Source: a virus
Strand: one strand, 5' to 3'
Virus record (IMG/VR): IMGVR_UViG_3300046002_006058
Span: 1-40,910 of that record
DNA length: 40,910 bases
Positions within the stretch are counted from its first letter, which is position 1; the number at the start of each line of letters is the position of its first letter. The notes under the pieces are model-generated. The model did no database searches. It was given only the letters and a program-made list of their open reading frames with translations, and had not been told where the DNA came from. Below, piece after piece: positions 1-40,910 of this stretch. Both the position numbers and the translations under genes were made by a program.

Positions 1-1
1 A

Positions 2-127
2 CGCTCGGGTTGCCGAGAAGTTGCAGCGTGCGGAGTTGGCTAAAGCAGCCGCCGCCGAACGCCAGCGACTTGAGGAGCAGGACAAGGCAACGCAGGCGCA
101 ACAGCGTCAGGCAGAAGTCGCAGAAGA
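2..127. repeat. Left copy of terminal direct repeat (assembly overlap)
   Basis: These 126 bases are identical to 40785-40910, and the base just outside (position 1) differs. The scaffold reading frame is continuous across the junction. The sequence is therefore a circular or circularly permuted genome cut inside a gene, and the repeat is most likely an assembler overlap rather than a biological terminal repeat. Unit genome length is about 40,783-40,784 bp. Confidence 0.93.
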
Positions 128-479
128 GATGGGTAAGCTCCTAACGGCGCTCCCCGCTTGGAAGGACCCCGCCGTCGCACAGCGTGAATACGCGCAGATC
201 CTCGAGACGATCAAGTCAGTCGGCTACACCGAGCAAGACCTGACCGAAACGATGGATCATCGCAACTTCCTGTTGGCCAAGAAGGCGGCGGCTTACGACG
301 CCCTCAAAGCCAAGAGCCCGCAAATCAAGCCCAAGGTTTCGATCGTTCAGGTCGCCCGGCCCGGTACAACCACGGCCCCCGCAAGCAAGGTCACCGAGGA
401 AACGCGCGCGAAACAACGTCTCGCAAAGACGGGCAAGGAGGCTGACGCCGCTGCCCTCTTCCTCAAAATGCTTGGATAG
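3..479 (+). CDS. Scaffold protein, C-terminal part (gene continues from 40294)
   Basis: This is the 3' part of the gene that starts at 40294; once the ends are joined the product is about 322 residues. The segment begins with a highly charged Ala/Glu/Gln/Arg-rich coiled-coil helix and ends in a Lys/Arg-rich tail. A basic C-terminal helix is typical of scaffold proteins that dock onto the coat protein. It sits directly upstream of the major capsid gene with a 12-base gap, the usual place for a scaffold. There is no protease motif. The first in-window Met (position 21) is internal, not a start. Function is inferred from composition and position, because scaffold sequences are poorly conserved. 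Confidence 0.8.
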   Translation, partial: ARVAEKLQRAELAKAAAAERQRLEEQDKATQAQQRQAEVAEEMGKLLTALPAWKDPAVAQREYAQILETIKSVGYTEQDLTETMDHRNFLLAKKAAAYDALKAKSPQIKPKVSIVQVARPGTTTAPASKVTEETRAKQRLAKTGKEADAAALFLKMLG

Positions 480-491
480 GGATCCAATCTC

Positions 492-1451
492 ATGACTATG
501 GCTACCAACGCCTTCAATACCTTTGACGCCAAGGGTATTCGCGAAGACCTGTCGAACATCATCTATAACATCAGCCCGACCGAGACCCCCTTCGTCTCGA
601 ACATCGGCAAGCGCAGCGCCAAGAACACCTATTTCGAGTGGCAGACGGACGCCCTGGCTTCGGCCGTGACGACCAACGCCCAGCTTGAAGGCGATGACGT
701 CTCGGCCGCTGCTGTGACCCCGACCACCCGCGTCGGCAACTACACCCAGATTTCCAACAAGACCTGGACCATCTCGGGCACCCTGGAAGCCGTCGACAAG
801 GCCGGTCGCAAGACCGAACAAGCCTATCAGATGGCCAAGAAGGGTAAGGAACTGAAGCGCGACGTCGAGGCCACCCTGACCTCTTCGCAAGTCGCTGTTT
901 CGGGCGGCACGACCACGGCCCGCAAGACCGCCGCCTTCGACACCTGGCTGACCTCGAACGTCTCGGCTGGCGCCGGTGGCGGTGGCTACACCTACACCAC
1001 GACCCCGATCACCGCTCGCACCACCGGCACGCTGCGCGCCTACACCGAGAACATCCTGAAGTCGGAAATCAAGAGCACCTGGACTTCGGGCGGCTCGCTC
1101 AACATGCTGATGGTTGGCCCCGTCAACAAGCAGCGCGCTTCGACCTTTGCCGGTATCGCTGACATTCGTGTCAACGCCAGCGGCAAGGAGCAAGGCGCAA
1201 TCGTCGGCGCGGCGGATTACTACATGTCCGACTTCGGCGGCGTCGATGTGGTTCCCAACCGCTTCATGCCGGAAGATCGCGCCTATCTGATCGACCCGGA
1301 CTATGTGTCGCTCGCCACCCTGCGCCCCTATCAGGCCCAGCAACTGGCCAAGACCGGCGACGCTGAGAAGTGGATGATGCTGGTCGAATACGGCCTGCAA
1401 GTGGACAATCAAGCCGCTCATGGCGTCTCGCGCGACCTGACCACGACCTAA
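492..1451 (+). CDS. Major capsid protein (DUF5309 / SU10-type)
   Basis: The 319-residue product forms the icosahedral shell. The N-terminus has the DUF5309/SU10-capsid pattern: a short Asn/Phe-rich start, then REDLSNIIYNISPTETPFVS, which sits before the HK97-fold core. Further on come a WQTD element, a long helix (about residues 96-125) and a C-terminal segment with DYY and a valine-rich strand near residue 250. Length fits the family (about 300-350). The start is ATG at 492, with a second in-frame ATG two codons later, and a purine-rich AGGGAT lies upstream. The gene follows the scaffold and is closed by a strong hairpin terminator at 1478-1503, suggesting capsid mRNA is boosted or insulated relative to the genes beyond. 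Mature virions probably contain the full-length chain, as no prohead protease is seen. Confidence 0.92.
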   Translation: MTMATNAFNTFDAKGIREDLSNIIYNISPTETPFVSNIGKRSAKNTYFEWQTDALASAVTTNAQLEGDDVSAAAVTPTTRVGNYTQISNKTWTISGTLEAVDKAGRKTEQAYQMAKKGKELKRDVEATLTSSQVAVSGGTTTARKTAAFDTWLTSNVSAGAGGGGYTYTTTPITARTTGTLRAYTENILKSEIKSTWTSGGSLNMLMVGPVNKQRASTFAGIADIRVNASGKEQGAIVGAADYYMSDFGGVDVVPNRFMPEDRAYLIDPDYVSLATLRPYQAQQLAKTGDAEKWMMLVEYGLQVDNQAAHGVSRDLTTT

Positions 1452-1477
1452 CACGGTCTGACATCTCTGCACTGACT

Positions 1478-1503
1478 AGGGCGGCCTTCGGGTCGCCCTT
1501 TTT
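1478..1503 (+). terminator. Rho-independent terminator after the capsid gene
   Basis: A 9-bp stem (AGGGCGGCC/GGTCGCCCT, one G-U pair) closes a UUCG tetraloop and is followed by five T residues. It lies 27 bases after the capsid stop codon. Genes continue on the same strand only 13 bases later, so it probably attenuates rather than ends late transcription. Confidence 0.88.
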
Positions 1504-1515
1504 CATGGAGGCTAC

Positions 1516-1848
1516 ATGAGCCGCCGTTTCTTCGATCACGACACGATGACCGGGATCACCCAGTACTTTCACGCCTCAGACGACGGTGACAGCTTCACCA
1601 TCGAAGAGGTCCAACAAGTCGCCGGGATCATCGAGCAGAACAAAATTCAGTACAACATGTTCACCTCGGGCCGAGATAGCTGGGGTGATGGCGCGACGCT
1701 CAACGAAAAGAGCCAAGTCGCCCGAATTCCCAATTCCATCGTCAATCAACTCATTCAGCAAGGCATCTGGCAGGACGAGAAGGCGCGTCGGCGCTGGATC
1801 AACGACCCTGACAATCGCTGCTGGAGAACGCGCCCAGGTGTCGTTTGA
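1516..1848 (+). CDS. Conserved phage protein of unknown function
   Basis: The 110-residue protein starts MSRRFFDHD and contains a predicted helical segment (VQQVAGIIEQNK) and a QGIWQDEKARRRWIND segment near the C-terminus. Proteins of this look are common between the capsid and adaptor genes of alphaproteobacterial podoviruses and are usually left unnamed; I do not recognise a fold. The ATG at 1516 is preceded by ATGGAGG, a good ribosome site at 1505-1511. Its stop overlaps the next gene's TTG start by four bases (TTGA), implying translational coupling. It may be a head-tail joining or head-completion factor by position, but that is only inference. Confidence 0.75.
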   Translation: MSRRFFDHDTMTGITQYFHASDDGDSFTIEEVQQVAGIIEQNKIQYNMFTSGRDSWGDGATLNEKSQVARIPNSIVNQLIQQGIWQDEKARRRWINDPDNRCWRTRPGVV

Positions 1849-2525
1849 AGGTTCTCGTCGGCGTCCCGGCACGCGATAGCGTGATGACGGGCTTTGCTCA
1901 TTCTCTGGCTGTCATGGTGGCACACACCGCCGCATCGACGGACATCGAAATCCGCCTGTCGTTCTCGGCTGGCACCCTGATTTGCAACCAGCGCGACCAA
2001 CTGGCCAAGGAGGCCATCCGGTGCGGTGCGGATTGGCTGCTGTTCATCGACAGCGACATGAGGTTCCCAGCCGATGCGCTGTTGCGCCTGCTGGCCCATG
2101 ATCAGCCTATCGTGGCCTGCAACTACACCGCCCGCCGCGCTCCTGCCGAGCCTGTAGCGTTCAAGGGTCTAGTGAGCTGCGAGAAGCTCTGGACGGTCAC
2201 CGAGAGCACGGGGCTGGAAGAGTGCGCCGCCGTGGGGATGGGCCTCTATCTGGTTCACACCGACGTGCTGAAGGCCATGAAGGCCCCGCTGTTTTACATC
2301 CCCTACGTCCCCGAAGCTGACGGCTATTGGGGTGAGGACGTCTGGTTCTGCAATCAGGCGCGCAAGGCTGGCTTTCCGACCCTGATCGACCACGACCTGT
2401 CCAAAGAGGTCAAACACATCGGCCTTCGTGAATACGACTTCCACGATGCCGAAGACATGCGCGAGCACGTCACGGCCGAGTGGGAAGCGGGCCGGATGCG
2501 GAAAGACCGTGTGGAGGCCGCATGA
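1845..2525 (+). CDS. Family-2-like glycosyltransferase
   Basis: The 226-residue product opens with a GT-A nucleotide-binding pattern (VLVGVPARDSV) and contains FIDSDMRF at about residues 67-74, the DxD-type metal/sugar-nucleotide motif of GT-A glycosyltransferases. A later EDVWFCNQA segment matches the acidic ED catalytic region of family 2 enzymes. It would transfer a sugar from an activated donor. The start is TTG at 1845, overlapping the upstream stop as TTGA, and its own stop overlaps the next ATG as ATGA, so it is embedded in the structural operon. Substrate is unknown: a capsid or fibre protein, or host surface glycan, are both possible. No other sugar-metabolism gene lies nearby. Confidence 0.75.
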   Translation: MKVLVGVPARDSVMTGFAHSLAVMVAHTAASTDIEIRLSFSAGTLICNQRDQLAKEAIRCGADWLLFIDSDMRFPADALLRLLAHDQPIVACNYTARRAPAEPVAFKGLVSCEKLWTVTESTGLEECAAVGMGLYLVHTDVLKAMKAPLFYIPYVPEADGYWGEDVWFCNQARKAGFPTLIDHDLSKEVKHIGLREYDFHDAEDMREHVTAEWEAGRMRKDRVEAA

Positions 2526-3139
2526 CCTGGACCTATTCACAACTGCAAACCAAGATCGGGACGTTCCTAAACCGATCAGACCTCACCGCGTCCATTCCCG
2601 ACTTCATCACGCTGGCTGAAGCGAAGATGAACCGGCGTCTGGACTGTCGGCAGATGGTGGAAATCGCCACGATCTCGCTGACGGGTGAGACCTACGCGGT
2701 CCCGACCGGCTTTGCGGGTGTGAAGTCCTTCCGGCTCAATACAGACCCAGTTCAGGCGCTGGAATACCGCAACGCCGAAGAGTTCGACGACGTTCGGCTT
2801 GACGCCTACGCGGCAACGGGACGCCCGACCTATTTCACGGTTTCGGGGTCCAGCTTCTATTTCTCGCCCGCGCCTGACTCGACCTATTCGGCCCGGCTTC
2901 GGTATCGCAAGAAGATCCCCAGCCTGTCGGATACGGTCACGACGAACTGGCTGATCGAAGAACACCCGGACGCCTATCTATATGGCGCGCTGATGCACTC
3001 GGCCCCGTTCCTGATGGCTGATGAGCGCCTTTCGGTCTGGGGCGCGCTGTACGAAAGCGCCATTTCCGAAATTAACGGCGACGACGCACGGCAGAACCAA
3101 GCGGCAAGGCCGTCTGCCCGCGTCAAGCGTATCGGCTGA
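2522..3139 (+). CDS. Head-tail adaptor protein (SU10-adaptor/gp4-gp11 functional class)
   Basis: The 205-residue protein starts TWTYSQLQTKIGTFLNR, followed by an IPDFITLAEAKMNRRL helix. This opening is typical of podovirus adaptor proteins that bind below the portal. The middle is a beta-rich domain (residues about 50-135, YAVPTGFAGVKSF through FYFSPAP), and a helical C-terminus follows with EEHPDAYLYGALMHSAPFL, another adaptor hallmark. A longer in-frame reading from 2480 exists, but the ATG at 2522 overlaps the glycosyltransferase stop as ATGA and matches the usual family start. It should form the dodecameric ring between portal and nozzle. The name is by family pattern and position. Confidence 0.8.
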   Translation: MTWTYSQLQTKIGTFLNRSDLTASIPDFITLAEAKMNRRLDCRQMVEIATISLTGETYAVPTGFAGVKSFRLNTDPVQALEYRNAEEFDDVRLDAYAATGRPTYFTVSGSSFYFSPAPDSTYSARLRYRKKIPSLSDTVTTNWLIEEHPDAYLYGALMHSAPFLMADERLSVWGALYESAISEINGDDARQNQAARPSARVKRIG

Positions 3140-3390
3140 TGGCGCTCAACCTCAACACGTCGGTGGCCCCGCCTTGGGCTGTCGATTGGGCGAACTTCCT
3201 TCAGAAGACGTTCGACGAGCTGATCTCCGTCCGCATCAAAACGCTGGCCGCTGCTGCTGATTTGCCCCCGCCCGCGCGCTGGACCTCTCGCCCGATCTTT
3301 GTCCTCGACATCGACGGCGCGGACACTCGAGCGCTCTGCGTGAGCGACGGAACCAACTGGATTCGCACCGATACGGGAGCCGTCGTCTAA
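3139..3390 (+). CDS. Small virion-module protein, unknown function
   Basis: The 83-residue protein contains a WAVDWANFLQKTFDE helix, then a compact beta segment ending in NWIRTDTGAVV. The C-terminal pattern (FVLDIDGADTRALCVSDGTNW) resembles short beta-hairpin domains found in phage fibre-associated proteins. The ATG at 3139 shares its A with the TGA of the adaptor gene, and its stop overlaps the next ATG, so it is translated within a coupled chain. Small proteins with a similar ending occur beside tail-fibre genes in Caulobacter- and Sphingomonas-type prophages. No function is assigned. Confidence 0.72.
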   Translation: MALNLNTSVAPPWAVDWANFLQKTFDELISVRIKTLAAAADLPPPARWTSRPIFVLDIDGADTRALCVSDGTNWIRTDTGAVV

Positions 3391-4265
3391 TGGCCTCAAC
3401 ACCTACAACCCGTAATGGTTTCGAGAAGATCGGACCAGGCGAGCAGAACAACGGCTGGGGCGGGCCTAACGGTCTAAATCGCGTCCTCGATCTGGTTGAC
3501 GCTGCCATCGACGGCATGACCACGGTTTCGGCCGCCGGCGCCACAACGCTGACCAGCTTTCAATACGTCGCCAACACGGCCCGACCGCGCTTCCTGAACG
3601 TGACGGCGGTCGGGCCTGCAACCATCACCATTCCCAGCGTCGAGAAGTCCTATATCGTCCGGGCTGCGTCTGCGAACGTGACCATCACGACGGGCGGGGC
3701 GACGACGGCGACCATTCTGGCCGGTGACATTGCGTGGGTGGTCTGCGACGGCGCTGCGGTTCGCAAGGTGCAGTCGAACGACTTCGGCGGGGCTCAACTA
3801 ACCAACCTTGCCGATCCGACAAGTGCTCAGTCTGCTGCGACCAAGGCTTATGCCGACGCGCTGGCCTTTGCGGCTTTGGACGGCGACTTGCCCGGCCAGA
3901 CCGGCAACGCGGGCAACTTCCTCGGCACCAACGGCACGGTGGCCGCTTGGGGTCCAGCGCTCCCCCATCCGATCCGCAAAACGGCCAATTACACCGCCTC
4001 CGATAAGGACCGGATCGAAGCCGACACGACCAGTGCAGCCTTCACCATTACGCTCCCGGCGAGCCCGGCAGAGGGTGATTACGTCCAGGTGTGGGACGGC
4101 GGCGCGACCGACGTTCTGAACGGCTGGGCGACGAACAAGATCACCATCGCCCGCAACAGTTCCTCAATCAACGGCCTCTCGCAGGACGTCGAGTGCAACA
4201 CCAAGGGCGCGGCCCTGACGTTTGAATATCTGAACAGCACATGGAGAGTTCGCATTGGCGCTTAA
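3390..4265 (+). CDS. Tail-fibre-like protein
   Basis: The 291-residue protein is low in charge and rich in Thr, Ala, Gly and beta-prone stretches. The N-terminus contains GEQNNGWGGPNGLNRVLDLVDAAI, a motif often seen at the virion-anchoring end of short phage fibres. The middle has TNLADPTSAQSAATKAYAD, the classic collar/fibre repeat motif of trimeric tail fibres. The C-terminal 90 residues form another beta domain (TITLPASPAEGDYVQVWD). It is probably a homotrimeric receptor-binding or fibre-shaft protein. Its gene overlaps the glycine-rich gene by 11 bases. Confidence 0.78.
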   Translation: MASTPTTRNGFEKIGPGEQNNGWGGPNGLNRVLDLVDAAIDGMTTVSAAGATTLTSFQYVANTARPRFLNVTAVGPATITIPSVEKSYIVRAASANVTITTGGATTATILAGDIAWVVCDGAAVRKVQSNDFGGAQLTNLADPTSAQSAATKAYADALAFAALDGDLPGQTGNAGNFLGTNGTVAAWGPALPHPIRKTANYTASDKDRIEADTTSAAFTITLPASPAEGDYVQVWDGGATDVLNGWATNKITIARNSSSINGLSQDVECNTKGAALTFEYLNSTWRVRIGA

Positions 4266-4968
4266 TGTTGGGGCTCTCGTTCCTTTCAGCGCCGGCGGCG
4301 CTCAACTCCTCGACCGTCAGGTGTTCAATTCGTCGGGCACGTGGACCAAGCCGACCGACTATGCGGGCAACGCCGCGTCGGGCGCCGGGAAGTTCGCGGT
4401 CATCACTGTCATTGGCGGCGGTGCTTCAGGCTCTGCCAACGGCACCACGTCCACCTATGGCGGCGGGCCGGGCGGAAAAACGGTTGAGACCGTTGCCATA
4501 TCGCTATTGGCGTCCAGCGAAACCGTAACGGTAGGGGCGGGTGGCACCTCGGTCAGCGGCACCAATAATGGCGTCGTCGGCGGCGATTCCTCGTTCGGCG
4601 CGTGGGTGCGGGGCGGTGGCGGCGGACGTAACGGGTCCTCGGTCGCGGGCGCTCCGGGCGCAAACAACACTGGGCAGGCCACGGCAATCGTCCTCTCTGA
4701 CGCCTCAACCCAATTCACCACATTTCCCGGCCAAGGCGGCAACAACGCTGCGGCGGGTATCGCCAGCCTAAGCGTTCCTGGCGGAGCGATCAGCACGGCC
4801 GGGACGGCTGCGAGCGGAAACGGCTGCGGTGGTGGCGGCGGCGGCGGAGCTGTTGGCGTTCCAGGTGGCGCGGGTGGCGCGCCTGGCGGCGGCGGCGGCG
4901 GTGGTGGTGTCGGCGCGGCCTCCGGAGCGGGCGCTGCGGGTCGGGTGATCGTTGAGGTCTACGGCTAG
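4255..4968 (+). CDS. Glycine-rich tail-fibre tip / adhesin-like protein
   Basis: The 237-residue product has the NSSGTWTKP entry motif of glycine-rich phage fibre domains, followed by VITVIGGGASG and successive Gly tracts (for example GGGGGGGAVG near residue 195 and a second long run near 215). Such domains fold as stacked polyglycine-II helices, as in the T-even-type gp38 adhesin, and expose receptor-binding loops. The start is TTG at 4255, 6 bases after GGAGAG (4243-4248), and the overlap with the fibre gene suggests coupling. It could be the host-range determinant, being either a distal adhesin or a chaperone-like tip. Hypervariable Gly tracts are prone to replication slippage. Confidence 0.75.
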   Translation: MALNVGALVPFSAGGAQLLDRQVFNSSGTWTKPTDYAGNAASGAGKFAVITVIGGGASGSANGTTSTYGGGPGGKTVETVAISLLASSETVTVGAGGTSVSGTNNGVVGGDSSFGAWVRGGGGGRNGSSVAGAPGANNTGQATAIVLSDASTQFTTFPGQGGNNAAAGIASLSVPGGAISTAGTAASGNGCGGGGGGGAVGVPGGAGGAPGGGGGGGGVGAASGAGAAGRVIVEVYG

Positions 4969-5120
4969 TGCGCTACGCCCTGATTGTCAGCGGCGTGGTG
5001 GTCAATATCGCCATTTGGAATGGCGTTTCTGATTGGGAGCCAGCCGACATGCTTGTGATTGCCTGTCCCGATGAGGTGACCATCGGCTGGACCTATGACG
5101 GCGAGTTCTCTGCGCCGTGA
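4968..5120 (+). CDS. 50-residue fibre-associated protein
   Basis: A short gene with GTG start (sharing its G with the preceding TAG) encodes about 50 residues. It begins RYALIVSGVVVNIAIWNG, continues with a DWEPADM segment and ends in IGWTYDGEFSAP. This layout (strand with VVVN, W-P turn, then GWTYDG) is the small domain found at the end of many tail-fibre or fibre-assembly proteins. Its stop TGA overlaps the next gene's GTG. Here it is an independent gene lying directly after the glycine-rich adhesin, so it may be a fibre-tip subunit or assembly aid. Confidence 0.7.
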   Translation: MRYALIVSGVVVNIAIWNGVSDWEPADMLVIACPDEVTIGWTYDGEFSAP

Positions 5121-6637
5121 GGTTCCGTCTGGAGATCCCGGCCGGGGTCAACACCGACAACACCGCCGCGACCTATCCGGGGACGTGGTTCGACGTCAAC
5201 AATTGCCGGTTCTGGAAGGGCAAGGCTCAGACGGTCGGCGGCTGGGAATCGGTCACGACCGACACCCTTAGCGGCGTTTGCAGGGCGATGCGGCAATGGA
5301 CCGACAACAGCTATGCGCTGAACATCGCGTTCGGCCAGCACAACGCCCTGTCGCTCTATCAGAGCGGTACGATGTATGACCTGACGCCGACGTCTGACTT
5401 TACGGCGGGCCAGATCGACGGCACGGGCGGGGCGGGTTACGGAACCGGCACGTACTCGACTGGCGACTATTCCGAACCTTCAACGGCTGCATTTTTCCCG
5501 CTTACGTGGTCGCTGGCGAACTACGGGCAAAGCCTGATGGCCAACCCGCGCGGCCAGACGATCTTCTGGTGGCAGAACGACACGGCGGTCAAGGCGGCAA
5601 AGCTGACCAACGCGCCCGCATCCGTGACTTACATGCTGGTCACGCCGACCCGCCAGATCATGGCGCTTGGCTGCACGATGGCGGGTGGATCGACCTTTAA
5701 TCCCCTGGCCATTCGCGTATCGGACGTGGAAGACCCGACCGATTGGACCCCCTCAACCACGAACCTTTCCGATCAGATCATTCTGGAAGGTGGCGGGCGG
5801 ATTGTCGGCGCTGATCTGGTCTCGGACTACGTGTTCTGCTGGACGAACTCAGCCCTGCACGTTGGACGCTATACCGGCGACGAAGGCCAGCCGTGGGTTT
5901 TCGAGCGGGTAGGGGACAACTGCGGTCTCGCCGGACCTAACGCCAAGTGCGTGGTTGGACAAACCGCCTATTGGTTCTCGACTACGGGCCGATTCTATAC
6001 CTGCCAGCTTGGCGGGCCTCCAGCCTCCTTTCCGTTTGCGGTTGGCGACGAGATGGAAAACAACCTCGCCCCGTCGCAGAACGACAAGATCATCTGCTCG
6101 AGCGTGTCGAAGTTCGGTGAGGTTTGGTGGTTCTACGCCGATGAGCGCGACGGTTACGAGATCAGCCGCTATGTCGCGTTGTCCCTGGCTGATGGGGCGG
6201 CATCCAAGGGCACAATCGCCCGCACGGCTTTTTGCGACACCGGCACGGCCTTTGACCAATACCCGCTTGGCGTCACCTATGGCGGGAACATCTATTATCA
6301 CGAAAAGGGCCAGACGGCGGACGGCGGATCAATCACATGGTCGCGCTCAACGTCGAACTTCGTCCTGACTGAGGAACAAAACCTGATGATGGTTCGGGGC
6401 TTTTGGCCCGACCTCAAAGATCAGGTTGGCGCGGTCAACGTCACCATTGAGACCGGCGCTTATCCTCAATCAACCATGACCTCGAACGGCCCTTACATCG
6501 TCTCGGCCGGTGACGAGAAGCACGATCTGCGGGCAACGGGGAGGGCGGTTCGTCTGACCTTCTCGGGCAGTTCAACGCCAGTGTTCAACCGCGATGGCGT
6601 GTTCACGTTCGACGTCGTGAAAGCGGGTGATCGTTGA
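5117..6637 (+). CDS. Nozzle-like tail protein (P22 gp10/SU10 nozzle functional class)
   Basis: The 506-residue beta-rich protein has the opening RLEIPAGVNTDNTAATYPGTWFDVNNCRF that is typical of P22-gp10-like proteins, followed by WKGKAQTVGGWES. Repeated strands with Trp/Gly turns through residues 60-400 suggest a beta-propeller. The IRVSDVEDPTDWTPS segment and a late FYTCQLGGPP are also typical of the class. These proteins hexamerise under the adaptor and close the DNA channel. The start is GTG at 5117, overlapping the previous stop as GTGA; the C-terminal stop overlaps the next TTG. The call rests on pattern and order; confirmation needs a profile or structure comparison. Confidence 0.75.
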   Translation: MRFRLEIPAGVNTDNTAATYPGTWFDVNNCRFWKGKAQTVGGWESVTTDTLSGVCRAMRQWTDNSYALNIAFGQHNALSLYQSGTMYDLTPTSDFTAGQIDGTGGAGYGTGTYSTGDYSEPSTAAFFPLTWSLANYGQSLMANPRGQTIFWWQNDTAVKAAKLTNAPASVTYMLVTPTRQIMALGCTMAGGSTFNPLAIRVSDVEDPTDWTPSTTNLSDQIILEGGGRIVGADLVSDYVFCWTNSALHVGRYTGDEGQPWVFERVGDNCGLAGPNAKCVVGQTAYWFSTTGRFYTCQLGGPPASFPFAVGDEMENNLAPSQNDKIICSSVSKFGEVWWFYADERDGYEISRYVALSLADGAASKGTIARTAFCDTGTAFDQYPLGVTYGGNIYYHEKGQTADGGSITWSRSTSNFVLTEEQNLMMVRGFWPDLKDQVGAVNVTIETGAYPQSTMTSNGPYIVSAGDEKHDLRATGRAVRLTFSGSSTPVFNRDGVFTFDVVKAGDR

Positions 6638-6987
6638 GCCCCGACGCCATGCGGGAGGGGTTTGTGGAAGCGTTGGAACTGGCAGGCGAGGGCGACACGC
6701 TTGCTGACCTAGAACAAGCCCTAGAGAGCGATTTTGCGGCTCTCTGGATAGGTGAGCGCTGCGCCCTCGTTACGACGCTCCACGAGGCGGAAATCGGCCG
6801 GGAACTGCACGTCTGGCTAGGGGCGGGCGACCTTTCCGAAATGATCACCCTAGAGCCTGGAATTGCCGCTTGGGCCAGATCCAAGGGCTGCACCTTTGCG
6901 ACAATCCGGGGCCGTAAGGGCTGGGCTCGCATCTTCTCCAAACACGGATTCACGCGCGATGGCGACGAGCTAAGGAAGCTGCTGTGA
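6634..6987 (+). CDS. GNAT-fold-like small virion-module protein
   Basis: The 117-residue protein starts at a TTG overlapping the upstream stop (TTGA). The C-terminal half contains WARSKGCTFATIRGRKGW and then FSKHGFTRDGDELRKLL, resembling the last strands of GNAT acetyltransferases (the GF and aromatic end). Podovirus genomes often carry such a reduced GNAT-like protein between nozzle and internal core genes. The canonical acetyl-CoA pyrophosphate loop (Q/RxxGxG/A) is not evident, so catalysis is doubtful. It is probably a structural or assembly factor for the internal proteins. Confidence 0.65.
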   Translation: MSPDAMREGFVEALELAGEGDTLADLEQALESDFAALWIGERCALVTTLHEAEIGRELHVWLGAGDLSEMITLEPGIAAWARSKGCTFATIRGRKGWARIFSKHGFTRDGDELRKLL

Positions 6988-7979
6988 GCAAGAAGTCGAA
7001 AACTACCGAGCAAAGCACGACCAACCAGTTGACGACGAGCACGCCGACTGTCGCCCCGTGGCTCAACCAGAATTATGAGACGCTCGGCGGGCAGATCGCG
7101 AACTTCGGCAAGACCGACCCGACCAGCTACGTCGCAGGCCCGTCAGCGCTTCAAACCCAAGGCTTCGGCCAAGCGGCTAACCTTGGCGGCTGGCGTGATC
7201 TGCTGGACAAGGCGCAGACCGGCGCAACCAACGTGGCGGGTGCGGGTGCGAACCTTGCGGCCCCCACGGCGACTTACGGCGGCGCGAGCCTGCTGGATGG
7301 TGGCCTCGACCGCTACATGAACGCCGGTCTGAATGATGTGGTTGATAGCTCGCTTGCGAACTTTGACTACGCCAAAGGGCGCGAAAAGGCGGCGATGGAG
7401 GCCAAGAGCGCGCTGAACAAGGCGTTCAACAACACTCGCTCGGTGTTCGGCGAGACGCAATTCGCCGCCGATAGCCTGCGCCAACGTTCGGCAACTGAGG
7501 CCGATCTGCGGTTCAAGGCGTTTCAAGAAGCGGCGGGCCTTGCAAGCCAGGACGCGCAATTCCGTCAGCAGGCGGGCCTCACCAATGCCGGGGCGGTCAA
7601 TCAGGGCAACCAATTCAACGCCGGGCAGATGGACGCATCCTTGGCGCGTCAACTGCAAGCGTCGGGCCTGCTGGGTGATCTGGGCAACTCGACGGCGAAC
7701 AACGACCGGGCAGACGTAGCGACGCAGCTAACGGCGGGCGGAGAGCAACAGCGCATCGACCAAGCCAAGCTCAACGCCAACCCGACGTTCCTGCAACTGC
7801 TGGCGCAGCTTAACGGATCTATGCCGATTGGTTCGTTCACCTCGACGACGAATCAGGGGGCCGGCTCGAGCAACTCGACCTCGACGACCAAAACGAGCGA
7901 TCCGATGGGCGCGCTGTCTGGCCTCTTGGGTGCGGCAGGCGGGGCAATGTCCGGTTACGGCGCAATGAAGTTCGGGTGA
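6984..7979 (+). CDS. Internal virion (ejection) protein, candidate
   Basis: The 331-residue protein begins with a Ser/Thr-rich segment (SKKSKTTEQSTTNQLT), then a helical Ala/Gln/Asn-rich core, and ends in a Ser/Thr linker followed by a Gly/Ala-rich hydrophobic tail (GALSGLLGAAGGAMSGYG). A membrane-compatible tail fits a protein ejected into the cell envelope. The GTG at 6984 overlaps the upstream stop (GTGA). It is the first of three large proteins placed like P22 gp7/gp20/gp16 or T7 gp14/15/16. Exact equivalence cannot be fixed by eye. Confidence 0.7.
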   Translation: MSKKSKTTEQSTTNQLTTSTPTVAPWLNQNYETLGGQIANFGKTDPTSYVAGPSALQTQGFGQAANLGGWRDLLDKAQTGATNVAGAGANLAAPTATYGGASLLDGGLDRYMNAGLNDVVDSSLANFDYAKGREKAAMEAKSALNKAFNNTRSVFGETQFAADSLRQRSATEADLRFKAFQEAAGLASQDAQFRQQAGLTNAGAVNQGNQFNAGQMDASLARQLQASGLLGDLGNSTANNDRADVATQLTAGGEQQRIDQAKLNANPTFLQLLAQLNGSMPIGSFTSTTNQGAGSSNSTSTTKTSDPMGALSGLLGAAGGAMSGYGAMKFG

Positions 7980-7983
7980 GATC

Positions 7984-9624
7984 ATGGCCCTTTTCGGTAA
8001 ATCCACAAAAGCGCCCCTCACACCAGAGGAGCGCCAGGCCAAGGCGGATCGCTGGGCGCTGATCGGCGCGACCCTGCAAGACGTCGGCGGCGGTCTTGGC
8101 GGCGGCGACATGGGCGCTGTCGCTCGGACTCAAAAGGGCATCACGGCTCGCACTGAGAAGGCCATGTCCAAGGCCGCGACGGACAAGCTGATTCAACAGA
8201 TGCTTGACGCCAACGTTGGCTCGGCCCGCAAGCCCATGCAGACGATGGGCAATAGCACTTTCGGCGCTCCTGATCTGGTCTCGGCCCAAGGTCCGCAGGC
8301 GCAACCGGCTGGCCCGCAAGGCATGGACCCGCGCGCGTTGCTCGAGGCGCAGCGTGATGGCGTCAACGTCGGCGGCTACATGGACATCCTCAAGGCGCTT
8401 CAGCCTGAAGGCCCGACCAAGCTAGGGGCCAATGAGGTTCTAGTCGATCAGCGCACGGGTAAGCCGGTCTATATCAACCGCGCCCAGAGCGAGAACGACT
8501 ATACGCTGTCGCCGGGTTCGATCCGCTTCGGCCCTGACGGCAAGCCCGTAGCCAATGCTCCATTCGCTCCCCAGATCGTCACCGCGAGCCCTGAGAGCAA
8601 CGTGTTCACGGTGGACAAGAACCCGCCCGGTCCCGTGCTGGGCAACTTCGACGTGGCGAGCATTGACCGGCTGATCGGTTCTACGGGTGGCCAAATCACC
8701 AGCGGCGCCCGCACGCCAGAGCGTAACGCTCAGGTCGGCGGCGTGGCCAATTCCTACCACCTGACCGGCCAAGCCCGCGACGTCCGCCCCCCGCCTGGGG
8801 TGAATACGACGCAATACGCCCAAACGCTTAAGGGCCAGCTTCCCGGCATGGATGTGATTGACGAGGGCGACCACGTTCACATTGAGCCGGGACGCCGTGC
8901 TGCGGGTGGCGGCATGCAGGTGCTTCAGCGCGGCCAGCCGAAAGCAACCAACGAGTGGGTTCCTGAATCCGTTAACGGGGTTAATATCCTCGTCAATAAA
9001 AAGACCGGCGACCGCAAGGCTGACCCATCCAGCCCGACCACCAAATCAGCCAAGCTCTCGGCGGACCAGATCGGCCGCTTCAGCCTTCTGGTTCCTTCGG
9101 CTCTCGCGGCGGTAAAGCGACTGAAGGAGTTGGAAGATGGGGGCTACAGCCTCAACAAGGACGCCATAGCAGCGCGCACCGTGGCGGGCGACAAGCCGGG
9201 CGGCATCGTTGGCGGCATCGCTCGCAGCATGGCGGGGCAGGATTACCAAGACTACAGCCAAGCGGCAAAGACCTTTGAGAGCGCCGTTCTTCCCATTCTG
9301 TCAGGCGCTGCTGTAACGGAAAGCGAGGCCGAGCGTCTCGTTACCGCTGCACTTCCTCAGATCGGCGACACACCGCAGACGGCAAAGGTTAAGGCCAAGT
9401 CGCGTGACAACATGGCTCGAGCTGCTGAGATCCTGTTGCGGGGCGGTTCGGCTCAAGATGTCGCCAACCTGCTGATTCCAGCCGACATTATGGCGGCGGC
9501 AGATAGCAAGCCCAAGGCGACAAAAGCGGGGCCGGTTCGCGTCTCGTCGCCCGCCGCCGCCGCGAAACTTGCACCAGGCACACGGTTTATCGGCCATGAT
9601 GGCGTTGAAAGGGTTCGGCAATGA
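7984..9624 (+). CDS. Internal virion protein with M15-type peptidoglycan peptidase domain
   Basis: The 546-residue protein has a helical N-terminus. At about residues 225-305 lies a D-Ala-D-Ala peptidase (Peptidase_M15) domain: TSGARTPERNAQVGGVANSYH, with H259 and D266 in SYHLTGQARD and H297/H299 in DHVHIEP as expected zinc and catalytic residues. The rest of the chain is a long helical region with a low-complexity Ala/Lys/Pro end. This is the expected design for a virion-associated lysin that locally opens peptidoglycan during DNA ejection. It starts 4 bases after the previous gene and its stop overlaps the next ATG. The enzyme fold is clear; its ejection role follows from context. Confidence 0.85.
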   Translation: MALFGKSTKAPLTPEERQAKADRWALIGATLQDVGGGLGGGDMGAVARTQKGITARTEKAMSKAATDKLIQQMLDANVGSARKPMQTMGNSTFGAPDLVSAQGPQAQPAGPQGMDPRALLEAQRDGVNVGGYMDILKALQPEGPTKLGANEVLVDQRTGKPVYINRAQSENDYTLSPGSIRFGPDGKPVANAPFAPQIVTASPESNVFTVDKNPPGPVLGNFDVASIDRLIGSTGGQITSGARTPERNAQVGGVANSYHLTGQARDVRPPPGVNTTQYAQTLKGQLPGMDVIDEGDHVHIEPGRRAAGGGMQVLQRGQPKATNEWVPESVNGVNILVNKKTGDRKADPSSPTTKSAKLSADQIGRFSLLVPSALAAVKRLKELEDGGYSLNKDAIAARTVAGDKPGGIVGGIARSMAGQDYQDYSQAAKTFESAVLPILSGAAVTESEAERLVTAALPQIGDTPQTAKVKAKSRDNMARAAEILLRGGSAQDVANLLIPADIMAAADSKPKATKAGPVRVSSPAAAAKLAPGTRFIGHDGVERVRQ

Positions 9625-11156
9625 GTGATCCTTACGCCGCGTTCTCTAAACCGGTTACGAGCTACGACACTGTTAGCAAGCCCGTGGCGAAGCCGCGCCC
9701 CAAGGCTCCCGCCAAGCGAACCCTGCTTGAGGAAGTCGCGGGCGCTTCGGCAAACATCACCCGATCGGTCCCTGGCCTTGACGAGATTGGCGCGGCGCTT
9801 GGTGTGGGAGCCGACTTACTCAGCGGCAAGGTTCGATCCCTGGGTGACGCCGGGAAGTCGTGGGAACGAAATCGGGGCTACCAGCAGACCTACGCGCAAG
9901 ACTTCGACACCCGCCGCCCTAACGCCGCTGCGTTCTCGCGTGGAACCGGCATGGCATCAACCATGCTTGTTCCCGCAACGGGAACGGCTGGAGCCTTCGC
10001 CAATTCCGGCCGCATGCTCAATGGCGCGCGCGGGGCGGTGCTGGCTGGCAATCAGGGCATGCTGACGGCGGCACTTGATCAGGGCTCGGGCAAGGAGCGC
10101 CTCGCCGCTGCTAGCAAGGCTGCTGTTGATCCTCTCACCCTGGCTCTAGGGGCCTTCACCGGCTCCCTGGCGCCAGCCAAGGCGAAGCCCAAGATTGCCA
10201 AGGCCCAGGCCGTACCGTTGGAGGAACTGCAAGCCCAGAAGTCGGCGGCTTACAAAGCTGTTGACGCATCGGGGGCGCGGTATTCGCCAGAGGCGTTCGA
10301 CGGGCTGGTTAGAGACCTTTCGACCGACCTTCAAAAGGCCAATCTTAGCGCGATGCGGCACCCGAAGGCCGCTTCGATGTTGCAGGACATCCAGGGGCTT
10401 TCGGGTCAGTCCCCTAGCCTCACCGAGCTTGATCAGCTTCGCCAGGTCATCCGGCGAGATGTCGCCAGCGTTCCCGACGAAGCCGAACGGTTCTTTGGTA
10501 TGGCAATGATCGACAAGATTGATGATTTCATCGACAACGCCGATCAAGCGGCGATGGCGGCTGGTAGTTCAGAAGACGCCAGTTCCCTCATCAAATCGGC
10601 GCGCGATCTGAATTCTCGTTATCGGAAAACGCAGTCAATCACCGATGCGATGGAAGAGGCGCGGTTCCAGGCTGGTAAAAATAATTCAGGCGGGAACATC
10701 GACAACAACACGCGCCAGAAGCTCGATGTCGTGAGAAAGAAGACCAATAATTTCACGCCCGCAGAACTTGCGGCGATGGAAAAAGTTATCATTGGCGGGA
10801 AGGGTCAAAACACCCTGCGCACCCTTGGCAAGCTCTCGCCGCAGGGTAACGGCCTAATGACGGCCCTGAGCATTGGTGGAGCCGCCGCAAACCCGCTTCT
10901 AGCCATTCCGACGATGGGCGGCGCTGTGTCAAAGACGGTTGCCGACGCCATGACGCGCGGCAATGTCGATGAGCTGCTTCGGATCGTGTCGAGTGGTTCG
11001 GTCTCTGGCCCAGAGCTCCAGGCTATGGATCAGGCCCTATCGTCCGCGCCTAGTTCAGAGGCGGTAAACGCTCTTCGTCGCGCGGTGGCGGCAAAGCTAA
11101 CAAGGGCGGTGGGAGTGCAGGGCGGGACGGGACAGGTCTCGCCAGCGCTTCAGTAA
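9621..11156 (+). CDS. Large internal virion (ejection) protein, candidate
   Basis: The 511-residue protein has a Lys/Pro-rich N-terminus (SKPVAKPRPKAPAKR), several Ala/Gly-rich amphipathic segments (for example GTGMASTMLVPATGTAGAFA and GNGLMTALSIGGAAANPLLA) and long helices between. This mix is characteristic of P22-gp16-like proteins that are carried in the head and inserted into the membrane. The ATG overlaps the preceding TGA. It is the last of the tightly coupled chain begun at 1516; a 219-base gap follows. Its 3' end overlaps a predicted gene on the other strand (11050-11301). No enzymatic motif was seen. Confidence 0.72.
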   Translation: MSDPYAAFSKPVTSYDTVSKPVAKPRPKAPAKRTLLEEVAGASANITRSVPGLDEIGAALGVGADLLSGKVRSLGDAGKSWERNRGYQQTYAQDFDTRRPNAAAFSRGTGMASTMLVPATGTAGAFANSGRMLNGARGAVLAGNQGMLTAALDQGSGKERLAAASKAAVDPLTLALGAFTGSLAPAKAKPKIAKAQAVPLEELQAQKSAAYKAVDASGARYSPEAFDGLVRDLSTDLQKANLSAMRHPKAASMLQDIQGLSGQSPSLTELDQLRQVIRRDVASVPDEAERFFGMAMIDKIDDFIDNADQAAMAAGSSEDASSLIKSARDLNSRYRKTQSITDAMEEARFQAGKNNSGGNIDNNTRQKLDVVRKKTNNFTPAELAAMEKVIIGGKGQNTLRTLGKLSPQGNGLMTALSIGGAAANPLLAIPTMGGAVSKTVADAMTRGNVDELLRIVSSGSVSGPELQAMDQALSSAPSSEAVNALRRAVAAKLTRAVGVQGGTGQVSPALQ

Positions 11157-11301
11157 CCTTGCGCTTGAAGAACCTAAACGACCTCACCCAAGCCACGTAA
11201 AACACGAACAGACCAATCGACCATTCGCTCGTCCGAATGATCACGTCGAACTCATCTTCGCCCGGCCGTTGTAGGTGGGCGTAGGTCATCGGCTTTCGCA
11301 T
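11050..11301 (-). CDS. Antisense small membrane-type protein, candidate
   Basis: On the minus strand an 83-residue protein begins MRKPMTYAHLQRPGEDEF and continues with DVIIRTSEWSIGLFVFYVAWVRSFRFF, an aromatic hydrophobic stretch. The ATG is preceded by AGGAGG with a 4-base spacer, an excellent ribosome site, and the gene fills the only sizeable gap in the late operon. The last 35 codons run antisense to the ejection gene and give a Pro-rich tail. Opposite orientation to late genes would allow expression in the lysogen, so a moron or superinfection-exclusion role is possible. No family is recognised. The alternative is a chance reading frame with a fortuitous ribosome site. Confidence 0.5.
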   Translation of the reverse strand: MRKPMTYAHLQRPGEDEFDVIIRTSEWSIGLFVFYVAWVRSFRFFKRKVTEALARPVPSRPALPPPLLALPPPRDEERLPPLN

Positions 11302-11375
11302 CCCCCCTCCTACCACACCCCCAACAATCCGACCACCAAACCCGCTAGCCGGGCCTTTCTGCGTGAGGAAAACAC

Positions 11376-11690
11376 ATGGCTGCTGTCACCGGCACTTTTA
11401 CCGCAACGGGCCAGAGCGCCACGTTCTCGCCCATTGTTGCGACCCGCGACACCAACTGCGGTCAGTTCAACGTTTCGGCATCGGGAACGTTCGTTGCCAC
11501 CGTCCAGCTTGAGCGGTCGTTCGACAACGGAACTAACTGGTTCGTCTGTTCCAGCGACAGCGCGGGAACGGCTGCGAGCTTCACGGCGCCCTTCTCAGTC
11601 ACGGCTGAAGAACCGGAAGCGGGCACGCTCTACCGGCTCAATTGCACCGCCTACACTTCGGGGACGGTGACCTACCGGATCAGCCAATGA
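11376..11690 (+). CDS. Small beta-sandwich virion protein, candidate
   Basis: The 104-residue, Thr/Ser-rich protein has alternating strands (GQFNVSASGTFVATVQLERS, then FDNGTNWFVC) and ends with GTVTYRISQ. The pattern is that of small Ig-like or jelly-roll phage surface proteins, often annotated as structural or fibre-associated. The ATG has GAGGA 7 bases upstream. It begins a second coupled run after the 11157-11375 gap, its stop overlapping the next start (ATGA). It could decorate the capsid or the fibre, and the sequence does not decide. Confidence 0.7.
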   Translation: MAAVTGTFTATGQSATFSPIVATRDTNCGQFNVSASGTFVATVQLERSFDNGTNWFVCSSDSAGTAASFTAPFSVTAEEPEAGTLYRLNCTAYTSGTVTYRISQ

Positions 11691-11845
11691 TCAGCGGCGT
11701 CATCTACGGCGTAATCCGCCCGCCTGTCCGTGCCACCCTCTCTACGGGTGGGGGGGCTCCTGCTGGCTTCTCACTCTGGGTGACCGGCAGTCAGCCTTGG
11801 GTTTTTAGCACTCAACGCGCAATTAGCCCTGCGAGGCCGCAATGA
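11687..11845 (+). CDS. 52-residue protein, unknown
   Basis: A short gene begins at the ATG overlapping the preceding TGA and ends in TGA overlapping the next ATG. The product (MISGVIYGVIRPPVRATLSTGGGAPAGF start, SLWVTGSQPWVF later) has a hydrophobic opening and a Gly-rich middle. Precise ATGA junctions on both sides argue for a real gene. It lies between a beta-rich structural protein and the esterase tail protein and is probably part of that fibre/spike unit. Confidence 0.6.
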   Translation: MISGVIYGVIRPPVRATLSTGGGAPAGFSLWVTGSQPWVFSTQRAISPARPQ

Positions 11846-13173
11846 CCCTGAATACGAACGACGCCGCAGACCGCGCCTATATGCGGGCCGCGCTGGCTCT
11901 GCCGCTGGCTGGTCGCAACGGGCGGGAAACCGCCATCGCGGGCTTGCCTTCGCCTAAGCATTTGTCCACGTCTTCGGTCACGGGCTACACCTACACCCTC
12001 AAGCGTGAGGCCGAAGCCGACTATGACCGCGTCCGCTTCCACTTCCTGAACTTCACCGACGCGGACGTGACGGACCTGAAAGCGGTCTGCGCCTCGACCG
12101 AAACGGACTCGGTTTCAAGCGCCGCTAACCGGTCTCAGCCAATCGTCGGCGGGGTGACGTACAACGCGCTCGCGGCATCTGAAGACGCTCCCGGATGGCG
12201 TGCGGTGACGTTCCAAAGCGCGTCGCCAGGCACGATCCCGGCGCGCAAAGGGGGCTCTAGCGCGTATCGCCCTGGTGTCCTGACCTCCGATTGGATCGCC
12301 TGTCCGTCAGTGCCTCGCGCCGATGGTGGAACGCGGCCTCTGGTCATGATCCGCGCCTATTCCGCTGGCGCTCCGACCGTGTTTAACGGCCTCATCACCG
12401 ATGTGGCGGGGGGCGGGTTTAACTCAGGCATCCTCTACGCCTGGAACAGTGCGTCGTCGGTTGCGGAGACTTGGTATCGCGCTTGCCGCACCGCCTTGTC
12501 CACCTCTGCCGTGGATGGCGTTGCGGACCTGACCGTCACTGGCAATGCCTCAAATTCCGGCCCGGCCGTGCTGATCGAGTTTGGCTACCGTAAGCGCGCC
12601 ATCACGGTTCTTGGCGTAGGCGACAGCCTCTTGGCTGTGGCGGATAACGGGAAGTTTTCGACGGCAGGCTTCCGTGCCTGCGCGGCGATGGCGGCAGATG
12701 ATGTTCCCGCGCACTACGTCAATTACGCGGACGCGGGCGAACTGTCGGTCATCTTCCAAGGTCCCGGCTTTGACGCCATGACGACCTTCCGGCCGGATAT
12801 CGTCCTGCATCACCTCTACAGCCCCAACGACGGCACGCCCAACGCAACGCGGATCAATCTGGCGCTGGGGCGGCTTCGGTCGGTGCTGGCGCACGCGGCG
12901 GTCCTCGGGATCACTGTCGTGGTTCGTTCGGCTATGCCGGTGAGTAGCTGGGACGCCACGGCGACGGGCTTTCTCGACACGCTCAACGCCTCGGCGCAAG
13001 CGATGGCGGATGACGGCCTGTTCCTGTTCGCCAACCTCGTTCCGACGCTCACCACGGGCGCGTCACCAAACCGGCTTGTGCCTGCCATGACGCCAGACGG
13101 TACGCACTTCAATGACGACGGCTTGGATGCGGAGGCGGCGATCCTGAAACCCTTGTTCCTGCAAGTCGCCTAG
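11842..13173 (+). CDS. Tail protein with SGNH/GDSL-esterase domain
   Basis: The 443-residue protein has an N-terminal region of about 250 residues rich in strands (virion attachment or carbohydrate binding) and a C-terminal SGNH hydrolase domain. VLGVGDSLLAV carries the GDSL nucleophile (S262), and PDGTHFNDDG carries the Asp/His pair (D419, H422), as in block V. Such esterases deacetylate surface polysaccharide during adsorption. No signal peptide is present, consistent with a virion protein. It ends the late structural run; a 196-base region with a hairpin follows. Likely substrate is O-acetylated capsule or LPS O-antigen, an inference from family practice. Confidence 0.82.
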   Translation: MTLNTNDAADRAYMRAALALPLAGRNGRETAIAGLPSPKHLSTSSVTGYTYTLKREAEADYDRVRFHFLNFTDADVTDLKAVCASTETDSVSSAANRSQPIVGGVTYNALAASEDAPGWRAVTFQSASPGTIPARKGGSSAYRPGVLTSDWIACPSVPRADGGTRPLVMIRAYSAGAPTVFNGLITDVAGGGFNSGILYAWNSASSVAETWYRACRTALSTSAVDGVADLTVTGNASNSGPAVLIEFGYRKRAITVLGVGDSLLAVADNGKFSTAGFRACAAMAADDVPAHYVNYADAGELSVIFQGPGFDAMTTFRPDIVLHHLYSPNDGTPNATRINLALGRLRSVLAHAAVLGITVVVRSAMPVSSWDATATGFLDTLNASAQAMADDGLFLFANLVPTLTTGASPNRLVPAMTPDGTHFNDDGLDAEAAILKPLFLQVA

Positions 13174-13214
13174 ACCCCCACACCCCTACTCATTTGGATG
13201 GGGACCACCTAACC

Positions 13215-13249
13215 GGCCAGACGAGGCGTTACGAGCGCCCCGCCTGGCC
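13215..13249. other. Imperfect 14-bp inverted repeat between spike and lysis genes
   Basis: The arms 13215-13228 and 13236-13249 are complementary except for two A-C mismatches in the plus RNA. In the minus-strand RNA both become G-U pairs, so that stem is uninterrupted. The loop has 7 bases and there is no T-run on either side. It could be an RNA-processing site or a structured leader of the lysis module. The rest of 13174-13331 shows no gene. Confidence 0.55.
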
Positions 13250-13331
13250 CCGCCGATGGACGACGGACCTAGCTAGGCGCGGACAACAAGCGGTGCAGTC
13301 GCCGCAGAGTCAAACTGAAAAGGACGCAGTG

Positions 13332-13373
13332 ATGGACACTGGAGCCCTCAAGACCCGGATTTGCGGATCATGA
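13332..13373 (+). CDS. 13-residue leader peptide, candidate
   Basis: An ATG at 13332 (a GTG sits just upstream), preceded by AAGGA, opens MDTGALKTRICGS and stops at a TGA that overlaps the ATG of the first lysis gene (ATGA). The lysis gene has no ribosome site of its own at that ATG, so translation of the leader would deliver ribosomes to it. It fits a timing or dosage device for lysis. A chance short frame is possible. Confidence 0.45.
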   Translation: MDTGALKTRICGS

Positions 13374-13684
13374 CGCCGGAGGTTTGGATTTCACTGGCTG
13401 GCCTTGCCGTTGTGCTGGCGGGCGCAGCTATCGCTTACGGCGTCTTGAGGCAGAATGTGACCGACCTCAAAGAGACCAGCGGCAAGATCGAGGCTCGCGT
13501 TACCGCATGCGAGGCGGGCCACGCCAACACGGCCAACGAGATGAACGCCCTGCGGGTTGACGTGGCCATCCTAACGGAACGGTCGGGCGGGACGATTGCT
13601 AGCCTGGACCGGATTGAGCGGCATTTGTCCGACTTGAGCCGTGAGCCTACCACGTCAGCGCGTCGCCGCACGGCGCCCAAATGA
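13370..13684 (+). CDS. Membrane protein, holin-module candidate (1 TM + coiled coil)
   Basis: The 104-residue protein has one N-terminal transmembrane helix (VWISLAGLAVVLAGAAIAYGVL, residues 5-26), then a heptad-like helix (residues 30-95) and a basic Ser/Arg tail. Alphaproteobacterial phages often carry such a one-span, coiled-coil protein at the start of the lysis block. The chosen ATG at 13370 overlaps the leader stop; a TTG three codons upstream is also possible. Its stop overlaps the next ATG. It may be a holin, antiholin or holin regulator; one span with a long cytoplasmic helix makes a regulator as likely as a pore. Confidence 0.68.
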   Translation: MTPEVWISLAGLAVVLAGAAIAYGVLRQNVTDLKETSGKIEARVTACEAGHANTANEMNALRVDVAILTERSGGTIASLDRIERHLSDLSREPTTSARRRTAPK

Positions 13685-14022
13685 TCGGCCGTATCTGGTC
13701 GGCGTTACTATCGGCCGCGCCGGTTCGCCTATGGGCTCAGATCATCGCGGCGGGGTCGTTCCTCGGCTTCATCGTGTCGATCTCGGCTTACATCCGCTTC
13801 GGCTCATGGTCGCCAGCGGTTGAGGCCAAGCGCGTCGATGCGCTGTTCTGGCTGGGTGTCGCGGTGGCGTTCCTGCTGCTGTTCGCCCTGGCTGCAATCA
13901 CTGAGCAGAAGTTCGGCATCCGCGCCACCCGCGACGGCTTCAACGCCGACGTTGAACGAGACGACGAGCCCCCAACAACGACGGTGGAAACGACCGTCAC
14001 GGTGACGGAGCAACCCAAATGA
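13681..14022 (+). CDS. Putative holin, two transmembrane segments
   Basis: The 113-residue protein has two membrane helices: residues about 20-38 (IIAAGSFLGFIVSISAYI) and 56-76 (LFWLGVAVAFLLLFALAAI), followed by an acidic/Thr-rich cytoplasmic tail. Size, topology and position immediately ahead of the endolysin and spanin genes fit a class II-like holin. It begins at an ATG overlapping the preceding stop (ATGA) and ends overlapping the next ATG. No other two-span protein lies in the module. Confidence 0.7.
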   Translation: MIGRIWSALLSAAPVRLWAQIIAAGSFLGFIVSISAYIRFGSWSPAVEAKRVDALFWLGVAVAFLLLFALAAITEQKFGIRATRDGFNADVERDDEPPTTTVETTVTVTEQPK

Positions 14023-15179
14023 CGCTTGATCCCAAGCTCAAAGACTACGCCACCGACCGACAAAAAGAGGTGATTGACGCAGTTATAGAGACGGGATCGC
14101 AAGCCGCAGCGGCAAGGAAGTTAGGCGTCGTCAACAACACGGTTTTTGAGGCGGTGCAGGCCGTAAACAAGAAGGCGGCAGCGGCTGGTTACGCGCCGAA
14201 CCATTTCGTTAGCGGCGTGGCACCCGGTTTTGTGATGGGCAAAATCACCGTTCAGCGCAGCGCCACTGGCGAGGTTGAGCGGACGTGGGAGCGCCAATCG
14301 CCGGAAGACACCCGCAGGCTAGAAGCCATCTCTGCAGCCTTCTCAGAGGCCGCCCTAGACCTTCCAAGGCTCAAGCCCATCCCACCGCCCGCCTCTAGCC
14401 GCCACGACCTTTGCAACCTCGCCACCTTCAGCGACTACCACATGGGCATGATGGCCCGATCTGCCGAGACGGGCGCAGATTGGAACGTCGAGATTGCCGA
14501 GGCCATGCTTATCGCGGCCTTTGAAGACATGATCCGCCGCGCCCCGCCAGCCGGTAAGATCATCATCAACATCCAAGGCGACTTTCTGCATACCGATGGC
14601 CTGAAGCCCGTGACCCCGACGAGCGGTCACATCCTCGATGCGGACGGCTCATATTCCTACATGGTCAAGGCGTCTGTGCGCGTGCTGCGCCGCCTTTGCG
14701 ACATCGCTCTGATGTTCCACGGTTCGGTCATTGTGGTCTTTCTCCCCGGCAATCACGACCTATCGGGTCAGGTCTGGCTGCGCCACATGTTCGCGGCGCT
14801 CTATGAGCATGAGCCCCGCCTATCGGTTGTCGATAACGAGACGCCGTATTTCGTGATTGAGCACGGCAAGAACATGCTGTGCTTCCACCACGGCCACATG
14901 AAGAAGCCGGAAGCCTTGCCGCTTCTGTTTGCTACCCGGTTCGCGGAAGCCTGGGGCCGAACGGTCCATCGCGTGATCCACGCGGGCCACTATCACCACG
15001 AACACCGAAAAGACTTCTCGGGCGTCCGCTTCCACCAGCACACGACGCTAGCGCCTGCCGACAAGCACTCTAGCGACTTTGGCTATGACAGCCTGCGAGA
15101 GGCTATCTGCATCACCTATCACGACAAGATGGGCAGGTTTGGCGAAGTCGTGGTGACGCCCGAAATGCTGGCCGCTTGA
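14019..15179 (+). CDS. HTH-fused calcineurin-like metallophosphoesterase
   Basis: The 386-residue protein joins an N-terminal DNA-binding-like domain (residues 8-55, ending GSQAAAARKLGVVNNTVFEAV, a helix-turn-helix as in small terminases and transposase-like regulators) to a metallophosphoesterase. Metal-site motifs appear in order: SDYHMG (D139, H141), QGDFLH (D188), PGNHD (N245, H246), HHGH (291-293) and AGHYHHEH (H324, H326). All signature residues are present, so it should hydrolyse phosphodiester or phosphomonoester bonds. Its place between holin and endolysin is unusual, and a nuclease or nucleotide phosphatase targeted to DNA is plausible. The ATG overlaps the holin stop; a 43-base gap precedes the endolysin. 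Confidence 0.82.
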   Translation: MTLDPKLKDYATDRQKEVIDAVIETGSQAAAARKLGVVNNTVFEAVQAVNKKAAAAGYAPNHFVSGVAPGFVMGKITVQRSATGEVERTWERQSPEDTRRLEAISAAFSEAALDLPRLKPIPPPASSRHDLCNLATFSDYHMGMMARSAETGADWNVEIAEAMLIAAFEDMIRRAPPAGKIIINIQGDFLHTDGLKPVTPTSGHILDADGSYSYMVKASVRVLRRLCDIALMFHGSVIVVFLPGNHDLSGQVWLRHMFAALYEHEPRLSVVDNETPYFVIEHGKNMLCFHHGHMKKPEALPLLFATRFAEAWGRTVHRVIHAGHYHHEHRKDFSGVRFHQHTTLAPADKHSSDFGYDSLREAICITYHDKMGRFGEVVVTPEMLAA

Positions 15180-15222
15180 TGTCGCAATCTGCGACTTCAA
15201 AACCCCGAATCGAGGAGACCCC

Positions 15223-15606
15223 ATGACTTGGCGCTACGATCAAAGCTCCGGCGAGCTGACCCGCGACGGCAAGTTCGTCTCGCGCGGCTACAGCGGCAAC
15301 GGCCGGGGGAAGAACAATCCTTCGATGCAGGCGGCTCGCGGCGTCGGGCCGATCCCGGCCGGGAAATGGAAGATCGTCGGCCCGCCTTATGATAGCGCCA
15401 ACGTCGGCCCGTATGCGCTGAAAGTGTTTGCGACTGATGGCGTGCTGGACGACACGCACGCCGGGACGGGGAGGGGCGCTTTCCGCATCCACGGCGACAG
15501 CGTTCGGGCTCCGGGCACGGCCTCGCATGGCTGCATCATTCTGCCCCGCAACATCCGACAAGCCATCTGGGCCAGTGGTGATCGGGATCTCGAGGTTGTG
15601 GCATGA
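15223..15606 (+). CDS. Tlde1/DUF2778-like peptidoglycan enzyme, endolysin candidate
   Basis: The 127-residue protein begins with a strand pattern (TWRYDQSSGELTRDGK) used by DUF2778/Tlde1 proteins, has GPIPAGKWKI in the middle and the catalytic signature FRIHGDSVRAPGTASHGCI. This places H90, H102 and C104 as in L,D-transpeptidase-fold enzymes that cleave or exchange peptide stems. No signal peptide is seen, so holin-dependent release is expected. The ATG has CGAGGAG 8 bases upstream. It lies between holin and spanins, and no lysozyme or other muramidase is found, so this is the likely endolysin. Confidence 0.8.
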   Translation: MTWRYDQSSGELTRDGKFVSRGYSGNGRGKNNPSMQAARGVGPIPAGKWKIVGPPYDSANVGPYALKVFATDGVLDDTHAGTGRGAFRIHGDSVRAPGTASHGCIILPRNIRQAIWASGDRDLEVVA

Positions 15607-15968
15607 ACCCCCGCACCCTCGCCATAGCCGCCGCAATGCTGGCGCTTGTCGTCATCATCGCCCTGTCAGGATCTGGCCTCAATCCGTGGGTTGCCGCCAA
15701 GCGGGCTAACGCTCGGGCTGATGTGGCAACGCAGCAAGCCGCCGTTGAGACCAAGACGACCGAGGTTCTCGACCGCGTCGTCAGGTCTGAAGTCATCATC
15801 CGGAATCAAGCCCAAGGAGCCGTCGAACATGTCGAAGCTGCCATCGGAACCGAAACACCGCTACCGCCCGCTGTTGGGGCTGCTGTGCGCTCTGGGGTCG
15901 ACGGGATGCGCAACGGCTCCGGGTCAGGTGCAAATCATGATCCCGGAAAGCCTGCGAGCGCCCTGTAA
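15603..15968 (+). CDS. i-spanin (Rz-like)
   Basis: The 121-residue protein has an N-terminal membrane anchor (LAIAAAMLALVVIIALSGSG, about residues 6-25) followed by an Ala/Gln/Glu-rich periplasmic coiled coil (residues 30-80) and a Gly/Pro-rich end. It follows the endolysin with an ATGA overlap. A lipoprotein gene is nested in another frame from 15829, the classic Rz/Rz1 arrangement. The pair would fuse inner and outer membranes as the last step of lysis. Sequence conservation in spanins is low, so topology and nesting are the main evidence. Confidence 0.82.
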   Translation: MNPRTLAIAAAMLALVVIIALSGSGLNPWVAAKRANARADVATQQAAVETKTTEVLDRVVRSEVIIRNQAQGAVEHVEAAIGTETPLPPAVGAAVRSGVDGMRNGSGSGANHDPGKPASAL

Positions 15969-16140
15969 CCGCGCCGAAGTCGGCCCCCTCGCCACGGTTG
16001 GCGATCTGGGCTCGCTGGTCATTCGACAAGAGGCGGCTGTGTCGCTGTGCGATACGCGGCGCGAGGCTGTGGTGGCTATCGTTGACGGCTACACGGCGGC
16101 GACCAAACCCAAACGCTGGCGGCTCCCCTGGATCAGATGA
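15829..16140 (+). CDS. o-spanin (Rz1-like lipoprotein) nested in the i-spanin gene
   Basis: The 103-residue protein starts at ATG 15829 inside the i-spanin gene, +1 relative to it, with AAGGAG 9 bases upstream (15814-15819). It has a short basic N-terminus, hydrophobic LLGLLCALGSTG and Cys27 as the lipidation site, so it should be an outer-membrane lipoprotein. A longer frame from 15646 exists, but that N-terminus lacks signal-peptide character and the internal ribosome site decides the start. It overlaps i-spanin for 140 bases, then extends 172 bases beyond it. At 76 residues, the mature part is longer than lambda Rz1. Confidence 0.85.
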   Translation: MSKLPSEPKHRYRPLLGLLCALGSTGCATAPGQVQIMIPESLRAPCNRAEVGPLATVGDLGSLVIRQEAAVSLCDTRREAVVAIVDGYTAATKPKRWRLPWIR

Positions 16141-16197
16141 CCGCCCGCTAAGGGCCGCACCACGACACCGGCTCGCCGTAAGGCTTGAGCCTACAGC

Positions 16198-16228
16198 GCC
16201 CGGTCTCGCTTCGGCGGGGCCGGGCTTT
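16198..16228 (+). terminator. Strong terminator ending the late operon
   Basis: A 12-bp stem (16198-16209 with 16214-16225; two G-U pairs) carries a UUCG tetraloop and is followed by TTT and a second T-rich stretch. It lies 58 bases after the o-spanin stop. It marks the end of late transcription before the oppositely oriented accessory cassette. Confidence 0.88.
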
Positions 16229-16246
16229 CGTCGTTTCAATCACGAA

Positions 16247-16276
16247 TTGTTACAGCAAGTCAGCGCTGGACATAAC
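16247..16276 (+). promoter_or_regulatory. Candidate promoter inside the 16229-16400 gap
   Basis: TTGTTA (16247-16252) and CATAAC (16271-16276) are 18 bases apart and each match four of six sigma-70-type positions. No open reading frame follows; a terminator comes about 130-160 bases later. It is the best promoter-like element in the gap, but matches of this quality occur by chance. Confidence 0.35.
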
Positions 16277-16282
16277 GGGACG

Positions 16283-16436
16283 CAAGCCAAGGTTTTCCTA
16301 TTTGCACCCGCCGGGGTGAAGCGATAGAAATGTCGCCAGAGCCGAGTGTCGAAAACGGATCTAGCGAGGCCCGGCCCTGCACGGCCAGTTTTGCAACATT
16401 AAGCCCGTCACTCCTTAACCGGGGTGGCGGGCTTTC
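16283..16436 (+). ncRNA. Candidate small non-coding RNA
   Basis: Between the late terminator and the end of the leftward cassette there are about 330 bases without a gene. The promoter-like element at 16247-16276 would start an RNA near 16283 that ends at the hairpin 16401-16434. Internal short stems (GGCCC/GGGCC-like around 16370-16390) are visible. Promoter, no coding sequence and terminator is the layout of a phage small RNA. No known family is recognised. Confidence 0.35.
16401..16436 (+). terminator. Hairpin terminator, probably bidirectional insulation
   Basis: Arms AAGCCCGTCAC (16401-16411) and GTGGCGGGCTT (16424-16434) pair over 11 bp with one G-U, and the loop is 12 bases. A short T-rich tail follows on the plus strand (CTTTCTG). 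On the minus strand it would lie just beyond the last gene of the accessory cassette (stop at 16469), so it may serve both directions. 16437-16468 holds nothing else. Confidence 0.65.
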
Positions 16437-16468
16437 TGCGTCTTGGGCTATCTCGTCACCCCTGCCGA

Positions 16469-16630
16469 CTATAGGCGGGGAGTAGGGGGTTTGTCGTCAG
16501 GTGTGGCGAGTATCCGCCGCACCTCATCACCAGCTTCAGCGTCAGTCGGCTCCCGGCCAAGGCGGGCGGCTAGGACGTTGTAGATCGTGTCGGGGTTGTC
16601 GTTGCGGACGGTGTGGGTGATGTGGATCAT
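16469..16630 (-). CDS. 53-residue protein, last gene of the accessory cassette
   Basis: The minus-strand gene begins at an ATG that overlaps the stop of the upstream gene (ATGA) and encodes about 53 residues. The product opens MIHITHTVRNDNPDTIYNVLAA, continues with an acidic helix (EPTDAEAGDEVRRIL) and ends in a Pro-rich tail. The precise overlap and balanced amino-acid mix support a real gene. No family is recognised, and the small helical layout could suit a regulatory or adaptor role. Confidence 0.62.
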   Translation of the reverse strand: MIHITHTVRNDNPDTIYNVLAARLGREPTDAEAGDEVRRILATPDDKPPTPRL

Positions 16631-16941
16631 GGGGCGACAGGCTCAAACCTGCCGTCTTCCATTTCGGTCTGGCCACGGACCCACAGCGGCTTGTCAGTGA
16701 GGTTGATCTGGCCACCGCGCGAACTGACGATCCACACCGCCTGATAGGCGTAGGCGGGGGCGTTGAACGCCTCTAGGCGGCAAGTCTCGGGCGTGTGAAC
16801 GATGCGATAGACGCCGCCCGTTTTGATGTGCTTGACGAGCTGCTTGCGGCGGAACTTTGGAGCGAGCGCAGCCGCTGCTACCAAGCCAGCCTCAACCCGC
16901 TCGCCGCAGGGCGTGTCGGCTGTTCCGGGATGATCACTCAT
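16627..16941 (-). CDS. Conserved small phage protein (DUF1653-like appearance)
   Basis: The 104-residue protein contains KTGGVYRIVHTPETCRLEA, then AYAYQAVWIV and, at the end, WVRGQTEMEDGRFEPV. This strand layout, with GGVYRI, AYAY and VWVRxxxEMEDGRF, recurs in many small phage proteins and resembles DUF1653 beta-barrels, whose function is unknown. The start is ATG at 16941; alternative internal Mets are absent before the domain. It is separated from the upstream gene by 45 bases and coupled to the downstream one. It is part of the leftward cassette led by the QueD-like gene. Confidence 0.68.
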   Translation of the reverse strand: MSDHPGTADTPCGERVEAGLVAAAALAPKFRRKQLVKHIKTGGVYRIVHTPETCRLEAFNAPAYAYQAVWIVSSRGGQINLTDKPLWVRGQTEMEDGRFEPVAP

Positions 16942-16986
16942 TCTGTTCTCTCTCTATCCCTGTGGCGTATGCCGGTTGGAGGGTGG

Positions 16987-17190
16987 TTAAAACTGGCGCC
17001 AGCCAAAACGCGTGCGCTTCTCTGTCACGATTGCCGACACGTCATCGAGCCGCAGGTACAGCGGATAATCGTTGGACTGAACTGCCTGAAACATAGTCAG
17101 GCTCCCGTCCGCGCTGTTTTTCTGCGTGAACTTTTCGGCGTGAACGGTGATCGTCGCGCCGCTCTTTAGGTGAATCTTCGCCCGGATCAT
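16987..17190 (-). CDS. 67-residue protein, unknown
   Basis: The protein is small and beta-rich: RAKIHLKSGATITVHAEKFT, followed by a middle with NDYPLYLRLDDVSAIV and a basic end. The ATG at 17190 has CAGGAG 7 bases upstream, an independent ribosome site, unlike its neighbours. The pattern is common in cryptic phage operons. No enzymatic motif is visible. It is read with the QueD-like/TGT-like genes and might accompany them, but nothing in the sequence proves this. Confidence 0.68.
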   Translation of the reverse strand: MIRAKIHLKSGATITVHAEKFTQKNSADGSLTMFQAVQSNDYPLYLRLDDVSAIVTEKRTRFGWRQF

Positions 17191-17211
17191 CTCTATCTCC
17201 TGCCTCCCGGA

Positions 17212-17232
17212 GGGGGTTGGGGTTGGGGGGGG
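17212..17232 (+). other. G-tract with quadruplex potential
   Basis: Runs of 5, 4 and 8 G separated by TT lie in the 45-base gap between two cassette genes. The 8-G run can supply two tracts, giving four. The mRNA of the minus-strand cassette carries the C-rich complement, so the G-quadruplex would form on the non-transcribed DNA strand. Regulatory meaning is unproven. Confidence 0.45.
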
Positions 17233-17235
17233 TGT

Positions 17236-17490
17236 TTAGGCGTAGCGGTGCTGCGCCGGGGCGTTCGCGGGATCAGCCAGGGCCGCGTGGATGCCCGCCG
17301 CCATTTCCGGGTTTGCCGCCTCGATGCTGTCGGCGTATGCCGACGCCGCGACAATGGCGTGTGGATCGGCTCCCGAGAAGTCGAGGACCATCGAATAGCG
17401 GCGGCTCGCCGGGATGGGCTTGCCGTCGATGCGCTCGATGATGAAGCGGGGCTCAAGGGCGCCAGTCGTTGCGCGGGTCGGTTCGGTCAT
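17236..17490 (-). CDS. 84-residue protein, unknown
   Basis: The protein starts MTEPTRATTGALEPRFIIERIDG, contains a strand YSMVLDFSGADP and ends in an Ala-rich helix (SIEAANPEMAAGIHAALAD). It begins at an ATG overlapping the TGT-like gene's stop (ATGA), so it is translated with it. The mixed beta/helix profile suggests a folded domain. No family match is recognised. Its direct coupling makes it a candidate partner of the putative modification enzyme. Confidence 0.68.
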   Translation of the reverse strand: MTEPTRATTGALEPRFIIERIDGKPIPASRRYSMVLDFSGADPHAIVAASAYADSIEAANPEMAAGIHAALADPANAPAQHRYA

Positions 17491-18191
17491 GCTGCTTGTC
17501 CTTCAAACATATCAGGGTGAGGCTCGCGAATAGTCCAGCGGGGCGGGCATTGCGCCGCGTCCCATCTGTCGGCCATAGCGCGAGCGGTGTTCTGCGGCCG
17601 ATTGTGATTGCGCCCGACGTCTGAGCTGTCGGCGCTTGCGAAGGGGTAGGGAGCCCGCGCCACCACGTCCAAGCCGCGAAGCATGTGGATGGTCGGCGTG
17701 CGCTTGTGGGCCTTGGCGATCTCGTTCCAAACCTGATCCATGCGGGCGGTCCAGGAGGGCGAGAAGATCACCGCATATTCAGCCGTCGAGCCGAAACAGA
17801 TGCGCGGCCACTCGTCCAAGAGCCGCAAGGCCCGGTGGATCGGCTCATCCATATGCCAGACCGGAGCGCCCTTGTGACCGTGGGGCCACTCCCGCAACAG
17901 GGCGTCTTGCTCCTGCGTCCCGGCGTCGATCACGTCAGGGATGACGGCCCAGGTCGTCGGGTAGTCAAGCCACTGGTCGCACCATGCGTAATAGGCGGGC
18001 CAATCGGTCTTCGCGCCGGATTTCCAGACGCTGAACGCCCCGTTGTCGAGCATGACCGATGAGCCGATTTGATGGGCCAAGGCGCATTGACTGCGGGCGC
18101 TGGTCGCGTGCGAGACGCAGGAATTCTTTCCGGCAAGGGTCAGAAGTTCCGCCGCTGGCGTGATCGGGAGGCCGTGATACTTGAGGGTCAT
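17487..18191 (-). CDS. TGT/DpdA-like TIM-barrel protein, candidate base-exchange enzyme
   Basis: The 234-residue protein shows beta-strand/loop motifs in the order of queuine tRNA-ribosyltransferases: VMLDNGAF (D49, like DSGGFQ), WAVIPDVID (D86), VWHMDEP (H113), ICFGSTAEY (G134, like GGLAVGE), IHMLRGLD, and FASADSSDVGRN (D188/D191, like the catalytic FDC-PTRNAR region). These enzymes exchange guanine in RNA, or in phage DNA (DpdA), for a 7-deazaguanine. Start: ATG 18191, overlapping the QueD-like stop; a GTG one codon upstream is possible. The zinc-binding C-terminal Cys cluster of bacterial TGT is absent, and the chain is short, as in small phage DpdA-like proteins. Family assignment is by motif order only; the neighbouring QueD-like gene supports it. 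Confidence 0.55.
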   Translation of the reverse strand: MTLKYHGLPITPAAELLTLAGKNSCVSHATSARSQCALAHQIGSSVMLDNGAFSVWKSGAKTDWPAYYAWCDQWLDYPTTWAVIPDVIDAGTQEQDALLREWPHGHKGAPVWHMDEPIHRALRLLDEWPRICFGSTAEYAVIFSPSWTARMDQVWNEIAKAHKRTPTIHMLRGLDVVARAPYPFASADSSDVGRNHNRPQNTARAMADRWDAAQCPPRWTIREPHPDMFEGQAA

Positions 18192-18475
18192 CACAGCTTC
18201 ACGCAGCAGTAAATCCGCTTCAAGGGGCGGTTCACATCCACGACCAGACAGCCCGGCAAGCGGGTTCCGATCCAGCGGCCGATTTCCTCGGCGCGGGTCA
18301 TCTCGTCGGGAAGGGTCGTGTGGTCGAGTTGGCGAACGACGCCGCCCAGCAGCTTTTGCAAGCCGACTGCATCGCCGGTCTCAAACCACGCAATCACCTC
18401 GTAGGAATGGCCGTGAAGCTCCTTCCGCACGATGTCCTTGTGGGTGACGCTGAGAATGTGGCCGACGCCAATCAT
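18191..18475 (-). CDS. QueD-like / 6-pyruvoyl-tetrahydropterin-synthase-fold protein
   Basis: The 94-residue protein matches the T-fold of 6-carboxytetrahydropterin synthase: H6, then ELHGHSYEV (H21, H23) as the three zinc ligands with typical spacing, QLDHTTL (D51, H52) as the catalytic Asp-His, and RAEEIGRWIGTRL as the helix that follows PTSE in QueD. The Cys that normally sits four residues before the HGH is R17, and the C-terminal substrate-binding Glu is not evident, so activity may be altered. It is shorter than typical QueD (about 120). It is the first gene of the leftward cassette and overlaps the TGT-like gene. No QueC, QueE or FolE is in the phage, so host precursors would be used. 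Confidence 0.78.
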   Translation of the reverse strand: MIGVGHILSVTHKDIVRKELHGHSYEVIAWFETGDAVGLQKLLGGVVRQLDHTTLPDEMTRAEEIGRWIGTRLPGCLVVDVNRPLKRIYCCVKL

Positions 18476-18482
18476 GCGGAGG

Positions 18483-18552
18483 TTGCCCTTTTAAACGGTA
18501 CCGATTACATAAACGGTACCGACTAGCGCCGCAAGCAAATAAAACGGTACCG
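18483..18552. promoter_or_regulatory. Divergent promoter region with three AAACGGTACCG operators
   Basis: The 11-mer AAACGGTACCG occurs at 18493-18503, 18511-18521 and 18542-18552, each containing the palindrome CGGTACCG. On the plus strand TTGCCC (18483-18488), 17 bases, then TACATA (18506-18511) is a possible promoter for the RHH gene. On the minus strand TTGCGG (18534-18529), 17 bases, then TATGTA (the same hexamer) could drive the QueD-like cassette. The operators overlap or adjoin both. The sites lie directly before a ribbon-helix-helix gene, the likely ligand. Confidence 0.7.
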
Positions 18553-18556
18553 CCTA

Positions 18557-18760
18557 ATGTCCTTGATAGCCGCCGACGCTTCGCCTATCGGGTCCCGCAT
18601 GGGACGCCCACCGCTCGGCAACAAGCCAACTCAGGTCCGACTGCCGCAGGACGTGATGGATCGCATTGACGCGCTTTGCGGCCAGAACCGCCGCGCCGTC
18701 TTCATTCGTGAGGCTGTGCTTGCGGAGCTTGAAAAGCGCGAGGCGGAGGCGCGGCGCTAG
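18557..18760 (+). CDS. Ribbon-helix-helix (CopG/Arc-type) regulator
   Basis: The 67-residue protein has the RHH layout: a short linker GRPPLGN, strand TQVRLP, helix QDVMDRIDALCG, turn, and helix AVFIREAVLAELEKREAEA. RHH dimers bind short repeated palindromes, matching the three operators 5-64 bases upstream. It may start at 18557 or at the internal ATG 18599 (MGRPPLG); the domain is complete from either. No clear ribosome site precedes 18557. It is divergent from the QueD-like operon and beside attP, so it probably represses both itself and the cassette in the prophage. No toxin gene is adjacent, arguing against a toxin-antitoxin pair. Confidence 0.8.
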   Translation: MSLIAADASPIGSRMGRPPLGNKPTQVRLPQDVMDRIDALCGQNRRAVFIREAVLAELEKREAEARR

Positions 18761-18879
18761 GTCTCGCCCATGGCTCGCCCCAGTATCCCGGCAACCAAAC
18801 GCGAACAGAACCCGCCAAAACCCCCTGACCACTAGCCCCAACCCCTTGTTCCCCAAGGCCTAGCCGGGTGGCGTGTTCG

Positions 18880-18924
18880 TTTACACGGAGAGGGTCACAA
18901 GTTCGAAACTTGTACCGCCCACCA
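18880..18924. other. attP: copy of the 3' half of tRNA-Val(UAC)
   Basis: The bases read as a tRNA from the anticodon loop on: TTTACAC (anticodon UAC), GGAGA (3' anticodon stem), variable GGGTC, T-stem ACAAG, T-loop TTCGAAA, CTTGT, acceptor ACCGCCC and ACCA. The sequence upstream does not complete the tRNA: the 5' anticodon arm does not pair. Such 3' tRNA fragments beside an integrase are phage attachment cores that restore the host tRNA after integration. The integrase gene ends 34 bases away. The crossover is probably within or after the anticodon loop. Nothing else is seen in 18761-18879. Confidence 0.87.
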
Positions 18925-18957
18925 AGTCTATAAGGGGTTTGCGGTTTCGCCCCGATT

Positions 18958-20193
18958 TCACGCCCCGGATTTCGCTCCGGATTGGCCCGCAATAGCCCGT
19001 CGCGCCGCCCGCTGGTGGTCGGGCCGGTGATGGCCGTAATGGGCCTCTAGAGTTGCCGCCGTCATCCCCAGGAACGCGGCGGCGTCCCAAATGTCGGCCC
19101 CGCCTTCCATGAGCCATGTCGCGGCGGTGTGGCGCAGCCAGTGAGGCGTGATGGCTTCCGGCAGGCCAGCATCCGCGACGCACCCCGCAAAGCCCTTGCG
19201 AACGTCGGTGGCGATAGGCAGGCCTCCGAAGTGCAGGACCGACACCCTCGACGCCATCGGGTCTTTGCGTTTGGCTTCGGCTTCCTTGCGCCGGTCGATC
19301 TCGCGCCAGCGCCGCATATGGGCCAAGAGCCGGGAGGGCAGGCGAACCACGGGGCGGCGCTTGCTGGCGCTGTCCTTCTCGCCCTTGCCCCGGCGATAGA
19401 TCATCCCCTTGTCGAGATCGACCCACGCTTGCTTTGCGGCTTCCTCCCATAGCAGGAGGGTCACGACCTTGGACCGCGTGCCGGTGTAGAGGCCAATCAG
19501 CAGGAACCGGGCGAGGTGCTTGCGGTTCATCTTCACTTGCCGCGTCGTGGGCTCCCAGGAGCCGTCAGGAAGGCGCTTGTGGCCCATCGTGGCCCGTAGG
19601 AGCGCAGCGGCTTGCGAGCGGCTTAGGGCGTCCCGTGGGCTCTCTGGGCGCTTGGGTAGCCAGACGGTCGGGCGGCTGGTCAGGGTGTGTTCGTCGTGCC
19701 AGTAGCCTATTGCGGCGGAAAGCGTCTGAAGCTCGCGCGCGGCGGTCTGGTCTGAGATTGTGCGGGCCGATAGCCCCTTGCCGGATGCGATGCGCTGAGA
19801 GGTCCGCCACGTTGTGTAAGCTTGGCAACTAGACCGCTTCACGTCGGCAACAACGCGCTCACCCCACCAGGCGCTCAGGTTCCGCACCCAGCCTTTGAGG
19901 GATTTCGGGTCCGCGACCTTTGGCCCCTTCTCGACCGAATATAGGGCTAGGACTTCAGCGATTAAGACCTGAGATGGGTCGCTAGGGTTATAACCTGCGA
20001 CCGGCGCCCATTTCGACGCGATGTAGGCGGCGAGGTCTCGCCCTGCGGCGTCAAGCTCGTCTCGATAACGGCCCGTGCTGATCTCAGCCGATCCATCACG
20101 GATGACCCAGACGGGCTCCCTGCGCTTTCCGGTGCTGCGCTCGACGCGGCCCTGTCTGAGATACAGCCGGGGGCCTTTGGCTTGACGGGGCAT
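18958..20193 (-). CDS. int: Tyrosine integrase
   Basis: The 411-residue recombinase has an N-terminal arm-binding/SAM-like half and a C-terminal catalytic domain with R240 (TGTRSK), a downstream basic strand, H351 and R354 (HWLRHT) and nucleophile Y386 (EAHYGHH). All expected catalytic positions except the usual second His/Trp (LGM in place of LGH) are in place. The start MPRQAKGPRLYL at 20193 is the usual one for this integrase group; an in-frame extension upstream has no protein-like character. It lies 34 bases from the tRNA-Val fragment, and would integrate the phage into the host tRNA-Val(UAC) gene. Its 5' end overlaps the excisionase candidate for about 230 bases in another frame. Confidence 0.93.
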   Translation of the reverse strand: MPRQAKGPRLYLRQGRVERSTGKRREPVWVIRDGSAEISTGRYRDELDAAGRDLAAYIASKWAPVAGYNPSDPSQVLIAEVLALYSVEKGPKVADPKSLKGWVRNLSAWWGERVVADVKRSSCQAYTTWRTSQRIASGKGLSARTISDQTAARELQTLSAAIGYWHDEHTLTSRPTVWLPKRPESPRDALSRSQAAALLRATMGHKRLPDGSWEPTTRQVKMNRKHLARFLLIGLYTGTRSKVVTLLLWEEAAKQAWVDLDKGMIYRRGKGEKDSASKRRPVVRLPSRLLAHMRRWREIDRRKEAEAKRKDPMASRVSVLHFGGLPIATDVRKGFAGCVADAGLPEAITPHWLRHTAATWLMEGGADIWDAAAFLGMTAATLEAHYGHHRPDHQRAARRAIAGQSGAKSGA

Positions 20194-20414
20194 TCTGCGG
20201 CCTTGAACATGGCCCTGACCTTGGCGGGCGTGATGTAGAACTTCCCCGCCACCTGGGCAGGCGTCAACGTCCCCTTGCGGATTTCCGTCCGAAGGGAATG
20301 GGTTGTCAGCGGGCCGGTGGGATAGAACACGGCGATATATTCGTCTAGCAGCATCGGCGCGTCGTCTGGCCACTCCTCCGGCCGTGGTCTTTGCTGGACG
20401 CGGGGAGGGGTCAA
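19962..20414 (-). CDS. Excisionase-like HTH protein, overlapping the integrase start
   Basis: The 150-residue protein carries a helical domain (LDEYIAVFYPTGPLTTHSL) followed by TPAQVAGKFYITPAKVRAMFKAA, a winged-helix/MerR-type turn as in recombination directionality factors. The last 75 residues are Ser/Pro/Arg-rich and read in a different frame from the integrase gene, which they overlap. Similar HTH proteins ending in such a tail, overlapping the integrase, are familiar in alphaproteobacterial prophages. The start is TTG at 20414, overlapping the preceding stop as TTGA; the internal ATG (MLLDEY) is an alternative. Function is inferred from fold and position. Confidence 0.72.
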   Translation of the reverse strand: MTPPRVQQRPRPEEWPDDAPMLLDEYIAVFYPTGPLTTHSLRTEIRKGTLTPAQVAGKFYITPAKVRAMFKAAECPVKPKAPGCISDRAASSAAPESAGSPSGSSVMDRLRSARAVIETSLTPQGETSPPTSRRNGRRSQVITLATHLRS

Positions 20415-20530
20415 GGGGTGGGCTCCTGCGATTGGAGGGCGACAGCATCGGCCAGCCGGTTGATGGCCTTCGCCACCTCAGCCGCACCGAGACATACGCA
20501 CCCGGCAAGAAGCACGATTGCAGCCGCCAT
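20411..20530 (-). CDS. 39-residue small membrane peptide, candidate
   Basis: A short frame begins at an ATG overlapping the stop of the upstream gene (ATGA) and ends at a TGA overlapping the excisionase TTG. The peptide has a hydrophobic start (AAAIVLLAGCVCLGAA) and an Ala/Leu-rich helix, so it may be a membrane peptide. Exact overlaps on both sides suggest it is translated. No family is known. Confidence 0.5.
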   Translation of the reverse strand: MAAAIVLLAGCVCLGAAEVAKAINRLADAVALQSQEPTP

Positions 20531-21033
20531 CACCCCTCTCCCCGCGAAAGAAGGGCGGCCTCAAGGCAGGCGCGGGCTCTAGCTGTGACCAGATCAGACG
20601 GGGTGACTTTTCTACCCATCACGGCCTGTAAGCTTTGCTCCCAGATAATCTGAGTAAGAGCCTTAGCCCCCGCCTCGACCATCTCGTCAGTCACCGCCAC
20701 CGGCAGGGCTTCCCCCTTTAGTGGGGGAGGGGCGGCGGCAATCATGGCGCGGTATCCAGCCTCAAACAGGGTTTGCGGAGAGCGGCCATTCCAAGACATG
20801 CCAGAGCCAGCGCCTGTTGCATCAACGGCGGCATTCAGCATCGCCATGGCAGGATCACGCGGGACCATGACCCATTCCCCGCTCTCGGGGTGGGGGCCTT
20901 CAGAACGGGCGGCTTGGATGATCCGCGCCAAGTCGACAGATGACAGCGAATGAACACCCGGCACAAAGGTGTGGCCGAACGTGATGGAACGCTTAATCAG
21001 CGCGGCGTCGGCCTCTGACAGTTGATCACCCAT
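20530..21033 (-). CDS. Conserved phage protein, unknown (167 residues)
   Basis: The protein has a helical N-terminus (SEADAALIKRSITFGHTF), then WVMVPRDPAMAMLNAA and YRAMIAAAP, a pair of short motifs repeated in many phage early proteins, and a helical C-terminus. A longer frame to 21282 exists, but the ATG at 21033 overlaps the upstream stop by 8 bases and begins the recognisable domain. The WVMVPR motif occurs in many Ea22-like and DUF551-like small proteins, but its function is unknown. Part of the leftward early operon. Confidence 0.7.
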   Translation of the reverse strand: MGDQLSEADAALIKRSITFGHTFVPGVHSLSSVDLARIIQAARSEGPHPESGEWVMVPRDPAMAMLNAAVDATGAGSGMSWNGRSPQTLFEAGYRAMIAAAPPPLKGEALPVAVTDEMVEAGAKALTQIIWEQSLQAVMGRKVTPSDLVTARARACLEAALLSRGEG

Positions 21034-21361
21034 GGTCCCGGCTCCCTTCCTGCTGGGGGTTGAGGGCGGTTTCGCAGATGGCGCGGACGTCAGCCAAGGC
21101 TTGTCCGCGCTGCGCCGCATTGATGATTTCGCCGGGAGTTCCGACGCGAACGCTTGCATCGACCAGGGCCGACGAAAGGCGGCGGATCTCCTTGCGCGCT
21201 TCATCCCGTTCCGCGCACCGCTCATGAACTGCGGACTGTAGGAGGCTGGCGCGCTCGATGGCTTCGTCGTAGGCGGCTTCAAGGCGAGAAACCATCTGGC
21301 CGACGTTCGCCTGAAGGTTGGACATCACCCGCTCCACAGCGGCTTGAACTTCTGGGGTCAT
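21026..21361 (-). CDS. Helical protein, unknown (111 residues)
   Basis: The product is a nearly continuous helix with heptad spacing (VQAAVERVMSNLQANVGQ, then LEAAYDEAIERASLLQSA) and a charged middle (RCAERDEARKEIRRL), so it is probably a coiled coil. The start is ATG at 21361, 3 bases from the stop of the Ea22-like gene, with GGAGG upstream. It overlaps the next gene by 8 bases. No catalytic motif was seen. Confidence 0.7.
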   Translation of the reverse strand: MTPEVQAAVERVMSNLQANVGQMVSRLEAAYDEAIERASLLQSAVHERCAERDEARKEIRRLSSALVDASVRVGTPGEIINAAQRGQALADVRAICETALNPQQEGSRDHG

Positions 21362-21364
21362 GTC

Positions 21365-21751
21365 CTACCCCTCCTTAGTGGTGAGAGCGGCGGCGCGGCG
21401 AAGGTCGCTGTAGCGGATGACCGCCCCGTTCTGGCCACACCAGCAGGCATCGTCCGCGCCCTTGGCTTTGGCGCTCACGTCCGCGAACGGCTTCAGCGCA
21501 GCCAGCAGGCTATCCCGCTCGGCCAATAGGGCCTTGATGGTCTCGGGGTTGGCGAGGGCGATGAATGTGGCGTTTTTTGGCCAGATTTCCCGCGACGCTT
21601 CCATAATTTCAGAAGGCGGCATGCACACGACGTTTCCGTCATCCCGCGTCCTGAACGAGACAATGCCATCAAGATCATCGGAGCCGTTTTGCCAAGGCCC
21701 CGGCGTCGCAGCTTCAGCCGCCGCTCTCAGTTCATCGTATCGGTCACTCAT
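21365..21751 (-). CDS. Ea22-like protein
   Basis: The 128-residue protein starts SDRYDELRAAAEAATPGPW, the hallmark of the lambda Ead/Ea22-like group, and continues with NATFIALANPETIKALLAERD, another conserved part. The end has CWCGQNGAVIRYSDL, a small CxC loop. Members lie in the lambda b-region/left-operon equivalent and have no known role. The ATG at 21751 has CAGGAG about 8-10 bases upstream. Its place in the leftward operon matches lambda. Confidence 0.75.
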   Translation of the reverse strand: MSDRYDELRAAAEAATPGPWQNGSDDLDGIVSFRTRDDGNVVCMPPSEIMEASREIWPKNATFIALANPETIKALLAERDSLLAALKPFADVSAKAKGADDACWCGQNGAVIRYSDLRRAAALTTKEG

Positions 21752-21788
21752 CTCTCATCTCCTGAATGGTTGGCGCAGGGGGTGTGGG

Positions 21789-23093
21789 TCATGCGGCGGC
21801 TCGCTGGGCTTGAAGGGTCTCGACGGCTGCGATCCGCTGGCCAATCCAGGCCATCACGGGGACAGCCATGCTATTTCCCAGCGACTTGTATCGGGGGCCA
21901 TCGGCGGCCAGGCCGCGCCGGTATGGAATGGCCGTATAGTCGTCGGGGAAGCCCTGAAGGCGCTCGCACTCGCGGGGCGTCAGGCGGCGGACGGAAGACG
22001 CCGCGGCTACAATGTCAGGCCCGCGGTCGTCGCAGGGTGAGCCATCATGACGGCGCGATAGCGTGCGCGCCACGTCGCCCCCGAACGCCACGTAATCCCG
22101 GCTGGAGCCGCCCGACGCCGCCCGAAGCGCCCCGATCTGGTCGCCGCCAACTTCCGGCATGGCGCCGCCTTCCCGGCCGCGCAGGGCGAAGGAAATGGGC
22201 TGGGTGATGAAGCCCCCGCCCTGGTTGCCGCCGACAGGACCGCCAGCCATGATCGGTTGAGCTATGTCAGTTTCGCGGGCCTTGTAATCCTTGCCGCTGT
22301 TCATCGGCATGATGGAGAAGGCAACGGTATGAGCTATGAGCGGAGCGCCATCGCCATCGCCATCGCTTGAAGGGCCTTTTGCGTCGCGGGCTTTCAAGGC
22401 CGGACTGATCATCGGCGCATGAATTAAGCTCTCGCAGGTGTCTACGTCTGTGCCTGGTGGTCGATCCCCGCCCGTGCGGTTGCCTCCAGCGCGGAGCGTA
22501 GGGCTGACGGCAGTTCCTTGCCCCGCTTGGCGGCGCGGCGCAGGATTCCCCGACAGGCCATCGCGCTCAAAAAGAACCGCTGCGGCACGTCGCCAGTCTC
22601 CAAGGTATCCGACAACGAACACACGGCGGCGTCTTTGGGCCACTCCGAAGAACTGAGCGTCAAGCACTCGGTAGGCGAACCCATACCCGAGTTCGACCAT
22701 GCCCCCGAGAATGGCTCCAAAGTCCCGTCCTCCGTTCGACGACAGGACGCCGGGGACGTTCTCCCAAACCAGCCACCGGGGCCGCAGTCGGTCAGCAAGC
22801 CTAAGAAACTCAAGGGCCAGGTTGCCACGGTCGTCATCCAGTCCACCTCGGAGACCCGCGATGCTGAAAGACTGACAAGGTGTTCCTCCGACCAAAAGGT
22901 CGATTGGCTGGTAGTCGCCAGATTGGATCGTCGTGAAGTCGCCATGCAGCGGGGTCTCCGGGTAGTGGTGAGCCAAGACGGCGCGCGGGAACGCCTCGAT
23001 TTCCGAGACGAACGCGGCTTTCCAGCCGAGCGGCTTCCAGGCGACAGATGCAGCCTCAATGCCGCTGCAAACAGATCCGTAAGTGAGGCCCAT
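21789..23093 (-). CDS. DNA (cytosine-5) methyltransferase
   Basis: The protein (about 434 residues) has all C5-MTase motifs: I (GSVCSGIEAASVAW), IV with GGTPCQSFS (catalytic C73), VI (VWENVPG), VIII (QRRRRVFVVG), IX-like (RRLTPRECERLQGFP) and X (YKSLGNSMAVPVM). The 180-residue region between VIII and IX is the target-recognition domain. It would methylate cytosines in phage DNA to evade host restriction. Start: ATG 23093 overlapping the HNH stop, or a GTG one codon earlier. No cognate restriction enzyme other than the coupled HNH gene is present, so it is most likely a solitary protective enzyme. Target sequence unknown. Confidence 0.93.
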   Translation of the reverse strand: MGLTYGSVCSGIEAASVAWKPLGWKAAFVSEIEAFPRAVLAHHYPETPLHGDFTTIQSGDYQPIDLLVGGTPCQSFSIAGLRGGLDDDRGNLALEFLRLADRLRPRWLVWENVPGVLSSNGGRDFGAILGGMVELGYGFAYRVLDAQFFGVAQRRRRVFVVGYLGDWRRAAAVLFERDGLSGNPAPRRQAGQGTAVSPTLRAGGNRTGGDRPPGTDVDTCESLIHAPMISPALKARDAKGPSSDGDGDGAPLIAHTVAFSIMPMNSGKDYKARETDIAQPIMAGGPVGGNQGGGFITQPISFALRGREGGAMPEVGGDQIGALRAASGGSSRDYVAFGGDVARTLSRRHDGSPCDDRGPDIVAAASSVRRLTPRECERLQGFPDDYTAIPYRRGLAADGPRYKSLGNSMAVPVMAWIGQRIAAVETLQAQRAAA

Positions 23094-23497
23094 CACTCCC
23101 CCCTCTCAACTGCGACAAGGCTCCGCTTGGACGTGCCAAAGGGGCGGGAGGGGATGCGGACGGGGACGGATGGCTTGCTGAAGCCGCGCGAATGGATCTT
23201 GCGTTTCATCCGGCCTTCGCCTGCGTCGCGCTTCCTGATCCGGCGAGCCTTGGCAATCATCTTCACGTCAAGGGCGGTCTTGCGCTTATGGCAGGACACG
23301 CAAAGAGGCTTTAGGTTTTGGTCATCGTCAGCGCCGCCAAGCTCCAGCGGAATCGTGTGGTCTAGCTGAAGGCTGTCGGTTATCCCGCAGCCTGGGTAAG
23401 CGCACTTGCCGTGGTACTTGGCGATGATGCGGGCGCGGCGGCTCTGCCCCATTGCCTTGCGGGGAGTAGCGGGGACGGGTTCGCGGGTTAGGGTCAT
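23093..23497 (-). CDS. HNH endonuclease
   Basis: The 134-residue protein has CAYPGC and LCVSCH as two zinc-knuckle pairs flanking LQLDHTIPLELGGADDDQNL, the His-Asn-His core (DH, N and H of SCHK). The C-terminus is basic. The start MTLTREPV at 23497 overlaps the upstream stop (ATGA); the longer frame upstream is not protein-like. HNH genes usually lie by the terminase in head-tail phages; here it is coupled to a methyltransferase within the early operon. It could be a homing-type nuclease, a recombination nuclease or half of a restriction-modification-like pair. Confidence 0.88.
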   Translation of the reverse strand: MTLTREPVPATPRKAMGQSRRARIIAKYHGKCAYPGCGITDSLQLDHTIPLELGGADDDQNLKPLCVSCHKRKTALDVKMIAKARRIRKRDAGEGRMKRKIHSRGFSKPSVPVRIPSRPFGTSKRSLVAVERGE

Positions 23498-23823
23498 CCA
23501 ACCTTCCCCATCGCTCTCATATCTGACTGCTGCGTCCTCCAGGCGTCTATGACGGCGGACGCGGCGTCGCGACGGTCGCGCTCGCGGTAATAGTTTTCGG
23601 CTACCAGCTTGAAGTCGATCAGCGCGCGTTCGTACTCTGGCGAGCAAAGGGCGGTGGATTGGCGCTCGCCTATGGTCTTGCCGTTGGAGCCGATCTCAGC
23701 GCGTGCCAGCGTCACCTTCAGTTGCTTTTCGGCAAACTCATAGGCGGCACGGGCCGTAGCGTGGCTGTTGGACTTCAGAAGGTCGAAGGCGTGTTCGACG
23801 TGGGTGTCGGGGATGCGGATCAT
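23494..23823 (-). CDS. Conserved early-operon protein, unknown (109 residues)
   Basis: The helical protein opens IRIPDTHVEHAFDLLKS, has AAYEFAEKQLKVTLARAEI and ends in VIDAWRTQQSDMRAMGKVG. This ending recurs in a family that sits beside recombination genes in many alphaproteobacterial phages. The ATG at 23823 overlaps the upstream TGA (TGATG). It is likely a recombination accessory factor by neighbourhood, with no motif proof. Confidence 0.72.
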   Translation of the reverse strand: MIRIPDTHVEHAFDLLKSNSHATARAAYEFAEKQLKVTLARAEIGSNGKTIGERQSTALCSPEYERALIDFKLVAENYYRERDRRDAASAVIDAWRTQQSDMRAMGKVG

Positions 23824-24575
23824 CAGACCACGCTCCTGATTTCTTCGATGGCAAAGCCTGGGATCTGACGCTTGCCCTCGCGCACGGCACGATAGGCGAG
23901 CGACAGAAAAAACGCCTCGCACTCGGCCCGGCGCTCACTCCAAGCCCAGCGGGCGGCGGCGGTTTCATCAACCATCACGGGCTCGTATGAGGTCCGCAGG
24001 GTGGTTGCGCGGGCTCCGCCATTGCCATGCGCCTTGTCGTTCTCCGCACGCTTGGCGAGGGTGTTGGCCTTGCTGGCTTCCTTCTCCAGTTCGGCGGCTT
24101 TTTCCTGCGCTTCCAAGTCGGTGGCGTGGGCGGCGCGAGCGGCCTCGATGGCGGCTTGCAGCTTGGCCTCCGCAGCGGCGCTGGCTTCCTCTGCCACGCG
24201 CTGCTTTTCGGCTTCCTGCGCCATCAGGAACGGGGCCAGAGCTTGCTTGCAGATCGTGACAACGCGGTCGGCGCTTTCGATCAGCGGCTTGAACTTGGCC
24301 TGCACGGCCTTCCCGGCTTCGTCATGCGGGCGCTTCTCGTCGGCTCGGGCAACGTCGGAGGCTTTGGAGGCTTTGCGGCCTTCGTCCATCAGCTTGGACA
24401 CCGCATCGGCTTCGGCTTGGGTGGTTACGCCAGAGCCGTCCAGAAAGCCCTTGGCCGTCTCAACGAGGTCTTGAACGTGAACCTGTATAGCGTCGAACGG
24501 TGTCGGCTCGGGCGGGTAGTTCGCGCCAATGCCAAGACGGTCCATGTCGGCGGCGATTTCAGCTAGGGCGCCCAT
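23823..24575 (-). CDS. Coiled-coil protein next to the annealase, unknown
   Basis: The 250-residue protein has a short N-terminal region with LGIGANYPPEPTPFDAIQVH, then a long Ala/Glu/Lys helix rich in heptads (about residues 55-185), and a final globular part with TTLRTSYEPVMVDETAAARW. Similar ATLR...PVMVD-type ends occur in phage proteins adjacent to Rad52/RecT-type annealases. It overlaps the annealase by TAATG. A role as annealase partner or nucleoid-associated protein is plausible; no enzymatic signature was seen. Confidence 0.75.
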   Translation of the reverse strand: MGALAEIAADMDRLGIGANYPPEPTPFDAIQVHVQDLVETAKGFLDGSGVTTQAEADAVSKLMDEGRKASKASDVARADEKRPHDEAGKAVQAKFKPLIESADRVVTICKQALAPFLMAQEAEKQRVAEEASAAAEAKLQAAIEAARAAHATDLEAQEKAAELEKEASKANTLAKRAENDKAHGNGGARATTLRTSYEPVMVDETAAARWAWSERRAECEAFFLSLAYRAVREGKRQIPGFAIEEIRSVV

Positions 24576-25222
24576 TACGCGGCCTCCTGCTGAGTGAATG
24601 GATCGGTGCTAACGCCAAGGGTAATTTTGAGGCTGTCCTTGACCTTCTCGACAAAGGCAAAATCCGCGTCGGACATCACGCCGCGCCAGCCCTTGTAGTT
24701 GCCAGCCCAGATCTGTTTCATCTCGTCCAGATCGCGGCTGGTCTGAAGTGTCTTGACGGCAAGATCGCGCGCCCTGGTGTCGGCTTCCACAACCACGTTG
24801 GCTTGCGTCTTGTCATACAGGGCCAGACCAAAGGGGTTGCCGAAGGTCATAAGCGCCCGCTTCATGGCGTCGCTCTCAGCTTCCTTCAGGGCGCTTTCGT
24901 GTGCCTGGTCGGCGTCTTTGTCGATCCCGGAGCCGAAGCCGCAGCCCTCGCGGGTGATGGCTTGGCCATTGGCGCGGACGGTGATGCGAACGCGGGCGCT
25001 GTAGCCAACGCGGGCCTTGTCGCCAACCATGCGGACATCGCCAAGCTGGCGCAGTTCGACGGTTTCGCGGTCCCATCCGTCAAAGCCGAAAATGCGGTTG
25101 GCTTCTGCAATGGCGTGCCAGGCCTCGACGTAAGACAGTTCCCGCCCGGCTTGCGAGCGCGTCTTGACGTTGGCCTTGTTCAGCGGTGCGTCGAGCGCGG
25201 CGATTTGTTCAGGCGTGAACAT
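24575..25222 (-). CDS. Rad52-type single-strand annealing protein
   Basis: The 215-residue protein contains the Rad52/Rad22 N-terminal core: REL-SYVEAWHAIAEANRIFGFDGW, then a beta-hairpin strand VGYSARVRITVRANG, and HESALKEAESDAMKRALMTFGNPFGLAL, which are all typical Rad52 signatures. It would bind ssDNA and anneal complementary strands for phage recombination, in the role of lambda Beta. The ATG at 25222 overlaps the upstream small gene by 14 bases. No separate exonuclease of the YqaJ/Exo type was found nearby. Confidence 0.9.
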   Translation of the reverse strand: MFTPEQIAALDAPLNKANVKTRSQAGRELSYVEAWHAIAEANRIFGFDGWDRETVELRQLGDVRMVGDKARVGYSARVRITVRANGQAITREGCGFGSGIDKDADQAHESALKEAESDAMKRALMTFGNPFGLALYDKTQANVVVEADTRARDLAVKTLQTSRDLDEMKQIWAGNYKGWRGVMSDADFAFVEKVKDSLKITLGVSTDPFTQQEAA

Positions 25223-25397
25223 GGGCGGGTTCCTTGATCTGGCGCTCTAGCTGGTCGGCCTTGGCCTCAAGCTCGGCGGCGATTGCGAGCCGTTCATCGG
25301 CCCATTTCTTGACAGGGCAGTCGGCGGCGTTGGCGCGGTGTGTCGCGGCGTCGTGGCGCAACAGGCTGGCGCGCTGGATGACGGCGAGGCGGCTCAT
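25209..25397 (-). CDS. 62-residue helical protein
   Basis: A small helical protein starts MSRLAVIQRASLLRHDAAT and ends in a charged heptad helix (LAIAAELEAKADQLERQIKE). The ATG at 25397 overlaps the upstream stop (ATGA). The upstream in-frame extension is Pro/Arg-rich and implausible. It is translated just before the annealase and overlaps it by 14 bases. Unknown function. Confidence 0.65.
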   Translation of the reverse strand: MSRLAVIQRASLLRHDAATHRANAADCPVKKWADERLAIAAELEAKADQLERQIKEPAHVHA

Positions 25398-25588
25398 TGC
25401 AGACCCTCGGGATCGGCGCGGTACAGGTCCCGCGTCTCGGTGTGGGTGATGATCTCGCGGACAACCAAGGGGCCGCGACGGCTGCACTCGATGTCTGCGT
25501 AAATCTCGGCAAGCGTCGGCGTCGCGAAGGTGGAAGCGATGGCGCCGCGCTCGGTGCAGACGGCGTAAGTGGTTTGGGTCTGAGTCAT
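25394..25588 (-). CDS. 64-residue protein, unknown
   Basis: A small alpha/beta protein starts MTQTQTTYAVCTERGAIAST, has a helical centre (TLAEIYADIECSRRG) and ends with LVVREIITHTET. The ATG at 25588 overlaps the upstream TGA (TGATG), and the stop overlaps the next ATG. No family is recognised. Its place is in the leftward early operon between two other cryptic genes. Confidence 0.65.
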   Translation of the reverse strand: MTQTQTTYAVCTERGAIASTFATPTLAEIYADIECSRRGPLVVREIITHTETRDLYRADPEGLQ

Positions 25589-25851
25589 CAGCGGGACTCC
25601 ATGACGTATCGCTTGGCCTCGTCCTTGGTCATGTTTTCGCCGGTCCAATCGTTGCCGATGGTCTCGCAGTCGACAGCATCAATCAGAGCGCAAAGGGCCT
25701 CTTGTTGCGCGGGGGTTTCTCGTTGCATCATGGCGCTCGCGCATTGAGGTCCGGCGTCGTTGTAGGCTTCCAGCGCAGCGAGTCCGGCCGCGCTTTTGAT
25801 GTCCATCGCCTTCCAGGTTCCCCACTTCAGGATCAGTCTGTCTTGGGTCAT
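25588..25851 (-). CDS. 87-residue protein, unknown
   Basis: The protein starts MTQDRLILKWGTWKAMDIKS, followed by two helices (AALEAYNDAG; AQQEALCALIDAV) and ends ENMTKDEAKRYVMESR. The opening LKWGTWK recurs in small early proteins of temperate phages. The ATG at 25851 overlaps the previous stop. Unknown function. Confidence 0.68.
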   Translation of the reverse strand: MTQDRLILKWGTWKAMDIKSAAGLAALEAYNDAGPQCASAMMQRETPAQQEALCALIDAVDCETIGNDWTGENMTKDEAKRYVMESR

Positions 25852-26060
25852 CACGCGGCCTTTCGGTTCTGGTTGTTGGCGTTGACGGTGGCGCGGGTTA
25901 GCTGCATCCACACGCTGTCAAGGCGGTTGAGGGTCTCGACGTTGCTGGTCTGCTCGCCCATCGACTTCAGGGCTTGCTTGATCCGAACGCGGGTGATTTC
26001 GGGAAGGGGCTGGCCTTCAAACCAGACGGCGCCATCCTGAGCGGTGAACAGCGGGCTCAT
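25851..26060 (-). CDS. 69-residue protein, unknown
   Basis: A small protein (MSPLFTAQDGAVWFEGQPLPEITR) with a strand-turn start and two helices, including LNRLDSVWMQLTRATVN. It is coupled on both sides to neighbours by short overlaps. No motif is recognised. It is part of the leftward operon. Confidence 0.65.
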   Translation of the reverse strand: MSPLFTAQDGAVWFEGQPLPEITRVRIKQALKSMGEQTSNVETLNRLDSVWMQLTRATVNANNQNRKAA

Positions 26061-26389
26061 GTCACGCTGACCGTGGCAAAGGGCGCACGCTCACAAGCGG
26101 TTAGAACCTTGTCGGCGCACTCGATGGCGACGCTATAGGAACCCCAGCCGTTGGGCGGGTTGAGCGCTTGGAACTTTGCCGGTTCGGCGTAGAAGGCGGC
26201 GAGGGTCTGGCGCAGCAGCAGGGCGACGATCCCGGCTTTCTGACCATCCCATTCTTGCGGCCCGATGTTGCCACCGTTAGCCGCCGCGAACATGGGTCGC
26301 AGATTCCACGTCATGTTGACTTCAAGGTCGCCGACGGAGATCAATTCAGGCCCGCCAAGATCAGCGACGAGGGAAATACCGTAGGACAT
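26057..26389 (-). CDS. Conserved phage protein with NMTWNLRPMF motif
   Basis: The 110-residue protein contains VNMTWNLRPMFAAANGG, then LDGQ-like helix (DGQKAGIVALLLRQTLAAF) and LNPPNGWGSYSVAIECADKVL, three elements shared with a widespread family of small phage and actinophage proteins of unknown role. The start MSYGIS at 26389 overlaps the stop of a tiny upstream gene (TGATG). The upstream in-frame extension is not protein-like. A conserved fold is therefore likely, but its function is not known. Confidence 0.75.
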   Translation of the reverse strand: MSYGISLVADLGGPELISVGDLEVNMTWNLRPMFAAANGGNIGPQEWDGQKAGIVALLLRQTLAAFYAEPAKFQALNPPNGWGSYSVAIECADKVLTACERAPFATVSVT

Positions 26390-26472
26390 CAGACGATGCT
26401 CCAGAGCATTGCGGACACAGCCACCAGGGCGGCAAATCCAGCGGAGAGGCGGGCGAGGGCGGGGATGGTCAT
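26389..26472 (-). CDS. 27-residue single-span membrane peptide, candidate
   Basis: A frame of 27 residues (MTIPALARLSAGFAALVAVS start, aromatic end) forms one hydrophobic helix. Its ATG overlaps the upstream TGA (ATGA) and its TGA overlaps the downstream ATG (TGATG). Such exact junctions on both sides make translation likely. Role unknown; perhaps a host-membrane effector. Confidence 0.5.
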   Translation of the reverse strand: MTIPALARLSAGFAALVAVSAMLWSIV

Positions 26473-26669
26473 TGACCGAACACCCGCGCCAGAACATCAG
26501 CCGTGGCGATTTCAGCCGTCCGAAGCGCCGCCCATGCGGTGTCAGCGGATCGGTAATCACCAACCGTCTCGCCCCCTGCAAAGCTCAGGCGCGCACCGTC
26601 CAGAGAGGGGGAAACCTCGAGGCGGACATAGCGGCGTTGGGCGGCTAGGGAGGGGTCAGAGCGGGTCAT
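26469..26669 (-). CDS. 66-residue protein, unknown
   Basis: A small protein begins MTRSDPSLAAQRRYVRLEVS and has a beta turn (GARLSFAGGETVGDY) and a helix (AWAALRTAEIATADVL). It starts at an ATG overlapping the stop of the repeat protein (ATGA). Unknown function; leftward early operon. Confidence 0.65.
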   Translation of the reverse strand: MTRSDPSLAAQRRYVRLEVSPSLDGARLSFAGGETVGDYRSADTAWAALRTAEIATADVLARVFGQ

Positions 26670-27454
26670 TGACTGGCCTCAACCAGCTTGCCGCCAACCG
26701 CGCGATACCAGCGGTCAGGCTCTATGCCGTCCCGCCCGACGATGCCGCAGGCAACGGAAATGATGGGATAGCCTTGGCCGTCATAAGGCCCGCGCTCGCA
26801 GGCAAAGAGGGCGTTACCAATGGCGCCCATGACCTGACCAGCGAAGCCGCTCGCCGTGGCCGCGCCCTGATCGCCGCTCGCCGTGGCCGCGCCCCGAGTG
26901 CCGCTCGCCGTGGCCGCGCCCTGATCGCCGCTCGCCGTGGCCGCGCCCTGAGTGCCGCTCGCCGTGGCCGCGCCCTGATAGCCGCTCGCCGTGGCCGCGC
27001 CCTGATAGCCGCTCGCCGTGGCCGCGCCCTGAGTGCCGCTCGCCGTGGCTAGTCCATTCGCCTTGACGGCGATTGGACCCTCTAGGGTGGCGCGGTCCAT
27101 AACCCACTTGACTGCCTCTAGGGTCAAATCTCGCAGGCTCAGTTCTTGCCCGACCTTGAGGATTTCAGCGGCTACCTTGACGTTGTCGTCAGTGTGCGTC
27201 GCTCCGCCGAATTCCACGCGATAGAAGCGCGAACCGGCCGGGGGATAGTAACCGAACACCTCTAGCGGATGGGCGTCGCCAACAATGGCATGGAAGCCCG
27301 AATGGCAAGCGACCACAGAACCGGTGTGGTGATAGGTTTTACCGGCTTCAAACTGGAAGCCTCGGCACTGCATGTTAGCGTCGAGGCCCTTAATTGCTGG
27401 GCTCATCGGCACAGCAGCGGGCACAGCTTCAGCGGTCTTTTTCTTCGCGGCCAT
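26666..27454 (-). CDS. DUF7666-like protein with eight 9-residue Gly-Ala-Thr repeats
   Basis: The 262-residue protein has an N-terminal Lys/Ala tail, then the DUF7666-like start (KGLDANMQCRGFQFEAGKTY), followed by GFHAIVGDAHPLEVFGYYPP and a strand-rich domain to residue about 130. Residues about 134-205 are eight copies of GAATASG(X)Q. A C-terminal 57-residue domain follows (GQVMGAIGNALFACERG). Phages of this group encode the same architecture; the role is unknown, and the repeats may form a fibrous or beta-roll array. The ATG has AGGAG 7 bases upstream, an independent ribosome site. Confidence 0.8.
   Translation of the reverse strand: MAAKKKTAEAVPAAVPMSPAIKGLDANMQCRGFQFEAGKTYHHTGSVVACHSGFHAIVGDAHPLEVFGYYPPAGSRFYRVEFGGATHTDDNVKVAAEILKVGQELSLRDLTLEAVKWVMDRATLEGPIAVKANGLATASGTQGAATASGYQGAATASGYQGAATASGTQGAATASGDQGAATASGTRGAATASGDQGAATASGFAGQVMGAIGNALFACERGPYDGQGYPIISVACGIVGRDGIEPDRWYRAVGGKLVEASQ
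26840..27055. repeat. 8 x 27-bp in-frame tandem repeat
   Basis: Eight 27-bp units encode nine-residue repeats with the pattern G-A/L-A-T-A-S-G-X-Q/R, X being T, Y, D or F (the last unit ends FA). Units differ mainly in the X codon, and the DNA is otherwise almost identical, so copy number can change by slippage or recombination without a frameshift. It is coding, not CRISPR. Confidence 0.93.
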
Positions 27455-27480
27455 GGGGCTGCTCCTGGGAATGTTGGGGG

Positions 27481-27753
27481 TTATTCGGCGGCGATATGGA
27501 GGGCGCGCGTTGCCAGATCGGCCTCAAGGTCAGCCGCTATCTCCGCCGCGTTGCGCGTCCTGAAGCCCCAACTTTCGCGAACCAGCTTGACGCCGCGAGC
27601 TTCCAAGCTGTCGGCCAGATAGTTGACCGTATCGGCGGGGCTGTAGATCGCGCCCAGAGCCGTGCTGTAGCCGCGAGCCTTGGTGATGTCGGGAGCGCGT
27701 GGCGCGGTCTTGGCGGCGAGGGCGGCTTCAAGGTCTTGCATGGCGGTTGCCAT
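27481..27753 (-). CDS. First gene of the leftward early operon, unknown (90 residues)
   Basis: The protein starts MATAMQDLEAALAAKTAPRA, is mixed alpha/beta (GYSTALGAIYSPADTVNYLAD) and ends in an Ala/Glu-rich helix. Its ATG lies just after a hairpin (27760-27777) that contains its GGAG ribosome site, with the left promoter behind. First place in the lambda-like pL operon would make it the earliest protein expressed; the position would suit an antiterminator or a regulator, though no N-like basic region is seen. No family is recognised. Confidence 0.7.
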   Translation of the reverse strand: MATAMQDLEAALAAKTAPRAPDITKARGYSTALGAIYSPADTVNYLADSLEARGVKLVRESWGFRTRNAAEIAADLEADLATRALHIAAE

Positions 27754-27759
27754 CGGGCT

Positions 27760-27777
27760 GTCTCCGTGTGTGGAGAC
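27760..27777 (-). promoter_or_regulatory. Hairpin masking the ribosome site of the first left-operon gene
   Basis: In the minus-strand RNA GTCTCC, loop ACACAC and GGAGAC form a perfect 6-bp stem. The right arm contains GGAG, the only ribosome-site candidate, 8-10 bases from the ATG at 27753. It lies at the 5' end expected from the left promoter. It could act as translation control, or be a nut-like boxB. Confidence 0.5.
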
Positions 27778-27822
27778 AAGCTACAAAACGTACCCAATTA
27801 CGTCAACACAAAATGTACCCAA
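27778..27822 (-). promoter_or_regulatory. Left early promoter with two repressor half-sites (oL/pL-like)
   Basis: Minus-strand TTGACG (27806-27801), 17 bases, TAGCTT (27783-27778) is a promoter pattern. Half-sites TTGGGTAC read on the minus strand at 27797-27790 (between -35 and -10) and 27822-27815 (just upstream), 25 bases apart. The same half-site forms the operators at 28406-28465 on the other side of the repressor gene, as in lambda oL/oR. The remaining gap to 27862 shows no gene. Confidence 0.72.
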
Positions 27823-27861
27823 AAATGATCGCGTTTCGCTTTTCGCTTAAATCGGCCGTCG

Positions 27862-28098
27862 CTATTCGTTGGAGAGGATGTAGCGGACGCCGCGCCCTAT
27901 GGACGCGCAAACCAGAGCGATAAGGACAAAGGCGCCCGTTATATAAAAGCGAAAGCTGTCGGGCGTGAACATAACCCCAAAGGCAAAAATGACGCTAGGC
28001 GCGCTCAGAACCAACGCCACCCAGTGCAAAACGCGCCCAAGCCTCACGACTGCGCTATTGCTCGCGTTGAGCTGGCGGGGCCAGATCCAGTTAGGCAA
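27862..28098 (-). CDS. Two-span membrane protein downstream of the repressor
   Basis: The 78-residue protein has helices at about residues 24-42 (LHWVALVLSAPSVIFAFGV) and 50-68 (FYITGAFVLIALVCASIG) and a final GRGVRYILSNE. The TTG start at 28098 overlaps the repressor stop and follows AAGGA by 8 bases. GTG 28065-type alternatives are possible. It would be co-transcribed with the repressor in the lysogen, the position of rex-type genes in lambda, so a prophage-expressed exclusion or membrane-sensing role is plausible. Family unrecognised. Confidence 0.68.
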   Translation of the reverse strand: MPNWIWPRQLNASNSAVVRLGRVLHWVALVLSAPSVIFAFGVMFTPDSFRFYITGAFVLIALVCASIGRGVRYILSNE

Positions 28099-28396
28099 TT
28101 CTCTGATCCTTAGGGAGCGGCTTGGCGAAAGGGTGTCCGCGACCAAGGACGAGCCATTCGACGGTGACGTTGTAGGCTCGGGCGTATTTCTCGGCATGCT
28201 CATACTTCAGCGCCTTGGTCTGGCGCTCCCCCTGCTCATGGCTTTTGTAGGTGTTCTCAGGCCAGCCGAAGAACCGCGCCGCCGCCCTGGATGATGTCAG
28301 ATGACCGCCATCCGGCGTGACGTATTGCTCGCGCGCCCAGCGCAGGCGCCCGCCTATCGTCTTTAGGTCCGCAGGTTCTGCCGCTTGTCTTCCCAT
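28091..28396 (-). CDS. XRE-family repressor (CI functional equivalent)
   Basis: The 101-residue protein holds one XRE helix-turn-helix: GGRLRWAREQYV, SSRAAARFFGWPENTYKSHEQGER, then YEHAEKYARAYNVTVEWLVLGRG, the classic end of such domains. A C-terminal S24/LexA-type autocleavage domain is missing, so induction by RecA cleavage is not expected. The start is ATG 28396; a longer frame would run through the operators. It is divergent from Cro and flanked by two operator clusters sharing a half-site, as in lambdoid immunity regions. The repressor is the natural ligand of these operators. Confidence 0.87.
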   Translation of the reverse strand: MGRQAAEPADLKTIGGRLRWAREQYVTPDGGHLTSSRAAARFFGWPENTYKSHEQGERQTKALKYEHAEKYARAYNVTVEWLVLGRGHPFAKPLPKDQRIA

Positions 28397-28405
28397 GGGT
28401 GCGAG

Positions 28406-28465
28406 TCGTACCCGACGAATTGGGTACGATAGGTGTTGACCATTTTGGGCACGTAGTGTACCCAA
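28406..28465. promoter_or_regulatory. Right operator/promoter region (oR/pR-like)
   Basis: The perfect inverted repeat TCGTACCC-N8-GGGTACGA spans 28406-28429. A second, near-perfect pair, TTGGGCAC (28445-28452) and GTACCCAA (28458-28465), has a 5-base spacer, and a degenerate half-site follows at 28471. The rightward promoter candidate is TTGACC (28436-28441), 17 bases, TACCCA (28459-28464), giving an almost leaderless Cro mRNA; no ribosome site precedes the Cro ATG at 28471. The repressor is read from the left side. Confidence 0.78.
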
Positions 28466-28470
28466 TTCAC

Positions 28471-28692
28471 ATGCCCAATTCATTTGCAGACGTGATTGAT
28501 CTTTTCGGCGGTCCAGCGGCTTTTGCCAGGGCTGTCGGAATGACGCCAGGCGCGGCCAAGCAGGCCAAGCGCCGCAATTCCATTAGTGCCGAATGGTTCA
28601 CCGCCACCGCGCAAGCCGCCAAGCTGGCGCGCATTGCTCTGGTGGATGAACGAATTCTGGCCGCTCTTGCCGACGCACGCCGCGCCGCATGA
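28471..28692 (+). CDS. Cro-like regulator
   Basis: The 73-residue protein has a Cro/YdaS-like helix-turn-helix: FADVIDLFGGPAAFARAVGMTPGAAKQAKRRNSISAEWF, with the second helix followed by a basic KRR turn. It begins at the first ATG after the right operators, nearly leaderless. It is divergent from the XRE repressor, as Cro is in lambda, and its stop overlaps the next ATG. It should compete with the repressor for the same operators and start lytic growth. Confidence 0.82.
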   Translation: MPNSFADVIDLFGGPAAFARAVGMTPGAAKQAKRRNSISAEWFTATAQAAKLARIALVDERILAALADARRAA

Positions 28693-29057
28693 CCTACGCC
28701 AGCGGCCCCTTGCAACGCGACGTGCAGAGCGCGCACCGCAGCCTCAGGATGGTTCGCGCCTCCGCTGCTGTTGCTGTGACCTGCCCGCTGAGCGAGGGGA
28801 TGAGGTGGTCTTCGGCATCGGCAAACGCCCGATCCATCGCCCGCATGACCTTGCGGCATTTGTTCCCCGGCTTTGGCAGAACTGCCCCAGCCAGCGTTTG
28901 GAACATCCAGAACACGTTTCGCCTGTACTCGACCACTGACGCCACCCTTTACGCTGCACTGCGGCATGGTGGCGTCTCTACGTTGCAAAGCGCAACGACA
29001 AAGCTTGCTCTGATTGTACCCGCTTTGGGTATGAGTCCTCACGGGCGAGTTTTGTAA
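28689..29057 (+). CDS. Hypothetical gene after cro (low confidence)
   Basis: The frame starts MTYASGPLQRDVQSAHRSL at an ATG overlapping the cro stop (ATGA), as a coupled second gene would. The first 35 codons have the G/C-ending bias of neighbours, but later codons do not, and the protein becomes Ser/Arg-rich with few conserved-looking features. A frame on the other strand (28694-28945) competes. Either the gene is shorter or degenerate, or the region is largely regulatory. Position matches the cII interval in lambda. Confidence 0.4.
   Translation: MTYASGPLQRDVQSAHRSLRMVRASAAVAVTCPLSEGMRWSSASANARSIARMTLRHLFPGFGRTAPASVWNIQNTFRLYSTTDATLYAALRHGGVSTLQSATTKLALIVPALGMSPHGRVL
29011..29032 (-). promoter_or_regulatory. 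Third operator-like site with leftward -10 (pRE-like?)
   Basis: GTACCC (29016-29021) and GGGTAT (29027-29032) form a near-palindrome like the oL/oR half-sites. On the minus strand TACAAT (29019-29014), a good -10, falls inside it; the -35 is poor. A leftward promoter here would read antisense to cro into the repressor, as lambda pRE does. The site lies 300 bases right of cro. Confidence 0.4.
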
Positions 29058-29128
29058 CCGTGAAAACCCTAGCGCGAAACATTTCCCATCCGACTGTCGC
29101 GCGCCTCCCCCAAGAGCGGCAGCCGGTG

Positions 29129-29189
29129 GCGTGTGTCTCCATCCACACGCTAGGCCCGACTGCGACTGCGTTTTCTGGCGCGTCGGGCC
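29129..29189. other. Two adjacent hairpins in the cro-replication gap
   Basis: GCGTGTG (29129-29135)/CACACGC (29144-29150) and GGCCCGAC (29153-29160)/GTCGGGCC (29182-29189) are perfect inverted repeats. Neither is followed by a T-run. The 29058-29347 stretch has no convincing gene; these stems may be a nut/terminator-like or structured RNA element. Confidence 0.5.
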
Positions 29190-29284
29190 ACCTAATTGCT
29201 GTGAAGGGTCGGGGCTGGGCAACCAGTGGAGCCGGTCACAGCACGGCGCGGGCGGATTGGAATGGAACGTCCGCGCCACCCCTT

Positions 29285-29324
29285 CAAAACGCGAAAAGCG
29301 GGGAGGGCTGCAACCCGTCCCCGC
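29285..29324 (-). terminator. Leftward terminator behind the 29348-29518 gene
   Basis: Read on the minus strand, a 7-bp GC stem (GCGGGGA/TCCCCGC arms at 29324-29318 and 29304-29298), extended by GGG/CCC past one bulged base, is followed by TTTTCGCGTTTTG. It lies 23 bases after the stop of the minus-strand gene and supports that gene being transcribed alone. Confidence 0.68.
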
Positions 29325-29347
29325 CTGATTTCCGTCAGTCATCGCGT

Positions 29348-29518
29348 TCACTCTGCGTAATCAAGTCCGCGCCCGATAAGCGCCTCAGCCTGCTCTCTGT
29401 AGCTCTCAGCGACACGCCGCAGGCCTCGACAGCCTTCCGCGTCCGCCTGCCGGTCGTTCTCAACGGCCCGGCAAATCAGCACCAACGCTGCAATGAAATC
29501 GGCGTCGGCGGGTTCCAT
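29348..29518 (-). CDS. 56-residue minus-strand protein inside the rightward operon
   Basis: The protein starts MEPADADFIAALVLICRAVEN and is a helix-rich, acidic polypeptide ending EALIGRGLDYAE. The ATG at 29518 has TGAGGA 7 bases upstream; a longer frame from 29569 is less likely. It runs opposite to the replication genes, is only 35 bases from the divergent start at 29554 and has its own terminator. Function unknown. Orientation suggests a lysogen-expressed or regulatory gene. Confidence 0.6.
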   Translation of the reverse strand: MEPADADFIAALVLICRAVENDRQADAEGCRGLRRVAESYREQAEALIGRGLDYAE

Positions 29519-29553
29519 CTGGTCCTCAATCCCTCTGTTCCGGTCATCCAACA

Positions 29554-30054
29554 ATGACCTCTGGAGCATGGGAAATCGTGGGCCGAAATTACCGGGAACT
29601 CCCGATCGCTAAGACGATCGGTGACGCCCTTCGCGACCTTATCCGCCGCCGCTACGCCAACAACGCCGCCAAGACGATTGAACGCGATTGGGACCTAGAC
29701 CCCAAGACCGCGAAGAACGTCGTGACGGCTGGCCATGTCAGCGAACGCACCATCACGAAAGCGGTTCGCGCTGAAGGCTGGCCGCTGCTGCTGGCGCTTG
29801 GCGCCGAACTCACGGGCGAGACCTTCGAACAATTCGAGGAGCGCCGCCTAACCCAAATCATCCAGGAGGCAGAGATTGCCCGCGAGAACATTCACCGGAT
29901 GGCTGCACGCCGTCAAACGCTGGAGGCGCGCACCGCTAGCGCTCTCGCTGATCTGGATGGGCCGGAACCTCACATGGACCGGGGAACGTCGGGCGGCGCT
30001 GGGTCTGCGGATCTGGAACGCGGGCCTAAGCCGCCTCGCTCGCGCAAGGCTTAA
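29554..30054 (+). CDS. HTH-like DNA-binding protein, unknown role
   Basis: The 166-residue protein has a helical N-terminal domain, IGDALRDLIRRRYANNAAKTIERDWD followed by LDPKTAKNVVTAGHVSERTITKAVRAEGW, laid out as a helix-turn-helix. A charged coiled coil (residues 95-135) and a basic, Gly/Pro-rich tail follow. As the first well-formed gene of the replication block it occupies the lambda cII/O interval and may be a CII-like activator. No ribosome site is obvious at the ATG 29554. Confidence 0.72.
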   Translation: MTSGAWEIVGRNYRELPIAKTIGDALRDLIRRRYANNAAKTIERDWDLDPKTAKNVVTAGHVSERTITKAVRAEGWPLLLALGAELTGETFEQFEERRLTQIIQEAEIARENIHRMAARRQTLEARTASALADLDGPEPHMDRGTSGGAGSADLERGPKPPRSRKA

Positions 30055-30057
30055 GCC

Positions 30058-30141
30058 ATGAGCCCCCGCATCATCTCCGTTCTTCTCGCCGCCGCCTCTT
30101 GGGTGGCTATCGCTTACGCCGTCGCATGGGCTTTCCGATGA
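30058..30141 (+). CDS. 27-residue single-span membrane peptide, candidate
   Basis: A peptide MSPRIISVLLAAASWVAIAY... forms one hydrophobic helix with a basic start. The ATG lies 3 bases after the previous stop, and its TGA overlaps the next ATG (ATGA). It mirrors the 27-residue peptide at 26389-26472 in the left operon. Role unknown. Confidence 0.5.
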   Translation: MSPRIISVLLAAASWVAIAYAVAWAFR

Positions 30142-30317
30142 CCCAGACCCGCTTCCCCGCACTTTTCCACCTGCTCACGGGCGACCTAGAGGCCGAACGC
30201 CGCCGCGCTTTGGAAGACCTGAAGTTTGCACAGCACAAGCGCCAGACCCAGGCGGAGCACGCGGCGTTTAAGAAGGCCCGCGCTCTGACCTGCCAAGCCC
30301 TGCGGCACGGCCAATGA
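30138..30317 (+). CDS. 59-residue charged helical protein
   Basis: A small protein starts MTQTRFPALFHLLTGDLEAE and continues as a basic helix (RRRALEDLKFAQHKRQTQ). The start at 30138 overlaps the peptide stop, and its own stop overlaps the DUF1064 gene start. A longer upstream frame is implausible. Unknown function; replication operon. Confidence 0.65.
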   Translation: MTQTRFPALFHLLTGDLEAERRRALEDLKFAQHKRQTQAEHAAFKKARALTCQALRHGQ

Positions 30318-30652
30318 AACACCGCGCCCTTGGCCGTCTCCCCGTTGGCAAGCTCAACAAGACCGAGAGCGCTTACGGCGCTGTCCTAGAGCTTCGCAAG
30401 CGTGCTGGTGAGGTCGCTTGGTACGCCTTTGAGGGCGTCAAGCTGCGGCTGGCCGACAAGACTTTCTACACCCCAGACTTCGCCGTGATGCTCACAAGCG
30501 GACAGCTTGAGATGCACGAGGTGAAGGGCTTCTGGGAGGACGACGCCCGCGTGAAAATCAAGGTCGCGGCGTCCCTCTTTCCTTTCCAATTCATCGGCGT
30601 CCGCTTCGTGAAGGGCGCCTGGAGCTTTGAGGAGTTCTCGACATGCAAGTGA
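30314..30652 (+). CDS. DUF1064 PD-(D/E)XK nuclease, resolvase-like
   Basis: The 112-residue protein fits the DUF1064 family: LNKTESAYGAVLELRKRAGE, then TFYTPDFAVML and HEVKGFWEDDARVKIKVAA, followed by the FPFQFIGVR strand. Active-site residues E18, D55, E69 and K71 form the PD-(D/E)XK core. Members in phages are proposed to be Holliday-junction or structure-specific nucleases used in replication and recombination. The ATG overlaps the upstream stop (ATGA), and the next gene starts 10 bases before its end. Confidence 0.85.
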   Translation: MKHRALGRLPVGKLNKTESAYGAVLELRKRAGEVAWYAFEGVKLRLADKTFYTPDFAVMLTSGQLEMHEVKGFWEDDARVKIKVAASLFPFQFIGVRFVKGAWSFEEFSTCK

Positions 30653-31161
30653 TCGACGTTGAGGCGCTTAACTCGCCCCGCTACGCACAGCCGCAAATCA
30701 GCTTCCGTCGCACCGATGCAGACCGCAGGCCATCGCGCCCGTTCGTGCGTCCGAACGACGTTGCCCCGACCTGGGAGGAACGCGAGGCAGAAAGCGCCCG
30801 CCGCCTGCACGCCATCACCGTCAAGCGCGTGGAAGCCCAGCGCATTTTCACCGAACGCCTTGACGCGCCCAAGACCTACGCCCGCCCCGTCGATGTCGCC
30901 AACGCAGAGCGCATCATCTGCGCTTCGATCAAGACCGAGCGCCGGGCGCTTGAGGCCATCCTAAAGGGCGCCGGGACGTTTCAGGATCTTGTCGCAGCGG
31001 GTGTTTGCTCGCTTGGCAATGCGCGCCGTGTGGGTCGCCGCTTGGAGGCTCGCGGCCATATCCTGCTTGAGCTGGTAGCCCGCGAAGGCCGATCCGCAAC
31101 GGTTCAATATCACCTGAAGCTGACCCAAGCTGGCGTTGATCGCCTGGCAGGTGACGAGTGA
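30643..31161 (+). CDS. Protein with C-terminal winged-helix-like domain, unknown
   Basis: The 172-residue protein has a Pro/Arg-rich N-terminal half and a C-terminal domain with AILKGAGTFQDLVAAGVCS and ARRVGRRLEARGHILLELVA, resembling a winged helix. The VQYHLKLTQAGVDRLAGDE ending fits the wing and last helix. It begins at an ATG 10 bases inside the nuclease gene and ends overlapping the DnaA-domain gene's GTG. It may be a DNA-binding replication accessory. Confidence 0.68.
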   Translation: MQVIDVEALNSPRYAQPQISFRRTDADRRPSRPFVRPNDVAPTWEEREAESARRLHAITVKRVEAQRIFTERLDAPKTYARPVDVANAERIICASIKTERRALEAILKGAGTFQDLVAAGVCSLGNARRVGRRLEARGHILLELVAREGRSATVQYHLKLTQAGVDRLAGDE

Positions 31162-31445
31162 AAGCCCCCCCGGCCGTCGTCGCCATCGCGCAAGAGGTCG
31201 CAGACGAGCACGGCTTCACGCTGGAGCAGCTTGTTAGCCCAGCCTTGCGGAGAGACATCGCCCGCGCCCGCTGGGTTTGCTGGGGCCGTATTCGCGCCGA
31301 GGTCCGCTTTGTGAGCGGCCCGCCAAGCCTGCCACAGATCGGCAAATGGTTTGGCAACCGCGACCACACGACGGTGCTCCACGGCCTGCGTCGGCTCTCT
31401 GAGGTCGATTGCTCTGCACCTGTCCGCATTGAGGTGGCTGCGTGA
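31158..31445 (+). CDS. DnaA domain IV-like protein
   Basis: The 95-residue protein carries the DnaA C-terminal DNA-binding motif: an N-terminal helix VVAIAQEVADEHGFTLEQL, ARWVCWGRIRAEVRF and SLPQIGKWFGNRDHTTVLHG (residues 57-76). The DHTTVLHG signature binds DnaA boxes. There is no AAA+ domain. The start is GTG at 31158 overlapping the preceding TGA. It sits 290 bases before the putative origin; it may redirect or block host DnaA, or load the initiator. Confidence 0.88.
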   Translation: MKAPPAVVAIAQEVADEHGFTLEQLVSPALRRDIARARWVCWGRIRAEVRFVSGPPSLPQIGKWFGNRDHTTVLHGLRRLSEVDCSAPVRIEVAA

Positions 31446-32221
31446 GCCTCAAGGCCATGACATGCGCCTTTGCTCTGCGTGGCATCACCGCGTCGGAAAA
31501 GCTGCTGCTGATCGCTCTGGCGAACTACGCCGACGAGAACATGCGCTGCTATCCGTCACACAAGCGGCTGGCCGCTGACACCTGCCTGACAGACAGGACC
31601 ATTCGCGGCCTCCTGGCTGGTCTGGAAGCCCGCAAGTTCATCTCCCGCAAGGAGCGCACGCGCCCAGACGGTTCGCGGTCCTCCGACATCGTGACGCTGC
31701 ATTTCGACGGCGAAACCGACGCCTCAGATGAGGGTGCGGAAATTTCCGGGGGTACGGAAATGGTTTCCGGGGGGGTACGGAAACCACTTCCGGGGGGTAC
31801 GGAAATGGTTTCCGCCCTCACTACGTTTGAACCAGTCACTGAACCTAGAAAAGAAGCTGAAGCTTCTTTTGAGACGCCGGTCCCGAAAAATGGATCTCGC
31901 CTCTCGGATGGCTGGCTTCCCGGTTGGACATACACCCCCACGGATTTCGGACTGAGCGACGAGGAGCACGCCGGGGAGCTCGCCAAGTTCCGCGATTACT
32001 GGCGCGGCGTGCCTGGGGGCAGCGGTCGAAAGCTCGATTGGGACGCAACGTGGCGCAACTGGATGCGCCGAGCCAGCAACGACCTAGCCCGCAGGAAACC
32101 CAATGTCCGCACTGACAATTCCGCAAAGTTCGACCGCCATCAAGCAAACCTTAGCCGGGCTGTCTCCGGGGCTCAAATCGCTGTTAGGGGTCGAACCGTC
32201 GAACCTGCGGGCGGTTTCTGA
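31442..32221 (+). CDS. Replication initiator (O-like), gene contains the origin iterons
   Basis: The 259-residue protein has an N-terminal helix-turn-helix of the HTH_36 replication type (LIALANYADENMRCYPSHK through TDRTIRGLLAGLEARKFI). A low-complexity linker (residues 98-145) is encoded by the repeats at 31733-31813, and the C-terminal FRDYWRGVPGGSGRKLDWD-ATWRNWMRR is the typical end of phage initiator/primosomal proteins. This is the lambda O plan, initiator with iterons in its own gene. It overlaps the next gene by 119 bases. Sequence-level assignment to a replisome is inferred. Confidence 0.82.
   Translation: MSLKAMTCAFALRGITASEKLLLIALANYADENMRCYPSHKRLAADTCLTDRTIRGLLAGLEARKFISRKERTRPDGSRSSDIVTLHFDGETDASDEGAEISGGTEMVSGGVRKPLPGGTEMVSALTTFEPVTEPRKEAEASFETPVPKNGSRLSDGWLPGWTYTPTDFGLSDEEHAGELAKFRDYWRGVPGGSGRKLDWDATWRNWMRRASNDLARRKPNVRTDNSAKFDRHQANLSRAVSGAQIAVRGRTVEPAGGF
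31733..31870. other. Probable replication origin: four iterons and purine-rich inverted repeat
   Basis: Four repeats of GGTACGGAAA-N-TTTCC type lie at 31733-31747, 31751-31768, 31774-31791 and 31796-31813 (first shortened to 15 bp, others 18 bp), start spacing 18, 23 and 22. Each is a GGAAA...TTTCC inverted repeat. 36 bases on is AAAAGAAGC-TGAA-GCTTCTTTT (31849-31870) in a purine-rich, AT-richer block. The lambda origin has the same order: iterons then an AT-rich element in the O gene. Confidence 0.78.
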
Positions 32222-32858
32222 GATTGCCAGCAACCCGGCCCTGCTGGCTGAAGTGAAGGCGTTTCTCCCGACCATCCACGCCAACGCGACGATTGCCGCG
32301 AGCCGCGAAGAAATCATTCGCATGGTTGGCGCCAAGTTCGTGACCTATCGCCAGCCTGAGCGCTCAGACGCCGAATGGGCGGTGTTCTGGGATGACCATT
32401 GCACGGTGCTTGCTGACGTGTCCGCGACCGCCCTGGAGTCCGCGCTAGACGCCTGCCTAGCAGATCCGAAGATCGAGTTTCTGCCCAAGCCCGCCAAGCT
32501 CCGCGAGATGGCCCGCCTCACGCCGAACCGGGCCGTAAGGGCCTATGACCGGGCCAAGGCCGCGATTGAGCGCCAGCCCGAGCCGACCCATGAGCGCCTC
32601 TCGCCCGACAAGATCGCTGAGATGGTTGCGCCGCTTGCCAACCGCCCACGTGTTGAGCCGAGCGCCGCCGACAAGGAAAGGGTGCGACAGCAGATGCGCG
32701 AATACATCGCCGCCGACGACGCCAAGAAAGCCGCCAAGAAATCAGCAAGTTGTGATATGAAAAGCACGGCGGGCACTACTGACGAAACTGGCATAACGCC
32801 GCAGATGCGTGCTATAATCGAAGCGCGCAACGCTTCACAGGCTGGCCCGAATACATGA
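32103..32858 (+). CDS. Replication accessory protein (helicase-loader candidate)
   Basis: The 251-residue helical protein includes SREEIIRMVGAKFVTYRQPE and WAVFWDDHCTVLADVSATALES, followed by a Lys/Ala-rich C-terminus. The order initiator-then-loader is the same as lambda O-P, but no P-specific signature is visible. The ATG at 32103 has GCAGGAAA 6 bases upstream and lies 119 bases inside the initiator gene, a long, unusual overlap. The role is inferred from position. Confidence 0.65.
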   Translation: MSALTIPQSSTAIKQTLAGLSPGLKSLLGVEPSNLRAVSEIASNPALLAEVKAFLPTIHANATIAASREEIIRMVGAKFVTYRQPERSDAEWAVFWDDHCTVLADVSATALESALDACLADPKIEFLPKPAKLREMARLTPNRAVRAYDRAKAAIERQPEPTHERLSPDKIAEMVAPLANRPRVEPSAADKERVRQQMREYIAADDAKKAAKKSASCDMKSTAGTTDETGITPQMRAIIEARNASQAGPNT

Positions 32859-32889
32859 CCCACCAACCAGACACCAAGGGGGCGAGAGC

Positions 32890-33126
32890 GTGAGCCGAGA
32901 AGCCGAGCTAACCGAAATCATCGCTGGCCTGCTTTCGTGGATGGGCCAGACCACGCCGCGCGATTACGTCCGTTGGCTCCGCGTCACCCAGCCCGAACTA
33001 TTCGCCAATTTCCCCGAAGGCGAAGCGGTTAAGGCTCTGTCGGAAATCGTTGACGACGCATGGAACGCGCTGGCCGATCCTGAACACCGCCGACCACCCC
33101 GCCAAAACGAGGAGACCGCAAGGTGA
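32890..33126 (+). CDS. 78-residue helical protein
   Basis: The protein starts SREAELTEIIAGLLSWMGQ, continues with DYVRWLRVTQPELF and an acidic helix, and ends in a Pro/Arg tail. The start is GTG at 32890, 31 bases after the previous gene, preceded by GGGCGAGAG. Its stop overlaps the next GTG. No family is recognised. Confidence 0.65.
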   Translation: MSREAELTEIIAGLLSWMGQTTPRDYVRWLRVTQPELFANFPEGEAVKALSEIVDDAWNALADPEHRRPPRQNEETAR

Positions 33127-33359
33127 GTGACGAAGAACATGGTGAAGCCTTCAAGATGGGCGAGTCGTTCGGCTTTGACGCCGGTTACGAAGCCGGGCAG
33201 GCCGCGCTAACCCGCACCCTCCGCGATGAGTTTGCGACCCAATACGCAGAGCGGCACCTTCAAGGCATCGGAGAGCCGCCGGGATTCCTCAAGGGCGTTG
33301 CCAAGCGTGCTTACGAATTCGCCGACGCCATGCTGGTCGCTAGGGAGATTAAGCCATGA
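33123..33359 (+). CDS. 78-residue protein, unknown
   Basis: The protein has a Gly-rich start (GESFGFDAGYEAGQAALTR), then a helix and EPPGFLKGVAKRAYEFAD. It starts at a GTG overlapping the preceding TGA and ends overlapping the next ATG. Small proteins of the GESFGFDAGYEAGQ type are common in replication blocks. Function unknown. Confidence 0.65.
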   Translation: MSDEEHGEAFKMGESFGFDAGYEAGQAALTRTLRDEFATQYAERHLQGIGEPPGFLKGVAKRAYEFADAMLVAREIKP

Positions 33360-33505
33360 GCGAGACCGTAACACCTGAGAGCCTGCGGGCGTTGGCTGAC
33401 CAGTTTTCCGTGCCGTCTGTTTCCGCGCCAGCCCTCCGCGCCGCTGCTGACGAGATAGAGCGTCTGCAAAGGGAAATTGAAAGCATGGAACATTACCATG
33501 ACTGA
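33356..33505 (+). CDS. 49-residue helical protein
   Basis: An ATG overlapping the previous TGA opens MSETVTPESLRALADQFSVP, followed by an Ala/Glu-rich helix (APALRAAADEIERLQREI) ending near a TGA at 33503. This helical A-x-E-I-E-R-L motif is frequent in tiny phage proteins. It overlaps the next gene by 8 bases. Unknown role; its existence is supported by the coupling and codon bias. Confidence 0.6.
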   Translation: MSETVTPESLRALADQFSVPSVSAPALRAAADEIERLQREIESMEHYHD

Positions 33506-33728
33506 CACCGCAGAGACGATGAGCCCCGAAATCCTGCGAGCCATCAAAGCCATTGGCGAGGAGGAAACCCCGATTGCCGCCGTTGTGGTTTGGCTGACCG
33601 GATCAGACAGCGACGGACTGAACTTTGTAGTCACCGGGGACTGGACCGGCCAGAACGCGGAACGCTTGGCCATCTTGCTCCGCGAGCGGGCGGACATGCT
33701 GACGAAAGCTGCGGAGCAACCCGAATGA
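33498..33728 (+). CDS. 76-residue protein, unknown
   Basis: The protein starts MTDTAETMSPEILRAIKAIG, has two strands (AAVVVWLTGSDSD; LNFVVTGDWTG) and an acidic helix (NAERLAILLRERADML). It starts 8 bases before the end of the preceding gene; a TTG 21 bases upstream is less likely. The stop overlaps the next ATG. It is a folded alpha/beta domain by appearance, of unknown function. Confidence 0.65.
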   Translation: MTDTAETMSPEILRAIKAIGEEETPIAAVVVWLTGSDSDGLNFVVTGDWTGQNAERLAILLRERADMLTKAAEQPE

Positions 33729-34282
33729 GCCGCCGCAAGCACAAGCCCAAGAGCCCCGAGCAAATCGCCATCGACAAAGCCCGCGCTCGCGCTGAAGCCA
33801 AGGCCCAAGACGCGCGCGGCGAATACGGCATCGACCTAACGACGCACGCTCTCCCGCAGAACGCCGACGTGATTTCGATCACCGACAAGGCGGGGAAGGT
33901 GCAGACCGCCCGACGCATCTGCGGCCTAGATTGGCTGATGCGTAAGGACCGCGTTGATCCGCGCCAGTACCAGGCCGGATGCCGGTATGCCGATGATTAC
34001 CACACAGCAAATGACGTTAGCGTCAGGTCATGCCTGAACGACAACGTTCGCGGCGGCGACGTTTCGCGCATCCAAGAGATCAAGCGCCAAGCGTCCGAAA
34101 GGCTTCAAGATGCGTGCAGCGCTCTGAACCACCAGGAGATGATTGCGCTCTGTAACCTTGTGCTGGGGGAGGGCCTCACAATCCGCTCACTCACCAAGGA
34201 GAACGACCTGGAGAGCGCGCGGGCTGAGGCGAAGCTCTGCATAGCCCTAGACATTTTGGCTGATCACTACGGAGCGGCGTAA
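33725..34282 (+). CDS. DUF6456-like protein, possible late regulator
   Basis: The 185-residue protein has a Lys/Arg-rich start (SRRKHKPKSPEQIAIDKAR), then CRYADDYHTAND and a helical C-terminal domain with LQDACSALNHQEMIALCNLVLGEGLTI, the pattern of the DUF6456-type helical domain. Such proteins often close the replication block, the position held by Q or a late activator. No confirmed biochemical role exists. The ATG at 33725 overlaps the upstream stop. It precedes the terminator and late operon by about 700 bases, which fits a late regulator. Confidence 0.6.
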   Translation: MSRRKHKPKSPEQIAIDKARARAEAKAQDARGEYGIDLTTHALPQNADVISITDKAGKVQTARRICGLDWLMRKDRVDPRQYQAGCRYADDYHTANDVSVRSCLNDNVRGGDVSRIQEIKRQASERLQDACSALNHQEMIALCNLVLGEGLTIRSLTKENDLESARAEAKLCIALDILADHYGAA

Positions 34283-34286
34283 GAGC

Positions 34287-34949
34287 ATGTGGACGCGATA
34301 CATCTACGTCGTCGGCCCTACGGAGAACCCCGTTAAGATCGGCGTTGCGGATGACCCAGCCAAACGGATGCGGTCGTTGCAGATGGGGGCTCCAGACAAG
34401 CTGGTCCTTCATCATGCCGTAGGGGTTCCGTTCAAGCACGGCCACTATGTCGAAACCGCGACCCATAAGGCCCTAGCCGAACACCACAGACACGGCGAAT
34501 GGTTCAACATTGACGCCAACGAGGCGCGCAAGATCATCGTTGCGATGGCCGACAAGGTGGCGCGGGAATATCTGCGTTCGGCGATCGAAGACGATAACAT
34601 CCTGATACGGGCCGAAGCCCTTCACGACATGACGCCGAACTGGCGGAACGTCGTCAAAATGTATCAGCGCATCAAATCGCGGGACGGCGCCAAGAAGCTG
34701 CTGGCTAGGGTGCAAGGTGACATAGTTTCCGCTACAGGCCGAGAAGGCTTGACCGTGTTTGAGACGGCTATCGTAAACCCCGGAACGATGGAGCAAATTA
34801 TCAGCGGAAACGAGAAGGCGATGAGAAAGGCCGAGCGCCTGGCTGCTGCTGCGATGAACGCCGCTGAACGCTCGATGAGCCTGATTCATAATGCCGCGCT
34901 TCCCAGTGCGGAACAGGCGCTTGACGAATTCCAGCGAAGCATGGCATAA
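34287..34949 (+). CDS. T5orf172/MUG113 (GIY-YIG-type) nuclease-domain protein
   Basis: The 220-residue protein has an N-terminal domain YIYVVGPTENPVKIGVADDP, then AKRMRSLQ, HYVETATHKALAEHHRHGEWFN and a long helical remainder. The motif series YIY/KIG/R-LQ/E-HK/EWF is the T5orf172/MUG113 branch of GIY-YIG nucleases. It starts 4 bases after the preceding gene with GGAGC upstream. C-terminal helices (residues 95-220) may bind DNA or a partner. Role could be host-DNA cleavage or mobile-element-like self-spread. Confidence 0.83.
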   Translation: MWTRYIYVVGPTENPVKIGVADDPAKRMRSLQMGAPDKLVLHHAVGVPFKHGHYVETATHKALAEHHRHGEWFNIDANEARKIIVAMADKVAREYLRSAIEDDNILIRAEALHDMTPNWRNVVKMYQRIKSRDGAKKLLARVQGDIVSATGREGLTVFETAIVNPGTMEQIISGNEKAMRKAERLAAAAMNAAERSMSLIHNAALPSAEQALDEFQRSMA

Positions 34950-35004
34950 AACATCAACATCTAGAGATGCGCCGGTGTCGGCACACTAGATAGGCTTTCC
35001 AATC

Positions 35005-35040
35005 AACCCGCCGCTTGAGCCAGACGCTCGCGGCGGGTTT
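35005..35040 (+). terminator. Terminator ending the rightward early operon
   Basis: A perfect 10-bp stem AACCCGCCGC (35005-35014)/GCGGCGGGTT (35030-35039) with an inner GAGC/GCTC pair and following TTCTC. It lies 56 bases after the nuclease stop and separates early from late genes. Confidence 0.87.
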
Positions 35041-35045
35041 CTCAC

Positions 35046-35142
35046 ATCGCGCCCGCCGTCACTCGCTACAGCAGCACCCTTAAACATAGGGCGGGCCTGG
35101 GCGCGATACCTCACTTCAACCCCCATTTGGTGATTGATCACC
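35046..35142. promoter_or_regulatory. Inverted repeats in the late leader
   Basis: ATCGCGCCC (35046-35054) and GGGCGCGAT (35099-35107) are perfect 9-bp arms, with the inner GCCCGCC/GGCGGGC pair giving a nested stem. GGTGATTGATCACC (35129-35142), a perfect palindromic pair, lies 13 bases before the first late start codon; GGAGG follows at 35144-35148. These may be late-regulator, antitermination or packaging signals. No good -10/-35 pair was seen. Confidence 0.5.
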
Positions 35143-35155
35143 TGGAGGACTGCTC

Positions 35156-35665
35156 ATGGCTACCACTACCCAGATTGTTCGCGGCGGTATTCGTTCGAAG
35201 GGCGATGTTCGCGTTTTCCACACTGGCGAAGTCTCCCCGACCACTACCACGACCGGAACCGACACTACCCCGGCCACGACGGTGACTTACTTCGCTCGCG
35301 TGTTCGTTCCCGTGAACGCCCTGCTCACCGGCGTCAGCCTGCTCAATGGCTCTGCTGTCGCCGGTAACGTGACTGCCATCCTGTATGACGCAGACGGCGT
35401 TGCTCTGGCTACCAGCGCCAGCACGGCCCAAAGCGGCACGGCGGCGTTCCAGGCGTTCCCGTTCTCGACCGCCATCGATGTTCAAGGCCCCGGCCGCTAT
35501 TGGGTCGCGTTCCAGTTTTCCTCGACGTCGGCTCGCTTCCGCACTCACACGCTGGGCGTTTTCCCAACCGGCTCGGCTACGGGCGGCACCTACGGCACGA
35601 TCCCCGCCATCACCCCGACCACGACCTTCACCACGGCTGTTGGCCCAGTGGCTTCGACTTACTGA
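35156..35665 (+). CDS. Beta-rich virion protein, decoration-type candidate
   Basis: The 169-residue protein is Thr/Ala/Ser-rich with alternating strands (VFVPVNALLTGVSLLNGSA, then VTAILYDADG and GRYWVAFQFSST), a jelly-roll look. It is the first gene of the late operon, preceded by GGAGG 7 bases before the ATG. Small beta proteins of this kind often decorate capsids or form minor tail parts. It may be abundant, as its leader is strong. Function inferred. Confidence 0.7.
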   Translation: MATTTQIVRGGIRSKGDVRVFHTGEVSPTTTTTGTDTTPATTVTYFARVFVPVNALLTGVSLLNGSAVAGNVTAILYDADGVALATSASTAQSGTAAFQAFPFSTAIDVQGPGRYWVAFQFSSTSARFRTHTLGVFPTGSATGGTYGTIPAITPTTTFTTAVGPVASTY

Positions 35666-35668
35666 TCG

Positions 35669-35866
35669 ATGAAGCAATATGGACGACCCCAGCCGCAACG
35701 GTTCGGCCCCGTAGATGAGCCCGCAAGGCTTATGCGCCGGGTGAGCGTCGTCCCGGCTGGGTTTGCCTTGTGGTTAGAAAGCCAAGGCTTCACGACCGAA
35801 GAAAAGCGGGCCGCGCTGATCCGCAACGGCTACGCCCGCGCCGATCAGTTCAAGCCATTAGCTTAG
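35669..35866 (+). CDS. 65-residue protein before TerS
   Basis: A small basic protein starts KQYGRPQPQRFGPVDEPARL and has a helix-loop segment GFALWLESQGFTTEEKRAALI. It begins 3 bases after the upstream stop. Its second half resembles a short UBA/HeH-like helix pair and may bind DNA or protein. Unknown role; between decoration-type and terminase genes. Confidence 0.62.
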   Translation: MKQYGRPQPQRFGPVDEPARLMRRVSVVPAGFALWLESQGFTTEEKRAALIRNGYARADQFKPLA

Positions 35867-35868
35867 CG

Positions 35869-35889
35869 CCGGTTTGAAAAAATAACCGG
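35869..35889 (+). other. Hairpin before the small terminase gene
   Basis: CCGGTT (35869-35874) and AACCGG (35884-35889) pair perfectly around an A-rich 9-base loop; the TerS ATG follows 9 bases later. It could influence TerS translation or be near the packaging recognition site. No direct proof. Confidence 0.45.
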
Positions 35890-35897
35890 AAATCAAT

Positions 35898-36182
35898 ATG
35901 CCCGCAGATAAATCAAAAAGGGGCGGCGCTCGGCCCGGTGCTGGACGCCGCCCCGGTGCGATTAACAAGGCTACGGCCAAGGCGCGTGAAGCTGCTGAAG
36001 CCGGTGGGATCATGCCCCTCGACTTCATGCTGTCGATCATGCGTGACCCTGAAGCGGAGCGCTCTGAGCGCCTAGACATGGCAAAGGCGGCTGCGCCTTA
36101 CGTTCATGCCAAGCTTGCCAGCGTTAAGCACTCTGGCGGTTTGAGCTTCAGCCACGAAGACGCGCTTGACGCTCTCAAGTGA
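35898..36182 (+). CDS. terS: Small terminase subunit (candidate)
   Basis: The 94-residue protein starts with the RGGARPGAGRRPGAINKATA signature, typical of phage small terminases of the GRxPG type, followed by helices with MPLDFMLSIMRDPE and RLDMAKAAAPYVHAKL. It would recognise packaging sites and activate TerL. It lies directly before TerL and overlaps it by 17 bases. It is shorter than most TerS proteins, lacking an obvious N-terminal HTH beyond the basic GR-rich region. Confidence 0.75.
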   Translation: MPADKSKRGGARPGAGRRPGAINKATAKAREAAEAGGIMPLDFMLSIMRDPEAERSERLDMAKAAAPYVHAKLASVKHSGGLSFSHEDALDALK

Positions 36183-37701
36183 CGAGATTGCCGTAAGGCA
36201 GCGGCTCAAGGACGATTTCCGACACTACGCCGCCAGGTGCCTCAAGATCCGCACCAAGTCTGGCAGCGTTGAGCCTCTGAACCTGAACACGGCCCAGCTC
36301 TACGTTCACGACAAGCTAGAGGATCAGCGGGCTCGCACTGGCCGGGTTCGGGCTCTGGTGCTGAAGGGTCGGCAACAGGGTATGTCCACCTATATCGGCG
36401 GGCGGTTCTATTGGCGGGCAACCCATCGGCGCGGGCTTCGGGTGTTCATCCTGACCCATGAGCAGGCGGCAACCGACAACCTGTTCGGGATGGCCAATCG
36501 TTATCATGAGCATTGCCCGGCACTGGTTAAGCCGAGCACTGGTGCGGCGAACGCGAAAGAACTGTTCTTTGACAAGCTAGATGGCGGTTACGAAGTCGGC
36601 ACGGCGGGAACCAAGGCTGTCGGGCGGTCCAAGACTATCCAGCTATTCCACGGCTCCGAGGTGGCGTTCTGGCCTCATGCGGCGTCGCACTTCGCTTCGG
36701 TGATCCAGGCCATTCCTGACCTCGACGATACGGAGATCGTATTGGAGAGCACAGCGAATGGTCTGGGCGGCGAGTTTCACGAGCGTTGGCAACAGGCAGA
36801 GGCGGGGATAGGCGATTATCAGGCCATTTTCGTTCCTTGGTTCTGGCAGGAAGAATACAGCCGCCCCGTCGATGATGCGTTTCAGCTTGACGACGAGGAA
36901 CAGGAATACGCCGACACCTACAGCCTATCGCGCGAGCAAATGGCGTGGCGCCGGGCCAAGGTTGCCGAACTAAAAGACCCACTTCTGTTCAAACAGGAAT
37001 ACCCGGCGACTGCGGCCGAAGCGTTCCAAACCACGGGCCACGACAGTTTCATCAAGCCTGATGCGGTTCTAAGGGCTCGTAAGGCTACCTGCGAGGGCTT
37101 CGGGCCTCTGGTGGCTGGTGCGGACCCTGCCAGGTTCGGAGATGACCGGTTCTCGATTGCTTTGCGTCAAGGCCGGAAGCTGCGTTCGGTTGTGAGCAAG
37201 GCGAAGCTGGACGTCGTTCAGGGCGCTAACTGGTGCCGCGAAGTCATTGACACCGAGAAGCCCGCGAAGATGTTCATCGACGTTGGCGGCCTTGGGGCTG
37301 GAACCGTCGATATCCTACATTCTTGGGGCCACCCATACGACAGCATCGTTGTCGCGGTGAACTTCGGTTCTGAGCCTTATCAGCCGAACCCGCGCGACGC
37401 AGACGGTCGACAGATGGCCGGGCCTAGAAACCGTCGCGCCGAAATGTGGAGCAACTCGAAAGAGTGGCTTGATGACGTTGGCGGCGCCGACATTCCAGAC
37501 CGTGACGGAATCCAGGCCGACGCCTGCGGCCCTTCCTACAAGTACGACGTTAATCAGCGCCTCCTGCTGGAAAGCAAAGAGGACATGCGAAAGCGCGGGA
37601 TCAGATCGCCTGACGAGTGGGACGCCGTTGCGCTGACCTTCGCAGAACCTGTCGCGCCCGCATCGACCCCGATCCGCCGCAACATCCGAGGCATTGTCTA
37701 G
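36166..37701 (+). CDS. terL: Terminase large subunit
   Basis: The 511-residue packaging motor has a variant Walker A, GRQQGMST (residues 68-75), Walker B EIVLEST (190-196) with the catalytic Glu, and an RNase-H-type nuclease domain with D320 (GADPARFGDD), D372 (FIDVGGLGAG) and D486 (DEWDAVAL). This is full length for a P22/SU10-type TerL. The start is TTG at 36166, 17 bases inside TerS. Headful packaging fits a circularly permuted genome (see terminal repeat), but is not proved. Portal follows one base after the stop. Confidence 0.93.
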   Translation: MTLSSDEIAVRQRLKDDFRHYAARCLKIRTKSGSVEPLNLNTAQLYVHDKLEDQRARTGRVRALVLKGRQQGMSTYIGGRFYWRATHRRGLRVFILTHEQAATDNLFGMANRYHEHCPALVKPSTGAANAKELFFDKLDGGYEVGTAGTKAVGRSKTIQLFHGSEVAFWPHAASHFASVIQAIPDLDDTEIVLESTANGLGGEFHERWQQAEAGIGDYQAIFVPWFWQEEYSRPVDDAFQLDDEEQEYADTYSLSREQMAWRRAKVAELKDPLLFKQEYPATAAEAFQTTGHDSFIKPDAVLRARKATCEGFGPLVAGADPARFGDDRFSIALRQGRKLRSVVSKAKLDVVQGANWCREVIDTEKPAKMFIDVGGLGAGTVDILHSWGHPYDSIVVAVNFGSEPYQPNPRDADGRQMAGPRNRRAEMWSNSKEWLDDVGGADIPDRDGIQADACGPSYKYDVNQRLLLESKEDMRKRGIRSPDEWDAVALTFAEPVAPASTPIRRNIRGIV

Positions 37702-37702
37702 C

Positions 37703-39850
37703 ATGGCGGAATCTATCCCCGAGCCCAAGGCCATGAGCCTTTTGGAGCTGCAATCGGTCGTGGCTGCGCAGATCAACGACGCGGCGACCTACATTGACAG
37801 CAACGTCGCTATAGAACGGGCCGAGGCCACCAAATACTATCGCGGCGACAAGTTCGGGGATGAGGAAGAAGGTCGCTCGCAGGCTATCTCCCGCGACGTT
37901 CACGACACGGTTAACGCCATCACGCCCAGCCTGATGCGGATCTTCTTCGGCCCCGAACAGGTGGTCGAGTTCGTCCCGCAAGGCCCTGAGGACGTGGAGA
38001 TGGCCAAGCAGGCCACCGATTACGTCAATTACATTTTCACCAAGGACAACCCTGGCTTTGAAATCACCTTGGCGGTGATCAAGGACGCGCTGATCCGAAA
38101 GGCCGGCATCGTCAAGTGGTGGTGGGACGAATCCGAAGAGGTCCGCACGGTCGAATATAGCGGTCTATCGGAAGATAGCCTTTCGATGCTCATGACCGAC
38201 CTGGAAGGCGCTGAGAAGGCCGAACTGGTCGAGAGCGAGCAGGACGAAGACGGCAACCTCGAGGTTACGATCAGGCTCACCCGCAAGCGCGACCGCGTTG
38301 TGGTTCAGGCCCTGCCGCCCGAAGAGTTCCTGATCGACCGTAACGCCCGCGACATCGACGAGGCCACGTTCGTTGCTCACCGGACGATGAAGACCGTCTC
38401 CGAGCTTGTGGCGATGGGCTATGACGAGGACGACGTTAAGGAACAGTCGGAAGAGGGCGATGAACTGCGGTTCAACCTCGACCGCCTGTCGCGCAATCCC
38501 TACGCCCAGATGTTCGGCGTGGTTCCCAACCTCGACCCGGCCGGTAAGCTGGTGCTCTACGTCGAGAGCTATCAGAAGGTGGACGTTGACGGCGACGGCA
38601 TTGCCGAGCTGGTCAAGGTCTGCACCATCGGCCCGACGTTCAAGATCGTCTATTGGGAACCGGTAGAAAGCCGGAACTTTGCGGCGTTCATCTGCGATCC
38701 AGAGCCTCACACGTTCTTCGGCTATTCGATCGCCGACAAGACGATGGACATTCAGCGCATCAAGTCGGCGCTGTTGCGGAGTGCTCTCGACAGCCTGTCG
38801 CTGACCATCAACCCGCGCGCCACGGTGAACACGCGCACGGGTGGTCCGAACATCCTTGCCGACGCTCAGAATACCGAGATCGGTGCCCTAATCCGCACCG
38901 AGGATAGTTCAGCCTATAACGTCGTTGTGACCCCCGACGTGTCGCCTAGCGCCTTTGAGGCGATGGGCTACATGGATCAGGTCAAGGAATCCCGGACGGG
39001 TATGAGCCGGGTGTCGCTTGGCCTTGATCCCCAGGCGCTTCAGAACACGACGGCGACGGCGGCGGCTGGTCAGTTCTCGCAGTCTCAACAGCACATTGAA
39101 CTGATCGCCCGTATCTTCGCCGAGACCGGCTGGAAGCGACTGTTCCGTGGCATCCTCAAGCTGGTCTGCGAGAACCAGCGCAAAGAGCGGGTTATCAACC
39201 TAACCGGCGATTGGGTTCCAATGGACCCGCGCGGCTGGAAGGCTGACATGGACGTCACGGCCAATGTCGCCCTTGGCGGCGGTACGGACGGCGAGAAGAT
39301 GGTGATCCTTGGCCAGATCAAGGAAACGCAAGAAGGCATTATCCAGCAATACGGCCCCGATAACCCCTTGGTTGGCATGGAGCAGTATCACCACACGCTG
39401 TCTCAGATGCTCCAGATCGCGGGCTTCAAAAACCCCGATGCGTTCTTCCGAGATCCAGCCAAAGAGCCGCCCAAGCCCCCTGCGCCGCCGCCTGAAGACC
39501 CCAAGATGGTCGAGGTTCAGGGCAGGCTTCAAATGGAGCAGGCAAGGCTTCAAATGGCCCAGCAGTCCGACCAGGCCAAGCTGGAGCAGGCGCAACAAAA
39601 GGCGCTTGGCGAGTATCAGCTAAAGCAGGCTCAAGCCGAGAGCGACCACCAATTGCAGCTTGAGCGCATGGCGATGGAAGCCGACCTCAAGCGCGAGCAA
39701 CTGGCCGCAGAAATCGACCTGAAGCGCGAACAGCTTGCGGCGGAACTGGAGCTGAAGCGCCAGCAGATGACCGCCGAGCTGGCCTTGCAGGTTCAGACGC
39801 AGGACTCGTCGGACATTGGCGAGGTGAACGTCGGCGGTGATCCGGGGTGA
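37703..39850 (+). CDS. Portal protein (P22/SU10-type)
   Basis: The 715-residue protein matches long podovirus portals: an N-terminal helix region with RAEATKYYRGDKF, INAITPSLMRIFFG-like segment, WWDESEEVRTVEYSG clip/stem region, VVTPDVSPSAFEAMGYMDQVKES and a C-terminal barrel of long coiled coil with repeated LKREQLAAE blocks (residues 655-700), as in P22 gp1. The start is ATG 37703; a TTG three codons upstream is possible. It would form the dodecameric DNA gate under TerL. The barrel repeats are direct DNA repeats too. Confidence 0.92.
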   Translation: MAESIPEPKAMSLLELQSVVAAQINDAATYIDSNVAIERAEATKYYRGDKFGDEEEGRSQAISRDVHDTVNAITPSLMRIFFGPEQVVEFVPQGPEDVEMAKQATDYVNYIFTKDNPGFEITLAVIKDALIRKAGIVKWWWDESEEVRTVEYSGLSEDSLSMLMTDLEGAEKAELVESEQDEDGNLEVTIRLTRKRDRVVVQALPPEEFLIDRNARDIDEATFVAHRTMKTVSELVAMGYDEDDVKEQSEEGDELRFNLDRLSRNPYAQMFGVVPNLDPAGKLVLYVESYQKVDVDGDGIAELVKVCTIGPTFKIVYWEPVESRNFAAFICDPEPHTFFGYSIADKTMDIQRIKSALLRSALDSLSLTINPRATVNTRTGGPNILADAQNTEIGALIRTEDSSAYNVVVTPDVSPSAFEAMGYMDQVKESRTGMSRVSLGLDPQALQNTTATAAAGQFSQSQQHIELIARIFAETGWKRLFRGILKLVCENQRKERVINLTGDWVPMDPRGWKADMDVTANVALGGGTDGEKMVILGQIKETQEGIIQQYGPDNPLVGMEQYHHTLSQMLQIAGFKNPDAFFRDPAKEPPKPPAPPPEDPKMVEVQGRLQMEQARLQMAQQSDQAKLEQAQQKALGEYQLKQAQAESDHQLQLERMAMEADLKREQLAAEIDLKREQLAAELELKRQQMTAELALQVQTQDSSDIGEVNVGGDPG

Positions 39851-40035
39851 TCCGCATCCTGGAGGACACCACCTCGCGCCGCGTCGCTGTAACGCAGCAT
39901 GGCTCTCGGACCACGGTTCACATCAACGGCACGCCGCAAGATGACCGCGCTTGGGAACGTGTTCGGCTTTTCGAGCGTGGCGACGTTCGGGATATTTTGA
40001 TCAGGCGTCTTGCTGAAAGGGGTATCCACCTTTGA
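39847..40035 (+). CDS. 62-residue protein between portal and scaffold
   Basis: A small alpha/beta protein starts IRILEDTTSRRVAVTQHGSR, then a basic strand and a helix (GDVRDILIRRLAERG). It starts at a GTG overlapping the portal stop (GTGA). The position and coupling suggest head assembly. No family is recognised. Confidence 0.66.
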   Translation: MIRILEDTTSRRVAVTQHGSRTTVHINGTPQDDRAWERVRLFERGDVRDILIRRLAERGIHL

Positions 40036-40280
40036 CCGAAGACGAACGCGTCCGCGCCCTGCGTGCTCAAGCCCTGCTAGGCGACGAAACCCTTAACGAG
40101 GCGCTCGCAGCCCTCGAGGCCCGCGTTCTGGACCTCTGGAAGAACACTTCACCGGCCGCCGTTACGGCCCGCGAAGAACTGGCCGCAGAGATGCGCGCCA
40201 TCCAATCCATCCGCGTCCAGCTTCAAACCTGGGTCTCGGATTTGGCCTTTGCCGTGCGTCAACAGGAACGCCGGTCTTAA
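40032..40280 (+). CDS. 82-residue helical protein, head-module
   Basis: The protein is helical throughout (TEDERVRALRAQALLGDETL; AVTAREELAAEMRAIQSIRVQL). It starts at a TTG overlapping the previous TGA (TTGA). A short gap with AGGTGA follows before the scaffold gene. Helical proteins of about 80-100 residues between portal and scaffold are common and may guide procapsid assembly. Not a known family. Confidence 0.66.
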   Translation: MTEDERVRALRAQALLGDETLNEALAALEARVLDLWKNTSPAAVTAREELAAEMRAIQSIRVQLQTWVSDLAFAVRQQERRS

Positions 40281-40293
40281 CCCCAGGTGACAC

Positions 40294-40910
40294 ATGAATG
40301 AGCCCAGCACGTCGCAAGACACTGGAGCCCTGACGGAGGCGCAAGCCGCGTCTGCCTTTGCCGACATGCTAGACGGTGACGTCCAAAGCGATGACGGCGA
40401 GGCGTTGGAGGGGGAAACCTCTCAAACCGAAGCCGAACCCGAAGGCCAAGAGCCTGACGATGAAGCCGAGGAGGTCTCAGACGAGGCCGATGCCGACGAC
40501 GAGCAAACAGAGCAACCGACAACCTATCGCGTCAAGATCGACGGCGAAGAGGTAGAGGTCACGCTCGACGAGGCTTTGAAGGGCTATCAGCGCGAAAGGG
40601 ACTACACCCGCAAGACGCAAGAGGTCGCCCAGCAGCGCAAAGCGCTTGTTGAGCAGGAAGCCTCTTTCGCAGCGGAACGCGAACGTGCTCGCAACCTTCT
40701 GGCGGTCCTTGAAACCCGCCTGGCAGACACGGACGACACCGAAGACCTAGAAGCCCTGCGCTATGACAACCCCGGCGAATATGCCGCTCGGGTTGCCGAG
40801 AAGTTGCAGCGTGCGGAGTTGGCTAAAGCAGCCGCCGCCGAACGCCAGCGACTTGAGGAGCAGGACAAGGCAACGCAGGCGCAACAGCGTCAGGCAGAAG
40901 TCGCAGAAGA
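40294..40910 (+). CDS. Scaffold protein, N-terminal part (continues at 3-479)
   Basis: The gene starts at ATG 40294 with AGGTGA 3 bases upstream and runs off the end of the window, continuing in frame at position 3 once ends are joined. The first 65 residues are strongly acidic (GQEPDDEAEEVSDEADADD), then a TYRVKIDGEEVEVTLDEALKG motif, a compact alpha/beta unit often seen in phage scaffold proteins, and a long charged helix. Joined length is about 322 residues. Its place before the capsid gene supports the call. Confidence 0.82.
   Translation, partial: MNEPSTSQDTGALTEAQAASAFADMLDGDVQSDDGEALEGETSQTEAEPEGQEPDDEAEEVSDEADADDEQTEQPTTYRVKIDGEEVEVTLDEALKGYQRERDYTRKTQEVAQQRKALVEQEASFAAERERARNLLAVLETRLADTDDTEDLEALRYDNPGEYAARVAEKLQRAELAKAAAAERQRLEEQDKATQAQQRQAEVAE
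40785..40910. repeat. Right copy of terminal direct repeat (assembly overlap)
   Basis: Identical to 2-127. Removing one copy gives a closed circle of about 40.78 kb. An exact repeat of about 126-127 bases at contig ends is the usual mark of a k-mer assembler overlap, and the coding frame supports closure. Confidence 0.93.

Follow-up and report, generated by a model that had tools for sequence, protein, structure and literature searches.

Gene organisation of the cassette

The window analysed here, a 40,910-bp virus record from IMG/VR, carries a QueD-like gene followed by a gene resembling those of tRNA-guanine transglycosylases (TGT) and DpdA, both on the minus strand and at the coordinates assigned to them in the original prediction, which was made from the DNA alone (Table 1). 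The stop codon of the former overlaps the ATG of the latter by one base (TGATG at 18191), an overlap from which the two genes are read as translationally coupled. Translation from this ATG yields the TGT-like protein of 234 amino acids that had been proposed, and an alternative GTG start at 18194, one codon earlier, would give a 235-aa protein. The codon-position GC content of the QueD-like (0.63/0.39/0.81) and TGT-like (0.61/0.52/0.78) genes is similar to that of the window's other genes, and the pair is both real and strongly conserved.

The TGT-like gene is joined in turn, through an ATGA overlap, to a third gene. The family of this 84-aa protein, with the pattern FIIER.DG.PI...RRY.VL.F.G.DPHA, adjoins the transglycosylase in 11 loci including the window's own, and was found in both of the partner contexts described below, QueD-like and YhhQ. 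Its PHROG label, 'sulfatase-modifying factor', looks unreliable.

Table 1. Features of the cassette and its surroundings in the window
Feature	Position	Strand	Evidence
Cys-less QueD-like T-fold protein, 94 aa	18191..18475	-	Pfam PTPS, profile matches, model, Foldseek, alignments
Compact TGT/DpdA-like transglycosylase, 234 aa	17487..18191	-	phrog_887, model, Foldseek Cap10, BFVD
Third coupled gene, 84 aa	17236..17490	-	phrog_9572, recurrence beside the transglycosylase
Divergent ribbon-helix-helix (CopG-type) regulator, 67 aa	18557..18760	+	Pfam RHH_1, E 9e-5
Tyrosine integrase adjoining the cassette	18958..20508	-	Pfam Phage_integrase, E 9.3e-9; phrog_1, E 1e-31
Probable operator, three TAAACGGTACCGAYTA-like repeats with palindromic core CGGTACCG	18492..18556		Repeat scan, divergent promoter

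The cassette had been credited with its own regulator, and this was identified as the divergent ribbon-helix-helix (RHH) gene. The gap between it and the cassette is filled by three near-identical repeats sharing the core CGGTACCG; a scan for operator-like repeats returned four matches against 0.32 expected by chance, and the repeats are a probable operator on this sequence evidence. The same three-gene order is found in Caulobacter phage DMCA (DMCA_033c-035c, PQ480021), the first two proteins of which share 67% and 57% identity with those of the window, and where a divergent small gene is likewise accompanied, at the equivalent position, by three operator-like repeats of different sequence. 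The divergent regulator of DMCA is, however, HTH-like, whereas that of the window is of the RHH type. The three DMCA genes are annotated only as a 6-carboxytetrahydropterin synthase and hypothetical proteins.

The window had been taken for a prophage; it is better described as a virus record in which an integrase lies beside the cassette. Genes for FolE, radical-SAM QueE and QueC, noted as missing, were indeed not found in the window, nor was a gene for YhhQ found within its 40,910 bp, and megablast of its packaging region among phages retrieved no relative. The window also contains a C5-cytosine DNA methyltransferase gene (21789-23096, minus strand) whose matches are split among several PHROGs; it is a possible second DNA-protection gene of this phage.

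A compact transglycosylase with a TGT-type barrel

The 234-aa protein matched phrog_887 (E 5.6e-47), with relatives in about 100 phage records and more than 100 viral contigs. It had no match to any Pfam family, and neither Pfam TGT (PF01702) nor Pfam DpdA (PF23859) was matched by any of 36 family members; as it falls outside both, it is a separate subfamily of the TGT/DpdA superfamily. The motifs LDNGAF, IPDVID, FGS and SADSSD, which had been seen to follow the order of TGT enzymes, proved to be conserved among homologues, the strongly conserved alignment blocks being HYHGTPITP, MLDNGAF, PDVI, APVWHMDE, CIGS, HMLRG and SVDSTD. Residues D50, D87 and D189 are conserved in at least 90% of the 36 diverse members and, by motif order, are assigned putative TGT catalytic roles.

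Sequence comparison gave little to connect the family with known enzymes: phmmer and hmmsearch of the PDB found no significant sequence-only link to a known TGT, and hhalign with a narrow profile gave nothing significant against either E. coli TGT (an approximate query sequence) or the DpdA-like protein P0005 of phage phiST. Against Pfam-DpdA relatives the hhalign match was colinear but weak (E 0.026), and a broad family profile matched a second phage transglycosylase family at 5e-6. It was the search with the predicted fold that settled the TGT kinship. A model built from 47 sequences (pLDDT 91.6) was a confident TIM barrel, and its matches in BFVD were mostly phage queuine tRNA-ribosyltransferases (down to E 3.7e-9), with DpdA2 of nt-1 (E 2.6e-3) and phiST ranking lower. 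The barrel expected of the 234-residue protein was thus found, through Cap10 as well as through phage TGT/DpdA proteins.

Cap10 of type IV CBASS (PDB 9ntn), an enzyme of the TGT family reshaped for deazaguanylation (PMC11996544), was the best match of the model in the PDB (Foldseek E 3.4e-5), and two Cap10-CdnD chains were the only PDB matches below 1e-3. This ranking favours an alternative in which the cassette is a Cap9/Cap10-like protein-conjugation or anti-defence module and what the TGT-like protein binds or modifies is itself a protein, although the scarcity of small TGT-fold proteins in the PDB may explain it. Cap10 acts with a protein partner rather than on nucleic acid and needs both the QueC-like Cap9 and a CD-NTase, which are absent here; no QueC/Cap9-like gene was found in the window, the cassette proteins had no PADLOC match, and the partners across loci are QueD-like proteins or a base transporter. 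We consider a conjugation module of this kind very improbable.

A QueD-like protein without the QueD catalytic residues

The 94-aa protein matched Pfam PTPS (E 5.8e-4), and its family profile matched QueD/PTPS structure chains with E-values from 1e-6 to 4e-4. A model from 50 sequences (pLDDT 97.2) found E. coli QueD as its best Foldseek match (E 1.2e-5, TM 0.78). In an alignment of 50 homologues H12, H21, G22, H23 and R83 never vary, while conservation of D51, H52, E63 and E86 is 90% or more. Thus the fold, the zinc His triad, the Asp-His dyad and Glu63 of QueD (COG0720) are all retained. The D51-H52 pair had been named correctly, as had the zinc ligands H21 and H23; in the alignment of the QueD site H6, the first ligand proposed, was rejected for want of conservation and its place falls to the invariant H12.

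QueD activity requires a catalytic Cys and a pterin-anchoring Glu, the latter sitting in a KE/YE pair. In contrast to QueD, the window protein and nearly all of its homologues lack the Cys of the CX3HGH loop, and the protein is some 25 residues shorter. The loss of this Cys had been recognised, and only its description as a simple replacement by Arg (R17) was rejected: the Cys-bearing loop is about six residues shorter and its residues are variable. No Cys or Glu is conserved in the shortened loop, and a Glu-based PTPS-III site was also rejected, there being no acid conserved at one position. Compared with the canonical QueDs of loci L029, L151 and L165 and of E. coli, the family lacks the CX3HGH loop as well as the KE/YE pair, and the position of E. 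coli QueD Glu110, for which there is no equivalent, is taken by Pro84 or, if the gap is placed differently, by Arg83. On these alignments the protein is probably not a QueD-type synthase. The absence of the other preQ0 genes had been taken to mean a partial preQ0 pathway; the genes are indeed missing, but 'partial pathway' describes the QueD-like protein poorly for this same reason.

It could still be argued that the protein is a 6-carboxytetrahydropterin synthase working through a shifted residue, so that the cassette boosts host preQ0 flux. Its zinc site, dyad and fold are those of a synthase, and a canonical QueD with both Cys and Glu adjoins the window's transglycosylase family at L029:2278-2619 and L165:7221-7616, and the active enzyme thus also serves phages as a partner. 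Set against this are the shortened loop, in which neither Cys nor Glu is conserved, and the Pro or Arg at the Glu110 position, with R83 invariant among the 50 sequences, and we regard a displaced synthase as unlikely. The loss of both catalytic features of QueD, together with the invariant Arg, instead favours another reaction, with a related small molecule as its substrate. The family, of which one in 50 members matched a PHROG, is essentially unannotated and may represent a new T-fold enzyme.

One QueD-like family beside three transglycosylase families

Viral contigs were searched with the QueD-like profile alone, which gave 65 loci. A TGT/DpdA-like gene lay beside the match in 63 of them: 57 had the window's own transglycosylase family, three a second family (L103, L117 and L151) and three a third (L111, L123 and L137). 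The remaining two comprised L119, with no transglycosylase within reach, and L150, which is cut 222 bases upstream. Two loci of the third family were scanned, and their transglycosylases are Pfam DpdA (PF23859; E 1e-43 to 1e-45). One QueD-like family therefore serves three transglycosylase families, one of which is Pfam DpdA. At L151:5304-6926 a member of the second family (phrog_15826, unnamed) lies behind QueC and a canonical QueD in one operon, which suggests that phrog_15826 is also a DpdA family. QueD-like variants in which HGH is changed to HDH or HQH were seen at L196:2608-2976, beside DpdA, and at L265:3612-3998, beside the second family.

The window's family resembles Pfam DpdA (Hutinet et al. 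2019, PMC6884629) in its TGT-type barrel, its motif order, its phage origin and its deazaguanine-related neighbours, the QueD-like and YhhQ partners being common to both. It differs in that none of its 36 members matched Pfam DpdA and its profile link is weak. Salmonella phages BTP1 and SPN3UB and Vibrio phage D105, grouped under phrog_887, encode proteins of the same sequence family without a QueD-like partner in the regions examined. In several enterobacterial and vibrio phages, for example BTP1 (L006) and D105 (L007), neither a QueD-like gene nor YhhQ is near the transglycosylase.

Alternation with the importer YhhQ

The other frequent neighbour of the transglycosylase is Vut_1/YhhQ, of the YhhQ/QPTR family of preQ0/preQ1 importers (PMC11130926); Sinorhizobium phage phiLM21 carries such a DpdA-YhhQ version. 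After removal of near-identical transglycosylases, 116 non-redundant loci remained, of which 43 had a Cys-less QueD-like partner, 2 a canonical QueD, 35 YhhQ and 36 neither. QueD-like protein and YhhQ occurred together in none of the 116, against about 13 expected by chance, a comparison in which kinship is addressed by tree counts only. On well-supported branches of the transglycosylase tree at least six changes were needed for the QueD-like partner and at least four for YhhQ, and repeated partner switches are thus needed. The same exclusion was seen with the other two transglycosylase families, where loci with QueD-like, YhhQ and both numbered 6, 3 and 0 and 4, 7 and 0, respectively. We read the QueD-like protein and YhhQ as alternative suppliers of a 7-deazaguanine base to the transglycosylase, and its neighbours taken together, QueD-like, canonical QueD and YhhQ, point to 7-deazaguanine chemistry.

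Among 26 bacterial genomes carrying the window's transglycosylase family, QueC was missing from 4 of the 7 with YhhQ at the locus and from none of the other 19 (p 0.002). All four QueC-less genomes are MAGs, for which incompleteness is a caveat, so isolates alone cannot support the association; among MAGs only, QueC was missing from 4 of 5 with YhhQ and from 0 of 5 without. The pattern fits, and is suggestive of, a role for YhhQ in hosts unable to make preQ0. In the control list, QueC is encoded by Caulobacter, the genus that DMCA infects. In a Massilia genome (G016, L168), a second QueC lies about 1.6 kb from a divergent TGT-like frame (contig C24:473050-475764; PF01702, E 4.7e-7), possibly a bacterial dpd-type cluster.

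Proposed function and target

From the folds, the loss of the QueD catalytic residues, the linkage to three TGT/DpdA families and the mutual exclusion with YhhQ, all established by computation, we infer a chemistry, a substrate, a DNA target and a protective role for the cassette. It is probably a small phage operon, under regulation of its own, that serves 7-deazaguanine base exchange, with DNA as the likeliest target, the QueD-like protein as supplier or tailor of the base, and protection as the outcome. The 234-aa enzyme would cut the glycosidic bond of guanine via an Asp-linked intermediate, probably on D189 (D50 and D87 would lie in the base pocket), and would insert a 7-deazaguanine base drawn from the host queuosine pathway. 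The zinc-binding T-fold protein, its QueD reaction lost, would supply or tailor this base from a host intermediate, filling the role that the imported base has in related phages with YhhQ. The phage's own DNA would be the most likely substrate, and once modified may be protected from restriction or another DNA-targeting defence. In substance, the original reading of the pair as a deazaguanine-modification cassette is supported by the barrel fold, the neighbours and the QueD-like family shared with Pfam DpdA.

The transglycosylase might instead act on tRNA or another RNA, such that the phage alters host decoding with no protection of DNA. The tRNA enzymes belong to the same superfamily, and the PHROG label of the family is queuine tRNA-ribosyltransferase. 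The tRNA enzyme, however, has a CxCxxC/His zinc set, which does not appear in the conserved columns of the family, and a canonical tRNA TGT is already encoded by 24 of the 26 genomes mentioned above, which would make a second tRNA enzyme redundant. DNA is favoured by the presence of a TGT in the host and by the occurrence of this QueD-like partner beside the DNA-modifying Pfam DpdA, and an RNA target appears quite unlikely. Phage MED16, which encodes DpdA without preQ0 genes and contains dADG in its DNA, indicates that DpdA and a host-supplied precursor suffice for DNA modification (PMC8306585).

A bolder and more tentative proposal, which we hold to be possible though on balance doubtful, is that the Cys-less, Arg83-bearing family has a new activity, converting a host intermediate into a base that the host does not make and that the three DpdA-type families insert. 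The substrate could be 7-carboxy-7-deazaguanine, its carboxylate held by Arg83. If so, either the DNA base itself or the route to it would be undescribed. DpdL, reportedly predicted by Cui et al. 2023 (NAR) to be a 7-carboxy-7-deazaguanine decarboxylase, resembles the QueD-like protein in being a small protein of DpdA phages with a predicted enzymatic action on an intermediate of the queuosine pathway; if the two are the same family, the novelty falls. Cellulophaga phage phiST encodes FolE-QueE-QueD, with no QueC in its annotation. Near these genes lies CGPG_00067 (L091:46838-47185), a 115-aa protein with an H...HRH pattern, which was rejected as a QueD paralogue and DpdL candidate (QueD-like profile E 0.05 only, hhalign without support). 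It may be a second T-fold protein lacking the Cys, here in a phage that also has a DpdA-like gene.

The new element is a QueD-derived protein family, widespread and essentially unannotated, which accompanies DpdA-type enzymes and alternates with a transporter of the precursor. Many phages carry a DpdA-like gene only (group 3, PMC6884629), and the alternation of QueD-derived protein and importer offers a concrete and testable answer on the base that DpdA-only phages use and on its source. It predicts in which phages the base used for DNA modification is made by the host and in which it is imported, and the cultured relative DMCA, a phage of Caulobacter CB15, makes the cassette directly testable.
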